In this document: positions 1-64,000 of the stretch, in pieces | Layout: each line of letters begins with the position of its first letter | Numbering within the stretch: position 1 is the stretch's first letter | Source of the DNA: Armatimonadetes bacterium 55-13 | GTDB taxonomy: Bacteria > Armatimonadota > Fimbriimonadia > Fimbriimonadales > Fimbriimonadaceae | Assembly: GCA_001898035.1 (NCBI GenBank) | Contig: MKRX01000015.1 | Coordinates: 211,614 to 275,613 of the forward strand | Direction: 5' to 3' | DNA: 64,000 nucleotides | Made by a program: the position numbers and the translations under genes | The notes under the pieces: model-generated | Databases searched by the model: none | Seen by the model: the letters and a program-made list of their open reading frames with translations, nothing else | What the model was told of the DNA's origin: nothing

Positions 1-71
1 GAACCGAAACATCCTTGCTTGACTTCCGTAGAAGAAGCGGTATGTCACCGCGCGAGGAAGCCGTTCAGACT

Positions 72-869
72 ATGAGTAACTCCCCTAAGCAAACGCTCGT
101 GGATATCCAGAGCAGCCACGACGAACGCAATATTGCCATCGATAAGGTGGGCGTTCGCAATGTGAAGTATCCGATGTACGTGCGGGAGCGCGACAACGGG
201 CCTCAACACACTCATGGCGTTTTCACGCTGACGGTGGATTTGCCACGTGAATACAAGGGCACCCACATGAGTCGGTTCTTGGAGGTACTAGGGGATCACA
301 ACCACGATCTGAGCGTGGAAACGATTCCACATGTCTTGGCCAAGCTTCGTGAGAAATTGCACGCCGATACGGCTCACTTGGAAGTCCGATTTACGCTCTT
401 CCGCGAAAAGGCGGCACCGGTAACCGGAAAGGTCGGAATGATGGGATATGAGTGTGGCTTTTCGGCAACCGGGGGAACGACCAACTGCTTCGAACTTTTG
501 TTGACAGTACCGGTCACGACGCTCTGCCCGTGCAGCAAAGAGATCAGTTCATTTGGCGCGCACAACCAACGAGGATACGTTTCCGTTCGGGTCAAACCCA
601 ATGGCGAAACGCTCTGGCTGGAAGATGTGATCGACATGATCGAGGCTTGTGGCTCGGCGCAGTTGTATCCGGTCTTGAAGCGACCAGACGAGAAGTTTGT
701 GACAGAGCAGGCTTACGAGAATCCTCGGTTTGTCGAGGACATGGTTCGTGAAGTGGCGCTGGCGTTCGACAAGGACGACCGGGTGAAGGCCTACGAAATC
801 GAGGTGGAAAACCACGAGTCGATTCACGATCACAACGCCTACGCCTTCCTGAAGCGAGAGAAAGAGTGA
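72..869 (+). CDS. folE2: GTP cyclohydrolase FolE2 (type IB)
   Basis: Converts GTP to 7,8-dihydroneopterin triphosphate, the first step of folate and pterin synthesis, in the cytoplasm. The protein from this ATG is 265 residues, normal for the FolE2 family. The family metal-site signature LCPCSKEIS is at about 151-159, with HNQRGYVSV after it and HTHG near 46-49. I chose the ATG at 72 because a GAGGA motif lies 10-15 bases upstream; in-frame TTG (15) and ATG (42) starts would add a non-conserved extension. FolE2 is the metal-flexible alternative to zinc-dependent FolE. The next gene overlaps its stop codon. Confidence 0.95.
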   Translation: MSNSPKQTLVDIQSSHDERNIAIDKVGVRNVKYPMYVRERDNGPQHTHGVFTLTVDLPREYKGTHMSRFLEVLGDHNHDLSVETIPHVLAKLREKLHADTAHLEVRFTLFREKAAPVTGKVGMMGYECGFSATGGTTNCFELLLTVPVTTLCPCSKEISSFGAHNQRGYVSVRVKPNGETLWLEDVIDMIEACGSAQLYPVLKRPDEKFVTEQAYENPRFVEDMVREVALAFDKDDRVKAYEIEVENHESIHDHNAYAFLKREKE

Positions 870-1372
870 AGATGCGGCGAGGCGGGTGGCTATCCATCTT
901 AGCAGCGGTTCCGTGCATTGCCCTCTGCGCGCAAACGACGGTCAATATCGAGAAGGTGTTTCGATACAGCGCTCCTAAGGGATATGGGCGTGATGATTCG
1001 CGAGCGGCAGGGGGACGAATTGGATTCTATGTCCTTTCCAAGGACGAGTACACGACCAACATTACCATTCGCTCCCTCAAGACCTCCGAAACATCTGCCG
1101 TGACTTTCGGCCGAGAAGCCCTTCCAAGCTTGAAGAAAGACCCGGAGATGAAAATTCTTGGGACCAAGACTTTTCAAGTTGGCGGTACGGAGGCGTTCGG
1201 GATCGCATCAGAGCGACAGGTGAGCAAAACCATGACGGTGGATCAATACCAAGTGATTGCCATCCGTAAGGGAATATTGGCCATCTTCACATTTTCGACG
1301 CTCAAGAAGAACTATGCCCGTGAATGGCCCATGTTTATGGCGTCTCTGAAGTCGGTCCGTTGGGCAAATTAA
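866..1372 (+). CDS. Secreted hypothetical protein
   Basis: Not recognised as a named family. The N-terminus has basic residues followed by a hydrophobic stretch (LSILAAVPCIALCA), so it is probably exported. The rest, about 145 residues, is a mixed alpha/beta sequence that loosely resembles the PsbP/DUF1795-like fold (a vague impression only). The GTG at 866 overlaps the folE2 stop and an ATG lies at 872; either could be the start. The overlap suggests translation coupled to folE2. Its stop codon shares bases with the stop of the convergent gene. Confidence 0.7.
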   Translation: MKMRRGGWLSILAAVPCIALCAQTTVNIEKVFRYSAPKGYGRDDSRAAGGRIGFYVLSKDEYTTNITIRSLKTSETSAVTFGREALPSLKKDPEMKILGTKTFQVGGTEAFGIASERQVSKTMTVDQYQVIAIRKGILAIFTFSTLKKNYAREWPMFMASLKSVRWAN

Positions 1373-1659
1373 GAAATAGCATCGACCCTTCGAGCTAGCT
1401 CGAAATCGTAGGGCGAGATTCCATTTACATCGTGGGTATTCACGGCAACTTTCACGCGGCAGTAGCCAATGTGTATGTCTGGATGGTGGTTAAGGACATC
1501 GGCGGCATTTCCCACGGAAACCGCAAAGTCGATGCCTTCTTTGTAGGTCTCAAAGGTATAGGTTCGGGTCAGCTTGTCGTTTTGAATTGTCCAACCAGGT
1601 AAATCGGACAAGGCTTTCTGGACTTGTTCTTCGTTGAGTTTCGTATAGGCCAGTTCCAT
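1369..1659 (-). CDS. Pterin-4a-carbinolamine dehydratase
   Basis: Dehydrates 4a-hydroxytetrahydrobiopterin-type carbinolamines during pterin recycling, usually with aromatic amino acid hydroxylases. At 96 residues it has the normal family length and the active-site signature NHHPDIH at 57-63, followed by THDVNG at 75-80. It converges on the folE2 pair and its stop codon interlocks with the upstream gene's stop through the shared palindrome TTAA at 1369-1372. No aromatic hydroxylase is visible in the window, so its physiological partner is unknown. Confidence 0.93.
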   Translation of the reverse strand: MELAYTKLNEEQVQKALSDLPGWTIQNDKLTRTYTFETYKEGIDFAVSVGNAADVLNHHPDIHIGYCRVKVAVNTHDVNGISPYDFELARRVDAIS

Positions 1660-1791
1660 TTAGCAATGTTACACCCGATTTGAGCCTAAGATTCGGTGAG
1701 GGAGTCGGACTCCCGGCCCAAGGGCTGAGGAGGGCACAGGTACAATTTTTGTCAACGCGCGGACCTTTACCTGGTCGCGAGGAACCTGACA

Positions 1792-3342
1792 ATGCCGTCC
1801 ACCCAGAGCATATCACCCGTAGACTTATCCACTGCATCTGAAGTTTTTTACAATCTGAGCGTCGAAGAACTCGTCGACCATGCCCTCCTCTCGGACAATG
1901 CCGTCCAAGCCTCGAATGGAGCCCTCGTCTGCCGATCTGGCAAGTACACCGGTCGAACGCCAAAGGACAAGTACACCGTTCGCGAGCCTGGATCCGAGGC
2001 GAACATTTGGTGGGGCAATAACAGTGCGATGGAGCCCGGGACATTTGCGCACCTTCGGGAGAAGGCACGCGACTATGCGGCAGGCAAGCGACTTTATGTG
2101 GTGGACACCTTTGGCGGCGCCGACCCAGAGCACCGGATTGCAGTTCGGTTTATCGTCGAGCGACCGTATCACGCTCTCTTCATTAAGCAGCTCTTGATTC
2201 GTCCAACGGCCGAAGAGTTGGCCAACTTTCAACCTGAGTGGACGGTGGCGAATATGTGCCGACTGTACGCGGAGCCTGAGGTCGATCAGACTCGGAGCGA
2301 AGCGGTAATCGCCCTGAACTTCGCTGAGAAGCAGGTTCTGATTATGGGAACCGAATATGCCGGTGAGATGAAGAAGTCGGTATTCACCATCATGAATTAC
2401 CTCCTCCCGCTCAAGGGGGTTATGAGCATGCATTGCTCGGCAAACATTGGGCAGGCGGGCGACACGGCCCTGTTCTTTGGCCTGAGCGGAACGGGCAAGA
2501 CGACTCTCTCGGCCGATCCCGATCGATTCTTAATTGGCGACGACGAGCATGGCTGGACGGACCATGGCGTTTTCAACGTGGAAGGCGGCTGCTATGCAAA
2601 GTGCATCAAGCTGAGCAAGGAAGGCGAACCACAGATTTGGGACGCTATCCGGTTTGGATCAGTGCTTGAGAATGTGGTTCTCAAGGATGGCAACGTTCCC
2701 GACTACGATGACGCAACCTTGACGGAGAATACTCGCGCGGCTTATCCCATTGAATACATTGAAGGCGCACGCATTCCCAGCATCGGCGGACATCCCAAGA
2801 ACATCTTCTTTCTCACCTGCGACGCCACAGGAACATTGCCTCCGATTTCTAAGCTAACGCCAGAGCAGGCAATGCTTCACTTCTTGAACGGCTATACGGC
2901 CAAGGTGGCGGGAACGGAAGCGGGAGTCACAGAACCTACACTCACGTTTTCCACCTGTTTCGGGGCGCCGTTCCTTCCGCTACGTCCGCACGCCTACGCT
3001 ACTCTGCTTGGCGAGAAGATCAAGAAGCATGGTTCCCAGGTCTGGTTAATCAATACGGGGTGGACCGGTGGCCCCTATGGCATCGGCTCCCGGATGAAGT
3101 TGGCCTACACCCGAGCAATGATTCAAGCGGCTTTGGAAGGGAAACTTAGTAGCGTAGAGTTCGAATCAGATCCAATCTTTGGATTGGCAATCCCGACCTC
3201 TTGCCCCGGCGCTCCCGCCGAGATTTTGAATCCTCGCAACACCTGGGCTAACCCGGTGGAGTACGACGAGGCAGCAAAGAACTTGAATGCGCGATTCGTA
3301 GAGAATAGCGCCAATATCGAACAGGCGATCGGCGAAGCTTAG
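1792..3342 (+). CDS. pckA: Phosphoenolpyruvate carboxykinase (ATP)
   Basis: Converts oxaloacetate and ATP to PEP, CO2 and ADP; gluconeogenic entry from the TCA cycle. The 516-residue protein shows the P-loop GLSGTGKTTLS at about 230-240, the metal/nucleotide motif IGDDEHGW, the substrate segment NVEGGCYAK, and the N-terminal YTGRTPKDKY phosphate-binding loop. The ATG at 1792 has GAGGA about 10 bases upstream. The gene is monocistronic, with a strong intrinsic terminator directly after it. Malate dehydrogenase, which supplies oxaloacetate, is encoded about 600 bases downstream. Confidence 0.97.
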   Translation: MPSTQSISPVDLSTASEVFYNLSVEELVDHALLSDNAVQASNGALVCRSGKYTGRTPKDKYTVREPGSEANIWWGNNSAMEPGTFAHLREKARDYAAGKRLYVVDTFGGADPEHRIAVRFIVERPYHALFIKQLLIRPTAEELANFQPEWTVANMCRLYAEPEVDQTRSEAVIALNFAEKQVLIMGTEYAGEMKKSVFTIMNYLLPLKGVMSMHCSANIGQAGDTALFFGLSGTGKTTLSADPDRFLIGDDEHGWTDHGVFNVEGGCYAKCIKLSKEGEPQIWDAIRFGSVLENVVLKDGNVPDYDDATLTENTRAAYPIEYIEGARIPSIGGHPKNIFFLTCDATGTLPPISKLTPEQAMLHFLNGYTAKVAGTEAGVTEPTLTFSTCFGAPFLPLRPHAYATLLGEKIKKHGSQVWLINTGWTGGPYGIGSRMKLAYTRAMIQAALEGKLSSVEFESDPIFGLAIPTSCPGAPAEILNPRNTWANPVEYDEAAKNLNARFVENSANIEQAIGEA

Positions 3343-3356
3343 TTCATCGCTTACGA

Positions 3357-3388
3357 GCGTCCGTCCCAAGCGGGCGGACGCTTTTTTA
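3357..3388 (+). terminator. Rho-independent terminator after pckA
   Basis: A GCGTCCG/CGGACGC stem (3357-3363 with 3375-3381) extends inward by three G-C pairs around a single bulged T. It is followed at once by six T residues. It lies 15 bases after the pckA stop. Confidence 0.9.
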
Positions 3389-3500
3389 TTTCTATCCAGG
3401 CCGCCTCAAGTAAGGATTTCGACCAGGATTTATCGTTGCACATTCTTTGTTCGTATGCGAATTTTTGAGGGGTGTTTAAAGTCTAGGTAATTGAGAGAAC

Positions 3501-3869
3501 ATGATGAAACCCATTCACTCCAAATCCGTTACCTGGATCTTGGCGACCTTTATCTTTCTCATCCTGGCCTGGACCTTTCTGTTCACGCGTATGGGATCGC
3601 TCCTGCTCAGCGTTCTTTTGATCATTGCCGTTTGCTATCCACGGTGGAGAAGGTGGGCTATGCTGGCGCCCTTGGCTCTCCTGTGGGGCATGGCCAGCTT
3701 TGGCCCCTGGGACATATCGTTTGAGAACCGACCCGGGCCACCTCACTTTGCGCGATACGCGATGGGGCTGCCCGGTCCTGAGGCAATCGAACCCTCCAAA
3801 CGCGGTGAGGTGGTGTTTGGTGGATGCATGAGTACAGGTTTTGAGCCAAAGTACGTTTGGGTTTGGTAG
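3501..3869 (+). CDS. Small membrane protein, unknown
   Basis: A 122-residue protein with two or three hydrophobic segments near 11-28, 30-46 and 53-68, then a polar tail of about 50 residues that ends in aromatic residues (YVWVW). I do not recognise a family. It stands alone between pckA and the malate dehydrogenase gene, with tandem ATG codons at 3501 and 3504 and a weak GAGAGA upstream. The hydrophobic pattern supports a real integral membrane protein, but no homologue is known to me. Confidence 0.55.
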   Translation: MMKPIHSKSVTWILATFIFLILAWTFLFTRMGSLLLSVLLIIAVCYPRWRRWAMLAPLALLWGMASFGPWDISFENRPGPPHFARYAMGLPGPEAIEPSKRGEVVFGGCMSTGFEPKYVWVW

Positions 3870-3959
3870 AGGTCAGGGCCTAAGGCGTTCGGCGGAGAGC
3901 TTCCCTCCCCTGCCATAATCGGAAGACACCCTCGAATTCAACTCAAGGAAAAAACACGC

Positions 3960-4883
3960 ATGAAAGTAGCCATCATTGGAGGAGGAGGACGCGTCGGCTC
4001 TGATGCCGCATTCGCCCTACAGTTTGGCGGGATCGTTCGCGAGATCGCCCTTGTCGACATGAACGGGGACATGGCCGCCGGTGAGGCGCTTGACCTGCGT
4101 CATGGCGCAGCCCTGACCAGCAACCAGAAGTTCACGAGCTCAAACGAGTACGACATCGTCAACGGAAGCGACTGTGTTGTCATTACGGCCGGCCTTCGCC
4201 GCAAGCCGGATGAGAGCCGACTTGAGCTTATCAACCGCAACGTTGGCCTGTTCAAACAGATTCTTGAGTCCCTGAAGGGCGTCAAGTTGGCCGATGGCGC
4301 GACGATCTTGGTCGTTTCGAATCCAGTCGATATCTTGACCCATCTGGCGGGACAGAGCGGCATCGTTCCTCCCTCACAGGTTCTTGGCCTGGGTACGGTT
4401 CTCGACACTTGTCGATTCCGGTCCCTTCTCGCCGATCACTTCAATGTGAACGCGCTGGACGTGAAGGCGCTGATTTTGGGCGAGCACGGCGATTCCATGG
4501 TACCGATCTTCTCATCGGCCACGGTTGGTGGCGTTCCGCTGACCTCGATCCCGAACTATGAAGCCGAGATCGCGGGCGTTTTCGAATTCACCCGAAAATC
4601 GGGCGCTGAAGTCATCCGCTTGAAGGGTGGCGCGGGTCGCGCGGTTGGCGTTTCGATCAAGGAAGTGGTGGAGGCGATCGCTTTGAACAGCGAAGCAGTG
4701 CTGCCGGTTTCTTCTTTGCAGAGCGGCAAGCTTGGCATCAGCGGTATTTCGCTCTCCCTTCCGACGAAGGTTGGCCGACGTGGCGTCGTCGAAGTTCTGG
4801 AGCCCGCGGTGAGCGAGTCCGAGCGAGAGGGACTGCACAAGTCCGCCCAGAGTCTGAAGGACGTTCTGGCGCAAATCTCGTAA
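3960..4883 (+). CDS. mdh: Malate dehydrogenase, NAD-dependent (LDH/MDH family)
   Basis: Interconverts malate and oxaloacetate. The 307-residue protein has a Rossmann loop (IGGGGRVGS, 6-14), an acidic Asp33 at the end of beta-2 (NAD preference), the Asp149/Arg152 pair in LDTCRFR and the catalytic His176 in GEHGDS. The residue that separates malate from lactate dehydrogenases is Arg81 (AGLRRKP), the malate form; lactate enzymes have Gln here. The flanking ESRLEL is more lactate-like, so the call rests mainly on Arg81. A terminator follows directly. Confidence 0.9.
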   Translation: MKVAIIGGGGRVGSDAAFALQFGGIVREIALVDMNGDMAAGEALDLRHGAALTSNQKFTSSNEYDIVNGSDCVVITAGLRRKPDESRLELINRNVGLFKQILESLKGVKLADGATILVVSNPVDILTHLAGQSGIVPPSQVLGLGTVLDTCRFRSLLADHFNVNALDVKALILGEHGDSMVPIFSSATVGGVPLTSIPNYEAEIAGVFEFTRKSGAEVIRLKGGAGRAVGVSIKEVVEAIALNSEAVLPVSSLQSGKLGISGISLSLPTKVGRRGVVEVLEPAVSESEREGLHKSAQSLKDVLAQIS

Positions 4884-4895
4884 CTCTCACGTTCT

Positions 4896-4928
4896 CGCCG
4901 GATCATTCGTGGTCCGGCGATTTTTTTT
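4896..4928 (+). terminator. Rho-independent terminator after mdh
   Basis: The inverted repeat CGCCGGA/TCCGGCG (4896-4902 with 4913-4919) has a 10-base loop and is followed by A and eight T residues. It lies 13 bases after the mdh stop. Confidence 0.9.
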
Positions 4929-4989
4929 GCTCTCTACAAGCCCTTCATTCCCCGTTAGGGCTCACTCGAAATAGAGATAGAATTGAGCC

Positions 4990-5421
4990 ATGATCGGGAC
5001 TCTTGCGATCTGCCTCGTCCTCACTCAGAAAGGCACACCGCCCCACTATCCTGAAGGTTACTATCGCGTGGAGGCGATCAGCCCTACCGGCAAGTCGATC
5101 GACGCTAATCTTCCCGCAGGTTTGCAAAGGTGGATGCAACTCAAGGCCGATCACACTTGGTGGATTCGCGATGCGATGAGCGGATTCGAAGGCAAATGGT
5201 CTGTGAACGGCAAAGTACTGAGGCTCCTCATCACGACCGGTCCAACCGGTCCATTGGTCAAACGAGAGGCAATTTTGGCGACTCAGGTCAAGCGTGGCGT
5301 TTTTGAGTTTCAGTCTCCTTTTGGGAATAAAAAGGGCAAAACGCGTATGACTTATGACCCTCATTTTCTTACTCGCTCCAAGTCGGCAGGGCAGAAAGGC
5401 CCGAATTCGACAAAAAGTTAA
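4990..5421 (+). CDS. Exported hypothetical protein
   Basis: A 143-residue protein with a very short hydrophobic N-terminus (MIGTLAICLVLT), which may be a minimal signal peptide. The body contains YRVEAISPTGKS, an Asp/His/Trp stretch and GKWSVNGKVLRL. This resembles the small beta-barrel layout (G-x-YRVE ... GTW ... GDRV) of the lipoprotein encoded just downstream, so the two may be distant paralogues. No function can be assigned. Confidence 0.6.
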   Translation: MIGTLAICLVLTQKGTPPHYPEGYYRVEAISPTGKSIDANLPAGLQRWMQLKADHTWWIRDAMSGFEGKWSVNGKVLRLLITTGPTGPLVKREAILATQVKRGVFEFQSPFGNKKGKTRMTYDPHFLTRSKSAGQKGPNSTKS

Positions 5422-5447
5422 TTGCAATTCTCTCAAGATAACGATCG

Positions 5448-5786
5448 ATGTTTCGTTTGTTCATTTTGGGAGGAGCGGCTTTCTTATTGGCGGGTTGCCA
5501 GTCGGCGCCATCAGTTGCGGGTTCATACCGCGTGGAAGTCGGCAATGGAACCGAAGTAGTCGAGGTTGGCAAACTTGCCTTGAAGGATGACGGTTCCTTT
5601 CAAATGAACTCGGGGCAAACCAACATGTCAGGAACGTGGCGTCAATCCGGAGACCGTGTCACTTTCGAAGCAGGAGGTTCAGCGGCGCAGATGTTATCCA
5701 CCAAGGAGTTCAAGGCCGTAGGCAATCAACTCAAGCCAATTGTGGAGGGAAAGGAACTGACTCACTGGCGATTCACTCGGGAGTAG
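5448..5786 (+). CDS. Small lipoprotein, lipocalin-like
   Basis: A 112-residue predicted lipoprotein: the signal peptide ends in the lipobox LLAGC at 13-17, and the mature part begins QSAPSVAGSYRVEV. The alternating polar/hydrophobic pattern (LALKDDGSFQM, GTWRQSGDRVTFEA) is typical of small beta-barrel or lipocalin-like domains that are widespread in lipoproteins of unknown role. It follows the 4990-5421 gene by 26 bases on the same strand and probably shares its transcript. Confidence 0.7.
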   Translation: MFRLFILGGAAFLLAGCQSAPSVAGSYRVEVGNGTEVVEVGKLALKDDGSFQMNSGQTNMSGTWRQSGDRVTFEAGGSAAQMLSTKEFKAVGNQLKPIVEGKELTHWRFTRE

Positions 5787-5958
5787 ATCAGTTTTCTGCC
5801 GCAAAAAGCTCCATTTCAGCTATGGAGGGCATCCTTGATTGGCCGACAATTATGCAGGGTGAATTGGGTCTTTTGACAGAATTCACAAAACCTTGGAACC
5901 CTAAATCCGTTTGTTCCTGTAGTGGTTAACGAAAGAACCCGATGAAGGGAGTAGAAAA

Positions 5959-6177
5959 ATGAGGATCTTCGACTTTGAAGCACAGCGTGATTTGAGCGAC
6001 GTATCGATTTCGCTCAGCCGTGAGGAGGCAGTAGACCTACTCGCGACGCTGGAGCGACTTATCAAGCAGCCGAACCTCAGCAAAGTGTATCTGAGTCAAA
6101 TTCAAGGCAATGTTATCGAGCGAGAACTCGCCATTGCCCTGGATCGCGAGACTCCGGCATTAGCCCAAATCGCTTGA
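5959..6177 (+). CDS. Small acidic protein, unknown
   Basis: A 72-residue acidic protein containing SISLSREEAVDLLATLERLI, a predicted amphipathic helix, then a short beta-rich tail with ERELAIALDRE. It has a good ribosome binding site (GAAGGGAG, about 10 bases before the ATG) and a terminator right after the stop, so it looks like a real monocistronic gene. No family recognised. Confidence 0.65.
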   Translation: MRIFDFEAQRDLSDVSISLSREEAVDLLATLERLIKQPNLSKVYLSQIQGNVIERELAIALDRETPALAQIA

Positions 6178-6191
6178 GGTATCAAATTAGC

Positions 6192-6223
6192 AAGGCCGCA
6201 CGACAATAGTCGGCGGCCTTTTT
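6192..6223. terminator. Bidirectional terminator
   Basis: The stem AAGGCCGC/GCGGCCTT (6192-6199 with 6213-6220) is flanked by A and T residues. It sits between the convergent genes ending at 6177 and 6223 and can serve both. Confidence 0.8.
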
Positions 6224-8655
6224 CAATGCTTCTTTAAAGTAAAAAACACGGTCGTTCCGTTTTCTGGGCTCGATTCTGCCCAAACCGATCCACCATGTCT
6301 ATCAACGATTCTTCGGACGGTGGCTAATCCAATACCCGAGCCTTCAAATTCACCTGGAGAATGCAACCTTTGGAATGGCTTAAATAGTTGATCCTGATAC
6401 TTCATATCAAAGCCTTCCCCATTATCTTGCACGAAAAAGACTTCTTCCCTTTGGCCGACTTGAATCGCGGGGGACTTGCGATTGGACGTAAATTTCCATG
6501 AGTTTCCAATTAGATTGTCTAGTACCACCGAAATGAGTCGGGAGTCTCCCACCGCAGTGAGGTTAGGTTCTATAAACACTGCGACATTTCGACCCGGGTT
6601 TGTCACTTCTAAAGAGTTCACGACTTCTTGAGCGATCACTGTGATGTCGATGGGTTCGAGATGGAGTTCCAGCGAGAGCAGACGAGATAAACGGAGAAGA
6701 TCGTCGATGAGATGTGCCATCCGCTTCGAGGCGGAACGAATCTTGGCAATGCTCGCAATGCCGTCCGGCTGCAAGTGATCCTTGTGATCTAATTCTAGGA
6801 TTCGCGCGAAACCATCGATAGCACGCAATGGTTGGCGTAGATCGTGGGATACGGAGTAGGCGAACGACTCCAATTCTTGATTCGCTATTTGTAGTTCGCG
6901 AGTCCGTTCGCTTACCAAGGATTCCAGGCTTTGATTTAGCTCCTTCAGTCCCTCTTCAGCTTCATATATTGCCGTAATGTCGCTGAAAGAAACGACGAGT
7001 TTCTTATCTGAGGAAAAGACATCGTCCATTGGGAGGGCGTTGATCGATACGTAGGATACGTCGCCATTCCCATGTTTTAGTCCGCACACAAGTCCCGACT
7101 GTGTGCCCCCCGGGCAGACTTCCTCAGTCGTTAACCTCTTGTATGAGCGGGGAGGGGACTCATTTGGATCGAAAATGATGACGGGGAGCGAACCGACATC
7201 AAGTCCCAAAATCTCTTCTTCCGATAGCCGCAAGATCCGTTGAGATGCGTCATTGCACTTTTCGATCTTTCCCGTTTGATCCTTAACCAGGATCCCTTCG
7301 GCGAGGACGCCGAAAAGCGTTCGATAGAACTGCTCTCGGAAACGACTGGCTTCTGCATTCCTTTGCCTTTCGAGCGCGGCGGCGGCATGTGCGCCGAATA
7401 ATTGGAGGATACGAACTGGATCTGCCTGCTCGTCAATAACAGCCGTGTGAAGAACGACGAGGATGCCAATGATCTGGCCCTCGGAGTCTCGCAAGGGCAT
7501 TCCAAGATAGGCTTCGATTCCCAATTCAACCAGTAGTCGATTATTCGGGCACTTCTCCTGTGCATTCGAAGGATGAAAGCAAACGTCGCCTTCCCAGACT
7601 TTTTCGCACAGCGTTCCTGAGAGTGCGTACTCGAGATTCGGCGCCGGGCTTCCGTCAATGGCGATGGCAACCGTTGAAACCGTTAGATCACCCGACTCTT
7701 GAAGTTGCCCCACAAACGCATATCGCACGCCCAAACTGGCACTCAGGGCCACTACCAGCCTTTGAAGATAGTCCTCGTGGGCAGATGCCGTGTTCTCGAC
7801 CACCTGCTCAATCACTCCCGAGAGGCGCTTGAAGCCGGTGATATCTTGGACAATGCCAAAACTTCCCGAGACATTCCCATCCGCGTCTTTGACGGGCATG
7901 GAGACGTCGAACAGCCAGCGAACTTGTCCGTCCGGTCTTTGATACTTGAGTTCCGACGACCAGACCGATGCCTGACCGCTTTGATATCGCTGAATTGCCT
8001 CTTTAAGAGATAGTCCCGCCAACTCGCCATGAAATCTGCGCCCGAGAGATTTGATTTGGCGCCATTGCTGGGTATGCGAGCCTTCATACGGAGCGCCGAG
8101 AATTTCTTCCATTTGGTCGAGATTCGTGTTGAAGTACTCGTCACTTTGAAAGTCGAGTTCGTAGACGGCCATCCCAACGGCGGAAATGGCCCGCTGGTAC
8201 TTGTCGTGAACTTCGATAAGTTCGATCTGGCCCTCGATGCGGGCAGAAATATCGATCAAGATGCCTTCGACGGTGAATAGCTTCTCCCCGGACCGATGGC
8301 GGGCGGCGCCAACTATTTCTAACCAATTGGGGTGCGTCTTTGGCTCATTTGTACGACATTCCAGCCGAAAGTCACTCGCGCTTAGACGTGCATTTTGAAT
8401 GGCTCTCGAGACGGCGGCGCGGTCTTGGGGGGCGAGAGCGTCGCAGAACTGGGCGAGGCTGAACGATTCCTTCGAGAAATCGACGCCCAGTATGCCGGAC
8501 ATGTTGGCAGTCACCGTAAAGCGATCTGAGTCGGGGCGCCAGCACCACTGGCCAATCCCTCCTCTTTGCAGCAATTCTCCCAGCCACTCTTCTTTGGAGA
8601 GCAAAGGATCGACGCTCGGTTTACTTCCTCCCGTTACTGCCTTATTCACTCCCAA
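6223..8655 (-). CDS. Multi-sensor PAS/GAF histidine kinase
   Basis: An 810-residue sensor kinase with no obvious membrane segment, so probably cytoplasmic. Order of domains: a PAS-like region (about 25-150), a second PAS/PAC (about 155-285, ending FGIVQDITGF), a GAF domain (about 300-430), another PAS (about 445-560), a coiled coil (ELNQSLESLVSERTRELQ), then HisKA and HATPase. The H-box is SVSHDLRQPLRAIDGF, the N-box LDNLIGNSWKFT, and the G boxes are DNGEGFD and GSGIGLAT. This transmitter type is like that of bacteriophytochromes, but no chromophore Cys/PHY region was seen. No response regulator is adjacent. Confidence 0.93.
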   Translation of the reverse strand: MGVNKAVTGGSKPSVDPLLSKEEWLGELLQRGGIGQWCWRPDSDRFTVTANMSGILGVDFSKESFSLAQFCDALAPQDRAAVSRAIQNARLSASDFRLECRTNEPKTHPNWLEIVGAARHRSGEKLFTVEGILIDISARIEGQIELIEVHDKYQRAISAVGMAVYELDFQSDEYFNTNLDQMEEILGAPYEGSHTQQWRQIKSLGRRFHGELAGLSLKEAIQRYQSGQASVWSSELKYQRPDGQVRWLFDVSMPVKDADGNVSGSFGIVQDITGFKRLSGVIEQVVENTASAHEDYLQRLVVALSASLGVRYAFVGQLQESGDLTVSTVAIAIDGSPAPNLEYALSGTLCEKVWEGDVCFHPSNAQEKCPNNRLLVELGIEAYLGMPLRDSEGQIIGILVVLHTAVIDEQADPVRILQLFGAHAAAALERQRNAEASRFREQFYRTLFGVLAEGILVKDQTGKIEKCNDASQRILRLSEEEILGLDVGSLPVIIFDPNESPPRSYKRLTTEEVCPGGTQSGLVCGLKHGNGDVSYVSINALPMDDVFSSDKKLVVSFSDITAIYEAEEGLKELNQSLESLVSERTRELQIANQELESFAYSVSHDLRQPLRAIDGFARILELDHKDHLQPDGIASIAKIRSASKRMAHLIDDLLRLSRLLSLELHLEPIDITVIAQEVVNSLEVTNPGRNVAVFIEPNLTAVGDSRLISVVLDNLIGNSWKFTSNRKSPAIQVGQREEVFFVQDNGEGFDMKYQDQLFKPFQRLHSPGEFEGSGIGLATVRRIVDRHGGSVWAESSPENGTTVFFTLKKH

Positions 8656-8738
8656 GAAGCGACCTGCCCTTTTCCATGCGACTGAAATTCATTCTATGCC
8701 CATCGTACGACGGATTTTCGCTTTTGGAAAGGCGTGTA

Positions 8739-9551
8739 TTAGTTACCTTGATTCAGTCTTTCTTCTATATCTGCAGTGATATTGGGCGGAATTGGGGGAG
8801 GCACGACGGCGATGGTCTTTGGGTAGTGGCCGAGATCGAGTTCTTCCAACGCCGAGTCAATGGATTTCAGTTGTGCGCGCGCCTCGGCGAGGGCTTCGAG
8901 GAAGTCGTAGGAAGACATTTCTGGGCTTCTGCCGACAAGGCGGTAGCCGAGCATCTGCATGCGCAGACTATCCAGCGTGGTCATGTAGACGGCGCTTTGG
9001 GCTTCGGTCCGGTGGACGCCGGCCATGACTCCGGCGAACTGTTGTCTATACTCGGCGATGTTTTTGTCGGCCTGGCGATACAGTTCTTTGGACTGAGGGT
9101 CGTGACTGGGAGCCGTCCATTTGGGAGGAGCTTGGTAGAGATCAGCTTCGGTTTGCTCGACTTCATAGGCGATCATATCTGCTCGTCGAAGAGAGCGATA
9201 GAGGCGTTCTCCTACTTCTTTCACCGTACGTGGCATCTCGTTTAGATTTGCAATCTGTTCCTTTCGCATTTTGCGGAGTACTTCATCGAAACGACTGAGC
9301 CGATCTCTACACCCATCCCACATCGCGGCGAACCGCTTCGACCGGAAACGCTTTTGGACGCTGGTCGTGTAAGACGTGGTTGCCCAGACGAGGAGAGCGG
9401 CTGCGGTCGCAAAGGCTTTAGGACCGGTGGCATATAGGAACAATGGAATGGTCCAGAGGAAGACGAGCGCAATGCCGAGCAGGAGTACGCGCCAAGGCGA
9501 GAAAAGCTCCTTCAGAAAGAGCCGCAAATCTTGGCGCGCGACATCATCCAT
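8739..9551 (-). CDS. Membrane protein with coiled-coil domain, unknown
   Basis: A 270-residue protein with two membrane segments near the N-terminus (about 22-41 and 45-62) and a long, charged, mainly helical cytoplasmic part (DEVLRKMRKEQ, ERLYRSLRRADM). The tail is proline-rich (VVPPPIPPN) and ends after a short acidic helix. No family recognised. It lies 9 bases downstream of gatA on the same strand, so it may be the last gene of the gatC-gatA transcript. Confidence 0.7.
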   Translation of the reverse strand: MDDVARQDLRLFLKELFSPWRVLLLGIALVFLWTIPLFLYATGPKAFATAAALLVWATTSYTTSVQKRFRSKRFAAMWDGCRDRLSRFDEVLRKMRKEQIANLNEMPRTVKEVGERLYRSLRRADMIAYEVEQTEADLYQAPPKWTAPSHDPQSKELYRQADKNIAEYRQQFAGVMAGVHRTEAQSAVYMTTLDSLRMQMLGYRLVGRSPEMSSYDFLEALAEARAQLKSIDSALEELDLGHYPKTIAVVPPPIPPNITADIEERLNQGN

Positions 9552-9560
9552 GTTATTCCG

Positions 9561-11012
9561 TTACGGAATCTGCGGGCGCTGCGTGGCGTTTGGCAGAGAC
9601 TGCTCCACCCCGTAGGCGATTTGGAGGAGCTTTTCGTCCTGTAGCGGGGCGCCGAGAAGTTGGAGACCAACCGGTAGACCCTCCGCAAGGCCACAGTTCA
9701 GCGAGATTCCGGGCATCCCACCCATGTTAGCGGGAATCGTACAGAAGTCAAGCAGTTTTAGGGCTAGTGGGTCATCCACCAGTTCGCCGAGTTTGAATGC
9801 GGTGACCGGACTGGTAGGGGACAGGATGAAGTCGTACTCTGCGTAAACCTTGTCGAACTCCTGCTTCATCAGCGCTCGGACCTGTTGGGCTCGCAGATAG
9901 AAGGCATCGTAGTAACCTGCGCTGAGGGCGTAAGTGCCGATCATGATGCGGGCTTTCACTTCGTGGCCAAAGCCTTCGGCTCGCGTTCGCTCGACGACGT
10001 TGATGTGGCCCTTCCCTTCGCTTCGGGGGCCGTAGCGGATGCCATCGAAGCGGGCGAGGTTGCTGCTGGCTTCGGCGGGGGCGATGATGTAGTAGGTGGT
10101 AACGCCGTACTCAATGGACGGGATGGAGACTTCAGTGAATTCTACGCCTTCGTTCTTCAGAACTTCGATGGCAGACTCAATTTGGGCGCGTACACCAGAA
10201 TTGATAGCGTCGGCGAAGAGTTCCTTAGGCAGCGCGGCTTTCAGGCCCTTGAGAGAGCCGTTTTTGAGGTTGGCGCTCGAAATGGGGGCCATCTCGATGG
10301 ACGTGCTGTCCATGGGATCGTGGCCACTGGTAACTTCAGCGAGGAGGGCGGCGTCTTCTACCGTTCGGGTGAGGGGGCCGATTTGGTCCAGGCTGGAACC
10401 AAAGGCGACGAGGCCGTATCGGGAACAGCGTCCGTAGGTCGGTTTGAATCCGACGATGCCGCAGAGCGATGCGGGCTGACGGATGGAGCCGCCGGTATCC
10501 GAACCAAGGGCGAGAGGCGCGAGTTCGGCGCTTACACAGGCGGCGGAACCACCGGAGCTTCCGCCCGGGGCGCGGGTGGTGTCCCAGGGGTTTCGGGTGA
10601 TTTTGTAGGCGGAGTTCTCCGTGGAAGTTCCCATGGCGAACTCGTCGAGGTTCGTCTTGCCGAGGATGACCATTCCGGCGGCTTTGGATTTGGTGACGAC
10701 GGTGGCATCGAACGGAGGGATGTAACCCTTGAGGATCTTGGATGCGCAGGTTGTTTCGATCCCATCGGTGGAGATATTGTCCTTAACGGCGAGGGGGACT
10801 CCGGTGAGAGGTCCGGCTTCGCCTCGGTCGACGATGGCTTGCGCGGACTTGGCGTCCTCGTAGGCCCTCTCACGATCGACCGCAAGGAAGCATCCGTACT
10901 GCTCGTCGAGCTTCTCGATTCGGTCTAGGTGGGCATCGAGAGCTTCGGCGCAGGAGATCTCCTTCGAAGCGATTTTTTTGGCTAATTCGGCGGCGGAAAG
11001 CTGGGTGATCAA
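9561..11012 (-). CDS. gatA: Asp/Glu-tRNA amidotransferase subunit A
   Basis: The glutaminase subunit of GatCAB, which makes Gln-tRNA(Gln) or Asn-tRNA(Asn) from misacylated precursors. The 483-residue protein has the amidase signature, with catalytic Lys in AVKDNIS, the Gly/Ser-rich GGSSGGSAA and the nucleophilic Ser in GSDTGGSIRQPAS. Length and motifs are canonical. It directly follows gatC (6-base gap). gatB is not in this window, so the complex is encoded at split loci, which is common in bacteria. Confidence 0.96.
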   Translation of the reverse strand: MITQLSAAELAKKIASKEISCAEALDAHLDRIEKLDEQYGCFLAVDRERAYEDAKSAQAIVDRGEAGPLTGVPLAVKDNISTDGIETTCASKILKGYIPPFDATVVTKSKAAGMVILGKTNLDEFAMGTSTENSAYKITRNPWDTTRAPGGSSGGSAACVSAELAPLALGSDTGGSIRQPASLCGIVGFKPTYGRCSRYGLVAFGSSLDQIGPLTRTVEDAALLAEVTSGHDPMDSTSIEMAPISSANLKNGSLKGLKAALPKELFADAINSGVRAQIESAIEVLKNEGVEFTEVSIPSIEYGVTTYYIIAPAEASSNLARFDGIRYGPRSEGKGHINVVERTRAEGFGHEVKARIMIGTYALSAGYYDAFYLRAQQVRALMKQEFDKVYAEYDFILSPTSPVTAFKLGELVDDPLALKLLDFCTIPANMGGMPGISLNCGLAEGLPVGLQLLGAPLQDEKLLQIAYGVEQSLPNATQRPQIP

Positions 11013-11018
11013 ATTCGG

Positions 11019-11309
11019 TTAGTCCTCGATGATCTGGGGGACGACGAAGAGTCCCGCCTTGGACATGGCCGAGTTCTTGAGGGCCTTTTCTCGGGGTAGG
11101 CATGGGCCAACCGCGTCCTCTGACCAGACGTTCTGGAGGGAAACAGCGTGAGACGTGGGCGCGACGCCCGAAACATCTATGCCTTGAATGTCCGCGAAGT
11201 GGCCTAAAAGCGCGTTTAACTCGCCTTGCAGTGAGAGAATTTCGGTCTCATCGAGTTCTAGACGCGCCAGCTTTGCCACGTGCCGAACCTCATCGAGGGA
11301 TATCGACAT
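11019..11309 (-). CDS. gatC: Asp/Glu-tRNA amidotransferase subunit C
   Basis: The 96-residue linker subunit of GatCAB. It begins MSISLDEVRHVAKLARLELDE, the standard GatC start, and ends with a variable tail (KSGLFVVP-like: KAGLFVVPQIIED) typical of the family. It leads the gatC-gatA transcript. The divergent gene at 11349 begins 40 bases away. Confidence 0.95.
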   Translation of the reverse strand: MSISLDEVRHVAKLARLELDETEILSLQGELNALLGHFADIQGIDVSGVAPTSHAVSLQNVWSEDAVGPCLPREKALKNSAMSKAGLFVVPQIIED

Positions 11310-11348
11310 GATTGGGCGATTTTAGCACAGGGGCATAATGAGCCAGGA

Positions 11349-13421
11349 ATGCGTAGGCCTGCTTTTGGGGTTGTTTCTGGCGCGGTGACCGTTTTAGTGA
11401 TACTGGGTTTTGTTTCCCGGTGGCTTAGACCGTACATTCCGCAGCCTGTCGAAAACTCTCTGGGGCAGGAATCTTCGGAATTTTTGCACCGGGCGGCGGT
11501 TCAAAGGATCGATTGGCGGAAGCCGACTCCAGAGTCCTTTATGGAAGCTCGGCGACGGGACAAACCGATTTTCCTCTTTATTGGATCCAGCAGCAATGCT
11601 TTTGCTCAAGACTTGGACGCGGGTGTATTTATGTCCGCGCAGGTTCAATCGTATCTCGCCAGAAATTTTCTGTGCATTCGCGTCGATACGTACGCCTTCC
11701 CCGAGTTTAGAAATGCCTATCTTCCGTTAAGTCGAGTTGCGGTGAACTTACTGCCGGGATTCCAGATTTGGATATTGGATCCGTCTGGAAAGCTCTTAGA
11801 TCTCATTCGACGAGATGTGGCGCTCTATGGAAACGATGAGAACAGCTTTGTATCCGCACTCGTTCGCGCTCGGAGAAAGTTTGAAGATCAACGACCGATT
11901 CCCGGGCAGCCAAGTCTGGATGAGATCCAACGCGAGAATTTGCAGGCTCTGCGCGCGCCTAGCGCGCCGATGCCCCCGCCCTTCTCCGACTACACAGCGG
12001 CATTGGTTCAGCAATCAGACGACAAGAATGGCGGATTTAAGAACGGGGGCGTCAAGATCATCGAGCCCGAGGCATGGCGGTTTCTTTTGCTCAGCGGAAG
12101 GTTGCAGGAGTTCCAAGCTTGCTTCGATCCCGTCCTCAGGTCACCAGCGGTCGATCTGATCGATGGTGGATTCTTTCAGGTTTCTCGCAGCGACGACTGG
12201 ACCCAGATCGAATATGGGAAAACAGCCATTGGCAACGCCGCTATGCTGAGGCTCTTGGTCTGCGCTAGCGCGATGGTTCCCAACCCCATCTATCGGTGGA
12301 TGGCCCAACGGACGTTCGATTCGATCCTGGACGAGTTTACGGGTGAAGACTCGCTCTTTGCGTGCCGCGTGGCGCAACGCAATCCGGGTGGACGGAGCGA
12401 TCGGGCGAGTTTTGGGGTTCGAAAACTCAGGGAGGCCCTGCCAGATGACGCGGATCGAACGTGGGCTCAGGAGCAGCTTGGACTGATTGTCGAGTCAAAT
12501 CCCCGCATGGTTCCGCGGTTGATGGATCCGTCTATTCTTGAATCGGACGCCAACCGGTTCAAGGCGATTTTGCAGAAGTTGAGGGAGCATACGGGCAAGC
12601 GACCGGCAGGGACCGCTGACGGGTATCTAGATGTCACCGCATTCGCAACGGCCCGCCTGATCCATGCCGCTCGGGCAATGGGCGATCCAGCGCGCCTTGA
12701 AAAGGCGTTGGCTCTCTACGACTTTCTTGCGCGGTTTCGGAATTTCGATGATGTTACGCACTGTGACGAGGCGGGGCTGCGGACCGGAAATCTTGGCGAC
12801 TATCTGGGGTATGCGGACGCTTCTCTTCAGCATTACTTGGCGACGGGGCGTTACGATTCCCTTTTGTCCGGGCGCGCGGTTTTGAAGCGGGCTCTGTTCC
12901 TCTTTAAGAATCCGACAACCGGGGTGCTGAACATTGCTACGCCTCGGCAAAAGCCCCTGCCCGACGATTTGGTGACGCCTGAGTTGGCGGATCCGTTGTC
13001 TGAGTCAACCACGGCAATGGCCATTCGCATTTGTCAAGACTATGCCCGGATTCTTGCGTCCTCCGACGCCGTTCTTGCCTCGTATTTGCGATCGACGGCC
13101 AATCGCTTGACGGGCCTCTATGGCCAAGATGCGATGGGATTGGCGCAGTCCTCGGCTGGATTCTTTTGCGCGGCGGCGAGTGTCTTTGACGACGCATTCG
13201 TCGTGACCACGGGCAAAAATGCTCAGGCTTTGGCCGACAAAGTTCTGAGACGCGTTCCCAGTCGGCTAGTTGTGCCAGCGTTTGGCGATCTACGACAGGA
13301 TTTGCAGAAAAAGGGTGCGGGAGCCTATATCGTACGTGGCCCCCAGGTGGTTGGGCCTATGTCCGCAGCAGACGCGGCAACCAAGTTGAGTCCGTTTTTG
13401 AGTGTGGGCGGAGGACCTTAG
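11349..13421 (+). CDS. YyaL/DUF255-like protein lacking the Cys motif
   Basis: A 690-residue membrane-anchored protein. A single membrane segment (about 8-22) is followed by a thioredoxin-like region (about 55-170, RDKPIFLFIG...WILDPSGKLLDL), then a long helical region consistent with an alpha/alpha toroid (about 240-640) and a small C-terminal alpha/beta part (VVTTGKNAQALADK). This is the layout of YyaL/spermatogenesis-associated protein 20. The usual CHWCHVM-type motif is replaced by a Ser/Asn sequence (SSSNAFAQ, about 80-87), so redox chemistry is unlikely. ATG at 11349 chosen because the longer form would overlap gatC. Confidence 0.75.
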   Translation: MRRPAFGVVSGAVTVLVILGFVSRWLRPYIPQPVENSLGQESSEFLHRAAVQRIDWRKPTPESFMEARRRDKPIFLFIGSSSNAFAQDLDAGVFMSAQVQSYLARNFLCIRVDTYAFPEFRNAYLPLSRVAVNLLPGFQIWILDPSGKLLDLIRRDVALYGNDENSFVSALVRARRKFEDQRPIPGQPSLDEIQRENLQALRAPSAPMPPPFSDYTAALVQQSDDKNGGFKNGGVKIIEPEAWRFLLLSGRLQEFQACFDPVLRSPAVDLIDGGFFQVSRSDDWTQIEYGKTAIGNAAMLRLLVCASAMVPNPIYRWMAQRTFDSILDEFTGEDSLFACRVAQRNPGGRSDRASFGVRKLREALPDDADRTWAQEQLGLIVESNPRMVPRLMDPSILESDANRFKAILQKLREHTGKRPAGTADGYLDVTAFATARLIHAARAMGDPARLEKALALYDFLARFRNFDDVTHCDEAGLRTGNLGDYLGYADASLQHYLATGRYDSLLSGRAVLKRALFLFKNPTTGVLNIATPRQKPLPDDLVTPELADPLSESTTAMAIRICQDYARILASSDAVLASYLRSTANRLTGLYGQDAMGLAQSSAGFFCAAASVFDDAFVVTTGKNAQALADKVLRRVPSRLVVPAFGDLRQDLQKKGAGAYIVRGPQVVGPMSAADAATKLSPFLSVGGGP

Positions 13422-13455
13422 CAAATCCGGGGGGAGTTGGGACATAATTTCCCCC

Positions 13456-13543
13456 GGAGAGGTCGCATAGTGGTCTAGTGCGCCGCACTCGAAATGCGGT
13501 AAGGGGCAACTCTTCGAGGGTTCGAATCCCTCCCTCTCCGCCA
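13456..13543 (+). tRNA. tRNA-Ser (anticodon CGA)
   Basis: Acceptor stem GGAGAGG (13456-13462) pairs with CCTCTCC (13533-13539). Anticodon stem CCGCA/TGCGG encloses the loop CTCGAAA, giving anticodon CGA (13490-13492), which reads UCG. A long variable arm (AAGGGGCAACTCTT region) is typical of class II serine tRNAs, and the T loop is GTTCGAATCC-like. G73 and an encoded CCA (13541-13543) complete the gene. Confidence 0.96.
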
Positions 13544-13550
13544 GCGTGCT

Positions 13551-14273
13551 TTACGCGAACTCCACGAATCCCCATTGCTCTGGCTGATGCATGTCGATGA
13601 CGCCTTGGGGGGACCAGACCCAGTTGTCTTCTTTGAGACCTTTTCGCTTGACGTACCGGCCCTCGACGATATCGGTGTGCCACTCGACGCGGCTGAAGTT
13701 GACTCGCCAGACGTCACCGGGGTTGGGGGGGCAGGGCATGCCGGCGTTTTGTTTGAAGCACTCCCAGGGGAAGGCGATTTCTACGGTCCAGCCTTCGTCG
13801 GTGTCGGTGGGGTTATTGAGGGTGCCTTGGACTTTGACCGCGGATTTGGCGTAGGTTTCCCACGAGTTATCAGCAGAGCCGCCATCTCGGTAGGCCTTGG
13901 GGAGATAGAGGTCCCAGGTGGTGTTGAGGGCGTTGATCTCGAACTCGAAGTAGCGGGCGGAATCGCCGTCGGGATCGATGAAGACCTCGAAATCGTTGTC
14001 GTGGAAAATGACGGAATCGTGCTCGGTCAGGGTGGCCCAGACGTCGGGTTCTTTGAGCTCGGCGGCGACATAGAAGTAGTGGTCGTCCCAGAGCATTTTG
14101 GCGCGGGTCTCGAAGCGCGGCATGGGTTTGGCGTCGCCTTCGATGTCGACAAAGAGGTCCGTCCAGGGAGCTGAATTCCAGATGGGCTTGTGGACATCGC
14201 CGTCGATTTGGAGTGAAGTGGGGGCTTTGAGACAGACGTAGCGCTTGGGCACCTGGGATTCGGCGGGGGCCAT
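13551..14273 (-). CDS. Family 9-like carbohydrate-binding protein
   Basis: A 240-residue protein matching the stand-alone CBM9-like family: LQIDGDVHKPIWNSAPWTDLF near 23-43, a middle block EHDSVIFHDNDFEVFIDPDGDS, FEFEINALNTTWDLYL, and EGWTVEIAFPWECF. These are the usual conserved strands of this beta-sandwich. No convincing signal peptide is present from this ATG; longer in-frame starts give a Pro/Arg-rich stretch that does not look like a protein terminus. Binding target unknown. It converges toward tRNA-Ser. Confidence 0.85.
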   Translation of the reverse strand: MAPAESQVPKRYVCLKAPTSLQIDGDVHKPIWNSAPWTDLFVDIEGDAKPMPRFETRAKMLWDDHYFYVAAELKEPDVWATLTEHDSVIFHDNDFEVFIDPDGDSARYFEFEINALNTTWDLYLPKAYRDGGSADNSWETYAKSAVKVQGTLNNPTDTDEGWTVEIAFPWECFKQNAGMPCPPNPGDVWRVNFSRVEWHTDIVEGRYVKRKGLKEDNWVWSPQGVIDMHQPEQWGFVEFA

Positions 14274-14335
14274 CTGGGGGATTTTCCCACATGTGGGCAC
14301 GATTCGGCGCGGGGGAGGTCGGGTAGAACGGTAGC

Positions 14336-14782
14336 GTGTACACGAAGGTATTCGAGGTGAGGGTCGCGGCACCGGTCGAAAAGGTTTGGGAATTTCACTC
14401 CTCGGCGGCATCCCTCGAAAAGCTTGCGATGCCCAGTCAGAAGGTTCACATCTCGGGCGGCAACCGCCGGGTAGAGGAAGGGGCGGAGCATGTTCTTCGG
14501 TTTCGCCAGTTCGGATTTTCGATGACTTGGGTGGCCCGCATCTCCCAGGTCACTCCCCCGTTTGGATTCACCGATCAGGCGAAAAAGTCGCCTTTCTCTT
14601 TCTGGCGGCACCGGCACGACTTCATTCCGGATGGCGACGGAACGCTGATTCGGGACATTGTGGTTTACGAGATGCCGTTTGGAAAGTTGGGGAGGGCCAT
14701 CCACAAATACGTGGTGGAAAAGAAAATCCAAGAAATGTTCGACTATCGCCATCAGGCGACGAAGGTAGCGCTGGAAGCCTAG
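14336..14782 (+). CDS. SRPBCC-fold ligand-binding protein
   Basis: A 148-residue protein of the SRPBCC/polyketide-cyclase-like fold: it starts with a strand and APVEKVWEFHSS helix, has a middle strand region (EHVLRFRQFGFSMTWVARI) and ends in a long C-terminal helix (KLGRAIHKYVVEKKIQEMFDYRHQ). Start is GTG at 14336. Members bind hydrophobic ligands or act as cell-division inhibitor SulA-like/cyclase proteins; the substrate cannot be read from sequence. Divergent from the CBM9-like gene. Confidence 0.8.
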   Translation: MYTKVFEVRVAAPVEKVWEFHSSAASLEKLAMPSQKVHISGGNRRVEEGAEHVLRFRQFGFSMTWVARISQVTPPFGFTDQAKKSPFSFWRHRHDFIPDGDGTLIRDIVVYEMPFGKLGRAIHKYVVEKKIQEMFDYRHQATKVALEA

Positions 14783-15060
14783 ATCTCGTCCACGCAGTTC
14801 GCAACACTCGCTTCTCTGGCTAGCCACCAAGCGGCCCGATCAGAGAATCCATCGTCGCTAAGGCGGACTACAGCGAGAGCTTCATCCAGAGGCGGTTCAA
14901 AGGTGTTTGCCCGAATGGAGAAGGGGAAGGCAGAGATTCGGAGCGACTGGCGAATCTCAATCAGCAAAAGCTCAAGCGAGATCCCTGCGGGCAGTTCTTG
15001 TTCCACTCCCTCAGGGATCTCGACATAGTTTTCGCGCTGACGTGCGCTAAATTCGAGCAC
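14779..15060 (-). CDS. Small hypothetical protein
   Basis: A 93-residue protein of mixed composition (EIPEGVEQELPAGISLELLLIEIRQSL) ending WWLAREASVANCVDEI. No family recognised and only a weak AAAGA ribosome site before the GTG start. It overlaps the end of the convergent SRPBCC gene by 4 bases and follows the 15080-15487 gene by 19 bases on the same strand. It may be part of that transcript. Confidence 0.5.
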   Translation of the reverse strand: MLEFSARQRENYVEIPEGVEQELPAGISLELLLIEIRQSLRISAFPFSIRANTFEPPLDEALAVVRLSDDGFSDRAAWWLAREASVANCVDEI

Positions 15061-15079
15061 GTCTTTAATTTACATCAGG

Positions 15080-15487
15080 CTATTTAGCCCGGGCAAAATA
15101 ATAGTATCGCTTGCCCTTTTTCACCGTAGATTTACGGACATATTTCTTGCCGTCTCGGTAGAAATAGGACTTGCTGAAGTAGGCCGCACGGGCTCGGTTC
15201 AGCTTGCTCTGGCTCTTTCGATCTTGCTCATAGCGATAGGCGGAATAGAGAGCGCCTGCGCTCCCGGCAAAGAAGAGCGTATTGTCGTGCTTCAGTAAGC
15301 CAAGAATGCCCACAGCTCCCGATGCGATCGCGATGTTTCGCCATTCGTTCTTCTTATCCTGACGTCGGTTGATTAAGCGATTTAGATCGCTCAGGCTTTG
15401 CGCATTTGCCTTCGCTGGAGCGAGGAAGCCAAAAGCCATGGTTGCCGTGACCACCGCCGTGACAAAACTGAATTTTCGGTTATTCAT
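15080..15487 (-). CDS. Exported basic protein, unknown
   Basis: A 135-residue protein with a clear signal peptide (MNNRKFSFVTAVVTATMAFGFLAPAKANAQ, cleavage after ANA). The mature part has a hydrophobic Gly/Ala stretch (IAIASGAVGILGLL, SAGALYSAYRY) and a strongly basic Tyr-rich C-terminus (RDGKKYVRKSTVKKGKRYYY). Such short periplasmic proteins recur in Armatimonadota-like genomes, but I cannot name a function. Confidence 0.7.
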   Translation of the reverse strand: MNNRKFSFVTAVVTATMAFGFLAPAKANAQSLSDLNRLINRRQDKKNEWRNIAIASGAVGILGLLKHDNTLFFAGSAGALYSAYRYEQDRKSQSKLNRARAAYFSKSYFYRDGKKYVRKSTVKKGKRYYYFARAK

Positions 15488-15591
15488 CTTTTAACCCCCT
15501 TTGTGAGTTGTCTTTTTGAAACGAACCCAATGGGCGAAAGTGTTCCGTCGGGCCCAATCATGGTCCCACTAGAACCGTAGAATAAGGAGTG

Positions 15592-16797
15592 ATGCAGTTC
15601 GCAACGATTTCCGACGCGCTGGAAGACCTCAGGGCCGGCAAGATGATCATAGTGGTCGACGACCCCGACCGTGAGAATGAAGGCGATTTGGTCTGCGTTG
15701 GTGAGTTATGCACCCCCGAGATCATGAATTTCATGATTCGGTATGGGCGCGGCGTGCCGTTTATCCCGACTACGGCCGAGCGATTGAAAGAGCTTGAGAT
15801 TCCGATGATGACGAAGCAGAACACGGCTCGTCATGGAACGGCAATGGCGGAGATGGTGGACGCGCTGAAAGGGGCGACAACGGGTGTTTCCGCGTACGAC
15901 CGAGCTCGAACAGTGGAAGTCTTTGTTGATGACAACGCCTCGCCAGAGGATTTGGGGCGACCGGGGCACATCATTCCTCTGCGCGCGGAGAAAGGCGGCG
16001 TTTTGCGACGCGCCGGGCACACCGAAGCGATTGTGGACCTTTGCAAGTTAGCTGGTTTCAAACCGGTGGGCGTGGGCTGCGAGATTTTGAATGAGGACGG
16101 CTCCATGATGCGCATGGACAATTTGATTCCGTACGCAGAAGAACACGGGTTGAAGATTGTCACGATTGCCGACATCATTGCGTACCGACGGAAGAACGAA
16201 AAGTTAGTCACTCGCATGGCGGGGCCCATCGACTTCCCCACGAAGTTTGGCAAGTTCACGCTTTACGCTTACGAGACGAGTGTAGAACCGCACCCCTATG
16301 TGGCGATCGTGAAGGGCGACGTCTGCACCGAAGAGCCGGTTTTGGTCCGAATCCACTCCTCCTGTCTGACCGGCGATCTACTGGGTTCACTGCGATGCGA
16401 CTGCGGAGATCAGTTGCAGATGGCGCTGGAGAAGATCGAAGAAGAGGGCCGCGGCGTGGTTCTGTACATTGCTCAAGAAGGTCGCGGGATCGGGCTTATC
16501 AACAAGCTCCGCGCCTACGAACTTCAGGACCAGGGCATGGACACGGTGGAGGCGAATGTGGCGCTCGGATTTAAGGCCGACCTTCGCGACTACGGCCTCG
16601 GCGCACAGGTGTTGGCCGACCTTGGGTTGAAGAAGCTGAAGCTGATGACCAACAACCCGAAGAAGGTCTCAGGATTGCAGGGCTATGGGCTGGAAATTGT
16701 AGAGCATGTGCCCCTCATCGCCGCGCCGGAAGAGCCCCGTGAGCGGTACCTGGAGACCAAGCGCGACAAGCTTGGTCACATGCTCCCGAAAGACTAA
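15592..16797 (+). CDS. ribBA: Bifunctional DHBP synthase / GTP cyclohydrolase II
   Basis: Supplies both riboflavin precursors: 3,4-dihydroxy-2-butanone 4-phosphate (RibB) and the GTP-derived pyrimidine (RibA). RibB part, about 1-200: DDPDRENEGDLV, TTGVSAYDRA, PGHIIPLRA, RRAGHTEA. RibA part, about 205-400: zinc cysteines in CLTGDLLGSLRCDC, catalytic QEGRGIGLINKLRAY and NNPKK. An AAGGAG ends only two bases before the ATG, an unusually tight spacing. No FMN riboswitch fits in the 100 bases upstream. Confidence 0.96.
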   Translation: MQFATISDALEDLRAGKMIIVVDDPDRENEGDLVCVGELCTPEIMNFMIRYGRGVPFIPTTAERLKELEIPMMTKQNTARHGTAMAEMVDALKGATTGVSAYDRARTVEVFVDDNASPEDLGRPGHIIPLRAEKGGVLRRAGHTEAIVDLCKLAGFKPVGVGCEILNEDGSMMRMDNLIPYAEEHGLKIVTIADIIAYRRKNEKLVTRMAGPIDFPTKFGKFTLYAYETSVEPHPYVAIVKGDVCTEEPVLVRIHSSCLTGDLLGSLRCDCGDQLQMALEKIEEEGRGVVLYIAQEGRGIGLINKLRAYELQDQGMDTVEANVALGFKADLRDYGLGAQVLADLGLKKLKLMTNNPKKVSGLQGYGLEIVEHVPLIAAPEEPRERYLETKRDKLGHMLPKD

Positions 16798-18140
16798 TCT
16801 TCCAGAGCCGACTTCAACTCCCAGACTTGGAGTCGGCTGACTTTTCCTTCTACCTGGACTTTTCGAGCGGGTTCCTTCGGAACAAAGCAGCCTGCAATGG
16901 GAATGAGCCCACGGTCGGCGAAGACCTCTAGCGTCGTTCGATCCACATAGGCGACGATATCCAGATCTCCTTTTAGATAACCCACTTTTGCCGTTCGGCC
17001 CATCGCGCTGAGTGTATGGGTCCGGGCGTCGTAGGCAATGGTCTGTTCGCCGATTTTGATCTGGGCATTCTCATCTCGCTTGAGGATGGCGCGGATCTCC
17101 AACAACTCGGTGCTGGTGGGGATGGTGGCGCTACTGGTTACCGCCTGATCGTAGGCTTTCTTCTGGCGGAGGTTCGCAAGTTCGGCAATCGGGGCAAATG
17201 CGAGACGGGGTCCTCCTTCGGTGAGCGTGAGGGTCATCTCTCGGGGGATGGTCATTTGCTGGTTGAACGGCATGTCTGGATAGTGCCCGTCCCTCATCCA
17301 AGAGATTTGAATTCGGCGATGGCGGGGCTCATCGGAATAGGTTTGGGCCGCGTAGTCGTTCGGGCCAAGGATTGATTCGATGGGCTCGGTGATGGAATAG
17401 AATTTGTAGCCATCGAAGTCGCCGAGTCGGTAGCGACCATTAGCGCCCCAGAAGATCCAATAGCTCTTTTTGTCCAGTTTGAGTTCAAAGACATCCGGGC
17501 ATTCGCTGGCGCCGGGCATACGGAGATCGCTTGCCTTGGTCCACTTCTTGAGGTCGGGGCTACGGAAGATGACGTACCGATCTCCATCCAGATAGAGGGC
17601 CATGACCCAAGATTTGCTCGGTTCGTGCCAGATGACTTTAGGGTCGCGGTTCTCGGCTTCGATGAACGGGACGATGGGGTTCTGGTCGAACTTTTTGAAA
17701 GTGCGGCCATCGGTTGAGTAGGCGAGACCTTGGGTGAACGGAACGCCCTTGCTGGCATCGTTCTTTCCACCGGCGGCGGTGTAGAACATGACCATGGGAG
17801 GCTCCTTACCGGCCCCGAACCCCGATGTATTGTTCCAATCAACCACCGCGGAACCGCTATACATGGTGCCAGTGGCATCCGGTTCGAGGGCGTTGGGAAG
17901 GTTCTTCCAGTGGACCAGGTCCTTGCTCACGGCATGTCCCCATGTCATGTTGCCCCACTGAGTGCTGAAGGGATTGTGCTGATAAAAGAGGTGGTACTCA
18001 CCTCGGTAGTAAACCAAGCCGTTAGGATCGTTCAGCCAGCCCTTGGGGGCGGTGAAGTGGTATTGAGGGCGCAGGGCTTCGGAGACGGGGATGGCGGCAG
18101 AAGTGCTCATGATTCCTAGGGCGACGGCAAGGCTTAACAT
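16794..18140 (-). CDS. Secreted GH32 fructanase / invertase-like enzyme
   Basis: Hydrolyses beta-fructosyl bonds (sucrose, inulin or levan). From the ATG at 18140 the protein is 448 residues, with a signal peptide-like N-terminus (MLSLAVALGIMSTSAAIP). Family 32 motifs are intact: the nucleophile Asp38 in WLNDPNG, RDP (165-167) for transition-state binding, and the acid/base Glu213 in ECPD. A C-terminal beta-sandwich follows. The longer reading frame would overlap the divergent gene at 18217. Its stop interlocks with that of ribBA (4 bases). Confidence 0.95.
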   Translation of the reverse strand: MLSLAVALGIMSTSAAIPVSEALRPQYHFTAPKGWLNDPNGLVYYRGEYHLFYQHNPFSTQWGNMTWGHAVSKDLVHWKNLPNALEPDATGTMYSGSAVVDWNNTSGFGAGKEPPMVMFYTAAGGKNDASKGVPFTQGLAYSTDGRTFKKFDQNPIVPFIEAENRDPKVIWHEPSKSWVMALYLDGDRYVIFRSPDLKKWTKASDLRMPGASECPDVFELKLDKKSYWIFWGANGRYRLGDFDGYKFYSITEPIESILGPNDYAAQTYSDEPRHRRIQISWMRDGHYPDMPFNQQMTIPREMTLTLTEGGPRLAFAPIAELANLRQKKAYDQAVTSSATIPTSTELLEIRAILKRDENAQIKIGEQTIAYDARTHTLSAMGRTAKVGYLKGDLDIVAYVDRTTLEVFADRGLIPIAGCFVPKEPARKVQVEGKVSRLQVWELKSALED

Positions 18141-18216
18141 GGGTTGGGGACACGTTACCCGTCGAATCCTGGGAACACTTGTTCGATTTTCGGTCTTTTC
18201 TCTGCGGAGAATCGAC

Positions 18217-18624
18217 ATGAAGAAACTTTTTGTATTCCTGACATGCCTTGCCGCGCTCTTCGCGATGACCGCGATGGGAGTGGCCCAACACTCGAAGACG
18301 AGCTCAACGAAGTTGAAAGCGGCCTCAAAGGCGATGACCTTCTACGCGTGTGAGAAATGCGAGATGGCTTCCACGAAGCCTGGTAAGTGCCCCATGTGCA
18401 AAGCGTCCTTGAAGAAGGTCAACGCGAAGACGATGTACGCCTGCGATCATTGCCACACAACCTCGGCGAAGGCGGGCAAGTGCATGAAGTGCGGAATGGC
18501 GATGGAGAAGGTAGCAGTGACGTACGCCTGTGACAAGTGTCATACGACCTCGGCGATGGCCGGCAAGTGCAAGATGTGTCACGCGGAGATGAAGAAGCAC
18601 ACGATGAAGATGAGCAAGATGTAA
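18217..18624 (+). CDS. Exported protein with three CxxC metal-binding repeats
   Basis: A 135-residue exported protein: signal peptide (MKKLFVFLTCLAALFAMTAMGVAQ), then three near-identical units of about 26 residues at roughly 43-68, 74-99 and 103-128. Each has CxxC-(9)-CxxC: Cys45/48/58/61, 76/79/89/92 and 105/108/118/121, with YAC at the start and GKC in the middle. This matches the heavy-metal-binding zinc-ribbon type found singly in metal-transport proteins. The tail is Lys/Met-rich (KKHTMKMSKM), which could also bind copper. A role in periplasmic metal binding is inference. Confidence 0.85.
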   Translation: MKKLFVFLTCLAALFAMTAMGVAQHSKTSSTKLKAASKAMTFYACEKCEMASTKPGKCPMCKASLKKVNAKTMYACDHCHTTSAKAGKCMKCGMAMEKVAVTYACDKCHTTSAMAGKCKMCHAEMKKHTMKMSKM

Positions 18625-18646
18625 GGCTCATCTTTTTCTTTGTTCG

Positions 18647-18672
18647 AGGGCGCGGCGAGCGCCCTTTTGTTT
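18647..18672 (+). terminator. Rho-independent terminator
   Basis: AGGGCGC/GCGCCCT stem (18647-18653 with 18659-18665), loop GGCGA, then TTTTGTTTG. It follows the triple-CxxC gene. Confidence 0.75.
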
Positions 18673-18685
18673 GTATAACGGTCTT

Positions 18686-19387
18686 ATGTTCAGCCGCACG
18701 GCTCGCTTCTACGACGCGATCTACTCCTTTAAGGACTATGCCCAGGAGGCAGAGCGGGTTCATGAGTGGATTGAGGGACATCGATCATCGCCGGGATCGT
18801 CGCTTCTGGATGTGGGATGCGGAACCGGAAAACACCTGGCGGAACTGAGTCAGTGGTACCAAGTGGAAGGGCTGGATCTGGATGGCGTTCTGTTGGACGC
18901 AGCGAGGGAGAAGCTTCCCGAGGTGGCGTTCCATCAGGCGAGCATGGTGGACTTCGAACTGGGCAAGACGTTCGATGCGGTGACCTGCCTTTTCAGCTCG
19001 ATTGGGTACCTCTCGGGGCGAGACGAGATGCGCCGGGCGATTGCCACAATGGCCAAGCACTTAGCGCCGGGTGGCGTGTTGTTGGTGGAGCCGTGGCTCT
19101 ATCCGACGTCTTTTCAGCCGGGACACCTTTCTATGCTGACGGTGGATGAGCCGGATTTGAAGATCTGCCGAATGGCGTACGCCGCACAAGACGGTGAAGT
19201 GAGTTTGCTGGAGTTCGAGTATCTGATCGGAAGCCCGGAAGGGATTGTCCGTGAACGGGAACAACATCGGCTCTTTATGTTTAGCCAACAGGACTACGAA
19301 GAGGCGTTGACGGCGGTGGGCCTACGGGTGGATTACGATCCCCTTGGGCCGACCCACCGCGGACTGTTCATTGGGATTCGGGATTAG
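18686..19387 (+). CDS. Class I SAM-dependent methyltransferase
   Basis: A 233-residue methyltransferase with motif I LLDVGCGTGKHLAEL, an acidic end of beta-2 (VEGLDLDG), and the post-motifs FDAVTCLFSSIGYL and LAPGGVLLVEPW. The start FSRTARFYDAIYSFKDYAQEA resembles sugar N,N-dimethyltransferases of the DesVI/TylM1 type, so an aminosugar is a possible acceptor, though many small-molecule methyltransferases share this start. No sugar-biosynthesis genes are adjacent. Ends overlapping the convergent HIT gene by 20 bases. Confidence 0.85.
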   Translation: MFSRTARFYDAIYSFKDYAQEAERVHEWIEGHRSSPGSSLLDVGCGTGKHLAELSQWYQVEGLDLDGVLLDAAREKLPEVAFHQASMVDFELGKTFDAVTCLFSSIGYLSGRDEMRRAIATMAKHLAPGGVLLVEPWLYPTSFQPGHLSMLTVDEPDLKICRMAYAAQDGEVSLLEFEYLIGSPEGIVREREQHRLFMFSQQDYEEALTAVGLRVDYDPLGPTHRGLFIGIRD

Positions 19388-19835
19388 CGGCAAGAACTAC
19401 GGACAATTCCGTACGGATGCGCTCCATCAAATCTTGGTGAGATTGAGGGTCGAACGCCTTGGCCGGATCCTCTCTCAATTCAGCGGGAACGAGAAAGGGA
19501 GGCTTGGTGGCGTAAGAGGGGTCTTCCCAGTCATAGCGGGGAAAGACGTGGGCGTGGACGAAGGGGTCCAGATTGCCATAGATGGAGTAATTCAGGCGTT
19601 TGCATCCAGTGGCTCGACGCACGGCATCGCCCAAGGTGGCCATATCCTGAAGGAACTGGTTGCGAGTCCACTCTTCCATATCGTTCAGCTGATCGACCAA
19701 TGGATCGGCCAAGAGCAAACAGTAACCCGGAAAAAATTGAGAATCTCCCATGACGGCATATCCGCTGGGCATCCGAAGGATGAGGGCGGGATTCTCTCCG
19801 CGGGCAAGCTGATCTAGGCGTTCTGAGGGGCTCAT
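19368..19835 (-). CDS. HIT-family nucleotide hydrolase
   Basis: A 155-residue protein of the histidine-triad superfamily. The motif is VHAHVFPRY (about 112-120), following the usual NYSIYGNLDPFVHAH lead-in, so the catalytic histidines are present. It also contains DSQFFPGYCLLL, the common first strand. Members hydrolyse AMP-linked nucleotides such as diadenosine polyphosphates. Substrate not readable here. It is divergent from metK, with only 57 bases between. Confidence 0.88.
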   Translation of the reverse strand: MSPSERLDQLARGENPALILRMPSGYAVMGDSQFFPGYCLLLADPLVDQLNDMEEWTRNQFLQDMATLGDAVRRATGCKRLNYSIYGNLDPFVHAHVFPRYDWEDPSYATKPPFLVPAELREDPAKAFDPQSHQDLMERIRTELSVVLAANPESQ

Positions 19836-19866
19836 AACAGGACTTCATTCAGTCTACCAAGGGACG

Positions 19867-19886
19867 AGGGGGGTATCCTCCCCCCT
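19867..19886 (+). promoter_or_regulatory. GC-rich hairpin next to the metK ribosome site
   Basis: AGGGGGG (19867-19873) pairs with CCCCCCT (19880-19886) around the loop TATCCT. GAGGAG (19887-19892) starts on the next base and abuts the ATG at 19893. The stem could influence initiation. No SAM riboswitch core was seen. Confidence 0.55.
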
Positions 19887-19892
19887 GAGGAG

Positions 19893-21020
19893 ATGATTAT
19901 TTACACATCAGAAAGCGTCAGTGAGGGACATCCCGATAAGCTGGCGGATCAGATATCCGACGCCCTACTGGACGCCTTCCTGGAACAGGATAAGCGCTCC
20001 CGCGTAGCGGTTGAAACCCTTCTAACACGCGGCGTTGCCGTTGTGGCCGGTGAGGTCACCACCGACGGCTATGTCGACGTCGCCAAGACCGTTCGCGACA
20101 CGATCACCGCCGCCGGCTATACCGATACCGATTACGGTTTCGATGGAAGCACCTGTGGCGTTTTGGTCGCCATTCAAGAGCAGTCGCAAGACATCGCCAT
20201 GGGTGTTGACACTGGTGGCGCTGGCGACCAAGGCATGATGTTTGGCATGGCAACCAACGAGACCCCGGAGCTTATGCCCCTGCCGCTCTCGATCGCCCAT
20301 GCGCTTACTCGCCAGTCGGCAGAGATTCGACGCAAGCACCCGACCCTCGGCATTCGGCCAGACGCGAAGAGTCAGGTTTCGGTGGAGTACGACGAGGAAG
20401 GCAAGCCGAAGCGAATCGACACGATCGTCTTTTCGCAGCAGCACGGCCCGTCTTTGACGTCCTCTGGCGTGGAAGAGATCGTTCGCACTCGCATTATCGA
20501 CCCGGTTCTGAAGGCTTACGAGCAGTACAACACGGGCGAGATCACCTATCACATCAACCCGACCGGCCAATTCATCATTGGTGGCCCGCAGGGTGATACC
20601 GGTGTGACGGGTCGAAAGATCATCGTCGACACCTACGGCGGCATGGCCCCCCACGGCGGCGGTGCGTTCAGCGGTAAGGACCCGACGAAGGTTGACCGCT
20701 CCGCCGCTTACATGGCTCGGTACGTGGCGAAGAACATTATTGCGGCGGGTCTCGCTCAGCGGTGCGTTGTGCAATTCGCCTACGCGATTGGCGTTGCTCA
20801 GCCCGTGGCGGTCAATGTGGAGACGTTCGGCACTTCGACGATCGATCCGCACGAGATTGCGACGCGCGTTCGAAAGGCTTACGATCTCTCTCCGAAGGGG
20901 ATCATCGATGAGCTTGGATTGCTCAACGGCGTGAAGTACCTGCCCACCGCGAAGAACGGCCACTTTGGCAACTCTTCATTCCCGTGGGAGAACACGAAGA
21001 ATTCGGACAAGCTGAAGTAA
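19893..21020 (+). CDS. metK: S-adenosylmethionine synthetase
   Basis: Makes S-adenosylmethionine from methionine and ATP. The 375-residue protein has the family motifs SESVSEGHPDKLADQISDA at the N-terminus, GAGDQGMMFG (about 110-119) and GGGAFSGKDPTKVDRS (about 254-269). Length is near the norm for the family. GAGGAG lies directly before the ATG, with little or no spacer. It provides the donor for the neighbouring methyltransferase and for CheR and TrmO, encoded elsewhere in the window. Confidence 0.97.
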   Translation: MIIYTSESVSEGHPDKLADQISDALLDAFLEQDKRSRVAVETLLTRGVAVVAGEVTTDGYVDVAKTVRDTITAAGYTDTDYGFDGSTCGVLVAIQEQSQDIAMGVDTGGAGDQGMMFGMATNETPELMPLPLSIAHALTRQSAEIRRKHPTLGIRPDAKSQVSVEYDEEGKPKRIDTIVFSQQHGPSLTSSGVEEIVRTRIIDPVLKAYEQYNTGEITYHINPTGQFIIGGPQGDTGVTGRKIIVDTYGGMAPHGGGAFSGKDPTKVDRSAAYMARYVAKNIIAAGLAQRCVVQFAYAIGVAQPVAVNVETFGTSTIDPHEIATRVRKAYDLSPKGIIDELGLLNGVKYLPTAKNGHFGNSSFPWENTKNSDKLK

Positions 21021-21043
21021 GTTCGTTCTTCGTTAGTCATTTA

Positions 21044-21076
21044 GCGCCCGCTTCCCTGGGGGAAGCGGGCGCCTTT
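21044..21076 (+). terminator. Hairpin terminator after metK
   Basis: A perfect 12-base stem, GCGCCCGCTTCC (21044-21055) with GGAAGCGGGCGC (21061-21072), and a five-base loop. Only a short CCTTTC tract follows, so the U-run is weak. Confidence 0.75.
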
Positions 21077-21120
21077 CATCTCTGGACTTCTCACCTTTAA
21101 GGTTGTAATCTGGCAGTGCC

Positions 21121-21570
21121 GTGGGGGTTTGCACCTTTTATTCTTCGTCCGTTTCTCGGTTACCAGACAGCCAAATGTCGATGCTGGGTGATGGCGTTGC
21201 TCCCGAAGTTCGCGAAGACCAAGGCGAACGGATCCATTGCTACCGATGGAAGGACCTAGAGGTTCTGATTTCTCAAGGGCCAGCGAAAGAACTCGCCAAG
21301 CAGATTAACGGCTTTGAGAATTTTGCGAAGACAGTCCTGGCTCAGGGGAAAGTGACGCCTCAAGTCAAGGCGGTCCTGCAGCGAATACGCGATACCAAAC
21401 TCATCGTTGGCTATGTCTCGGAGCCGGAATCTTTGGATACAGACCCTCGAGCCAGGCAACTCTATTCAGAACTTTGCAAGGCTCTCCGCCCGCTCGTGCT
21501 TATGGACTTTCAGATTTTCGACTACACGGGCAAACTGCTTCTGGGACCGGGCGGCCGATTCGATCCATAA
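21121..21570 (+). CDS. Hypothetical protein
   Basis: A 149-residue protein with GTG start; ATG codons at 21175 and 21181 are alternatives. It contains a predicted alpha/beta domain (HCYRWKDLEVLISQGPAKELAKQINGF, KLIVGYVSEPE) and ends DYTGKLLLGPGGRFDP. The Ile/Leu pattern hints at a small globular cytoplasmic protein, but no family is recognised. The inverted repeat that serves as its terminator begins inside its last codons. Confidence 0.65.
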   Translation: MGVCTFYSSSVSRLPDSQMSMLGDGVAPEVREDQGERIHCYRWKDLEVLISQGPAKELAKQINGFENFAKTVLAQGKVTPQVKAVLQRIRDTKLIVGYVSEPESLDTDPRARQLYSELCKALRPLVLMDFQIFDYTGKLLLGPGGRFDP

Positions 21571-21583
21571 TCTGCCGCCCGGT
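21546..21583. terminator. Bidirectional hairpin between convergent genes
   Basis: A perfect 10-base inverted repeat, ACCGGGCGGC (21546-21555) and GCCGCCCGGT (21574-21583), spans the stop of the 21121 gene and precedes the stop of the gene on the other strand. No T-run, so termination strength is uncertain. Confidence 0.55.
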
Positions 21584-21591
21584 CGCGCTTC

Positions 21592-23580
21592 TCAATATTC
21601 CATATCGGGATTGAGCGGTGGATTCGCTTGGATGCCGGACCAGTGGACACGCTGGGCGACCACGCCAGCCAGGTAGCCCTCATAGCTTCGAGGTTTGATA
21701 TTTAGATTGTCGTCCAACTCCAAATACCACCCTCGGCGGACGTTTTCTCGCCCCGGGACTGGGAGATTGTCGTTGAACTCATATCCACCTACGGCAGGGG
21801 CATAGACTTGCTGGATGCTGCCTCCGTTTCCGCTGATCGTGGCAACGGGCTCGAAGAAATCTGCCATGAGTCGAATACGGTTATGACTTGTTTCTACTAA
21901 TCCTCCGCTCCCAAACGTATTCCCGGCGGTTGCATGGTCATAGTAGGGGAACGTTCCCGATCCGCTCCAGGTGGCCCCCGTTACGGAACCGGAAAAGACA
22001 TAAGAGGCGGTGGAGTCCATGGCCGCGTAGAAGCTCTTATCTTGGTCGGACAGAGGACCATCCAGTTCATTTCGAACAGCGTAGGCATCGCAACGCAGAT
22101 GGAGGTGATAGGTGATGGTCAGCTTCGGGCCCTCTACGCCGGGTACGAGCATTTGCTCATAGATCACGTCTCCTTTGTATGAGGTGATCGGGCGCTTATT
22201 GCTGACCTTGCCGTTGACCTCCAACATGACATCGCCTTTGGTGTTGGAATTGAGTTTGACCATGATGAGTCCGTTCTGCCATTGGTAGGGGAACTCTTGG
22301 CCATCGATGGTGACCTTCACATCATCGGCGCCGACGGGGAGATCGGTGGCGATACCCATGTAGTCGTTGTAGAAGAAGCGGAGGAATTTGATGTTGGGGG
22401 CCAACATCGTAGTGCCGTAGTCGATCTTGACGACGCTGGCTTGCGTGACCGGATCCGTGAGGTAGTTGACGGTTTCGCCGGTGTGCTTCTTTTGTTGGAG
22501 TTTAGCCCAAACCTCATCGACTTTGAAGGGTCGGCCAGCAGGCGTTGGCTTCTCTGCGATGTTTCCGCCAAGGAGGCGATCAAAGAAGTAGGCGGCGGTT
22601 TCGTAGCCGAACGGGGTCGTCTTTCCGTCGTGGCCGATGTAGAGACCGGCGCCTTTGGAGCGGAACGCTTGCTGCATGAGCGAGGACATGGTGGATGCGC
22701 TGTTGCAGGCGTTGATATAGGCCACACCGCGTGGGGCCATGCTGAGGTAGGCGGCCACGAAGCGGCTAGTGATGCAGTAGAGACCGTGGTAGTTGGGGTC
22801 TGGATGCGGGTTGTTTTTAGATCGGGTGTAAATCAGGCGACCGTTTCGGATGTCGTCTTCGTACTTCAGCTCGTTTTCATCGTTGACCAGGGTGTTGGTC
22901 CAGATGGCGTATTCGCGGGAGTCGAATCTGTCTCGGAACCAGACCTCGGCGCCGTGGGTGTGGATGTAGAACACTCCCATGGGCGGCGCAGCCTTGAGTG
23001 CGTCGACTTCGATGACCGATGAATCGGTGACGCTATAGCCCTTCTTGGAGAGGATTTCAGCAATTTGAGTCCGGAAGGGCGTGTGGTGCTGGGTGTCTTC
23101 GATTCCCAGTTGGAGGACGAGGGCCGGGACCTTTCCGGGGATTGGGGCGACGCTTTTTGCGCTTGGCAAGTCGGCGGGGATGGTGTTGCCGACGTCACTT
23201 CGGAAGTTGTCCAGAAAGAGGAAGGGACGGCCGTCCTTGAAATGAGCGACGACGGTGTCGTCGTTCACTTCGGCATCGGCGAATTCTGGTTGGGTGCGCA
23301 TGTATTCGGCGAGCGCCGGCATGGCGGTGGCGGGGTTTCCGCCGAGTTCGTCGTACTTAGCGGCCACGCGGTCCATGGCGGCGCCTCGCTGGGCGACGGT
23401 GAACTGGCTGGGGCCGAGATCGTCTCCGGTGCTCACTCCACCGCCGCCGGAGGAGGAGCCGCCCCCTCCCCCGCCGCCGCATCCAACGAGCGCGAAAAGA
23501 ACAAAGAGGAAGCCCAAACTAACGCAAATACCTTTCACAATGCAAAGGATTCTTGCCCAGGATTTGAGTGTAATTTGCAC
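21592..23580 (-). CDS. Clan-CD (CHAT/caspase-like) peptidase-fold lipoprotein
   Basis: A 662-residue predicted lipoprotein with lipobox LVGC (Cys34) and a Gly/Ser-rich linker. About 200-340 shows a clan-CD dyad pattern: a hydrophobic strand ending in THG (GVFYIHTHG, His209) and a second ending in ACNS (GVAYINACNSAS, Cys292), followed by YIGHDGKTTPFGYETAAYFFDRLLGG, which follows the CHAT-domain layout. The C-terminal 300 residues are beta-rich. GTG is the start used; a second GTG 14 codons in would give a cleaner signal peptide. Peptidase activity is inference. Confidence 0.6.
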   Translation of the reverse strand: MQITLKSWARILCIVKGICVSLGFLFVLFALVGCGGGGGGGSSSGGGGVSTGDDLGPSQFTVAQRGAAMDRVAAKYDELGGNPATAMPALAEYMRTQPEFADAEVNDDTVVAHFKDGRPFLFLDNFRSDVGNTIPADLPSAKSVAPIPGKVPALVLQLGIEDTQHHTPFRTQIAEILSKKGYSVTDSSVIEVDALKAAPPMGVFYIHTHGAEVWFRDRFDSREYAIWTNTLVNDENELKYEDDIRNGRLIYTRSKNNPHPDPNYHGLYCITSRFVAAYLSMAPRGVAYINACNSASTMSSLMQQAFRSKGAGLYIGHDGKTTPFGYETAAYFFDRLLGGNIAEKPTPAGRPFKVDEVWAKLQQKKHTGETVNYLTDPVTQASVVKIDYGTTMLAPNIKFLRFFYNDYMGIATDLPVGADDVKVTIDGQEFPYQWQNGLIMVKLNSNTKGDVMLEVNGKVSNKRPITSYKGDVIYEQMLVPGVEGPKLTITYHLHLRCDAYAVRNELDGPLSDQDKSFYAAMDSTASYVFSGSVTGATWSGSGTFPYYDHATAGNTFGSGGLVETSHNRIRLMADFFEPVATISGNGGSIQQVYAPAVGGYEFNDNLPVPGRENVRRGWYLELDDNLNIKPRSYEGYLAGVVAQRVHWSGIQANPPLNPDMEY

Positions 23581-23732
23581 ATGATCCCGATAGGCCCATA
23601 CACTTCGCGACCATCTGCCTAGACCGATTTTTGAACCAGAAAATCTGGTTTTGAAAGTGGTCCAAAGGTGCCATAGATTTAGCAGGGGCTTTTTCCACTT
23701 GGGTTCTTGAGCAATTCAGCAACAATTGCTCT

Positions 23733-24449
23733 ATGCGGAGACATAGCGGTTTTTTGGTCTTTGGCGCTCTATTTGGCACCTTTTGCATTGGGCTAGCGGT
23801 TCAGACCGCGCAACGGTTGAGTATCAATGGGCAACCGGCTTCGGCCAATGTTCGGATGATTGGAGGCAAGGCATACGTGCCGGTGGCCGACGTTGCCAAG
23901 GCATTTGGGCTCAAGGTCACCAAGGCGGCGAACGGATACGACCTGGTTAAGGAAGGCGGCGCGGGGCCATTGGTGACGAAGGGAAATGGGAAGATCGGTG
24001 AAGAGATTTTCTCCGGCAAGTATCGCTTCCAAGTTCTGGACATGAAGAGAGCGATGTCCTTCACCGAATCGCGAACGAGCGATAAGAGCAGTTACACGCC
24101 GGACGAAGGAATGGAGTTCGTCATCCTGAACTGTCGCGTCAAGAACGCGACCAAAGTGAAGGATGAGTTGGTGTTCAGCAAAGACTGGGAGGGAACCAAC
24201 ACTGCGATCCTCGATCAAAACGAGCAGGGCTATCCGGCGAAAACATTTGATGTTCAAGAGGACGAACATTTTCCAGTGGGTTGCAACTTCCTACCTGGGG
24301 CAGCGATCAACTTCACTATCGTCTTTCAAGTACCCAAGGGCACGGAGGTGAAGGATTTGATCTTCACCGCCATGCAGTACCAGTTTCGGGCGTCATTCGA
24401 CCAGAAGAAGAATCCGCCTCAGGATTTCAGGGTCTCTCTCAAGAGCTAG
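23733..24449 (+). CDS. Exported copper-amine-oxidase N-like / DUF4352-like protein
   Basis: A 238-residue exported protein: signal peptide at 1-22, then a region like the copper amine oxidase N-terminal domain (LSINGQPASANVRMIGGKAYVPVADVAKAFGLKV, about 28-62) that often mediates wall or surface contacts, and then a beta-sandwich from about 85 (EGMEFVILNCRVKNAT) resembling DUF4352-type folds. The combination recurs in exported proteins of unknown function. Its stop is 4 bases from the convergent GH5 gene's stop. Confidence 0.7.
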   Translation: MRRHSGFLVFGALFGTFCIGLAVQTAQRLSINGQPASANVRMIGGKAYVPVADVAKAFGLKVTKAANGYDLVKEGGAGPLVTKGNGKIGEEIFSGKYRFQVLDMKRAMSFTESRTSDKSSYTPDEGMEFVILNCRVKNATKVKDELVFSKDWEGTNTAILDQNEQGYPAKTFDVQEDEHFPVGCNFLPGAAINFTIVFQVPKGTEVKDLIFTAMQYQFRASFDQKKNPPQDFRVSLKS

Positions 24450-24453
24450 CCCT

Positions 24454-25626
24454 TTATTTTCGAAACACATCGGTCAAGCCGGGAGCCATTTTGAGGTTCT
24501 CGGTTTTGACTTGATCGAGTTTAGCGATCAGCTCCGCTTCTGAATCTTTGAAGGGATTGAGGGCGGGTTTGGGGCCGGGGTTGCTGAAGATGCCCCACTG
24601 ACCCATGGGGCCATTTGGAGAGACCGTCTTGTAGGTCCAGAGCGCCCACGAGAACCCGGCGCCGTCCAAGCCCTGGACGTACTCCCGCAGCACCTGTGGA
24701 TTACCGTGGGGTTCGAGATTGAACTCGCCGATGTAGACGGGGGCGTCTCGGTAGCCTTGCAGTTCCTTGATTCGGGGGAGGTCCTTTTTGAGTCGCTCCG
24801 TGTGCTCTTCGGCGGACTTGGCATCGAAGAGGTAGCGGTGAAGGGAGTAGGCGACTTGGGTCCAGCCGGCGACGTTGGCGTGCGGGGTTGTTTCGAAACC
24901 TCGATAAGCGTCGTCAATGAGGACGGGTTTGTCGGGATCGACTTTGCGGACGGCTTGGATGAGGCGATTGTAGACGAGGGCGAGCATGGCGGGGTTGGGG
25001 ACGCCGGTGGGTTCGTTCATGAGATCATAGACCGCGACGGTAGGCTCGCCTCGGAATTCCTTGGCGAGCTTTTGCCAAGCTTCTTCGGTCTTGGTGATAT
25101 TCTCGACATCGAACCAGAGTCGATTTCTTCCCTCTTCACCTGTGTGATGCTCACCACTCTGACCGCCAGGTGTTCCGTGCATGTCCAGCACGACGTAGAG
25201 TCCGTTTTGTTTGGCCCAGCCGACGGCTTTCTTGAGCCAATTCATCCCACCGGGTTCATCCAGGAGGCTGGCGAGGAATGGGAGGCGGACGTGGTTCATG
25301 CCGAGGTCGTGGATTCGCTTGAAATCGGACGCTTGGATCCACTTGTCTCGCCATGCGGTTCGGACTCGGATCATGGCATCGTGGCCGAGTCGTTTTTCGA
25401 CGGTGTTCCAGAGAGAAGTGTGATCTTTGACTTCCGAGAATCCCTCGCCTTGGGGAGCTTCCCGCACGACGGGGGTCATCCAGATTTCTTCCACAAGCCA
25501 GCCGCCGAGATTGACGCCTCGGAGGGGAACCACGCGACCAGAAGGGTCTACGAAATCCTGCCCTTTGATCTTGAGGGGCGCCATGGTAGCTTGAGCTAAT
25601 AAGAGTGTCGCTAAAAATGCAGTCAT
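24454..25626 (-). CDS. Secreted GH5-type glycoside hydrolase
   Basis: A 390-residue clan GH-A enzyme with a signal peptide-like N-terminus (MTAFLATLLLAQAT). Motifs: RGVNLGGWLVEE near 36-47, GMNHVRLPF, VVLDMHGTPGGQSG, the acid/base Glu205 in DLMNEPTG and the nucleophile Glu301 in YIGEFN. The GVNLGGW start resembles exo-beta-1,3-glucanases, but cellulase-type specificity cannot be ruled out. The ATG at 25626 is chosen because the in-frame TTG at 25635 lies inside the terminator of the upstream pseudopilin gene. Confidence 0.92.
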   Translation of the reverse strand: MTAFLATLLLAQATMAPLKIKGQDFVDPSGRVVPLRGVNLGGWLVEEIWMTPVVREAPQGEGFSEVKDHTSLWNTVEKRLGHDAMIRVRTAWRDKWIQASDFKRIHDLGMNHVRLPFLASLLDEPGGMNWLKKAVGWAKQNGLYVVLDMHGTPGGQSGEHHTGEEGRNRLWFDVENITKTEEAWQKLAKEFRGEPTVAVYDLMNEPTGVPNPAMLALVYNRLIQAVRKVDPDKPVLIDDAYRGFETTPHANVAGWTQVAYSLHRYLFDAKSAEEHTERLKKDLPRIKELQGYRDAPVYIGEFNLEPHGNPQVLREYVQGLDGAGFSWALWTYKTVSPNGPMGQWGIFSNPGPKPALNPFKDSEAELIAKLDQVKTENLKMAPGLTDVFRK

Positions 25627-25633
25627 GAGATAC

Positions 25634-25666
25634 AAAAAAGCGGCGCCTTTTTGCAGGCGCCGCTTT
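25634..25666 (-). terminator. Rho-independent terminator of the pseudopilin gene
   Basis: On the minus strand AAAGCGGCGCC (read from 25666) pairs with GGCGCCGCTTT and ends in a six-T tract (the plus-strand A-run at 25634-25639). It closes the lipoprotein-LacI-pseudopilin transcript just before the GH5 gene. Confidence 0.85.
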
Positions 25667-25683
25667 GAGTCGTTTTAGTGAAT

Positions 25684-26577
25684 TCAGGGGAATCCCCAGC
25701 CGCCACCGTTCAAGTAGCCGTAGTTATTCCAATTGTTGACGTTACGTCGGTCGATCCAGATGTTCTGGAACCACTTGATGGCTCCCTTCTTGAGCGCTTT
25801 GGCGTGACCATCGGCGAAGACCATGGGTGAGGTCTGGGCGTAGCGGTAGCGAGCATGGGCAGCGCACTCCCAGTTGCCAGCAGTGGCCGCTCCGCAGTCG
25901 GAGTCGAACTGAGGAGCATAGACCGGCGAGCCAGGCGTGTAGACCTCGACGCCGTCACGTTGAACGGTGTTGGGGTCGCCAGACGTTCCGCAGATCGCGG
26001 ATATCCACATTTGCTGCCAGTCGTGGAACCAGGGATAGTTCCAACCGGCTCCGGGATTGTTCGTTCCCTTTTCCATCATCATCACTTTGTCGGCGACTTG
26101 TTCAATGACGTTTTGGGGACAGCCGGGGTTGGGGGTTCCTTGGCTGGGGTCGTGGCCGTAGTTGTCTACGAAGATGCTGTGGTGGACGCCGTAGGAGAAC
26201 GCGCCTTCGCTATTTGCGCCCTTGACTTCCGTGCGCGGATTTCCGGGGCTTCGGTAGATTCCGCTGGAGGCGAAGGACTGCTCTACGCCGGTGGAACTAG
26301 TGTTCTTGTCACCGTTCTTGATGTAGGGATACACCACGGCGGCCCAGGACATGTAGTTATTGCCCGATCCCGTTTCGGATTGGGGGAAGGTGTCGTCGTA
26401 GTCTCCCAGGTACATCATGACGCCGAGGCCAATTTGCTTGACGTTACTGAGCGACTGGGTCTTCTTCGCCGCCTCTTTGGCTTGAGCGAAGACGGGGAAA
26501 AGGATCGCCGCCAAGATGGCGATGATGGCGATGACAACAAGAAGTTCAATTAAGGTGAACGCGGCTTTGCGATTCAT
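25684..26577 (-). CDS. Type II/IV-like pseudopilin with H-x-DG motif
   Basis: A 297-residue protein with a prepilin leader (MNRKAAFTLIELL; cleavage expected before Phe7) and a hydrophobic helix, like the very abundant DUF1559-type pseudopilins of Armatimonadota and Planctomycetota. A tail region has FADGHAKALKKG (the H-x-DG type motif). The ATG at 26577 overlaps the stop of the upstream LacI gene as ATGA, so translation is probably coupled. The mature part is rich in Asn, Trp and Tyr. Likely surface or periplasmic; no secretion machinery is adjacent. Confidence 0.9.
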   Translation of the reverse strand: MNRKAAFTLIELLVVIAIIAILAAILFPVFAQAKEAAKKTQSLSNVKQIGLGVMMYLGDYDDTFPQSETGSGNNYMSWAAVVYPYIKNGDKNTSSTGVEQSFASSGIYRSPGNPRTEVKGANSEGAFSYGVHHSIFVDNYGHDPSQGTPNPGCPQNVIEQVADKVMMMEKGTNNPGAGWNYPWFHDWQQMWISAICGTSGDPNTVQRDGVEVYTPGSPVYAPQFDSDCGAATAGNWECAAHARYRYAQTSPMVFADGHAKALKKGAIKWFQNIWIDRRNVNNWNNYGYLNGGGWGFP

Positions 26578-27611
26578 AGGGGAATCTCCACTGTCTTCCG
26601 AGGAAAGGATGTCGAGTCCCGCACGTCGAGCGTGCAGGGAAATGTGTACGATGGCTGCTCCGGGGTTTCCCCCGAAATCATGTCGAGTAAGACTTTGCTG
26701 GCGTGGGCGGCCATCTCTGAGATGGGCTGGCGCACGGCGGTGAGGCGGGGTTTGGTGGTTTCGCAGTATTGGGTGCTGTCGAATCCGACGATACTGATAT
26801 CGTCGGGGATCGCAATTCCCCTGCCGTCCGCCCGCAACAACATCTGTGCGCCGCAGCGTTCGCTCCAACAGACGACGGCGGTATGCGGTGGATCGGAATC
26901 CCACCAATCAACGAACTGGTCTAGTTGCCAGTCCCACGTGGCAACATCTTCATCTTCGACTTCGACGTTCCGGCGCGCCATAGCCTGCCGAAATCCCAAG
27001 AGTCGCGCGATACAGTCCGGGGTAGTGACTTCTTCCACTTCCCGAACGAAGAGAATTTTTCGATGTCCGAGACGCCAAAGATGATCGACGGCAAGTTCGA
27101 GTCCGCCTTCATTGTCACAGGAAATAAACACCGCTTCAGATGCATCAACCGGTGCGGGAGTATTCATGGCGACGATGGGAATGGGACACTCATGAATGAG
27201 TTTCAAGGTCGCATCGTTCCGAGCCATCTTGCACCAGATAACGCCCTCAAGTTGGCCATCACCCAGGCTACCGAGGACATCGTCATGAGCGAGTTCAGGG
27301 AGGATCGTGACCCGGTAATGATTGCGAAACATCACCTCTCCGACGCCATCGAGGAGGTGCATGTAATAGAGCGGCCCGTTTGCAATTCCGAAGAGATTTT
27401 CGAAGATCAGACCAACCGTATGTGTGCGACTGGAACGTAATTGACGCGCCAGTGCGTTAGGTCGGTATTGCATTTCCTGGGCGACCTTTCGGATAATGGC
27501 GGCTTTTTCGTCGCTTACACGCACACTGGCGCCTCGCCCATGGAGAACCTTGGACACGGCGGCGGTAGAAACTCCTGCCTTCAGCGCCACTTCACGAATC
27601 GTGATTGGCAT
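26574..27611 (-). CDS. LacI-family transcriptional regulator (first copy)
   Basis: A 345-residue repressor: HTH at 2-25 (TIREVALKAGVSTAAVSKVLHG), hinge to about 60 (YRPNALARQLRSSRTHTVGLI), and a periplasmic-binding-protein-like ligand domain with GFDSTQYCETTKPRLTAVRQP near the C-terminus. It sits between a lipoprotein gene (zero-base gap upstream) and a pseudopilin gene (4-base overlap downstream), so it is the middle gene of a three-gene operon. Strongly similar to the LacI at 27895-28911; probably a sugar-responsive repressor, target and effector unknown. Confidence 0.93.
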   Translation of the reverse strand: MPITIREVALKAGVSTAAVSKVLHGRGASVRVSDEKAAIIRKVAQEMQYRPNALARQLRSSRTHTVGLIFENLFGIANGPLYYMHLLDGVGEVMFRNHYRVTILPELAHDDVLGSLGDGQLEGVIWCKMARNDATLKLIHECPIPIVAMNTPAPVDASEAVFISCDNEGGLELAVDHLWRLGHRKILFVREVEEVTTPDCIARLLGFRQAMARRNVEVEDEDVATWDWQLDQFVDWWDSDPPHTAVVCWSERCGAQMLLRADGRGIAIPDDISIVGFDSTQYCETTKPRLTAVRQPISEMAAHASKVLLDMISGETPEQPSYTFPCTLDVRDSTSFPRKTVEIPL

Positions 27612-27824
27612 TTACTTGCTCTTGGGCCCCAGGCCCATCTTCTCCTTCATCAGCGCCTTTTGCTCAGGCGTCATGCTGGGATCGTTGTCGATGGCGGCAG
27701 CCCGATCTCGATTAGCTTTGGCGACAGCGTCGGCGGTCGGCTCATTCGTCGGATTGCCGCTGCAACCATAGAGAGAGAGGCCGGCCAAAATACACGTCAG
27801 AGTGATTAACGGTTTTATCATCAT
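27612..27824 (-). CDS. Small lipoprotein heading a LacI operon
   Basis: A 70-residue predicted lipoprotein: signal peptide with lipobox LYGC (Cys21), then an acidic linker and a helical tail (DPSMTPEQKALMKEKMGLGP). The tail is like those of short unknown lipoproteins with an SPEQ/TPEQ motif. The stop codon directly precedes the LacI start. No Shine-Dalgarno sequence lies before the ATG; the space is taken by an operator-like inverted repeat. Confidence 0.7.
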   Translation of the reverse strand: MMIKPLITLTCILAGLSLYGCSGNPTNEPTADAVAKANRDRAAAIDNDPSMTPEQKALMKEKMGLGPKSK

Positions 27825-27841
27825 TGATTAACGGTTTAATC
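27803..27841 (-). promoter_or_regulatory. Duplicated operator-like sites at the lipoprotein start
   Basis: TGATTAACGGTTT occurs twice, at 27803-27815 and 27825-27837, spaced exactly 22 bases. The second is the core of a near-perfect palindrome, GATTAACGGTTTAATC (27826-27841), directly upstream of the ATG; the first lies in codons 4-8. LacI-type dimers bind such sites; which LacI binds is inferred. Confidence 0.55.
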
Positions 27842-27879
27842 TACGCTAGGTTTGGCCGAAATGCAAGGGCCGATCAAAA

Positions 27880-27893
27880 AATTTCGCGAAATT
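27880..27893. promoter_or_regulatory. Perfect 14-base palindrome, possible operator
   Basis: AATTTCGCGAAATT is perfectly palindromic and lies between the lipoprotein start and the end of the second LacI gene (stop at 27895). On the minus strand a T-run follows, so a weak terminator of the second LacI gene is the alternative reading. Confidence 0.45.
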
Positions 27894-27894
27894 A

Positions 27895-28911
27895 CTAGAT
27901 CGCAGCGGTGGACTCGCGCACGTCGAATCCACACGAATAGACCTCGGCCAGCACTGGCTCCGATCTGCCCTCAATGAGACTCATCAAGATTTGCGTTGCC
28001 CGAGCGGCCATCCTTTCTATCGGCTGGCTAATAGAGGTTAGGCGAGGCGACAATGTGTCGCAGTATTCCGTCGAATCGAATCCAATAAGAGAAAGGTCTT
28101 CGGGAAGACTCAGCCCATAAGATTTCGCTTCGCGAATGATGGATCCGCCTTGGGCCTCCGAGCGCAACACTAGCGCCGTGTGCGGAGGTTTCTTACGCCA
28201 CCACCCTCCAAACTCCGTTGCGTCGTAATCCCAATGCAGAATGTCTTCTTCGCTGACCTCAAGGCCATTGGCTTCCATGGCGTCCTTAAAACCTTGAGCC
28301 CGATCGCGAGTCTCGTCGTCGTTCACCTTTTGAATAGGAAGCACCATTGCGATGCGTTGGTGGCCAAACGCGACCAGATGATCCACCGCGAGGCGCATCG
28401 CTCCCGCATTGTCGCAGCAAACGGTATGGACTCCTCTCTTGGTGATTTCAGGGCTGGAGGCGTGAAGAAGAACGATGGGGGTGCGGTTGTTCTCTAGGCG
28501 AACCAGATTTTCGGGGGTGGATTCAAATTTCGCCCAGATCAGACCATCGAACCGACCATCGTTTAGAGCATTTCCTGAGCTTACATTAACCAATTGAGGG
28601 CAAATGGTTACGGAGTAACCGGCGGGAAAGGCGGCTCCGGTGACACCATCGAGTAGATGGGCGAAGTACTGCGATCCGCCAGAAACGCGGGACCAGTCTT
28701 CAAACACCAATCCGATGGTGAAAGTGCGACGCATTCGGAAGCTTCGGGCCAGTTCGTTGGGTTGGTATTGCAGTTCGCTCGCAACGCGACGTATCAATTC
28801 GGCGGTGTCCTTGCCGACACGAACATTTGCGCCCTTGCCATGAAGGACCTTTGATACGGCCATCGGCGAAACACCGGCCGCCTCCGCAACATCGCGTATG
28901 GTTACCGCCAT
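27895..28911 (-). CDS. LacI-family transcriptional regulator (second copy)
   Basis: A 338-residue paralogue of the upstream-neighbour LacI: HTH TIRDVAEAAGVSPMAVSKVLHG, hinge YQPNELARSFRMRRTFTIGLVFED, and a ligand domain ending GFDSTEYCDTLSPRLTSISQP. It has its own good ribosome site (GGAAGA) and an operator-like repeat over its -10, so it is probably self-regulated. The two paralogues differ in residues around the recognition helix (STAAVS vs SPMAVS), so their operators may differ. Confidence 0.93.
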   Translation of the reverse strand: MAVTIRDVAEAAGVSPMAVSKVLHGKGANVRVGKDTAELIRRVASELQYQPNELARSFRMRRTFTIGLVFEDWSRVSGGSQYFAHLLDGVTGAAFPAGYSVTICPQLVNVSSGNALNDGRFDGLIWAKFESTPENLVRLENNRTPIVLLHASSPEITKRGVHTVCCDNAGAMRLAVDHLVAFGHQRIAMVLPIQKVNDDETRDRAQGFKDAMEANGLEVSEEDILHWDYDATEFGGWWRKKPPHTALVLRSEAQGGSIIREAKSYGLSLPEDLSLIGFDSTEYCDTLSPRLTSISQPIERMAARATQILMSLIEGRSEPVLAEVYSCGFDVRESTAAI

Positions 28912-28925
28912 CGTTCTTCCAATTT

Positions 28926-28945
28926 ACGCGTATATCATAGCGCGT
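28926..28945 (-). promoter_or_regulatory. Operator-like repeat over the second LacI promoter
   Basis: ACGCG (28926-28930) and CGCGT (28941-28945) are inverted with a 10-base spacer. Between them, on the minus strand, is TATGAT (28934-28939), a good -10 match. The ATG is at 28911. The layout suits autoregulation. Confidence 0.5.
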
Positions 28946-28959
28946 TTGAAGAGGTTTGT

Positions 28960-30657
28960 TTAGCGATGGCGCCGGGCGCGACGACGCCCACCGCCCTGAC
29001 TCGCGGTTCGGCGCTCTTCAGCGATTGCTTTGAGAACGCTGTCGTTCTCGGCAGGAGGGGTGAGGCTGCTATAGAGAAGGATCGTGTGAGGGACGGGGCG
29101 AGATGGTTCGTCGGCGGTCGAATGACCGCTCGCGAGAATCTGATCGCCAAAAACAAGCGAGGTGGAGAATCCTGAATCGAGAAGGACAGCTTCTTGAACG
29201 CCGGCGGCAACGAGAGACTTACCGAGTTGCTCCGTCGTCACGGAATCAATCGCCGCGCCCACCACCACGCGGCCGTCTCTCATGGCGCCAAAGAAAGCGC
29301 GTCTACGGAAATCATTAACATCCTTCGCCACGTAAGTTCGGAGTTCATTCCATTGTCGGGCGACGCCGTTATGGACAAACCAAGCTCCCGCCATGAAGAC
29401 ATCCGTGACATCAGGCAGGTAAGCCTTGATAAGGTCCTCTTTATTCATCGTGCCCGCCTGGAACGGAGCGATGACCATTTTTGAAGGACCAATGAGCACG
29501 AGTGGTCGATTCAGAAGCTTCGGAAGCCGAGGCTGATAGTGATCTTCCTTAAAGATCTTCTGGTTACTTGACAAGCATGGGCCAATCATCTGGTCGTCGT
29601 CGGAAGAGATGGCGGAAAGAGCGAAATACCCGCCATTGATGCCTGCCTTCGCGCCGGACATACTAATGATTTTGCCAACGGGGAATCGCCCGGCGGAAAG
29701 CCATGTCTTTGGCAGGCCCCCGGCAATCATCGTCAGTTTTCGACCATCGAAGCGGCCGTTGATAACTTCAAGTGGGCTGTCCTGCAGCGGGATTTGGGCC
29801 ACCGCAGCGGGAGCGTCGGCCATTGCCGACTCGGCCTTGGCACAGGCCTCTTGGAGCTTGTTCGCGATATATCGATTGACGCAAAGGATATTTGGCGATT
29901 CTTCGGCTAGACCACTTTCGGTGCTGAACGCGAGTTTGTATCCGGCTTCTTTAGCCTCCATTTGGGTAAAGAAACTGTTCTTACCGTCAGGATAAGCAAG
30001 GTATCGAACCTCAATACCGAGTTTGGCTTCTAGCTCCTTCTTCGAATCGACCAGTTCTCGTTTTTGCTCATCCGACGGAAGCATCGAAATATCTTCCGGA
30101 TGGCTGACTGTATGGGAACCGATCGCAACGAGACCCTCTTTCACCAATGACTTGAGTTCGTCCCAGGACATCTTAGGAGTGTTCTCTTGGTTGCCCACGA
30201 ATTTGGTATGGACGAACATGACGCTGGGAAATCGTCGTTGCTTGAGGATTGGATAGGCGTTGTCGTAAAAGCCCTGATAGTTGTCGTCAAACGTTAAGAG
30301 GACGGATCTATCGGGAACGGGTTTGCCTTCGCTCAAGTGGGCGTAGAAGTCATCTATCGAAATAGGTTGCCAGCCATGAGACTCAATCCAATTCAGGTCG
30401 TCGACGAACTGTTTGGTGGTGTAGTCGAACCATGGCGAGTTGGGACCTCGTTTGGCGACGACGTTGTGATACATGAGAACCGGAATCCGACGGTCTTGCG
30501 AGGCAATTGAGATTTCTCGAAAGCGCGGGGGCTCAGATGGAGAGATCCTGGACAGATCAGATGAGGGCACATTCGAGACGCGAGTCTGCCCCTGGCAACC
30601 GGCGAGCAACATGGCCACCGAAGCGGCGCTACAGACAACTAAGATCCCCTTGATCAT
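28960..30657 (-). CDS. Lipoprotein with polysaccharide deacetylase and phosphodiester glycosidase domains
   Basis: A 565-residue lipoprotein (lipobox LLAGC, Cys21). About 58-250 is a NodB-type polysaccharide deacetylase: VLLTFDDNYQG (Asp124/125) and IGSHTVSHP (His182, His186) form the metal site. About 290-540 is a NAGPA-like phosphodiester glycosidase: INGGYF and a C-terminal VLLDSGFSTSLV match the family's GGYF and D-S/G-G blocks. The C-terminus is Arg-rich (GGGRRRARRHR). The fusion could act on an exported or cell-wall glycan; the exact substrate is unknown. Confidence 0.85.
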   Translation of the reverse strand: MIKGILVVCSAASVAMLLAGCQGQTRVSNVPSSDLSRISPSEPPRFREISIASQDRRIPVLMYHNVVAKRGPNSPWFDYTTKQFVDDLNWIESHGWQPISIDDFYAHLSEGKPVPDRSVLLTFDDNYQGFYDNAYPILKQRRFPSVMFVHTKFVGNQENTPKMSWDELKSLVKEGLVAIGSHTVSHPEDISMLPSDEQKRELVDSKKELEAKLGIEVRYLAYPDGKNSFFTQMEAKEAGYKLAFSTESGLAEESPNILCVNRYIANKLQEACAKAESAMADAPAAVAQIPLQDSPLEVINGRFDGRKLTMIAGGLPKTWLSAGRFPVGKIISMSGAKAGINGGYFALSAISSDDDQMIGPCLSSNQKIFKEDHYQPRLPKLLNRPLVLIGPSKMVIAPFQAGTMNKEDLIKAYLPDVTDVFMAGAWFVHNGVARQWNELRTYVAKDVNDFRRRAFFGAMRDGRVVVGAAIDSVTTEQLGKSLVAAGVQEAVLLDSGFSTSLVFGDQILASGHSTADEPSRPVPHTILLYSSLTPPAENDSVLKAIAEERRTASQGGGRRRARRHR

Positions 30658-30824
30658 GTATCTCTCATGCTGGACGTCGGAGGTTAAGGAACCGTTTCTA
30701 TGTAGGGAAACAATGCCCAGGGCCTCTGAATTCCCGGCGAATGATATTCCATTGATCGGTTGCGCCTCCTGAATTTAGGACCGCTTTGTCATGTCGTTCT
30801 GCATTTCCGCTAAAATGTGGTGCT

Positions 30825-32903
30825 ATGTCTACCGTTTCCGGGCTGATCGAAAAGGCATTCGCACGTCTTTCCGAGCTTCCCGGATTTGTGGAGAGGCCAG
30901 ATCAGCAACAACTCTCCATGCTGCTCGGAGACTTCATTGAAGGCGACACGCGCGGAGCGATCGAGGCCCCGACGGGATTGGGCAAGTCTCTGGCTTCCCT
31001 CATTCCGGCCATTGCGCATGCAATTCATGGCGGAAAGCGAACGGTCATAGCCACCTATACGAACGTGCTGGCAGAACAGTACTGGCGCAAGGACCTGCCC
31101 TTAGCGCTTTCATTGTTCGAAGATGAATTCCATCCGGGCGAACTCAAAACCGCCTTCCAAATTGGTCGTACTCGCTATGTTTGCCTGAGCGCAGTAGAAG
31201 ACAACGCACCCGACTTGGTACTACCCATTCGGGCTCAGGCAAAGTTGGGAATTGAAACGGAATTCAGGTCTATCATTCCAGGGCCTACGCGGCAGTTAAC
31301 GCAGCTCTGGCAAAAAGTAGCCGCGCCTCCCGTTTGTCCTGGACGCCTGTGCCCTCACTATCACGACTGTTATTACTACAAAGGGCGAAAGCAGGCGGAG
31401 AAGGCCCATGTTGTCATTACCAACCACAGTGTGGTCATTCAGGATGCCTTGGTCGCACAGTCAGCTGACGATGGCATGGGCATGTTGGGGGACTACGACT
31501 ACTTGATTCTCGACGAGGCTCATGACTTTCCCCAGGCGGCGCTGAATGGGCTTGAGTTTGAACTGAGTGGCCCTCGAATCGGCATGCTGATCGGCATCAG
31601 CGCACGGCTTGAACATAGTTTGATGTCTTTAGCGCAGATGGCGGGAGATGAGGAGCGGTGGCGAAAGCTTTGCCACAAGTTCAAAGAGGGGATGGAGGCT
31701 TGCCAGCGGGCGTTAGTGGCCTACTCCTTGGACCTGGGACAACCTGGAATCCTGACGTTAACACCTAACGAAGTCCTGGAGCACCCTCAGGTCAAACTTC
31801 ACCAAGCGAAAGGGGGAGTGGAAGCTGCCAAGGACGTGGCCCAAGCAGTGACCCGGGAGACGGAAGGATACGCGCGTGCGGTGGACCAGTGCATCGACGT
31901 TTGGAAGAACATGACCGGGCCCAGCGAACAAGTCAAGCTGGCCCAGGAAACGGCCCGTCACTATTTGCAGTACATTCGCGAAATTGGGTTTGGGGCTTCC
32001 CTTCTGTTTGAGCCACGCGGGGTGGCGGTGAGCTACGTAGGACGAAACGGTCCAGACGCGATGCTCCGTCAAGACCTCATCGGCTTGGCAGAGCCACTCA
32101 AAGAGCTGATTTGGAATCGTAAGCCCTTCACCTGTCTCTCAGCGACGCTGGCGACCGATGGAAATTTTGAGTACTTCCGGCGAACGACGGGAGCAGAGTT
32201 CGACTACGAAGAAATCTTGCCCTCTCCCTTTGATCACGCGACCAACGCTGCGCTTTACATTCCCAAGCAAGGTCGAATCCCAGACCCCACGATCGCACGA
32301 CGGGAAGGAACGGAGGAACTCTACTACCAAGCATTGGCCACGGAGCTTGGTCAACTCATCCGAGCATGCGGGGGACGGACGCTGGCCCTGTTCCACTCTC
32401 GGAAGGAGATGGAAGGCGTCTTGCGGCACATCAATCTACCGCCAGAACTGCCGGTGATGCTTCAAGGAAAGTTTGGCGCAGGCGCCGTGGGAGAGAAATT
32501 CAAGGAGAATATCAATGCTTCCCTCTTTGCCCTTCGATCGTTCTGGACGGGTTTCGATGCGCCTGGGGAGACACTTTCTTGCGTTGCGCTTGTGCGAGTG
32601 CCGTTTGAAGTACCGATTGATCCGCCCCAGGTCGCCCGGCTCGCTTGGATGCAAACGTTAGGCATGGACGCCTTTGGTGGGCATACTTTGCCATTAGCCA
32701 AGATGATGATGCGACAGGGCGCGGGACGCCTCATTCGGCGGGCAGAAGATAAGGGGATCATTGCACTCCTCGATCCCCGTTTGAAGTCAAAGCGCTACGG
32801 CGAAGAGATCATAGCGAATTTGCCGAGCGAGATGCGGCAGTTCGACGACATCTATGACGCCGTAGGCTGGATCGGCCTCGAAGGCAAAACGCTCAATCTG
32901 TAA
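30825..32903 (+). CDS. DinG/XPD-type Fe-S helicase
   Basis: A 692-residue superfamily 2 helicase with Walker A APTGLGKS at about 48-55, four cysteines in the Fe-S position (Cys120, 171, 176, 182), DEAH box (230-233), and helicase C-terminal motifs TNHSVV, SATLA, and QGAGRLIRR. The start ATG at 30825 gives a normal N-terminus (GLIEKAFARL). Works in DNA repair or structured-DNA unwinding. It is likely a DinG-like enzyme, but exact paralogue cannot be set from sequence. Confidence 0.92.
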   Translation: MSTVSGLIEKAFARLSELPGFVERPDQQQLSMLLGDFIEGDTRGAIEAPTGLGKSLASLIPAIAHAIHGGKRTVIATYTNVLAEQYWRKDLPLALSLFEDEFHPGELKTAFQIGRTRYVCLSAVEDNAPDLVLPIRAQAKLGIETEFRSIIPGPTRQLTQLWQKVAAPPVCPGRLCPHYHDCYYYKGRKQAEKAHVVITNHSVVIQDALVAQSADDGMGMLGDYDYLILDEAHDFPQAALNGLEFELSGPRIGMLIGISARLEHSLMSLAQMAGDEERWRKLCHKFKEGMEACQRALVAYSLDLGQPGILTLTPNEVLEHPQVKLHQAKGGVEAAKDVAQAVTRETEGYARAVDQCIDVWKNMTGPSEQVKLAQETARHYLQYIREIGFGASLLFEPRGVAVSYVGRNGPDAMLRQDLIGLAEPLKELIWNRKPFTCLSATLATDGNFEYFRRTTGAEFDYEEILPSPFDHATNAALYIPKQGRIPDPTIARREGTEELYYQALATELGQLIRACGGRTLALFHSRKEMEGVLRHINLPPELPVMLQGKFGAGAVGEKFKENINASLFALRSFWTGFDAPGETLSCVALVRVPFEVPIDPPQVARLAWMQTLGMDAFGGHTLPLAKMMMRQGAGRLIRRAEDKGIIALLDPRLKSKRYGEEIIANLPSEMRQFDDIYDAVGWIGLEGKTLNL

Positions 32904-32905
32904 TT

Positions 32906-33169
32906 CTATTTACTCCAGAACTTCTTGAAGATAAAGATCAAGACGAGAGCGCCGATTGTCGCGCCGACAATCGATCCAGCAAAACCACCACCCCCTGAAG
33001 TTCTTAGGAGGTTCCTCATGATGAAGCCGGTCAGAACTGATCCGCCGATTCCCAACAGGATCGTCATGACACAGCCCGTAGGCTCTCCCTTTTTCCCCGG
33101 GGTCAGGGCCTTTGCCAAGATCCCTGCGATACCGCCCACCAAGATCCACCAGATCCAGCCGTGTTCCAT
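32906..33169 (-). CDS. GlsB/YeaQ/YmgE family membrane protein
   Basis: An 87-residue protein with two or three membrane helices and many glycines: IWWILVGGIAGILAKALTPGKKGEPTGCVMTILLGIGGSVLTGFI. It matches the transglycosylase-associated/stress-response GlsB/YeaQ family in length and in motif G-KxGEP-G. It is convergent with the helicase gene, 3 bases apart. Function in the family is not well defined. Confidence 0.88.
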   Translation of the reverse strand: MEHGWIWWILVGGIAGILAKALTPGKKGEPTGCVMTILLGIGGSVLTGFIMRNLLRTSGGGGFAGSIVGATIGALVLIFIFKKFWSK

Positions 33170-33234
33170 ACCAAGTGAGATCGTAATTGGGGATAAAGGG
33201 TTTCATGGTCCTAGGGAGGGGCCACAATCTGGGA

Positions 33235-34224
33235 ATGATCTCGGTGGATGCGTTCAGCTCTCTCAGTCAGCAAGAGCAGATCAACCGATTGCAAATGCTA
33301 GGAGAACGGGCTCTACTAGAGTGGGACATTTCCGCAGAGCGAATCGAGCCACTGGTTCACGCTGAGAACACGACGTTTCATGTTTTTAGCCCGCAGGGCG
33401 AGTTCAATCTCAGAATCAGTCGCCCTGGTTATCAATCGACTTCCAATATCCAAAGTGAACTCGCCTTCCTTTCCGCTCTTCGCCAAGAAGGATTTAGGGT
33501 TCCCGATCCGGTACAAGACCGCCTCGTTACGGCCTCGGTCCCTGAAGTACCCGAAGCGAGAGACTGCGTGCTGTTCAGGTGGATGAATGGAGAGTTCCGA
33601 CGTGAGAATCTTTCATCTGACGAATCGAGAATGGTCGGAGCGGCCATGGCCCAATTGCATGAGTTCTCCGCGCGATGGAATCCGCCAGCCGGGTTTGACC
33701 GCCAACACAACCATGAATGGGCGGTGCAACCTCGAACTCCGCGACCATTCGATGACCCCATCGAGGGGATTGCGGAAGAAGATCGATTGCTCCTCCGCAA
33801 CGTTCACGACGAATCGCGGGAACTCCTTCGATCGCTTAGAGAGACTCCCGAGACGTTTGGGCTCATTCATGCCGACTTACATGTGGGCAACCTGCTGTTT
33901 GACGACGGGCAATTGAACATCATCGATTTCGACGATGCGGGATTTGCGTTCCTGTACTACGACTTCGCATCTTCACTGGCTTTCCAGGTTTCGCGTCCCA
34001 ACTTCGTTGAGGTTCGCGACGCGCTGTTGGCTGGATACGAATCGGTCAAGAGCCTGCCGCCTCACACCGAGAGCATGGTGCGACCCTTTTTGAGAATGCG
34101 ACTGGGGGGAGTGGCAACTTGGATATTGAAACGAACGGATAATCCTGCGTTTCGAGAAACGGCTCCGCAGTGGGTGAGATCGTTTTGTGACAGCATTCGA
34201 AAACTGGATGACTACTCCTACTAG
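33235..34224 (+). CDS. APH-fold kinase (choline/aminoglycoside phosphotransferase family)
   Basis: A 329-residue protein of the phosphotransferase fold. It has a Brenner-type catalytic loop GLIHADLHVGNLLF with Asp in HADLHxGN, and a downstream metal-binding IIDFDDAG. The N-lobe with LRISRPGYQS and ALRQEGFRVPDPV is consistent with this fold. Members act on small molecules such as homoserine, choline or aminoglycosides; substrate not readable here. Several in-frame starts exist; ATG 33235 is used. Confidence 0.85.
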   Translation: MISVDAFSSLSQQEQINRLQMLGERALLEWDISAERIEPLVHAENTTFHVFSPQGEFNLRISRPGYQSTSNIQSELAFLSALRQEGFRVPDPVQDRLVTASVPEVPEARDCVLFRWMNGEFRRENLSSDESRMVGAAMAQLHEFSARWNPPAGFDRQHNHEWAVQPRTPRPFDDPIEGIAEEDRLLLRNVHDESRELLRSLRETPETFGLIHADLHVGNLLFDDGQLNIIDFDDAGFAFLYYDFASSLAFQVSRPNFVEVRDALLAGYESVKSLPPHTESMVRPFLRMRLGGVATWILKRTDNPAFRETAPQWVRSFCDSIRKLDDYSY

Positions 34225-34324
34225 CTCATTACCAGGGTAGGCAACACTCGCGTTCTTGCCGGGTAAGTCCCATCGTGGACTGCCGATACTCTTGCTTAGC
34301 GGCCACGAGGAAGTGGTCAGTCAG

Positions 34325-35710
34325 GTGAAGAATTTGCGTCAGGGACTAGGCCACACACAGCGAGTAGAAACCGGTACAACGCTTCGCGTCGATCCACGTG
34401 TAGTGCTTGCAAGCTACCTCTTGCAACTCAACCAAGCAGAACTCGACCAGGCTCTCGAGACGGAGTTAAATGAGAATCCGGCTCTCGAACGGCTTCAAGA
34501 TGAGCAGGAGCCGATTCAGGAAGAAACGATCTTGAAGACGGTCGCGCCTCATGAGCTGAGGCCATCTAGCGATGATTTTGAGTTCCATCGCAGCCTGCCT
34601 CAAGATGAGGTCTCCGATTGGCTCGACTTTGCCGCGACAGGGACCAGTCTGTGGGACCATCTCCGCGCTCAACTTATCCCGGTGCTGCCCCAAAGCCTTC
34701 ATTTGGTCGGCGAGTACATGATCGAATGCGTGGACGAAAAAGGATACATGACGACTCCCGTGGAAGAGGTTGCCCTGGCCACGGGATGCGCGCTTGAACA
34801 TGCCGAGTGGGTCCTGGCGAAACTGCAGTATTGCGAACCAGCGGGCGTGGGCGCGGCGAATCTTCAAGAATGCCTCCTCTTGCAGCTGCGCAATCCCGAG
34901 ACCTTGGAGCAGAAGCTCGCTCGGGCTATTGTGAAAGGCTATTTGGACGACCTGATCGCTCGACGAACGATGAAAATCACGCGTCGATTTAAGGTGATGC
35001 CCGACGTGGTGGAAGCGGCCTTTCAGGAAGTCCTTCTTTTGACTCCGTACCCAGGAGAGTCTTTTGGCGGGGCGCCCACCACGCGGTCCGTTCGCGGACA
35101 AGGCGTGGCCGCCGACTTGCTTCTCACCCGCGAAGAGTCGGGCTGGCAAGTGGAAGTGAAAGGTGTCGACCCCGCCAATTTGGCCCTCAATCGGGAGTAC
35201 AGGAAGCGGCACAAAGAGCTGAATCAAATGGAGCGTGCGCCGAAAGATGAGAAACGTCACGTTGCCCACTATGTTCAGAGAGCGGAAGACTTCATCGGGT
35301 GTATTCGCCAACGTCGTCAAACTATGCGAAAGATCGGCGAATACCTGGTTCAAAACCAGTCAAGCTTTGTATCTACTGGTTCCTACGAGTTTCTGCGCCC
35401 CCTTACCCGGACCAAAATGGCGGAAGAGCTGGGACTTCACGAATCGACGATCAGCCGAGCGACGATGGATAAATATGTCCAGATTTCCACCGGTGAGATC
35501 GTTCCATTCGAGGTGTTCTTCAAACCTGCACTCCGCGTTCAGAAGATGATCGAAGAGATCCTTCAGCACGAGAATCCAGATAATCCTTTGAGCGATGAAG
35601 CGATTGCTCGACTGCTGGAGAAGAAGGGCGTACAGGTAGCACGTCGTACGGTGAACAAGTACAGAGATCGGACCAAGCTACTTTCGTCTCGAAAGCGGCG
35701 ATCTGCCTAG
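34325..35710 (+). CDS. rpoN: RNA polymerase sigma-54 factor
   Basis: The alternative sigma factor for -24/-12 promoters that needs AAA+ activators. Region I (TTLRVDPRVVLASYLLQLNQAELDQALETELNENPALE) is the activator-response region, the core-binding region II follows, an HTH (MAEELGLHESTISRATMDKYV) is at about 380-405, and the C-terminal RpoN box is ARRTVNKYRD. The start is unclear: TTG 34256, GTG 34313 (preceded by GAGGA) and GTG 34325 are possible; the last gives the usual short N-terminus. No sigma-54 activator is adjacent. Confidence 0.92.
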   Translation: MKNLRQGLGHTQRVETGTTLRVDPRVVLASYLLQLNQAELDQALETELNENPALERLQDEQEPIQEETILKTVAPHELRPSSDDFEFHRSLPQDEVSDWLDFAATGTSLWDHLRAQLIPVLPQSLHLVGEYMIECVDEKGYMTTPVEEVALATGCALEHAEWVLAKLQYCEPAGVGAANLQECLLLQLRNPETLEQKLARAIVKGYLDDLIARRTMKITRRFKVMPDVVEAAFQEVLLLTPYPGESFGGAPTTRSVRGQGVAADLLLTREESGWQVEVKGVDPANLALNREYRKRHKELNQMERAPKDEKRHVAHYVQRAEDFIGCIRQRRQTMRKIGEYLVQNQSSFVSTGSYEFLRPLTRTKMAEELGLHESTISRATMDKYVQISTGEIVPFEVFFKPALRVQKMIEEILQHENPDNPLSDEAIARLLEKKGVQVARRTVNKYRDRTKLLSSRKRRSA

Positions 35711-35750
35711 GAAGAGAATTCTTCTCGATTGATTCTGCTAGAGTTCCCGA

Positions 35751-36341
35751 ATGAGCGAGACCTTTCGAGAGGCGCTCGTCCGTGAGTTGACGGAGAGTTT
35801 AGAATCAGGCGAATTCGTGGAGATTCACCGCAATCCGGAGAGTCCTGCGAATTTCGCCGTTGGCGTGATTCAGAGGATAGAGACGCGATCCGTCGTTTTT
35901 CAGAATATCGATCACGAGGGACGTTTCGAAGATCTTCCGGAGGAACTTATGCTCTCGAAGATCTTCCTCGTCAGGCGAAAGACGCTTTACCTGCGGAGGC
36001 TTCGGTGCCTTTTTGACGGGCAAGTGGCGGAGAGAGCAGCGCTCCAGGTCATCGATGTTCGTCGCCGGGAGAGTCGCATTCAAGCCCTGACGGCGGCGAA
36101 GGCTACCGGACAAGCCGTGAGCATTTGGATTGGTGGAGATCGAATAGAAGGACTGGTATTGGAGGTTGGAACCCAACACTTTCGGCTTCGCGAGTTCGCA
36201 ACAGAGGGTCATGAGGACGGGATCGGAATCTATTCGCACAAGATCGTAGAAAGGGTGCGCGCGGGATCATTCGATGAGACGGCCTGCAACTATTTGGCAC
36301 AAAACCCGGTTCCACTCGGGTTAAACTCACGCCCGTCATGA
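35751..36341 (+). CDS. Protein with two Sm-like beta-barrel repeats
   Basis: A 196-residue protein of unknown function. Two similar blocks, about 18-83 (SGEFVEIHRN..FAVGVIQRIETRSVVFQNIDHEGRF) and about 120-185 (TGQAVSIWIGGDRIEGLVLEVGTQHFRLREFATEGH), suggest a duplicated small beta-barrel, with basic linker (RRRESRIQA). Sm-like barrels of this form often bind nucleic acid or act as scaffolds, but no family was recognised. It lies 40 bases after rpoN, and its stop overlaps the start of the DppA-like gene as ATGA. Confidence 0.65.
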   Translation: MSETFREALVRELTESLESGEFVEIHRNPESPANFAVGVIQRIETRSVVFQNIDHEGRFEDLPEELMLSKIFLVRRKTLYLRRLRCLFDGQVAERAALQVIDVRRRESRIQALTAAKATGQAVSIWIGGDRIEGLVLEVGTQHFRLREFATEGHEDGIGIYSHKIVERVRAGSFDETACNYLAQNPVPLGLNSRPS

Positions 36342-37180
36342 AAGTATTTATTTCGGCGGACATCGAAGGCATCACGGGACTGGTGTCTTGGTCACACTGC
36401 GGAAGGCCGGACGGCAAACACTTCGACTTTCCATTTGCGCGGCGGATGATGACCCACGACGTGAATGCGGCGGTGCGAGGCGCTCGGGCCGCTGGTGCAA
36501 CCGAGATCGTCATCAAAGACAGTCATGGCACTAGCAAAAACCTGCTCATCGACGAGTTGGAAGCTGGCGTCCGGTTGGTATCCGGGCACGGAGCAGGGAT
36601 CGATGGGATGATGCAGGGCATCGATGAAACGTTCGATGCCGCGATGCTCGTCGGATATCACGCGATGGCGGGGACGACGGCGGGAATTATGGAGCACACG
36701 ATTACAGGGGGAGTCCATCGGCTCAGAATCAATGGAATTCCTTGTGGGGAAATCGCGCTAAGCGCGGGTGTGGCCGGTCGGTATGGGGTGCCTTTAGTCT
36801 TTATTTCTAGCGACGAAGCCGGCTGTGCCGAGGCCTCAGAGCGCATCTTCGGCATTCGAACGGCGGCCGTTAAGAAAGGAATCGGACGCTATATGGGAGA
36901 GTGCAAGCACCCCAGTGAAACTGGCCCACTCATCGAAGAAACCGCACGCGAGTCCCTCATCCACCGATCGGCGGTGCGCCCCTGGCTGCCTTCGGAACCG
37001 ACCACGATTGCCGTCGAATTCAATCGCTCCGAAGAGGCGGACATGGGAGCGAAGCTTTTCTTTGCCAAGCGGGTGGACGCCTATACGTTAGAGGTCACCT
37101 TCGACTCCTATTTAGAAGCTCACCGAGCCTGCTGGAATCTGATGGCGATGTCTTTTGAAGGCATTTCCGCTCAGCACTAA
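36338..37180 (+). CDS. M55-family D-aminopeptidase (DppA-like)
   Basis: Removes N-terminal D-amino acids from small peptides (D-Ala-D-Ala in the family). The 280-residue protein has the family start MKVFISADIEGITG (Asp8 and Glu10 are metal ligands), KDSHGTSKN, GYHAMAGTTAGIMEHT and a long C-terminal domain. Start codon overlaps the previous stop (ATGA), so it is translationally coupled to the barrel protein. A role in peptidoglycan peptide reuse is plausible. Confidence 0.93.
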   Translation: MKVFISADIEGITGLVSWSHCGRPDGKHFDFPFARRMMTHDVNAAVRGARAAGATEIVIKDSHGTSKNLLIDELEAGVRLVSGHGAGIDGMMQGIDETFDAAMLVGYHAMAGTTAGIMEHTITGGVHRLRINGIPCGEIALSAGVAGRYGVPLVFISSDEAGCAEASERIFGIRTAAVKKGIGRYMGECKHPSETGPLIEETARESLIHRSAVRPWLPSEPTTIAVEFNRSEEADMGAKLFFAKRVDAYTLEVTFDSYLEAHRACWNLMAMSFEGISAQH

Positions 37181-38088
37181 GCCGAGCGGCTGAGCAAGAC
37201 CTGAGCGGCAACCATCAGTTTTTCCATCTTGGATGTGCGGGCACGAGTGCTAAAGACGTCATAGTCGCGCTCCTCGATCTTGTTGAGAATTCTGGCGTAG
37301 AGAATTCGCGCGAGTTTCACCGGCCGTTGAGCTTCCGCAGGGAGGAGGCGAATCCCGCGATCCGCTTCAGCATAGAGAGCGCGTGCCCGCGCGATCTCAA
37401 ACTGCATCAGGCTCTTAAAAGCTGGCGTGATTTTGCGGTTCCTAAAATCTTCTTCGGAGACCCCAAACGATTGCAAGTCTTCCAGTGGGACATAGATGCG
37501 GTTGCGGTCCAGATCCTCGCCGATGTCGCGCAGGAAATTGGTGAGTTGCATCGCCTCGCCAAGAGCTTGCGCGGATCGATGCGCCTGGGAGTTGGAAGGA
37601 GCGCCCATGGCGCAACACATCATCAATCCAACGGCAGACGCGCTTCCTCTCATGTAATCTCTTAGATCGCCAAAGGTGGGATAGCGATCCACGTGGAGGT
37701 CCTGCTCCATGGCGTCCAAGAAACGCATGGGCTCATCCAGAGGAATATGGACCTCTTTCATGACATCGCAAAACGCGCGCATGACCGGGTGATCTGGGCG
37801 AACACCGTCTAGGCCGCGGCGCAATTGTGATCGCCAGCCCTCGAGATAACTCCTGCTTTCCTCCAGAGATAGGCCGTCAGGGTTGTCTACCCATTCGTCT
37901 GGGACTCGGACAAAGGCGTAGATTGCATGCGTTCGCCGCCGCATCTCGGGTTTGAAGCGACTCGTGGCGAAATAATAAGTTGTTCCGAATCGACGATGAA
38001 TACGCTTACAGACAGCGTAGTCCGCCGAGCTGGCAAAGGCCTCTTCAAGTTCCTCCATCGCTTGTGGTTCGGGAGCAGCGACTCTCAC
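37177..38088 (-). CDS. crtB: Phytoene/squalene synthase family
   Basis: Head-to-head prenyl synthase, most likely making phytoene. The two Asp-rich metal sites are present, DEWVD (64-68) and DIGED (188-192), with QLTNFLRDIGEDLDRNRIYVPLEDL typical of bacterial CrtB. 303 residues, normal length. GTG start with an alternative ATG 10 codons in. It follows plsC-like and lipoprotein genes on the same strand, with short gaps. Squalene synthesis (HpnC/HpnD) is the main alternative; no phytoene desaturase is in the window. Confidence 0.88.
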   Translation of the reverse strand: MRVAAPEPQAMEELEEAFASSADYAVCKRIHRRFGTTYYFATSRFKPEMRRRTHAIYAFVRVPDEWVDNPDGLSLEESRSYLEGWRSQLRRGLDGVRPDHPVMRAFCDVMKEVHIPLDEPMRFLDAMEQDLHVDRYPTFGDLRDYMRGSASAVGLMMCCAMGAPSNSQAHRSAQALGEAMQLTNFLRDIGEDLDRNRIYVPLEDLQSFGVSEEDFRNRKITPAFKSLMQFEIARARALYAEADRGIRLLPAEAQRPVKLARILYARILNKIEERDYDVFSTRARTSKMEKLMVAAQVLLSRSA

Positions 38089-38113
38089 AATATCAACCTA
38101 CGTAACTTGGCGA

Positions 38114-38770
38114 TCAGTCAGCGGCGGGCTTTTCTGAACGATTTCTGAATCGGCGCATATCCCAGCGTTCGTTCACATCGAGCGTTCCCCGCACTAAGAT
38201 ATTGAACGATTCTTTTGACTGACGCGACTCCTGGCCGAGGCTTTCCAGGCGGGTCGCGACGGCGGTCCGGGTTCTCTGGGCGAGATCCTCTCCTAGGGGA
38301 ACAGGTGGGGCGAAGCCGATGTACGCTTCCGGTCGCTGGTGAAGAGACATTTCATAACGAATGGCGACGGGGATGATGGAGGCGGAGGGCACTTTGGAAG
38401 CGACAACTTCCAAAGCTCTGCCGAAAGAAAGCAAGGTTGGGGGCGGATGCAGTTGCCCTTCGGCAAAGAGGACCAACGAACGGGCCTGATCGCGCATCAA
38501 GCGAATAGTTCTCCTGACGGTTTGGGCTCGCTTTATCGGATCATCAATGGGATAAGGCATGCCTCCGACTTTTGAGAAGAGAGGAAAGGCGTCAAATTCT
38601 TGAATCCAGTCAAGACTTCTTAGGCCAAGACTCGTGACGACGTGATACATCAGATATCCGTCGAACCAGCCGTGGTGGTTGGGCACTAAAATCGAGGGGG
38701 CGAGAATGGGCTCAGCAGGCGGGCTCCAATAAACGGTGCGGAAATGACGCCGGACCGAGCGGCGGATCAT
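38114..38770 (-). CDS. PlsC-type acyltransferase
   Basis: A 218-residue acyltransferase with the NHx4D-type catalytic motif NHHGWFDG (about 33-40) and the glycerol-phosphate-binding LFAEGQ (about 107-112). The ATG at 38770 has GGTGGA upstream; the longer frame would overlap the lipoprotein gene. 1-acyl-glycerol-3-phosphate acylation is the default role. The next gene encodes a phytoene synthase 25 bases away, so acylation of a carotenoid glycoside is a second possibility, as inference only. Confidence 0.87.
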   Translation of the reverse strand: MIRRSVRRHFRTVYWSPPAEPILAPSILVPNHHGWFDGYLMYHVVTSLGLRSLDWIQEFDAFPLFSKVGGMPYPIDDPIKRAQTVRRTIRLMRDQARSLVLFAEGQLHPPPTLLSFGRALEVVASKVPSASIIPVAIRYEMSLHQRPEAYIGFAPPVPLGEDLAQRTRTAVATRLESLGQESRQSKESFNILVRGTLDVNERWDMRRFRNRSEKPAAD

Positions 38771-38819
38771 TCCACCGACTCTACGCCCAACCCAACCCTC
38801 GTCTTGTGAATTCAGACGG

Positions 38820-39146
38820 CTACTCTTCGCTACCCATGTCGGCGCCGCCCGCGGGCGCTCCACCGTTTGCGGCAGCTCGGCGGGCCATATCTTTGGCAGC
38901 CGATCCGACGCCACCACCGCCCGCACCCTGTACGCTATCCGAGCCGGTTACCGGCGTCATCCCGCCTACGTTCGGTCCCATCGGCGCGATTCCTCCGCCG
39001 TTACCGCCGACCGGCGCTTGGGCAGAAGTTGTGGCAGGTGGCGTTTGACCATCGGGCGTTGCGGGCTCAGCAGGCTTGTTGCAGGCCCAAACCGTCACGC
39101 CAAGCGACATCAAGATGAGCATGCGGGCGATCTTCATGTGCATCAC
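38820..39146 (-). CDS. Gly/Pro-rich lipoprotein
   Basis: A 108-residue predicted lipoprotein. The signal peptide ends VWACN (lipobox-like, Cys22). The mature protein is low complexity with Gly, Pro, Ala and Met and little predicted fold (PVGGNGGGIAPMGPNVGGMTP, AGGGGVGSAAKDMARRAAANGGAPAGG). Function unknown. It heads the plsC-crtB strand, separated by about 50 bases. Confidence 0.65.
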   Translation of the reverse strand: MMHMKIARMLILMSLGVTVWACNKPAEPATPDGQTPPATTSAQAPVGGNGGGIAPMGPNVGGMTPVTGSDSVQGAGGGGVGSAAKDMARRAAANGGAPAGGADMGSEE

Positions 39147-39195
39147 TTTACGCGAGAGGACACTCGGAAAGGCAGAAAAGAGGCAAAATCATGAA

Positions 39196-40317
39196 ATGAT
39201 TGATCCACGCGTGACGAAGCTCGCGGAGCTTTTGTGCACTCACTCCTGCAAATTGACATCGGACGATAAAGTCCTGATCCACGCCTTCGATATTCCCGAA
39301 GAGTCGGTGGCGGAGATCGTCCGAATCGCTCAATCGAAGGGAGCACAAGTGGCCGTTCGTTTGGAGAGCAGCTTGGTGCGACGTCAACTCATGCTGGGCA
39401 TGACGCTTGAGAATGCCCGCACCTGCGCGGCGATTGAGAAGTTTGAGATGGAGCAGATGACCGCTTACATCGCGCTCCGGGGGAGCAATAACTACGCGGA
39501 ATCCAGTGACGTGCCGGATGAGACCCAACAGATGTGGAATCTGGAGTATACGATTCCCGTCGTATTTGGGGTCCGCGTTCCTAAGACGAAGTGGGTGGCC
39601 CTCCGATGGCCTACATCGAGCATGGCTCAGCAGGCGAACATGAGTACGCCCGCCTTTGAACGCTTTTACTTCGATGTCTGCACGCTAGATTACGGCAAGA
39701 TGGCGGAGGCGGCCAAGCCATTGAAAGACTTGATGGACCGAACCGATCGCGTCCACATCAAAGGACCGGGAACAGACTTCAGTATGTCGATTAAGGGGAT
39801 CGGCTCAGTGCCGTGCGCAGGAGAAGCCAATATTCCGGATGGCGAGTGTTTTTCCGCTCCGGTCTTGGATTCCGTGAACGGCGTGGTGCAGTTCAACACC
39901 GTTTCTCTTTACCAAGGGACTGAGTTCAAGGACATTCGCTACGTCATCAAAGATGGCAAGATTATCGAAGCCACGGCCGGGGCGAACACGGAAAAGCTGA
40001 ATCAGATTTTAGATACCGACGCCGGAGCGCGTTACTTTGGCGAGTTTGCGATCGGGTTCAATCCCTACGTTCTCCATCCCATGAAGGACACCTTGTTCGA
40101 TGAGAAGATTGCAGGATCCTTTCACTTTACGCCCGGAAACGCCTACGATCCGCCCGGAGGCAATGGTAACAAGAGCGCCGTTCATTGGGATACGGTGATG
40201 ATCCAGCGCCCCGAATACGGAGGAGGCGAGATCTGGTTTGACGATATTCTGATTCGAAAAGATGGCTTGTTCACGTTGCCGGAATTACAAGCCTTAAACC
40301 CCGAGAACCTGGGCTGA
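39196..40317 (+). CDS. M29-family aminopeptidase
   Basis: A 373-residue dizinc or dicobalt aminopeptidase of the thermophilic aminopeptidase family. It has the expected blocks NIPDGECFSAP (metal-ligand Glu), GEFAIGFNP, the His of SFHFTPGNAYDPPGG, and HWDTVMI near the C-terminus. Start ATG 39196 chosen because the upstream in-frame part lies in the divergent lipoprotein promoter. Releases N-terminal residues from peptides in the cytoplasm. Confidence 0.93.
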   Translation: MIDPRVTKLAELLCTHSCKLTSDDKVLIHAFDIPEESVAEIVRIAQSKGAQVAVRLESSLVRRQLMLGMTLENARTCAAIEKFEMEQMTAYIALRGSNNYAESSDVPDETQQMWNLEYTIPVVFGVRVPKTKWVALRWPTSSMAQQANMSTPAFERFYFDVCTLDYGKMAEAAKPLKDLMDRTDRVHIKGPGTDFSMSIKGIGSVPCAGEANIPDGECFSAPVLDSVNGVVQFNTVSLYQGTEFKDIRYVIKDGKIIEATAGANTEKLNQILDTDAGARYFGEFAIGFNPYVLHPMKDTLFDEKIAGSFHFTPGNAYDPPGGNGNKSAVHWDTVMIQRPEYGGGEIWFDDILIRKDGLFTLPELQALNPENLG

Positions 40318-40334
40318 TTCCCGATTCTTTACAT

Positions 40335-40358
40335 AACGGCGGGGTTCATCCCGCCGTT
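40335..40358. terminator. Bidirectional terminator
   Basis: A perfect 9-base stem, AACGGCGGG (40335-40343) with CCCGCCGTT (40350-40358), six-base loop, between the convergent genes ending at 40317 and 40360. Followed by TTCTATTT on the plus strand. Confidence 0.8.
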
Positions 40359-40359
40359 T

Positions 40360-41157
40360 CTATTTATCGTTGCCGGCGTCGTCTTGAAGACTGCTTTCGA
40401 AGAGTTTTCGGAGCCGCTCTCTCTCTTCTCGGTCCTTTTCTCGACGCTTCACATCGTCATAGTACGACTTGTCCATGCGCTCGCCTCTTTTGAGATTGGG
40501 GTTATCTCTTAGCTTCCGCGAACCGAATTGAGATCCTCCGCGAGAGTAGACCCAGAACGGAATTCGATTAGCGGCATAGGCCCATGCGATGGGGAGATGA
40601 AGGGCGGCGATGACACCCATGAGAGGGTTTCCCGCGCCCATTAACAAAACCGTGGTGGCAGCCGTGATCCAACCCAACCACTTCCCAGCTACAGGAACAA
40701 TGCCGTAAAGCATGATAGTTTGGGTTTGATTTCGAGTACACCAGATCACGGTGATGGCAGCTTCCGGCAACCACATTCCCGCCAAGATGTAGCCCTTATT
40801 TGTCAGCGGCCCTAACGTGCTGACGATGAGAGCGGGCAAAAGGATCATCACCAACCAAACGACAAGATATTTGGTCGTTCCCAGATCTCGTTCAACGGAC
40901 CCGCCCGTGAAGAAAATCCACATGCAGAGGAAAACGAAGAAGAGGAGACTGAGGCCATCAAAGAATGGCGTAAAGGCCCAGGGATAGGTCAGGAGGGTCC
41001 ACGGTTGTTGCCAACCGGGAGCAAGGACAAATTGCTCCATTCCCTTAGTCGCGGTCAACCAAAAGATAAGCGACGTTACGATCATCGATGCGATGATGCT
41101 GACGGTCACCGGCGCGCCCTGTCTTCGGAACCAACTCATACCGTTCGTAAATGCCAT
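40360..41157 (-). CDS. Rhomboid/derlin-like membrane protein without catalytic Ser
   Basis: A 265-residue protein with about six membrane segments (around 16-35, 55-75, 80-100, 115-135, 140-160 and 165-185) and a charged cytoplasmic tail (KRREKDREERERLRKLF). The overall pattern fits the rhomboid-like superfamily, including WTLLTYPWAF-FF on loop 1 and AALHLP on the last helix. The usual catalytic GxSx is replaced by GMWL (AGMWLPEA), so it is probably non-proteolytic. ATG 41157 is used; a longer frame adds no conserved sequence. Confidence 0.7.
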   Translation of the reverse strand: MAFTNGMSWFRRQGAPVTVSIIASMIVTSLIFWLTATKGMEQFVLAPGWQQPWTLLTYPWAFTPFFDGLSLLFFVFLCMWIFFTGGSVERDLGTTKYLVVWLVMILLPALIVSTLGPLTNKGYILAGMWLPEAAITVIWCTRNQTQTIMLYGIVPVAGKWLGWITAATTVLLMGAGNPLMGVIAALHLPIAWAYAANRIPFWVYSRGGSQFGSRKLRDNPNLKRGERMDKSYYDDVKRREKDREERERLRKLFESSLQDDAGNDK

Positions 41158-41222
41158 GGGTCTTCTCGTATTATGCGTATCTACTCCGTGCAACCTCATA
41201 GCAAAGCTTGCCGTTCGGCATA

Positions 41223-41804
41223 ATGAGGCCAAGGGTCGTGAAGTATTTCGTCGTTCTTCCAGACGGGCAAAGATTTGGTCCGGCGGATTTGCCTTTGCTG
41301 AATCAGTGGGCCAGCGAAGGCAGGATTTTGCCCGACACGCTTCTTGAAGAGGAGGGTACCTTGCGACGCCTCTCGGCCTCCGCCCTGCCCGGCCTGAACC
41401 TAGCGGGTACGATGGCTCAACCAACGTCACCGATGACGAATTCCAACCCCTTTCCGCCGACGGGTCAAGCACCTCTCTATCCGGGGCAACCCGATGCGCA
41501 GGGATACCAGGGTTACTATCGTGGCCCGGGTCCGGGTGTTGGATTTGGCGAGAGCGATCTCAATCTCGCTTGGATCTTCGGTGCTCTTTCCTTACTCGTC
41601 TGCTTCGGCGGTGGCTGCTTTCCCGGATGTGGTCTGATTGGCCTGGTGTTTCCCATTCTGGGTTTGGTGTTTGCGAACAAAGCCCAACAGAAAGGACATC
41701 CTAATACCCAGGGAGCTCGCATTCTTTGCATCGTCGGATTAGTTCTTCAAATCCTCTCGCTCATCGGCGCCGTCGGGCTTATGACGCTAGGCAATCGATT
41801 TTAG
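41223..41804 (+). CDS. GYF-like domain / DUF4190-like membrane protein
   Basis: A 193-residue protein: an N-terminal GYF_2-like domain (VVKYFVVLPDGQRFGPADLPLLNQWASEGRILPDTLL, about 5-41), a Pro/Gln/Gly-rich linker (about 60-105), and two C-terminal membrane helices with Gly-rich turns (FGALSLLVCFGGGCFPGCGLIGLVFPILGLVFANKA). This layout is widespread in bacteria with unknown role. ATG 41223 preferred; GTG 41238 with AAGG before it is an alternative. Confidence 0.8.
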   Translation: MRPRVVKYFVVLPDGQRFGPADLPLLNQWASEGRILPDTLLEEEGTLRRLSASALPGLNLAGTMAQPTSPMTNSNPFPPTGQAPLYPGQPDAQGYQGYYRGPGPGVGFGESDLNLAWIFGALSLLVCFGGGCFPGCGLIGLVFPILGLVFANKAQQKGHPNTQGARILCIVGLVLQILSLIGAVGLMTLGNRF

Positions 41805-43843
41805 TCCCTGTTCGTTAGGTTAAACCCAACGGCAAAGAGGCGACCGCGGGTCGTTTGACGGGCTTTGCTATCCACAAGCACAAGGGTTTCAATATGGATC
41901 GGCCCGTGGACGACGCCATCATTTGCGCCTCCCCAATGCCCGGCGGCGGAGCCGTCTAAGAGGAAGGACACGTACCTCCATCCCTTCCAATCGATTGCCC
42001 CAAAATCGGGCTGAAAGGTTTGACCGGTAGAGTCTTGAAATCGCATCCTTAGGATGTTTCCACTGCCATCCCCGTAAAGCCAATAACCAAGCCTAACGAC
42101 GCCAGCAATCAGTCGAGTTTTACTTGGCTTTAGGCAAGCATATTTCCAACCGGATTCGAACTCATAGTCCAACTGGGTTCCATCTTTGAATCCTGAGCCG
42201 TCGGGAAGCTCGACACTGTGGTGGGATAGGTGAGCGACAACCTGATCATCGCCTTCTGCTTCCCAACTAAAAGGGGCAAGCCCAAGCATGATCATGGAAG
42301 CAGGAACCAGGCGACCAATGATCGCTCCCTCTTCCTTCAGCGTCACCTCATTCGCATTCGCACGAATGTTCTCTTTGATTTCGGCCCCAGGATCCAGGTG
42401 AAGCAGAGTCCGCGAGGAATCTGATTCAAGAATGCCGTCAAAGGCGACCTTTCCCTGGTTCTGAACATATGCCACGACTCCGCCCGGAGCCGGCAGAAGA
42501 TTGAATCGGATGGGCGCCGTGCAGATGGCGAGCGTCTCGACCTGGGCGTTTGGAAAGGTAAGACGGACCCGGATAGGATGCTCTAATCGTGGAGAAAATC
42601 CGGTAAATCCATTGATCTTTCCATTCCTTAGCGGAGAAGTGTAAGCAGGAACTTGAGAGTTCATCGAAAAGATTTCGACCCTTTGAACTGCGGCCTGGGC
42701 AGCAGATTCGATCATGCTTTTGAGATCAGCGCTCGTCGAGAAGGTCAGGATTGGAGGCAGCGGGGAGACAAGAGGCGTTTCGCTCGCTGAGACGCTGACA
42801 TCATCGGAGTCCCACTGGGCGATTCTGACCGCCTTCGCCTTGGCAAAGGCCATCCGTTTTGAGTTGAAATTGCCGACATACCTATAGCCGGATAGTTGAG
42901 AAGACAACAAGCTGACGGACTGATAGCCTGGCTTTGGTTGAAGATTAGAATGGCTCAGTCCAAAGTGATGCTCACTATCCTTGGGGTCTTGCCCATCGTT
43001 TTTCCAGTCGTACCAAATGGAAAGATTAACGCCGCTGGCGAGATTATTCAGATATTGACGAACCGCGAATTGCGCCTGCTGATCAGGGCCGTTCTTGAGA
43101 TTAATGTCGGAATATCCCCATTCGCCGGAAATCATGGGAACTACCTTTTTGGGAGGGCAGTAGCGCTTGACCAAAGCGGCTAGACGGGCCCAGTCCGGAC
43201 GGACGGTTTCCGGTGGACTTGATCGATAAGGGTGGACGGTGACCGCGTCCCAATCCATCAATAAGCCCGCGCGAAAGCAACTTTCCAGAAAAGACCAATC
43301 GAATCCCGAGGTCGCAGGGCCGACGTACCATTCGTCGGGAGCTTCTCGGCGGATGGCTCGCCCGACTTCCTTTGCTAATGCAATGTAGTCTTGGACGTTG
43401 GGAGACGGTTGCCAAAAGCCGATATTGGGCTCGTTCCACATCTCCCAGAGGACACCTCGCCCCTTAAATCGTTTGAGAGCCGCCGAGACGAATCGACAGA
43501 AGGCGGCGCGGGATTCGGCGGTTCTGGGAGAACCCTTTTGATACAAATCATTCCCATAGTCAAGAATGAAGATAGGGCGCAATCGATTAGCTTCGAGGCT
43601 CTTCATCAGTTCCTCGTAGCCGGAGAAGTCGAATTTGCCCTTTTCTCGCTCTACGACATGCCAAAAGAAGTCCATCCGAACCCATCTGAAGCCGGCGGCC
43701 CGAATTTTCTCAACTTCGCCCGGTTGGGCATGAGTAAAGTGGATATTCACGCCCCATCCTTCGCCCATCGTCGGTCCTGGCAATGGGAACCGATGACGAT
43801 AATCCGCCAGCGTTAGCAGCGCAAGGAAGGTCGAGACAATCAT
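41801..43843 (-). CDS. Clan GH-A glycoside hydrolase with C-terminal beta domain
   Basis: A 680-residue secreted enzyme (signal-like MIVSTFLALLTLADY). The TIM-barrel core has GVNIHFTHAQPGEVEKIRAAGFRWVRMD, the acid/base Glu138 in WEMWNEPN and the nucleophile Glu241 in ISGEWGY. This is like GH39/GH5-type enzymes. From about 370 a long beta-rich part follows, the last 130 residues (LDYEFESGWKYACLKPSKTRLI...GDGSGNILRMRFQDSTGQTF) resembling a carbohydrate-binding beta-sandwich. Substrate unknown. Its stop overlaps the GYF gene's by 4 bases. Confidence 0.87.
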   Translation of the reverse strand: MIVSTFLALLTLADYRHRFPLPGPTMGEGWGVNIHFTHAQPGEVEKIRAAGFRWVRMDFFWHVVEREKGKFDFSGYEELMKSLEANRLRPIFILDYGNDLYQKGSPRTAESRAAFCRFVSAALKRFKGRGVLWEMWNEPNIGFWQPSPNVQDYIALAKEVGRAIRREAPDEWYVGPATSGFDWSFLESCFRAGLLMDWDAVTVHPYRSSPPETVRPDWARLAALVKRYCPPKKVVPMISGEWGYSDINLKNGPDQQAQFAVRQYLNNLASGVNLSIWYDWKNDGQDPKDSEHHFGLSHSNLQPKPGYQSVSLLSSQLSGYRYVGNFNSKRMAFAKAKAVRIAQWDSDDVSVSASETPLVSPLPPILTFSTSADLKSMIESAAQAAVQRVEIFSMNSQVPAYTSPLRNGKINGFTGFSPRLEHPIRVRLTFPNAQVETLAICTAPIRFNLLPAPGGVVAYVQNQGKVAFDGILESDSSRTLLHLDPGAEIKENIRANANEVTLKEEGAIIGRLVPASMIMLGLAPFSWEAEGDDQVVAHLSHHSVELPDGSGFKDGTQLDYEFESGWKYACLKPSKTRLIAGVVRLGYWLYGDGSGNILRMRFQDSTGQTFQPDFGAIDWKGWRYVSFLLDGSAAGHWGGANDGVVHGPIHIETLVLVDSKARQTTRGRLFAVGFNLTNRD

Positions 43844-43852
43844 GCCCCTTCG

Positions 43853-44068
43853 TTACGGCTTTGGAGGATTGGGCGCGTTGGGATCGGAAACGCCCTCCTT
43901 TTTCTTTTTAGACTCGACGACAAGGCCAACGATGATGAGGATGGCGCCAACTCCCACTGCGTATGGCACGGCGAACTCAATCCTCTTAGTGAGCCAGGCT
44001 CCAACCCAGATACAAGCGGCGGCGGCAATAATGAGCAGGCCCATATAAAGCCATCTATTCTTTGGCAT
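43853..44068 (-). CDS. Small two-helix membrane protein
   Basis: A 71-residue protein with two membrane helices (about 7-26 and 33-52) and a Lys/Glu tail with PNAPNPPKP. The start is the ATG at 44068, preceded by GGAGGA at a standard distance; the in-frame ATG at 44083 overlaps that ribosome site. Unknown function. The GH-A gene follows 9 bases downstream. Confidence 0.65.
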   Translation of the reverse strand: MPKNRWLYMGLLIIAAAACIWVGAWLTKRIEFAVPYAVGVGAILIIVGLVVESKKKKEGVSDPNAPNPPKP

Positions 44069-44083
44069 CGAATCGTCCTCCAA

Positions 44084-44371
44084 TGGAATGCAAACTTATG
44101 GTCTGCTTCCAAACAGTCTACGCCGAAGATCCAACCTGGTTGCGAGTCACCAGGCAATTCTTTACCGGCAGGGGCGCCAAATGCGTAGAGGGACACCCCT
44201 TACCGACTCGGCAAACGCCGATAAGACTAATTGACTGTCATCCCATCATTGGCGCTTTGACAAATTTGGCGACTACTTGCGTGAGGTGACGGCAGAGCCA
44301 ATTCATCAGATATCGCAACGAGTCGTTTTTTAGGACAAGGTTCGATTTCTGGTTCGCTTGTACGATGGGCT
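44084..44371. other. Intergenic region, no gene seen
   Basis: 288 bases between the divergent small membrane protein and the 44372 gene. Only short frames lacking convincing ribosome sites or coding patterns were seen; it must hold the promoters of both flanking genes, though I could not place clear -35/-10 boxes. Confidence 0.5.
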
Positions 44372-44725
44372 ATGCGTAGCGAGGTTCTCTCGAGCTCGAT
44401 GCTCGGCATGATTCAGTGGAACATGACTGGAAATGTTCAGTTGACCTTTGGCAATGCCTCGATCGGATTTCTTTCGGAATCGGAGTTTGAAGGATTCGCG
44501 GACTTCATCGCCGCGGAGTTCCTAAGGAACCGTTTGGCCCTTGATTTTGACGTTCGGGTTGGATGGCTCACTATTTCGATGCCGTCCGATATGTTTGAGA
44601 ACTTCCACGAACTGGTCAAACAGGGCGTTTCGACGTTGAGACTAATGCGCGGCAGCGAACTGGTCGCTCACGACCCCTATAACGATCTCCTCTGGCAGGC
44701 GCGGCGTCGATTTGGGACGCCTTAG
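44372..44725 (+). CDS. Hypothetical protein
   Basis: A 117-residue protein; MLGMIQWNMTGNVQLTFGNASIGFLSESEFEGFADFIAAEF, then DVRVGWLTISMPSDMFENFHELVKQGVSTLRLM. Predicted mixed alpha/beta, no signal peptide and no family recognised. Start could also be the ATG at 44399. Its 3' end faces the PEP-CTERM gene. Confidence 0.55.
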   Translation: MRSEVLSSSMLGMIQWNMTGNVQLTFGNASIGFLSESEFEGFADFIAAEFLRNRLALDFDVRVGWLTISMPSDMFENFHELVKQGVSTLRLMRGSELVAHDPYNDLLWQARRRFGTP

Positions 44726-44742
44726 ATTCCCTTAAAGCGAAC

Positions 44743-44781
44743 AAAGAAAGGCGGGCCAAGCGACATTTACGCTTAGCCCGC
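44743..44781 (-). terminator. Terminator of the PEP-CTERM gene
   Basis: GCGGGC-C-AAGCG (44751-44762) pairs with CGCTT-A-GCCCGC (44770-44781) apart from one mismatch, loop ACATTTA. The plus-strand AAAGAAAG (44743-44750) gives a U-rich end on the minus strand. Confidence 0.75.
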
Positions 44782-44801
44782 TTCGCGAAAGGGTCTTAGA
44801 C

Positions 44802-45434
44802 TTACTTTCGGTTCTTTCGGCGTCGGATGAGCGCCATTGCGCCGATACCGAGGGCAGCCATGCTGGCAGGCTCCGGAACGGGCGCCGGACCGATGATGTC
44901 CTGAACATCTCCGTTGACGCCCTTGTAGACGCAGACGTCGCTGAAGGTGGAAGCTGCGGCCACGTCATCGAGGATCGCTTGCGCGTATCCCTTCACGGTG
45001 GTGTTCAAGCTGATCGTCGAGAAAGTTCCGCTATTGAGATTCAACGTCGAATCGTATCGAGACTCCCAAATGGCGACCTGAAGCGCGATTTGATGATCCA
45101 AATCGCCAGCCAGGGGGGCGTACTTGTTGTAGATATAACCCACGCGAGCGCCCTGCAGATTCCAAAGCCAAATGGCCGAGTAGGTATCCGCTTCGTAAGT
45201 GGTGTTCAGTGCGGCGGCGTGATCCAAGTCAACGCAGTAGCCAACAATGGGATTGCCATCGATAGCGGCATTGATCGGAGCACCCTTCACCGTCTTGGTT
45301 CCACCGTAGTTGATCAAGAACGTGCTGTTCGAGTTGTTGCCCACGTGATCGCCCATATCGACGGTCACGCTGTTCGCAGTGGCGGCCACAGCCGCTCCGG
45401 CGAGGGTTAGCGCAGACACAATTAGATTTCTCAT
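44802..45434 (-). CDS. PEP-CTERM protein with a probable thioester domain
   Basis: A 210-residue exported protein: signal peptide (MRNLIVSALTLAGAAVAATANS), a beta-rich body, and a C-terminal PEP-CTERM signal (PVPEPASMAALGIGAMALIRRRKNRK) for exosortase-type sorting. The body contains GYCVDLD (Cys67) and, about 52 residues on, LQVAIWESRYD (Gln119). This Cys plus QxAIW pair is the hallmark of thioester domains that form an internal Cys-Gln bond and attach covalently to host or surface nucleophiles in Gram-positive adhesins. Covalent binding here is inference. Confidence 0.8.
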   Translation of the reverse strand: MRNLIVSALTLAGAAVAATANSVTVDMGDHVGNNSNSTFLINYGGTKTVKGAPINAAIDGNPIVGYCVDLDHAAALNTTYEADTYSAIWLWNLQGARVGYIYNKYAPLAGDLDHQIALQVAIWESRYDSTLNLNSGTFSTISLNTTVKGYAQAILDDVAAASTFSDVCVYKGVNGDVQDIIGPAPVPEPASMAALGIGAMALIRRRKNRK

Positions 45435-45451
45435 TTCATTCCCTCAAGTAG

Positions 45452-45471
45452 TTGGGCCCCGGAGGGCCCAA
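45452..45471. other. Perfect inverted repeat between the two surface genes
   Basis: TTGGGCCC (45452-45459) and GGGCCCAA (45464-45471) with a four-base loop, in the 49-base gap between the SdrD-B protein gene and the PEP-CTERM gene. No T-run follows; it may be an attenuator or mRNA end stabiliser. Confidence 0.6.
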
Positions 45472-45483
45472 GTCGTATTTGCC

Positions 45484-46638
45484 TTACCAGCAACCGCCGC
45501 CGTAGCCACCGCCACAGCCGTTACCGCCGCCGTGGCCCCAGCCCCAGCCGCCGTAGTTGCCGCCGCAGCCTTTCCAGCCCTTATTTCCGCCGCCGCAACC
45601 ATTGCTGCCGCCGCGGTATCCACCGCAACCACTTCCGCCGTTGCCGCCGCAGCCGTTGTTACCGCCACAGCCGTTATTGCCGCCGCAGCCGTTCCAAGTT
45701 CCGCAACCACCGCATCCACAACTGCTCGAAGAGAAGTCGTTAACGCTCTCGATCGTGTTGTTGAGATCTCGAATGGAGAGGTTGGAAGGAAGGTTGCTGT
45801 AGTCGCCGCCCAAAACCTGATTCGCAAGAATCAGAAGCTCTCGAACGGTCAGTCCAGCGAACTTGCCGCTGGGAAGAACTCGATCGCCATAGCCCTGAGT
45901 GGTCAGGCCCGCGTCCGAAACCGCGACGTTCAAAGCCAGCGCCAAGACGTTGCCTGCGAACTCGCTCTCGCAACCGGACGACGGGTCAACTCGGTTCCAA
46001 GTCAAGGACTTGGGATAGTAGCCGTTGCTGGTGGGGAGGAAGCGAAGAATCGCACTTGCACTCGTGAACTTGAGGGTCTTATTTCCTCCAATAACGAGGC
46101 CGTTCGGGAAGAGCTGGTTGAATCGATTCTTGATAAGATCGATCGGCGAAAAACCCCAGCAGCTGTTATAGCCCCACTCGCACTGATTGAAGCCAACCGT
46201 GCAGCAGGAAAGCAAGAAGTCATTCGGATAGTAGGTCTCGCCAGCCTGAACCACCGTCACTCCGATGGTCTTCGTATTGATCTTATAGGCGTTCTGAGAC
46301 GGAAAAGCGTTGATCACGTTCTGGCCATAAGCAGGCACAACCTTAACGTAATACTTTTCGCCTACGACTAGGTCTGGAAAAATGTAAGTGCCGCCGTAGA
46401 CCTCAGGCGTGGTCGTTGCGATGAGCTGGCCATTTTTGTTGTACAGCTCGACGGTGACCTTTGTGAGAATCTCATCGGTATCGACGTCAATCTGGTTGTT
46501 GCAGTTGGCGTCACAGAACACTCGTCCGGCGATGGCAGTGGAGAAGTCCGCGGCCTTCGCGCTCGTTGATAGAATTGCTCCCAGGATTAAACAGGTAAGA
46601 AGCATTACCTGACGGTTCAGTTTATTCAAAGTAATCAT
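45484..46638 (-). CDS. Exported SdrD-B-like protein with Cys/Gly-rich tail
   Basis: A 384-residue exported protein. After the signal peptide (about 1-30) comes a SdrD-B-like calcium-type beta domain (about 31-110: AGRVFCDANCNNQIDVDTDEIL...VTVELYNKNGQ), then an unassigned middle, and from about 305 a tail made of GCGG-type repeats with Gly, Cys, Asn and Trp (NGCGGN units, ending GGGYGGGCW). Cys content in the tail is very high. It lies directly upstream of the PEP-CTERM gene on the same strand. Confidence 0.75.
   Translation of the reverse strand: MITLNKLNRQVMLLTCLILGAILSTSAKAADFSTAIAGRVFCDANCNNQIDVDTDEILTKVTVELYNKNGQLIATTTPEVYGGTYIFPDLVVGEKYYVKVVPAYGQNVINAFPSQNAYKINTKTIGVTVVQAGETYYPNDFLLSCCTVGFNQCEWGYNSCWGFSPIDLIKNRFNQLFPNGLVIGGNKTLKFTSASAILRFLPTSNGYYPKSLTWNRVDPSSGCESEFAGNVLALALNVAVSDAGLTTQGYGDRVLPSGKFAGLTVRELLILANQVLGGDYSNLPSNLSIRDLNNTIESVNDFSSSSCGCGGCGTWNGCGGNNGCGGNNGCGGNGGSGCGGYRGGSNGCGGGNKGWKGCGGNYGGWGWGHGGGNGCGGGYGGGCW
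45644..45697 (-). repeat. Three tandem 18-base units in the Cys/Gly tail
   Basis: Units at 45644-45661, 45662-45679 and 45680-45697 begin CCGCC(G/A)CAGCCGTT on the plus strand and encode Asn-Gly-Cys-Gly-Gly-type repeats. They sit within a larger region of (Gly-Gly-Cys)-rich sequence. Confidence 0.75.
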
Positions 46639-46669
46639 AGGGGACACACCCTAAAGTCGGAATGGTGCA

Positions 46670-46675
46670 ATTATA
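46670..46675 (-). promoter_or_regulatory. Consensus -10 box upstream of the SdrD-B gene
   Basis: TATAAT on the minus strand, 31-36 bases upstream of the ATG at 46638. A -35 box is not obvious at the standard distance, where two inverted repeats lie instead (46689-46720), so activation by a regulator is possible. Confidence 0.6.
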
Positions 46676-46688
46676 CTAAGCCCCTGTC

Positions 46689-46720
46689 GGTAATCGAGTG
46701 CATTACCACCAGGAACTGGT
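46689..46720. promoter_or_regulatory. Tandem inverted repeats at the -35 position
   Basis: GGTAAT(46689-46694)-N7-ATTACC(46702-46707) is a perfect inverted repeat. It is followed directly by ACCAG-GAA-CTGGT (46708-46720). They lie where the -35 of the SdrD-B promoter would be, so they are candidate regulator sites. Confidence 0.5.
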
Positions 46721-47115
46721 ATTCGGATGCAAAACCTAGCACATTCCTCGGTGAAGCTACGTTACCCGTATGGAAATGGCCGACAAACGGGACGTCTGTG
46801 CGTCATCCCCTAGAAATAATCCTAGTTACTTATCTGCTTTGCAAACGATTACTAAACCAAGTCATTTCTTTAATGACTGACCCTCTAGGTTCATATCAAC
46901 ACGTAACTTCAGGCATGATCTCCTATCACGCTACAATCGTCTACTAGTTTAGTCCGCGTATTGAACTCGCGCAGCCCCTTCAAGATTACGCCCTAACTCA
47001 ATTTTGGAGTAATTGAATAAACAGGCAATAATACTTGGGTTTTCCCGGCAAACGAGCTCATCAAAACATGAAAGCTCTCCCATGGGGATTAACAACGGAA
47101 GAGCTTTGGGTGCGG
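46721..47115. other. Long intergenic region
   Basis: About 395 bases with no convincing gene. It is visibly more AT-rich than its surroundings and contains another inverted repeat, GTCATT-TCTTT-AATGAC (46861-46877), with no T-run. Promoter or terminator content beyond the -10 at 46670 was not found. Confidence 0.5.
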
Positions 47116-48720
47116 TTAGGCGATTCGAACGATTCTTCTATCGACAAACGCCTGGCCGAACATGTCCTTCGCCCGAATCTCAACCGCATACGTCCCTCGG
47201 CGGAGGTTGGCGGGTAAGGGCGCCTTCCAGAGATGCTTTGTGTTAGATGGGTTGGGCAACTTGAGGCCCAGCGGCGGCTTCGGGCTGGCTTCCAGCTCTT
47301 TGAGCTTCATGAAGTAGGGATCTTTGCCCTCAAAGTTGGTCATGGGTGTCCAAGCGCCACTCTCCACCTTCATTTCGACCACCGATCGCTCTGAACCCGC
47401 AAACACGTTGACGATCACTTCGGTTTGGGGCACATCTGCAAGCGAGATTTCCTGTGGGAGCCAGATACTCATCTGTTCGCTCTCCGGGCGGCTGGCAGCT
47501 CGGAACTTCACCTTATATCGGTTGCCATCGAATTCAAAAACCGAGTAGCCATTGGGCGCACCGTCGCTCATTGTGGCGTGCGGAATTCCCCGCTCGTCGG
47601 GAGCCCCTTCCCACCAAGAGCCACAGACGGTGACATGGTTAAGGTGATGGTGCGGCGTCTTACCTTTCCAGCCCTCGGCATCGCCAATAAAATAGTGAGC
47701 CTGTACGTGCGTATGCGCTGACACCGAGACGGTAAACGGACGGTCTTCAATGAGACGATAGAGCTCTTCCCGATTATTCACGTCAACCAGCGGTATGTGC
47801 ATTGCCACGAAAATCAGATGATCCTTGGGAACCAGGGCGAGATCGTTCTTGACAAATTCCAGTTGCTTCTTTGTAATTTCGCCGTGATAGCCACGTTTCT
47901 CCGCTCCGTGCCAAACAACGTCGTCTAGGACAATGAAGTGGACCTTTCCATAGTTGAAAGAGTAATAGGTGGGGCCATAGATACGCTGGAAGGTCTCGGT
48001 GGAGAGCGAGTCGTCCGGGGCGTCGTAATTCATGTCGTGATTGCCGACGGTGTTGTACCAAGGCAAGCCGATCGTTCCCACGGTCCGATTGAGGCTCTCG
48101 TAGAGTGAGAGTACATCGAACATCTCATCTCCCAAGCTAAGTCCAAACTTGGCGTCAATTTCCTTTGCTTCCCTTGCCACCTGCTCAACGACGTCGTGAG
48201 CGATGTAGTCAATTTCCGTTTGGTTTCGAGGTTGGGGGTCGCCAAAAAGGATCATCGAAAACTTGTTCGATTCCTTTTGCTGCTCCAATGGAAAATCAAT
48301 CGACTTCGGTAGCGGCCCGGTGGGGGAAACGCCCGGATACTTGTAATTCGGCGATCCGTTGGGTTTGTGGATGTAATAGAACTGGGGCAAATTGTTCGGA
48401 CCAAGAGGAACTCTCCAGCCGGTTGGCTTCACCACGAAGAGAATGGCGTCTTCCTCAACCGGAAGCTTCCAGTAACCGTTACTGTCTGTCTTGACCACCT
48501 CTCGGCCGTTCGATACGCAAATTCCGGCGAGCCCAGGATTTCCATCCTTCTTCCGTCCGCTCTTATCCCGATCATGGAAAACATAGCCTTCGGCATAACG
48601 ATTTCCCTGCTCATCCTTAGGAAGGTCGTTCAGCGAAAAAGAGTTCGCACGTGATAGAGGGGTGAGGGCTAATCCAGCCAGCAAGGCGCCAGAGGTACGC
48701 AAGAATTCACGCCGATTCAT
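47116..48720 (-). CDS. Tat-exported calcineurin-like phosphoesterase
   Basis: A 534-residue protein. Twin-arginine signal: NRREFLRTSGALLAG (2-16). About 35-110 is a beta-sandwich N-terminal part (GYVFHDRDKSGRKKDGNPGLAGICVSN). The phosphoesterase core has FGDPQPR, SLGDEMFD, GNHDMNYD, MHIP and SAHTHVQ, which form the two-metal site. A C-terminal domain of about 140 residues is typical of this subfamily. A hydrolase of phosphate esters on the outside of the membrane; substrate unknown. The start at 48720 restores the Tat motif at the N-terminus. Confidence 0.9.
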   Translation of the reverse strand: MNRREFLRTSGALLAGLALTPLSRANSFSLNDLPKDEQGNRYAEGYVFHDRDKSGRKKDGNPGLAGICVSNGREVVKTDSNGYWKLPVEEDAILFVVKPTGWRVPLGPNNLPQFYYIHKPNGSPNYKYPGVSPTGPLPKSIDFPLEQQKESNKFSMILFGDPQPRNQTEIDYIAHDVVEQVAREAKEIDAKFGLSLGDEMFDVLSLYESLNRTVGTIGLPWYNTVGNHDMNYDAPDDSLSTETFQRIYGPTYYSFNYGKVHFIVLDDVVWHGAEKRGYHGEITKKQLEFVKNDLALVPKDHLIFVAMHIPLVDVNNREELYRLIEDRPFTVSVSAHTHVQAHYFIGDAEGWKGKTPHHHLNHVTVCGSWWEGAPDERGIPHATMSDGAPNGYSVFEFDGNRYKVKFRAASRPESEQMSIWLPQEISLADVPQTEVIVNVFAGSERSVVEMKVESGAWTPMTNFEGKDPYFMKLKELEASPKPPLGLKLPNPSNTKHLWKAPLPANLRRGTYAVEIRAKDMFGQAFVDRRIVRIA

Positions 48721-49105
48721 GGAGGGCGAGGTTACCCCTGGCGCGGGTAAAGAGAATGTTAAATGGCCACCGGAGAGCCCCTCCTTCCAGGACGGCAAGC
48801 AGAGCTACAGGAATGTGCATTTCAACCCACCCGTATCTTGATCGATGTTATTTTCTTAATTGACCTTAATACTTTCTTTTGAGAGTTGCGATCCTTCACG
48901 ACCATTCGAATTTGGTGTACAGACAGTCATCACCAACATGATGCACTATTGCAATCAAGTTCAAAATAGATCAGTCTCGTTACGATCAACGCGATCGGAA
49001 TGAAATTCTTTAGGGTTACGACAAGAGTTGCGTTTTTAAGAACAATTTCGAAATAGCCCTTAACTTAAATACTTCACATGCCAATAGATTCACCAGGGTG
49101 GAGAT
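48721..49105. other. AT-rich intergenic region before the chemotaxis operon
   Basis: About 385 bases with no credible gene. It separates the divergent phosphoesterase and chemotaxis operons and so should carry both promoters. Only one promoter-like element was found (49061-49087). Confidence 0.6.
49061..49087 (+). promoter_or_regulatory. Sigma-28 (FliA)-like promoter of the chemotaxis operon
   Basis: TAAC-N15-GCCAATAG against the flagellar consensus TAAA-N15-GCCGATAA, with the exact spacer and three mismatches. It ends 18 bases before the ATG of the first chemotaxis gene, with GGAG between. Confidence 0.45.
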
Positions 49106-49402
49106 ATGGCAATGCAAAGAAATAACAAGAATGCCGGCAACTGCCGGGTAAAGGATGGGGTAGCCACCTGGTCTCTAAAGTCTGATCTGGGAGTCAGTTC
49201 CGCGGAAGACGTGCATGGGCAGGCGAAAAAGCTTGCTCAGGATGTTCGGATTATGCGAGTACGAGTTCAGCTCCCCAGCAAAGAGGGCGTGAGCTTGGCG
49301 ACCTATCAGATTTTGAGATCGCTCCAAACGGAGCTTGAGTCGCAGGATAAGTCGATCGAATTCGACGGCGTCCTCGCCCCCCTGGGAGGAAGAGCATGGT
49401 AG
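49106..49402 (+). CDS. STAS-like domain protein heading the chemotaxis operon
   Basis: A 98-residue protein with a STAS-type pattern: [43 protein letters not shown], and a C-terminal strand ([14 protein letters not shown]). It resembles the small STAS proteins seen at the head of some chemotaxis clusters. Good ribosome site (GGTGGAG). The following MCP-like gene overlaps by 7 bases. No kinase-phosphorylatable Ser is assigned. Confidence 0.65.
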
Positions 49403-50637
49403 CTCGCGCGAGCGCCGCTTTTTGTTTTGGGATTGGATTCGTCCTGTTTGCCTTCGGCGGTAACTGGCTCCTGGCACTGCCTTGCGGGGCTATCTCGGCT
49501 TTAGCCGCGTTCCTGCCAACGGGCGAGCGGGCCTTACGGGAAGAGCGTGATCGGGCCCGTTTCGAGTGCGAAAATCTCCACCATGACCTTGAAGCGATGC
49601 GCACGAACTTGACCCTCGCAGAAAAGGAACACGACCAAACGAGAAATCACCTTCGTGTGGCGGAAGAGAGAATTGGCGATTTAGAGGTACAGCTGAACTT
49701 GGCGACCTCTGAGCCGAGCGCGAACAGTGAAGTGGTGGCGTTTGCCTCCACTCAAAGCGAGCAGATCAAGTCTTACTACGAGCACATCATGATCGCTCTC
49801 GACGAAGCTGAGAAAGCGATTAGCGCGGCGATTGGCGCCTTTATGGAAGCTTCGACAGACGCCCAAGCCCTCGCCGATCTCGCCTTTTCAAGAATTGGCG
49901 GATCTCAGGGGGAAGAAGGGCGATCTGAAACGACTTCCGTCGCTACCTCCACCATGAATGACTTTGTGTCCTACATGTTGGGAATGGCTCAAGAGGTAGG
50001 CGAATCGGCCACGGATATGCAGAGTCTCGCCGCCACCGCCGGAAGGCTTCCCAGTCTCCTTGCCCAGATTGAAGACGTTGCCGAACAGACCAATCTCTTG
50101 GCGCTGAATGCCTCTATCGAGGCGGCAAGAGCAGGAGCAGCGGGACGGAGTTTTTCTGTGGTCGCCGAAGAGGTTAGGAAACTCTCGGAACGATCTCGAC
50201 AAGCGGCCGAGGAGACGCGAGAAGTCACCGGCGAGATCATGAAGGGAAGCAAGACGATCTTTGCGCGACTCGGCGATGCTGCCTCCAGAAGTCGAAACGA
50301 AGCGACGGGGGCCCAATCCGAATTCAATGAGCTTTTGGTCACGCTACGAGCAGAGAAAGATCGGAATCAGCAAACGATTTCCGATATCTCAGAGCGCAGC
50401 TTGGCGATCAGTCAAAGCCTTAACCGCGTGGTGACCGCCTTTCAATTTCAAGACATGCTTCGCCAGAGGTTGGAGCATATCGCCGTGCCCCTGGCCCAGT
50501 TGCGGCGAGACCTCCTTACGCTGGCAGATCTGCCAGTCGAGGACGATCTCGACCTTCCTTGCGCGCCGGGAGCGACTCCCGACTTACAGGTCGTCAGCTA
50601 TGCGGACGACTTCGACAATGTCGAGCTATTTGGCTAG
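49396..50637 (+). CDS. MCP-like protein with CheZ-like C-terminal motif
   Basis: A 413-residue protein anchored by two N-terminal membrane helices (about 6-22 and 24-41) with almost nothing outside the membrane. A coiled coil leads to a receptor signalling tip [22 protein letters not shown]-like (about 215-240), so it can join CheA-CheW arrays. At about 349-362 is [14 protein letters not shown], like the FQD-x3-Q region found in CheZ-like phosphatases and some MCP-related proteins. The role may be phosphatase or scaffold; this is inference. Confidence 0.85.
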
Positions 50638-50661
50638 ACGGAATTTGATGGATTAAGAGCA

Positions 50662-51036
50662 ATGAGCAAATTTGCGTTAGTGGTGGACGATTCAGCCTCG
50701 ATGAGGCAGATGGTGAGTTTCACCCTCAAAGGGGCAGGTTTTCAGGTCATCGAGGGGGGTAACGGCCAGGAGGCCTTGGACAAGTTAGCCCAAGCGCCTG
50801 GAGGAAAGGTCGACCTCATCATCACAGACCTCAACATGCCGGTTATGGACGGGATCACTTTCATTAGGAACGCTCGGACCCGCCCCGCCCTCAAGTTCAC
50901 TCCCATTTTGATGCTCACGACGGAAAGCGGCGAGAATCGAAAGGCAGAAGGAAAGGCGGCAGGGGCAACGGGATGGATCGTCAAACCGTTTCAACCCGAG
51001 CAACTCTTGAAGGTCGTTCAGAAGGTCGTGGCCTAA
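50662..51036 (+). CDS. cheY: Chemotaxis response regulator
   Basis: A 124-residue stand-alone receiver. Acidic pair Asp9/Asp10 and phosphorylation site Asp56 (IITDLNMP), Thr86 (LMLTTE) and Lys108 (VKPF) are all intact. It carries the signal from CheA to the motor. Its stop overlaps the cheA start by one base (TAATG). Confidence 0.95.
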   Translation: MSKFALVVDDSASMRQMVSFTLKGAGFQVIEGGNGQEALDKLAQAPGGKVDLIITDLNMPVMDGITFIRNARTRPALKFTPILMLTTESGENRKAEGKAAGATGWIVKPFQPEQLLKVVQKVVA

Positions 51037-53006
51037 TGAGTATCGACGTATCCATGTTTCAGCAAGCGTTTTTCGACGAAGCCACGGAGCTTTTGAATGA
51101 CCTGGAAACTCAATTACTGGACCTGGAAGAGCGTAAGGCCGACAAGGAACTTCTAAATACGATTTTCCGATGCGCTCATTCCATCAAGGGCGGGAGCGCG
51201 ACCTTCGGATTTCCAGCCATCGCGAACTTCACGCATGGTTTGGAGACTTTACTGGACAAGGTCCGCGCGGGATCGATTCCGGTAACTTCCGAAATCTGCT
51301 CAACTCTCTTCGAATCGCTCGATCAGATGCGCGCACTCCTCAACGAGGCAATGGGCAAGGGCGGGCCAGCTCCCGACTCTACGGAACTCGCACGGAAGAT
51401 TGATAGGCTATCGGAATGCGAGAGTCGCTCCGATGCATGCTCCCAAGCTGAGTCTGAAGCCTCTCTGGGAGAACGGACCTATTCTCTTCACATCGCCCCC
51501 GGGGTTGACGTGATGCGAACGGGAGCCGACCCTTGTCGGCTGTTGGCTCAGCTCCTCGAGCTCGCCGAGGTTGTGGATGTCGAACGGCACGACGAAGGCA
51601 TCCCTCCACTTGCCGAGATGGATCCTGAAGCCTGCTATGTCTCCTGGGATATCAAGCTTCAGTCAACGGTGGGGGAGGCGGAAATCTTAGAAGTATTCGA
51701 ATTCATTGAAGATGAGAGCGACATTCGTCTCTCCGTGATCGCGGAAACCCAGCAAGAAGCGGTTGTGGAGACTCCGGAAATGGCTCAAATAAGCGTCGAT
51801 AAGAGCCTGAAAGCCGACACCGCCATGCTTAAGGTCAGCGCCGATAAAGTTGATCGACTAGTCAATCTCGTGGGGGAGTTGGTCATCTCGCAATCGATGC
51901 TTAATGAAGCCGTGGCGGAGATCGATTTTGAGCGACACCCTCGCCTCTTTGAAGCGGTGTCTTCTATGGAGAGAGCTTCTCGCGAGTTGCAAGAGCGGGT
52001 GATGGGCATCCGGCTCGTTCAGCTTAAACATGCCTTGGCCCGGTTCCCTCGACTTGTTCGAGATATCAGCGGCGCCGTTGGCAAAAAGATCGAACTTGTT
52101 ACGATTGGAGAAGAGACTGAGTTGGATAAGGCGCTAATCGAGGCGATCGGCGATCCGCTCACCCACCTCGTTCGTAACGCGATCGACCACGGATTGGAGA
52201 CGCCATCGGAGCGAAAGGCGGCAGGAAAGCCCGAGATGGGCATGGTCAAGATCCACGCTCGTTACGAAGGCGGCAATGTGATCATCGAGATCACAGACGA
52301 TGGTAGAGGACTCGACCGCGACAAGATTCTGGAGAAGGCAAAAGCAAAGGGTCTGGTGTCAGAAGGGGAAGTTCTTTCGGATGACGCCATCTATGGATTT
52401 ATCTTTCATCCGGGCTTCTCAACGGCCAGTCAGGTCACGGATCTATCCGGCCGAGGAGTCGGCATGGACATCGTCCGTCAAACGATCCAAGGAATGAACG
52501 GCTCTATCGGGCTCTCAACCGAGTTTGGAAAAGGCACGACCTTCCGGATACGTCTCCCTCTGACGATGGCGATCCTGGAGGGGCTTTCTCTTCGGATCGG
52601 GGAGGAGATCTATATCCTTCCGCTTACAAGCATCGTGGAGAGCTTGCGACCCCTACGTGAAGACCTCTCGCTGGTCGCGGGTCGGCACGAGATTATTCGC
52701 GTGCGGGGCGAAGTCCTGCGCATTCTCAGAGTTCACGAGGCATTCGATATTCAGGGAGCGGTTACCGACCCCTGCGAAGGCCTTCTCGTTATCGTCGAAA
52801 ACGAGGGCAACAAACTAGCGCTCCTGGTAGACGAGCTTATCACCCAAAACCAAGCGGTGATTAAGAGTCTCGAGGCCAATTACCGCAAGGTCGAAGGCAT
52901 CACAGGAGCGACGATACTCGGCGACGGAAAAGTCGCTTTGATCATGGACGTCCCGGGCTTGTTCCGAGGCACCCGCATGGAGGCAGGTCGCTTGTTAGCT
53001 TCCTGA
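51036..53006 (+). CDS. cheA: Chemotaxis histidine kinase
   Basis: A 656-residue kinase: P1 HPt domain with phospho-acceptor His48 (CAHSIKGG), a linker/P2-like region (about 150-250), P3 dimerisation (about 275-345), P4 kinase domain with HLVRNAIDHGLE, DDGRGLD and GRGVGMDIV (about 345-520) and P5 CheW-like domain to the end (LLVIVENEGNKLALLVDELI). All ATP-lid motifs are present. Start at 51036 by overlap with cheY. Confidence 0.96.
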   Translation: MSIDVSMFQQAFFDEATELLNDLETQLLDLEERKADKELLNTIFRCAHSIKGGSATFGFPAIANFTHGLETLLDKVRAGSIPVTSEICSTLFESLDQMRALLNEAMGKGGPAPDSTELARKIDRLSECESRSDACSQAESEASLGERTYSLHIAPGVDVMRTGADPCRLLAQLLELAEVVDVERHDEGIPPLAEMDPEACYVSWDIKLQSTVGEAEILEVFEFIEDESDIRLSVIAETQQEAVVETPEMAQISVDKSLKADTAMLKVSADKVDRLVNLVGELVISQSMLNEAVAEIDFERHPRLFEAVSSMERASRELQERVMGIRLVQLKHALARFPRLVRDISGAVGKKIELVTIGEETELDKALIEAIGDPLTHLVRNAIDHGLETPSERKAAGKPEMGMVKIHARYEGGNVIIEITDDGRGLDRDKILEKAKAKGLVSEGEVLSDDAIYGFIFHPGFSTASQVTDLSGRGVGMDIVRQTIQGMNGSIGLSTEFGKGTTFRIRLPLTMAILEGLSLRIGEEIYILPLTSIVESLRPLREDLSLVAGRHEIIRVRGEVLRILRVHEAFDIQGAVTDPCEGLLVIVENEGNKLALLVDELITQNQAVIKSLEANYRKVEGITGATILGDGKVALIMDVPGLFRGTRMEAGRLLAS

Positions 53007-53015
53007 CAAAGGCAA

Positions 53016-53507
53016 ATGGCAGTTAACTCATCGGACATTCAGGAAGAACGGAATGGGCTGGATCCGAATGCGGATCAATACCTAACCTTTACCGTTGCTG
53101 ACGAAGAGTACGGGGTCGATATCTTGAAAGTTCAAGAGATTAAAGGCTACGTACCAACGACTCGTATTCCCAACGCTCCCCCGGAAGTGGTTGGGGTTTT
53201 GAACCTGCGCGGCACGATCGTTCCAATCGTGGACATGCGATCGAAATTCGATCTTGACGCGGCAGATTACACGCCGTTTACGGTGATTGTGGTTCTGGTT
53301 GTCCAGGGCCGTGTGATGGGGATCATCGTCGACGCGGTTTCGGATGTAATCAACATTCCAGCGAAGGACATTGAACCCGCCCCCGATTTTGGATATCGCG
53401 GCGTTGCTCAAAGCCTCAAAGGCATGGGCAAGGTCGGCGAAAAACTCGTCATTCTCCTCGATATCGACGCGCTCCTCTTGGGAGAGAGCAGCGCAATGGC
53501 CGCGTAG
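53016..53507 (+). CDS. cheW: Chemotaxis adaptor
   Basis: A 163-residue SH3-like double-barrel protein that couples receptors to CheA. Conserved [39 protein letters not shown] and [13 protein letters not shown] mark the family. Nine bases downstream of cheA. Confidence 0.95.
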
Positions 53508-53536
53508 CGAGCCGTTTCTTTAAAGGACACACGAAC

Positions 53537-55609
53537 ATGGCATCAGCAGCAAAAGCAACCGGTCCGGTCGCTCCGGCCAAAATCACAACGTCGAAGCCGG
53601 CGCCGAAGAAAACGGCGACGAAAGCTTCCCCACAACTGAAGGTTGTCACCAACAAAGAGAAAGTGGCCGCCAACAACCTGTTTATGACGGGGCAAGCTCT
53701 GGAGCATTCCCGGGCAGCGACCCTCATTTGCGACTTGGATTGGAATATCGTTTACGCCAATCAGCGCAGCCGACAACTTCTAGTCGAGGCAGAGAGTGAC
53801 CTTCAATCCGTCGTAAAATCTTTCCTCGCCGACGAGATCGAAGGATTTAGCTTTGAAGCGTTCTTTGCCGACCAGCCGCAAGAGTTTCGAGCGCTGAGCA
53901 ACGAGCGCAATCACCCGCATGAGAGCCAAGTCTCCTTAGGCACGCGCAACTGGGATATCCAGGTCTCCAGCCTCTTGAACGCCAATGGCGAGACGGTGGG
54001 TTACGCCATCGATTGGAACGACATCACAGCTAAGCTGTCCGCCGACGAAAAGACCTGGCAGATCGTGCAGGCCCTGGAGGGTTGCAGCACAAATGTGATG
54101 ATCGCCGACGCGAATCTCAACGTCGTCTATCGAAACACTGCGCTGAAGCAAAACCTCAAGAAGTGGGAACCCGAATTCCAAAAGGTCTTTGGTGCGAGCT
54201 TCAACGCCGAGCAAGTCCTCGGGCGGTGCATTGACGATTTTCACAAGGATCCCTCGCATCAGCGACGAGTCTTGGCGAACGAATCGATCTTCCCATTCAA
54301 GACTCACATCACCGTTGGTCCCGTTCGAATTGATCTGGCCGTGAATTCCATCAAGGATCACAATGGCAAGACGATTGGCTACACCACCGAATGGCTTGAC
54401 GTTACCGAACGCCTCGCTTCCGAAGAGCAGTACAAAGCCAAGGTGCGAGAGATCGCCGAACGGATGGAATTCTTGCGCGGCGCCTGTTCTACTGATCTGG
54501 CGAACGCTATGGAATCCTTAGCAAACGGCGATTTGACGGTAACGATTACCCCTCGAACCCCACTTCTGGAGATTCCTGAGGAGGTAGATCTGGCGCTCAT
54601 GGCTCAAACGTTTAACGATCTGCGCAATCAGACCGTCAAGGCTGTTGAAGCATACAACACGGCCCGCGAGTCGCTCTCTTCTCTGGTCGCGGAGACGCGC
54701 CTTGCCGCGGATAGCATCGCTCGTTCATCCAGCGAAGTTTCGATTGGCAATGACGATCTCGCGCAACGAACCGAAGAGCAGGCATCGAGCTTGGAGGAGA
54801 CTGCCTCCAGCATGGAAGAGATGACCTCTACGGTCAAGCAGAACGCCGACAACGCTCGACAAGCGAACCAGTTGGCAATGCAGGCCAAGGAGTCAGCTGA
54901 AAAGGGTGGGGTCGTTGTCAATGACGCCGTCACTACCATGGCGGAAATTAATACGGCCAGCAAGCGCATTGCAGACATCATCTCGGTCATCGACGAGATT
55001 GCCTTCCAAACAAACCTCCTCGCGTTGAACGCAGCGGTTGAGGCAGCACGCGTTGGCGAACAAGGTCGAGGATTCGCGGTTGTCGCAGGTGAGGTGCGAA
55101 ATCTTGCGGGACGTAGCGCTTCCGCGGCAAAGGAGATCAAGGCGCTCGTTCAAGATAGCGTTCACAAGGTCGAGCAGGGCAGCAGCTTGGTCAATCAGAG
55201 TGGTCAGCAACTTGACGAGATTGTGAACTCGGTGAAAAAGGTCGCCGACATCATCTCGGAGATTGCCGCGGCAGCTCAAGAGCAGTCCGAAGGCATCGAG
55301 CAGGTGAACAAGGCGATCATTCAGATGGACCAGATCACTCAGCAAAATGCCGCGCTCGTGGAAGAAGCGTCTGCCACTAGCGAGTCGATGAACAATCAAG
55401 CAATCGGTCTGCAGAATCTCGTTAATCAGTTCACCCTAGACGCGGCAAAGATGAGCGAACTCATGGCGGCGGCCCAGGCAGCAGCGAAGGCTGAGGAGCG
55501 TGCCGCTCCGGCTGCTTCGCGGGTCCGAAAGCCATCGACTGAGCCCGCTCCCCGCCGAACTTCGCGGTTCGCCAAAGCGGACGCGATGGACGACTTCGAG
55601 GAGTTCTAG
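53537..55609 (+). CDS. Soluble PAS-containing methyl-accepting chemotaxis protein
   Basis: A 690-residue receptor with no membrane segment, so cytoplasmic. Ala/Lys/Thr-rich N-terminus, then two PAS domains (about 50-165 and 165-300), a helical linker, and an MCP signalling domain with the hairpin tip [36 protein letters not shown] (about 488-523). Linked to a Pro/Ala/Arg-rich tail ending in DDFEEF, whose last five residues match the aromatic-x-x-Phe tether that CheR and CheB bind. PAS could bind a redox or small-molecule cofactor; none can be named. Confidence 0.92.
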
Positions 55610-55620
55610 GTCTAACTTTC

Positions 55621-55643
55621 AAGGGGGCTGCAACCGCCCCCTT
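55621..55643 (+). other. Intra-operon hairpin before cheR
   Basis: AAGGGGGC (55621-55628) pairs perfectly with GCCCCCTT (55636-55643). No T-run follows, so it may tune cheR-cheD-cheB expression or stabilise the upstream mRNA rather than terminate. Confidence 0.55.
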
Positions 55644-55664
55644 CCCGACCGAGGTTGATTTGTA

Positions 55665-56522
55665 ATGGATTCTATTGAACTTTCTTCCACCGACTTCGGA
55701 AACATCCGTAAACTCATTTATCGACTTACCGGAATTTCGCTTTCGGACAGTAAGCATCAGCTTGTCAAGTCCCGATTGCGACGTCGTCTCCGGGCCCTTG
55801 ACATCAGTAGTTATAACGACTATTACGGTTATGTCGTCCAACTCCCCCCTGATCATGAAGAGATCATCTCCCTGATCAACGCGGTTACGACCAACAAAAC
55901 GGACTTCTTTCGGGAAAGTCACCACTTTGATTTTATGGTCAAACAGATCGTGCCGGAGTTCATGGCGAAGAGCCAACATGACCTCAAAATCTGGCACGCG
56001 GGATGTTCGACAGGCGAGGAGCCCTACACCATGGCGATCGCTTTGAGAGAGCACTTCTCGACGAGCGAATTGTGCTTTATGCAACTGGCCAGCGACATCG
56101 ATACCGAAGTTTTGGCGCATGCGGAACGAGGCGTTTACGACGCCGAGCGAGTTGAAGGGATGTCCAAGGAGATGCTTCAGCGATGGTTTTTGCGCGGTAA
56201 GGGAAATTCGGAGGGTAAATACCGAATCCGACCTGAGCTCCAAGAAAACATGCGGTTCCGTCGGATCAATCTTACGAAACGCCCATGGCCCCTGCGTGCT
56301 GAGACTCAGTTCGATGTGATTCTTTGCCGTAACGTTCTCATCTACTTTGATCGAGAAACGCAGAAACAGGTGATTCAGGGATTCTATGATCGCCTCGTTC
56401 CTGGGGGATATCTCATGCTCGGCCATTCGGAATCCGTTCAGGGCAAACAGGATGTTTTCCGTAGTGTTGGGAAGACCATTTACAAAGCGAACGCAGGCGC
56501 GACCTATCGCTTGGCGGCCTAG
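55665..56522 (+). CDS. cheR: Chemotaxis protein methyltransferase
   Basis: Methylates receptor glutamates with SAM. 285 residues with an N-terminal helical domain (LIYRLTGISLSDSKHQLVKSRL), the SAM site WHAGCSTGEEPYTMAI, SDIDTEVLAHAERGVY, and the FDVILCRNVLIYFD motif. The beta-subdomain that binds C-terminal receptor tethers is in the right place, which matches the receptor encoded just upstream. Confidence 0.96.
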   Translation: MDSIELSSTDFGNIRKLIYRLTGISLSDSKHQLVKSRLRRRLRALDISSYNDYYGYVVQLPPDHEEIISLINAVTTNKTDFFRESHHFDFMVKQIVPEFMAKSQHDLKIWHAGCSTGEEPYTMAIALREHFSTSELCFMQLASDIDTEVLAHAERGVYDAERVEGMSKEMLQRWFLRGKGNSEGKYRIRPELQENMRFRRINLTKRPWPLRAETQFDVILCRNVLIYFDRETQKQVIQGFYDRLVPGGYLMLGHSESVQGKQDVFRSVGKTIYKANAGATYRLAA

Positions 56523-56530
56523 ATGGTGCG

Positions 56531-57073
56531 ATGAAAGTACCTGGCCGTTCCAACCAAGACGATTTACCGCTCGTGTCGATCCACATTGGCGGCGTCTTTA
56601 CCAGCGACGAGCCCACCATCGTGCGAACGGTCTTGGGATCTTGCGTCGCCGTATGCCTTTACGATTTGGAAAAGAGAATTGGAGGCATGAACCACTTCTT
56701 GCTTCCCATGGGGGAATGCAGGAATACGCTTCCAACCAGCTACGGTGTATTTGCGATGGAAGAGTTAGTTCATAGATGTATCGATTTGGGCGCCCAGAGA
56801 GGCAATATTCTCGCCAAGGTTTTTGGCGGTGGTCGGGTCCTTCAGTTTCCCGAATCAGAGAAGAGCGTTCCGAACGCCAACATCAAATTTGCTTTCGACT
56901 TCTTGGAATCCGCAGGTATACGCGTTGCCACCTATGACGTGGGCGGAGTGGACGCTCGCGAGATCTTCTTATTTACCGATTCTGGGCGCGTACTCTTGCG
57001 CCGCGTAGTTGTCCAAAAGGATTTGCCCACGAACAAGAAATTGCCCGAAGACGGGACGCTCCGTTATTTATAG
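56531..57073 (+). CDS. cheD: Chemoreceptor glutamine deamidase
   Basis: Deamidates receptor glutamines and can interact with CheC/CheY in adaptation. 180 residues with the catalytic Cys in VLGSCVAVCLYD and His in GGMNHFLLP; GGGRVLQFPES and AGIRVATYDVGG are typical. Nine bases after cheR. Confidence 0.95.
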   Translation: MKVPGRSNQDDLPLVSIHIGGVFTSDEPTIVRTVLGSCVAVCLYDLEKRIGGMNHFLLPMGECRNTLPTSYGVFAMEELVHRCIDLGAQRGNILAKVFGGGRVLQFPESEKSVPNANIKFAFDFLESAGIRVATYDVGGVDAREIFLFTDSGRVLLRRVVVQKDLPTNKKLPEDGTLRYL

Positions 57074-57080
57074 GAAAGAC

Positions 57081-58124
57081 ATGCCAGGTACCAAGACTCG
57101 AGTTCTCATCGTCGACGATAGCGCAGCCATGCGACAACTCCTCACGGCGATACTCAGCGCAGACCCTGCGCTGGAAGTCATCGGCACTGCGCCCGATCCC
57201 TTCATCGCTCGGGAGAAGATCAAGAGTCTGAATCCAGACGTCATTACCTTGGACGTAGAGATGCCGCGAATGGACGGCCTCACGTTCTTGGAAAAGCTGA
57301 TGCGTGGGCGGCCCACTCCTGTCGTGATGGTGTCTTCGCTCACTCAGAAGGGCTGCGATACCACGATGCAGGCCCTAGAGTTGGGAGCGGTAGATTACTT
57401 CCCCAAGCCCTGCGTGGATACGTTGACGGGAGTTGCCGACGCGGCGGATGAGATTCGCAGTAAAGTCCGCAATGCTGCCCGTGCCAATGTTCGGGCCCTA
57501 AGCGCGGCCCGTCCCGTTGCTGCCCCACCCGCGGTCGGCAAGATTCGGCTCACGAATCAGATCATTGCGATTGGCGCATCCACAGGAGGCACCGAGGCGA
57601 TTCGGGAAGTACTCTCTCAGATGCCTGCAGACTCGCCAGGAATTGTGGTGGTTCAGCACATGCCGCCAGGCTTCACCGCATCCTTTGCAGCTCGCTTGAA
57701 TAGTCAATGCGTCATTCAAGTGAGCGAAGCGCGAGACGGCGATCGTATTTTGCCGGGACACGCCCTTATTGCGCCGGGAGACTTTCACACCGAGGTTCAA
57801 ATCTCCGGGGCAAATGCTCAGGTTCGCGTGTATCAAGGCGAGCGTGTGAGCATGCACCGGCCCTCCGTCGATGTGTTGTTTCGCTCCTGTGCGAAAAATC
57901 TGGGCAAGAATGCCATTGGCGTCATCATGACGGGCATGGGGTCCGATGGGGCTCACGGCATGAGGGAAATGCACGATGCCGGTGCTCATACCATCGCTCA
58001 GGATGAAGCAACCTGCGTGGTGTTTGGGATGCCCCGAGAAGCAATCGAGCATGGTGGTGTAGATCAGATCGTGCCACTGCCGAAGATTCCAGAAGAAATC
58101 ATCCGGGCCTGTCAGACTAAGTAA
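57081..58124 (+). CDS. cheB: Chemoreceptor methylesterase/deamidase
   Basis: Removes methyl groups from receptors. 347 residues: receiver domain with Asp12/Asp13, Asp58 (ITLDVEMP) and Lys109, then the catalytic domain with Ser167 (GASTGG), His193 (QHMPPGF) and Asp289 (GMGSDGAHGM). ATG at 57081, seven bases after cheD's stop. It closes the chemotaxis operon. Confidence 0.96.
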   Translation: MPGTKTRVLIVDDSAAMRQLLTAILSADPALEVIGTAPDPFIAREKIKSLNPDVITLDVEMPRMDGLTFLEKLMRGRPTPVVMVSSLTQKGCDTTMQALELGAVDYFPKPCVDTLTGVADAADEIRSKVRNAARANVRALSAARPVAAPPAVGKIRLTNQIIAIGASTGGTEAIREVLSQMPADSPGIVVVQHMPPGFTASFAARLNSQCVIQVSEARDGDRILPGHALIAPGDFHTEVQISGANAQVRVYQGERVSMHRPSVDVLFRSCAKNLGKNAIGVIMTGMGSDGAHGMREMHDAGAHTIAQDEATCVVFGMPREAIEHGGVDQIVPLPKIPEEIIRACQTK

Positions 58125-58149
58125 GGACCCATTCTGGTAGCGTGGGGAA

Positions 58150-59880
58150 GTGAGTCTGACCATCGCCCTCGCCATGCTGTCGCTGACCCAAGTCGGTCCC
58201 AGTGCGAGCCCCTACGCTAACGAGACGCCCGCCCAGCACGACAAGCGAATGAAGTGGTTCCGCGAGGCGCGGTTCGGCATGTTCATCCATTGGGGCGTTT
58301 ATTCGGTGCCGGCGGGAACGTATGAAGGGAAAAGAATTCCGTGGATCGGTGAATGGATCATGCACCAAGCAAAGATTCCAATGGCCACCTATCAGGCATA
58401 TGCGAAGGAATTCAACCCGACCAAATATGACGCCGACGCTTGGGTAAAGCTAGCAAAAGAGGCGGGGATGAAGTACATCGTCATCACCTCAAAACATCAT
58501 GACGGGTTTGCGATGTTCAATTCAAAGGCGTCGGATTGGAATATCGTCTCGGCCACGCCGTTTAAGCGCGATCCTCTCAAGGAGTTAGCGGCGGCGTGCA
58601 AGAAGTACGGCGTAAAACTGGGCTTTTACTATTCTCAGGCTCAAGACTGGAACCACCCCGGAGGAGCGGCAGCCGGTGGACACTGGGATAAAGCGCAGGA
58701 TGGGGACATGACGGAGTACATCAAGAACGTCGCAGTCCCCCAAGTGAAGGAGATCCTTTCCAACTACGGCCCCGTTGCCTGTCTCTGGTGGGATACGCCA
58801 GTAGACATGACCAAAAAGCGCGCCGACTTGCTGCTGCCTCTGTTGAAGCTCCAACCTGGGATCATCTTCAATAATCGCTTGGGTGGCGACTATCGAGGCG
58901 ACACCGAAACGCCCGAGCAGTTCATTCCTGCCACCGGTTATCCGGGCAGGGACTGGGAAACCTGTATGACCATGAACGACACATGGGGATACAAGAGTTT
59001 CGACAACAACTGGAAGTCCACCGAAATGCTCATTCGCAATTTGGTGGATATTGCTTCCAAGGGCGGCAATTACCTTCTTAATGTAGGCCCAAACAGTCTG
59101 GGTGAGATTCCCGCTCCATCCGTGGAACGTCTCCATGCGATCGGGGCTTGGATGAAGCGGAACGGAAGGGCCATTTATGCCACTTCCCCTAGTCCGTTCA
59201 AGCGTCTGCCCTGGGGTCGGTGCACACGCGTGACGGGCAAATCCGGTTCCACGCTTTATCTCCATGTCTTCGATTGGCCCAGAGATGGCAAACTGATGGT
59301 TCCCGGCCTTTTGAATGAGGTTGAGGGGGCGTCTCTTATGGTTGGCGGCAAGAAGTTGGCCACTGCCCGAAGTGCCGATGGAGTCACGATCAGTATCCCG
59401 CCGACGGCCCCGGATGCGATTTCTTCCACCATCGTGCTCAAAGTCAAGGGTGACCTAAAGATCACCGCGCCGGTGCTTCAACAAAGTGCGAGCGGAGACC
59501 TAACACTCTCTCCGTCCGAGGCCGATCTTCATGGATCCGAAATTTCCGTGGAAGGCGATGCCAAGAATGAGAATATTGGGTTCTGGACGAATCCGAAGGA
59601 TTGGCTTGAGTGGACATTCCGCGCCGTTCGCCCTGGCAAGTATGCCTTGTCGGCGGAAATGGCCGGTTACGCTAATAGCAAGGTGACGGTGTCCGTGGGC
59701 AGCCAGAAGCTAGAGGTGATAACGCCAGCCACCGGCAGTTACAGCACGTATCGTCGCGTCGAGATGGGCGCTATTGAGATTTCGGCGGCGGGCAAGGTGA
59801 CGATTTCGGTTCGTCCTGTGGCAAATGGATGGCAACCTGTTAATCTTCGGGCAATAAAGTTGGTCCCCGCCGACAAGTAA
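58150..59880 (+). CDS. Secreted GH29-type alpha-L-fucosidase
   Basis: A 576-residue enzyme with short signal-like N-terminus (GTG start). The (beta/alpha)8 barrel starts WFREARFGMFIHWGVYSVPAG, passes VITSKHHDGFAMF, and has the predicted nucleophile Asp215 in CLWWDTPVD. The last 140 residues (from about 430; ENIGFWTNPKDWLEWTFRAVRPGKYALSAEMAG) are a beta-sandwich like carbohydrate-binding modules. Acid/base residue not identified. Probable partner of the GH78 gene directly downstream. Confidence 0.93.
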   Translation: MSLTIALAMLSLTQVGPSASPYANETPAQHDKRMKWFREARFGMFIHWGVYSVPAGTYEGKRIPWIGEWIMHQAKIPMATYQAYAKEFNPTKYDADAWVKLAKEAGMKYIVITSKHHDGFAMFNSKASDWNIVSATPFKRDPLKELAAACKKYGVKLGFYYSQAQDWNHPGGAAAGGHWDKAQDGDMTEYIKNVAVPQVKEILSNYGPVACLWWDTPVDMTKKRADLLLPLLKLQPGIIFNNRLGGDYRGDTETPEQFIPATGYPGRDWETCMTMNDTWGYKSFDNNWKSTEMLIRNLVDIASKGGNYLLNVGPNSLGEIPAPSVERLHAIGAWMKRNGRAIYATSPSPFKRLPWGRCTRVTGKSGSTLYLHVFDWPRDGKLMVPGLLNEVEGASLMVGGKKLATARSADGVTISIPPTAPDAISSTIVLKVKGDLKITAPVLQQSASGDLTLSPSEADLHGSEISVEGDAKNENIGFWTNPKDWLEWTFRAVRPGKYALSAEMAGYANSKVTVSVGSQKLEVITPATGSYSTYRRVEMGAIEISAAGKVTISVRPVANGWQPVNLRAIKLVPADK

Positions 59881-59908
59881 GAATCGACGCAGGGGTAATT
59901 TGGGGGCG

Positions 59909-62537
59909 ATGACGATCGCCCTCGCCGCCCTCACCATGATCACATCCGCCTCTTCCGCCGAACTCGTCGATCTTCAATGCGAATATCAGGCAGGGCCTCT
60001 GGTGGTGGAATCATCTGCCCCTCGTCTGAGTTGGATCGCCAAAGCTACCGAGAAGAATTGGCGTCAGAGCGCCTATGAGATCCTGGTCGCTTCAAGTCCC
60101 GACGTTCTGGCGAAGGATCAGGGAGATCTATGGTCCTCAGGGCGCGTGACATCCGATGCGAGTATTCAGATTCCTTATACCGGGAAAAAGTTGACTTCTC
60201 GGCAAGCGGCTTTCTGGAAGGTACGCGTTTGGGATAGCCGAGGCGTAGCCTCTGGTTGGAGTAAGCCCAGCAAATGGGAAGTCGGATTGCTTTCGGACAG
60301 CGATTGGAGTCCAAGCGTTTGGATCGGTGGCCCCGGGGCAACCAGCCCTGAACCCGCGCCTCATTTGCGCCGAGAATTCGAGGTTCATGGCTCGTTGGCG
60401 AGAGCCCGCATCTATGCTAGCGGCGTGGGATATGCAGACATCCACCTTAATGGCAAGAAGGTGGGAAACGGGGAGCGCGATCCCGGATACACGAATTTCG
60501 ATAAACGGCTGCTCTTATGACGTTACGCACCAACTGAAACAGGGAACAAATGCGATTGGTGCGATCCTCGGAACGGGTTGGTTCGACACTCACGATCAGG
60601 CAACATGGAACTTTGACAAAGCTCCTTGGCGGGGCCAACCTCGGATGCGGCTCGTGTTGGTCCTGGATTACAAGGACGGTCGAACCGAGCAAGTGACGAG
60701 CGATGGGACTTGGAAGACTTCCGCAGGGCCGATTCTGGTGGACGGCATCTATACAGGCGAAGTGTACGACGCACGCAAAGAAATACCTGGATGGGATCGC
60801 GCAGGCTATGACGATTCTTCTTGGTCACCGGCCAAAGTTGTGGAGGCTCCCCGAGGGGCCCTTAGCGGAATGCAGTGTCCGCCGATCATTATCGGCCAAT
60901 CGTTCAAGCCCAAGACGATCTCCGAACCCAAACCTGGAGTCTATATTTTGGACTTTGGACAGAACTTCTCCGGCCACGTTCGCCTCAAGGTAAAGGGCTC
61001 AGCGGGCGACAAGGTGACGATGCGATATAGCGAGCGCCTAGACGACACCGGGATGATCCAGCGTAAAGAGATCGACGTCTACATGACCAAGGCGACACCT
61101 CCCCAGCCATTCCAAACCGACGTTTACATTCTGAAAGGCGGCGCCCTCGAAAGTTGGGAACAGCGATTCTCTTACGCGGGATTTCGATATGTAGAGGTCA
61201 CCGGATTTCCAGGCAAACCGACTCTGGAAAACTTCGAAGGTCGGTTTGCTCACACAGACTTAGCTAGCGCGGGCGAATTCGAGTGCTCTCATCCACTCCT
61301 AAACCAGATTCAACATGCCACGAAGTGGGCCTATCTAAGCAATGCCCAAAGCATTCCGACGGATTGTCCGCAGAGAGAAAAAAATGGGTGGACCGGGGAT
61401 GCGCATTTAGCCTGTGAAGCCGGATTGATGAACTTCAGATCGGCGCCGTTCTATACAAAGTGGCTAGACGACTATGCCGATGACCAAAAAGCGGATGGAC
61501 GGTTCAGTTTGATTATCCCCTCTGGCGGATGGGGAGCAGGGGCCTGTCACCCATCTTGGGACAGCGCATTTGCGATCATCGCCGAGGACCTGCATGAATA
61601 CCTGGGCGATGCCAGGCTCCTTGAGAAGCATTACGATCATCTGAAACGGTATGTGGATTACCTGGAGGGGCAACTCAAGGACGACGTGATTCCGTTCGAT
61701 AGTTTAGGGGACTGGCTGCCTTGGGAGACACAGACTCCGAGCCAATTGACTTCCTCGGCCATGGTCGTGGTCGATGCCGAGATCGTAAGCAAAGCCGCGA
61801 AGATGCTTGGAAAGGCAGAGGAAGCGGCTAAGTATTCGGCCCTGGCGACACGCGTTCGAACCGGCATCGACCGCAAGTTCTACGAGCCCGCAACATTGGA
61901 TTCCCTAAGCCAAACGGCGCTTTCCGTGGGTCTGTACTTCAAACTGATCGATCCGGCCCATCGGCAGGCAGCGTTTGGCGCTTTAGTTCGAAATGTTGAA
62001 CGACAGGGTCATATCGACACAGGAATCATCGGCGCAAAGTTCATTCTCCGAGTGCTCTCGGAAGCCGGACGGACGGATTTGGCCTACAAGATCGTGGCTC
62101 GAACAGAGCAGCCGGGATGGGGCTGGTGGATGGAGCAAAGGGCTACGACCCTTTGGGAAGACTGGAAGGGCGAATCGTCCTTAAATCACATCATGTTTGG
62201 CGATGTGAGCAATTGGTTCATGCAGTGGATTGCAGGCATCGGGCTCGATCCTTCTTCGCCGGCCTTTAAGCACATCCTGATTCGACCTCAGCCAGTCGGG
62301 GATCTGACTTGGGCAAAGGCCCATCACGATTCGCCCTATGGTCGTATTTCCTCATCTTGGAAGAAGACCCATGGGGCTTTTCACTTGGAGATTGAGATTC
62401 CTGCGAATACTTCTGCAACCGTGACCGTTCCAGGAAAAGTGGCAAAGGCCGAAGGGGCCATCCTCGTTCGTAGCGAAGCAGAAGTAACCGTCTTCGAAGT
62501 AGGTTCTGGCAAGTACGTTTTTGACGCAAAGATGTAG
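59909..62537 (+). pseudogene. GH78 alpha-L-rhamnosidase, interrupted by a frameshift
   Basis: Two overlapping frames together give a complete bacterial GH78 enzyme of about 875 residues. The first (59909-60520) covers the signal peptide and the N-terminal fibronectin-like and first beta domains and ends in DPGYTNFDKRLLL. The second, productive from about 60516, resumes SYDVTHQLKQGTNAIGAILGTGWF, then CPQREKNGWTGDA with the expected general acid Glu, and runs to the C-terminal beta domain. The join lies at CTGCTCTTATGAC (60510-60522), one base out of frame. It may be a real frameshift mutation, a sequencing error or, less likely, recoding. Confidence 0.85.
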
Positions 62538-62545
62538 GTGTGGCA

Positions 62546-63286
62546 ATGATTGAAGCGATGGTGCTAGGCGTCTATCACATGGCGAATCCTAAGTTGGACT
62601 TGGTCAAGTCAGACCTTCGGGACACACTAGGAGACATTCGACAGCAAGAAATCGCCGAGGTTGTTGCCTCCATCGCCAGATTCAGACCTACAAAGGTGAT
62701 CGTCGAGGCGATTCCTCCGGCGGAAAGTCTCCTCGATCGATACCAATGGTATTTAGGCAATGACTTGGAACTAGGTCCCGATGAGCGCGAACAGTTAGGA
62801 TTTCGAATCGCGAAGTTGCTCGGCCATTCCACGATCTATCCAGTCGACTATTCGATGAAGATGGACTTCGATTGGCTCACTCGCCAGGGGGACGCGGCCT
62901 TTCAAAGCTGGATTCAAACCACACCGCCGAAGATCGCCAAGATTCTGGAAGGCTTAGACCAAGGCTATGCCGTCAACGAAATATTAGTGGCGATGAACTC
63001 GCCAGAGGGTCTCGCGTTTAGTCATTCGTTTTACATGGAGTTTCTCCGGGTGGAAGAGGCGGGTGCAGCAGTTTTGGCGGCGTGGTATGAGCGCAATTTG
63101 AGAATCTTCGCCCAGATCAGAAGAATCGCACTGCCGGAGGACCGGTTGCTTATCCTTTATGGCGCCGGGCACGCCAAACTGCTCTCGGATTTCATTCGCG
63201 ATACGTTTTCATGGAAGCACGTCGATCCATTAGGTTACCTATCTAGTTCACGCCCCTTTGACTGGAGGTTAGATCATGCAATTTGA
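62546..63286 (+). CDS. DUF5694-like protein (TraB/PrgY-like fold)
   Basis: A 246-residue protein with LGVYHMANPKLDLV at the start, ARFRPTKVIVEAIPPAESL and GFRIAKLLGHSTIYPVD in the middle, and LLILYGAGHAKLLSDFI near the C-terminus. These G-x-x-H and E-based motifs match the DUF5694/TraB-like group, which have putative metalloprotease-like active sites of unproven function. The ATG at 62546 follows GH78 by 8 bases. Ends overlapping trmO by 11 bases. Confidence 0.8.
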   Translation: MIEAMVLGVYHMANPKLDLVKSDLRDTLGDIRQQEIAEVVASIARFRPTKVIVEAIPPAESLLDRYQWYLGNDLELGPDEREQLGFRIAKLLGHSTIYPVDYSMKMDFDWLTRQGDAAFQSWIQTTPPKIAKILEGLDQGYAVNEILVAMNSPEGLAFSHSFYMEFLRVEEAGAAVLAAWYERNLRIFAQIRRIALPEDRLLILYGAGHAKLLSDFIRDTFSWKHVDPLGYLSSSRPFDWRLDHAI

Positions 63287-64000
63287 GCCGATTGGCTACG
63301 TGCGGTGTGGAAAACAGCTGAAATTCGAAACGCCTCACCAACCCAAATTAGATTCAAACGAGACGAATCGTATTATTCTTGAGCCTGATCGTCAATTCGA
63401 TCTTGCCCTTCAGGACTTAAACGGATTCGAACGAATATGGGTGCTCTCCTGGTTCAACCGCAATCAATCATGGCGACCACGTCCGTTACCGCCACGGGGT
63501 CCAGCTAAAAGGCGAGGCGTTTTTGCAACTCGATCGCCTCATCGTCCAAACCCAATTGGATTGACTTGCGTGCCGCTCTTGGACGTTGATGGGCTGGTGC
63601 TAACAGTTGGTCCACTGGATCTGGTGGACGGAACGCCAGTCCTGGATATCAAACCTTACATCCGCACGATCGACGCGTTTCCCGACAGCAAGCTTGGGTG
63701 GATTGGAGAGGTTGAGGAAACGCTGCTGAACTCACGCCGATTTGGGATTGAGGTTTCTGCCTTCGCACGGAGGCAATTGGACTGGCTCCAAAATCAATGG
63801 GGAATCGACTTCACAGGGCGCGCTTTTGAACTCCTCTCGCTCGATCCAACTCCTCATCGAACGCGCAGGATTCTCCAAATGGGGCCTAACGAGTTCCGAA
63901 TGGCCTGCGGCCCGTGGCGACTGTTCTTTCATCTTCAGGATGAATGCGTGATCGTTGATCGGATTGACAAAGGCTATTCCGATGAGAGCCTGATGGCAGA
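63276..64000 (+). CDS. trmO: tRNA (t6A37)-N6-methyltransferase, 3' end cut by window
   Basis: Methylates N6-threonylcarbamoyladenosine at position 37 of a subset of tRNAs, with SAM. The 241 complete codons begin MQFEPIGYVRCGKQLKFETPHQP and contain the family core GVFATRSPHRPNPIGLTCVPL and LDLVDGTPVLDIKPYI, then a C-terminal substrate-recognition part. Good ribosome site (GGAGG, 7 bases before the ATG) and coupled overlap with the DUF5694-like gene. The gene has no stop codon before 64000. Confidence 0.93.
   Translation, partial: MQFEPIGYVRCGKQLKFETPHQPKLDSNETNRIILEPDRQFDLALQDLNGFERIWVLSWFNRNQSWRPRPLPPRGPAKRRGVFATRSPHRPNPIGLTCVPLLDVDGLVLTVGPLDLVDGTPVLDIKPYIRTIDAFPDSKLGWIGEVEETLLNSRRFGIEVSAFARRQLDWLQNQWGIDFTGRAFELLSLDPTPHRTRRILQMGPNEFRMACGPWRLFFHLQDECVIVDRIDKGYSDESLMA

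Follow-up and report, generated by a model that had tools for sequence, protein, structure and literature searches.

We predict that the 64,000-nucleotide stretch of DNA analysed here (the window) encodes a minimal thioester domain (TED) protein that is processed by an exosortase, resides on the cell surface or in the extracellular matrix, and carries an internal thioester between Cys67 and Gln178 through which it would covalently cross-link the matrix or neighbouring cells, a reading to which, taken as a whole, we assign a probability of about 0.6. The protein is the product of a 210-aa open reading frame with an ATG start on the minus strand (44802..45434), whose translation consists of a signal peptide, a domain of ~164 residues and a PEP-CTERM tail. 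The signal peptide (approximately residues 1-20, MRNLIVSALTLAGAAVAATA; 45375..45434, minus strand) was assigned by eye rather than with a cleavage-site tool, the domain covers residues 21-184 (44883..45374, minus strand) and the sorting tail residues 185-207 (44814..44882, minus strand; PVPEPASMAALGIGAMALIRRRKNRK). The original prediction for this locus had proposed a thioester-domain signature in an exported PEP-CTERM protein, and translation bears out its coordinates, its motifs (GYCVDLD and LQVAIWESRY) and its residue numbers (Cys67 and Gln119, the latter followed by Trp123), to which we add the strand that it had omitted.

The sorting tail and its genomic context are those of an exosortase substrate. 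The PEP-CTERM ending named in the original prediction is recognised above cut-off by both PF07589 (28.1 bits, cut-off 20.7) and TIGR02595 (25.2, cut-off 16), and the protein has the signal peptide (again by eye), the motif, the transmembrane stretch and the basic end of such substrates. Matches to the NCBIfam PEP-CTERM families were mainly confined to the tail and under cut-offs, and for those members of the protein family that were tested, NCBIfam gave no family matching the protein body. The same genome encodes one exosortase (PF09721, 168.7 bits against a cut-off of 25.7, E 2.7e-49), a single diverged TED paralogue and about 28 further PEP-CTERM-like ends, and an exosortase was present in 21 of 21 genomes searched. 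Judging by its Armatimonadota relatives and this exosortase system, the host is presumably a diderm.

The domain between signal peptide and tail is almost certainly a divergent TED, in homology as well as in fold. The only non-tail Pfam match of the protein is PF08341 (TED), at 18.0 bits below a cut-off of 22 that reflects the threshold of the model rather than any structural trait of TEDs; the profile match anticipated in the original prediction was therefore obtained as to family and fell short as to score. Pfam TED also matches 25 of 33 same-family sequences (the window protein included), with any other family matching at most one, and 17 of 47 sequences at E 0.01, with no match to other families, in a set comprising the window protein and 46 mostly distant relatives. 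An AlphaFold2 model built from a 47-row alignment (pLDDT 92.4, pTM 0.89) contains six strands, three helices and two further strands. In this model, as in a second one made for an alphaproteobacterial relative from Rhodovulum (24% identical in the alignment), a barrel is followed by a three-helix bundle and the last two strands return to the barrel, as in the TED fold. With the first model, the top 17 Foldseek matches were all TEDs (E from 1.2e-4), and VIA-align returned 12 TED entries at Z 9.9-15.4 ahead of a next fold at Z 3.7; the best match was BaTIE (6fwv; Z 15.4, rmsd 2.5 over 141 residues). The second model likewise matched TEDs only (Z 9.4-12.5, next fold 2.2). When the sequences of solved structures were searched, neither the single protein nor either of the two profiles retrieved a TED chain, so that the link to TEDs needed a structural model, and a search of a viral structure library gave no match (best E 0.5).

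The fold part of the structural check suggested with the original prediction is thus affirmed by two models that match TEDs alone, and the homology to an unrelated beta-sandwich that the prediction had named as its possible undoing did not appear. A search for the three TED motifs together (the Cys motif, QxxPhiW and a C-terminal Phi-Q-zeta-Phi-Phi) matched, among the 203 open segments that are 100 aa or longer in the window, a single one, namely the TED protein itself, against 0.003 expected per window after residue shuffling and 0 hits in 100,000 shuffles of the window protein; the expression was composed once the motifs were already known, so the independent evidence lies in conservation and fold. 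That an unrelated beta-sandwich or cysteine protein resembles a TED by chance, as short motifs by themselves may arise randomly, is a next to negligible prospect given this motif expectation and the wide gap between TEDs and the next fold in two confident models, and the fold comparison refutes it unless both models are wrong.

Relatives of the protein are widespread. Of the family's 85 genomes, 47 gave matches in a protein search, a few of which lay mainly over the sorting tail. Across the phylum, the domain profile had matches in 61 of 201 genomes and 32 of 121 genera. A profile that has the window protein as one of its own rows scores this protein at E 7.3e-41. When bacterial and archaeal genomes were scanned, at least 47 loci were recovered, in records that bear the labels Armatimonadota, Acidobacteria, Planctomycetes and Proteobacteria, among others, and because the spread beyond the home phylum rests on this one scan with one QxAxW pattern, it is a lower bound. 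Exosortase-type tails occur on relatives from all four of these named groups, and a sorting tail (VPEP-, VPLP- or similar) ends nearly all of the 82 sequences in our joint alignment. The plasmid records searched contained no relative. TED genes often stand in tandem pairs (loci L015, L018, L025 and L027), and one protein from Bacterium UASB270 (L085:3578-4897) has two TED-like repeats in a single chain and no evident sorting tail. The TED protein of a record labelled Methanoregulaceae archaeon (L043) reads the same as that of a genome from the window's own bacterial family (G056, locus L020), so this contig has probably been misbinned under its archaeal label.

None of the 82 sequences in the joint alignment departs from Cys67, Gln119, Ala121, Trp123 or Gln178. 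A few proteins entered this alignment twice, from two collections, so that the independent sequences are somewhat fewer. Within the scan set, the invariance of Gln119 and Trp123 is partly imposed by the QxAxW scan pattern, which did not extend to Cys67 or Gln178. All three TED motifs can be placed on these residues. The Cys motif [YFL]C-Phi-zeta is present as YCVD around Cys67 (codon 45234..45236, minus strand; model strand 41-47), and the bonding-Gln motif Phi-Q-zeta-Phi-Phi is present on the last strand as VQDII around Gln178 (codon 44901..44903, minus strand), the Cys and the Gln each being invariant in all 82 sequences. The TQxxPhiW helix motif, found in most but not all TEDs, appears as LQVAIW, with the Gln and Trp kept and Thr replaced by Leu (Gln119-Trp123, codons 45066..45080, minus strand).

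These assignments bear directly on which glutamine would bond with Cys67. The bonding Gln residues of CpTIE, SfbI and PnTIE are Gln267, Gln261 and Gln247, respectively (PMC4450167). From the end points of the structural alignments, and assuming that no gap in the C-terminal strand separates the last invariant Gln from the end of the alignment, that Gln aligns to Gln267 of CpTIE (5a0g) with both models and to Gln261 of SfbI and Gln247 of PnTIE with the second model; in the SfbI alignment of the first model it lies one residue off Gln261. Gln119 belongs to the third TED motif, whose Gln and Trp are dispensable for the bond in Cpa (PMC4450167) and whose side chains hydrogen-bond with the Cys backbone in TEDs (PMC4450167, PMC6194298). 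With Gln119 in the third motif and Gln178 matching the bonding position, the thioester pair is most likely Cys67-Gln178, and we think it probable that these two residues do form the bond. The original prediction had instead paired Cys67 with Gln119. Gln119 is indeed invariant as well, but since its invariance is partly a product of the scan, its motif is not essential for the Cpa bond and it is Gln178 that matches the bonding position, we regard that pairing as very improbable and reject it; moreover, as a Gln of this kind contacts the Cys backbone in real TEDs, the proximity of Cys67 and Gln119 would be a misleading test of it. What stands of the original prediction is the thioester domain in a PEP-CTERM protein, upheld by the fold, the motifs, the invariant residues and the conservation across the family, and what falls is its choice of residues; the covalent adhesin or matrix crosslinker that it had foreseen is a hypothetical role.

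The domain might also keep the TED fold and have lost the bond, with Cys67 and Gln178 serving structural roles in a non-covalent function. The Pfam TED score under cut-off is in keeping with such a loss, and the covalent chemistry is in our case a prediction. Against this, Cys67 and Gln178 are identical throughout the 82 sequences, most of which are at about 20-30% identity, and the same two positions are the only fully conserved residues in known TEDs (PMC4450167), which makes loss of the bond quite unlikely.

Known TEDs fall into class I, defined by an alpha0 helix, and class II, defined by a beta-sandwich insertion (PMC6194298). In our model, strand 58-66 runs directly into helix 67-88, so that the alpha0 helix located in class I between strand D and helix 1 is absent, and helix 125-140 is followed by strand 148-152, so that the class II insertion, which is ~75 residues long and separates helix 3 from strand P, is absent as well. 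On this model, the domain is a minimal TED core without either class-defining indel. A survey of fibrillar adhesins described two clusters that also lack the beta-sandwich (PMC9210967), and the missing class II insertion is consequently not new in itself.

How such a protein would work can be outlined from these features. The single-domain TED protein would be exported through its signal peptide, and processing of the PEP-CTERM tail by the genome's exosortase would deliver it to the cell surface or the exopolysaccharide matrix. As the domain folds, Cys67, which lies in the barrel, and Gln178, which lies in the C-terminal strand, would form the internal thioester and release ammonia, the Cys backbone being held by Gln119 and Trp123 of the central helix. 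The thioester could then react with an amine of a partner, either a lysine or an amino sugar, to give covalent cross-links inside the matrix or with neighbouring cells, a use more likely than contact with a distant host receptor. Exosortase substrates have been associated with bacteria that possess an outer membrane and genes for exopolysaccharide (PMC1569441), and a PEP-CTERM protein retains exopolysaccharide in flocs (PMC9850573). As the window protein has no stalk, and exosortase proteins are tied to extracellular matrix and flocs, cross-linking is the most likely use, and we lean slightly towards matrix or cell-cell cross-linking as the main role. The protein could alternatively be a true TED that acts as an adhesin and becomes covalently linked to an amine presented by an external surface or by another organism, in the way that a fibrinogen lysine is targeted by SfbI (PMC4450167). 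Its fold and bond residues are those of known adhesins and paralogue number varies between genomes, as would suit this role; however, the window protein is without a stalk or other adhesive domain, many carriers look environmental by their record titles, and we consider an adhesin unlikely.

For the cross-linking that we favour, a candidate covalent partner in this lineage is encoded next door. Directly upstream and on the same strand, 49 bases from the TED gene, lies a gene (45484..46647, minus strand) for a secreted protein with an SdrD_B-like domain (PF17210, 29.4 bits against a cut-off of 29.7) and a Gly/Cys-rich tail. This gene order is common to the window and two further genomes of the family (G001 and G048), and the upstream protein was unmatched in the family's other 82 genomes. 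It is found, then, in 3 of 85 genomes, each time adjoining the TED gene, and with a pair so restricted, the SdrD_B-like protein cannot be the general covalent target, an idea that we rejected. We saw no sorting signal in the window's protein or its relatives (L010:400-1449 and L011:100-1431), whose tails diverge sharply, being Gly/Cys/Asn-rich in the window and G048 and Asp/Arg/Lys/His/Cys-rich in G001. The two genes are probably co-transcribed. A terminator-like hairpin of 12 pairs follows the TED gene (44751..44781, minus strand), and hairpins are also visible by eye 3' of the TED gene in G048 and G001. The 49-base gap itself contains a perfect hairpin (TTGGGCCCTCCGGGGCCCAA; 45452..45471, minus strand) whose sequence G001 and G048 do not share. 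Elsewhere in the window, a Tat-type calcineurin-like phosphoesterase (47116-48798, minus strand; MetallophosN/MetallophosC) shows a weak SdrD_B-like match near its N-terminus.

In a 2015 survey, all TEDs came from Gram-positives (PMC4450167), and our search of the open-access literature uncovered no paper that connects TEDs with PEP-CTERM, diderms or Gram-negatives. Some of these proteins may already be named in database annotation. Annotation likely misses them, as the Pfam score is under cut-off for the window protein and many of its relatives and NCBIfam gave no family for the body in the members tested. We tentatively propose, at somewhat less than even odds, that they represent a third, minimal TED class, a widespread diderm exosortase substrate that acts as a covalent matrix cross-linker, with the TED and the SdrD_B-like domain split into neighbouring genes in this lineage. 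If true, the occurrence of exosortase-sorted TEDs in several phyla of diderms would mean that covalent attachment of the self-generated kind also exists in the second major type of bacterial envelope, and PEP-CTERM proteins, whose role in matrix and flocs is largely unexplained at the molecular level, would gain a concrete and testable chemistry.

Compared with known systems, the window protein combines features of several. With the class I TEDs of Clostridium perfringens and S. pyogenes (CpTIE 5a0g, SfbI 5a0l, Cpa 2xi9/4c0z) it shares the barrel and three-helix fold, the Cys motif, the QxxPhiW helix and the C-terminal Phi-Q-zeta-Phi-Phi Gln, at about 10-16% identity, but it differs from them in having no alpha0, LPXTG anchor or stalk and in carrying an exosortase-type tail in diderm hosts. 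Class II TEDs (Bacillus anthracis BaTIE 6fwv, SaTIE 6fx6, EfmTIE86 6fwy and pLS20 TIE) provide the best structural match and likewise have no alpha0, whereas the window domain is without their beta-sandwich insertion (~8 residues separate helix 3 from the strand that follows it) and their isopeptide stalk. PEP-CTERM substrates such as PepA of floc formers resemble it in signal peptide, tail and the presence of an exosortase in the genome; what sets it apart is that its body is a thioester domain. With complement C3 and C4 it would share the chemistry of a Cys-Gln thioester. Characterised TEDs mostly sit on stalks, and Gram-positive TIE proteins have an LPXTG anchor and isopeptide or ester stalk domains, whereas the window TED is placed directly on its PEP-CTERM tail with neither of these nor any other domain. 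Finally, Gram-positive TIE proteins hold the TED and CnaB-type domains in one chain, and the neighbouring TED and SdrD_B-like genes of the window may by analogy be a split-gene parallel to that arrangement.
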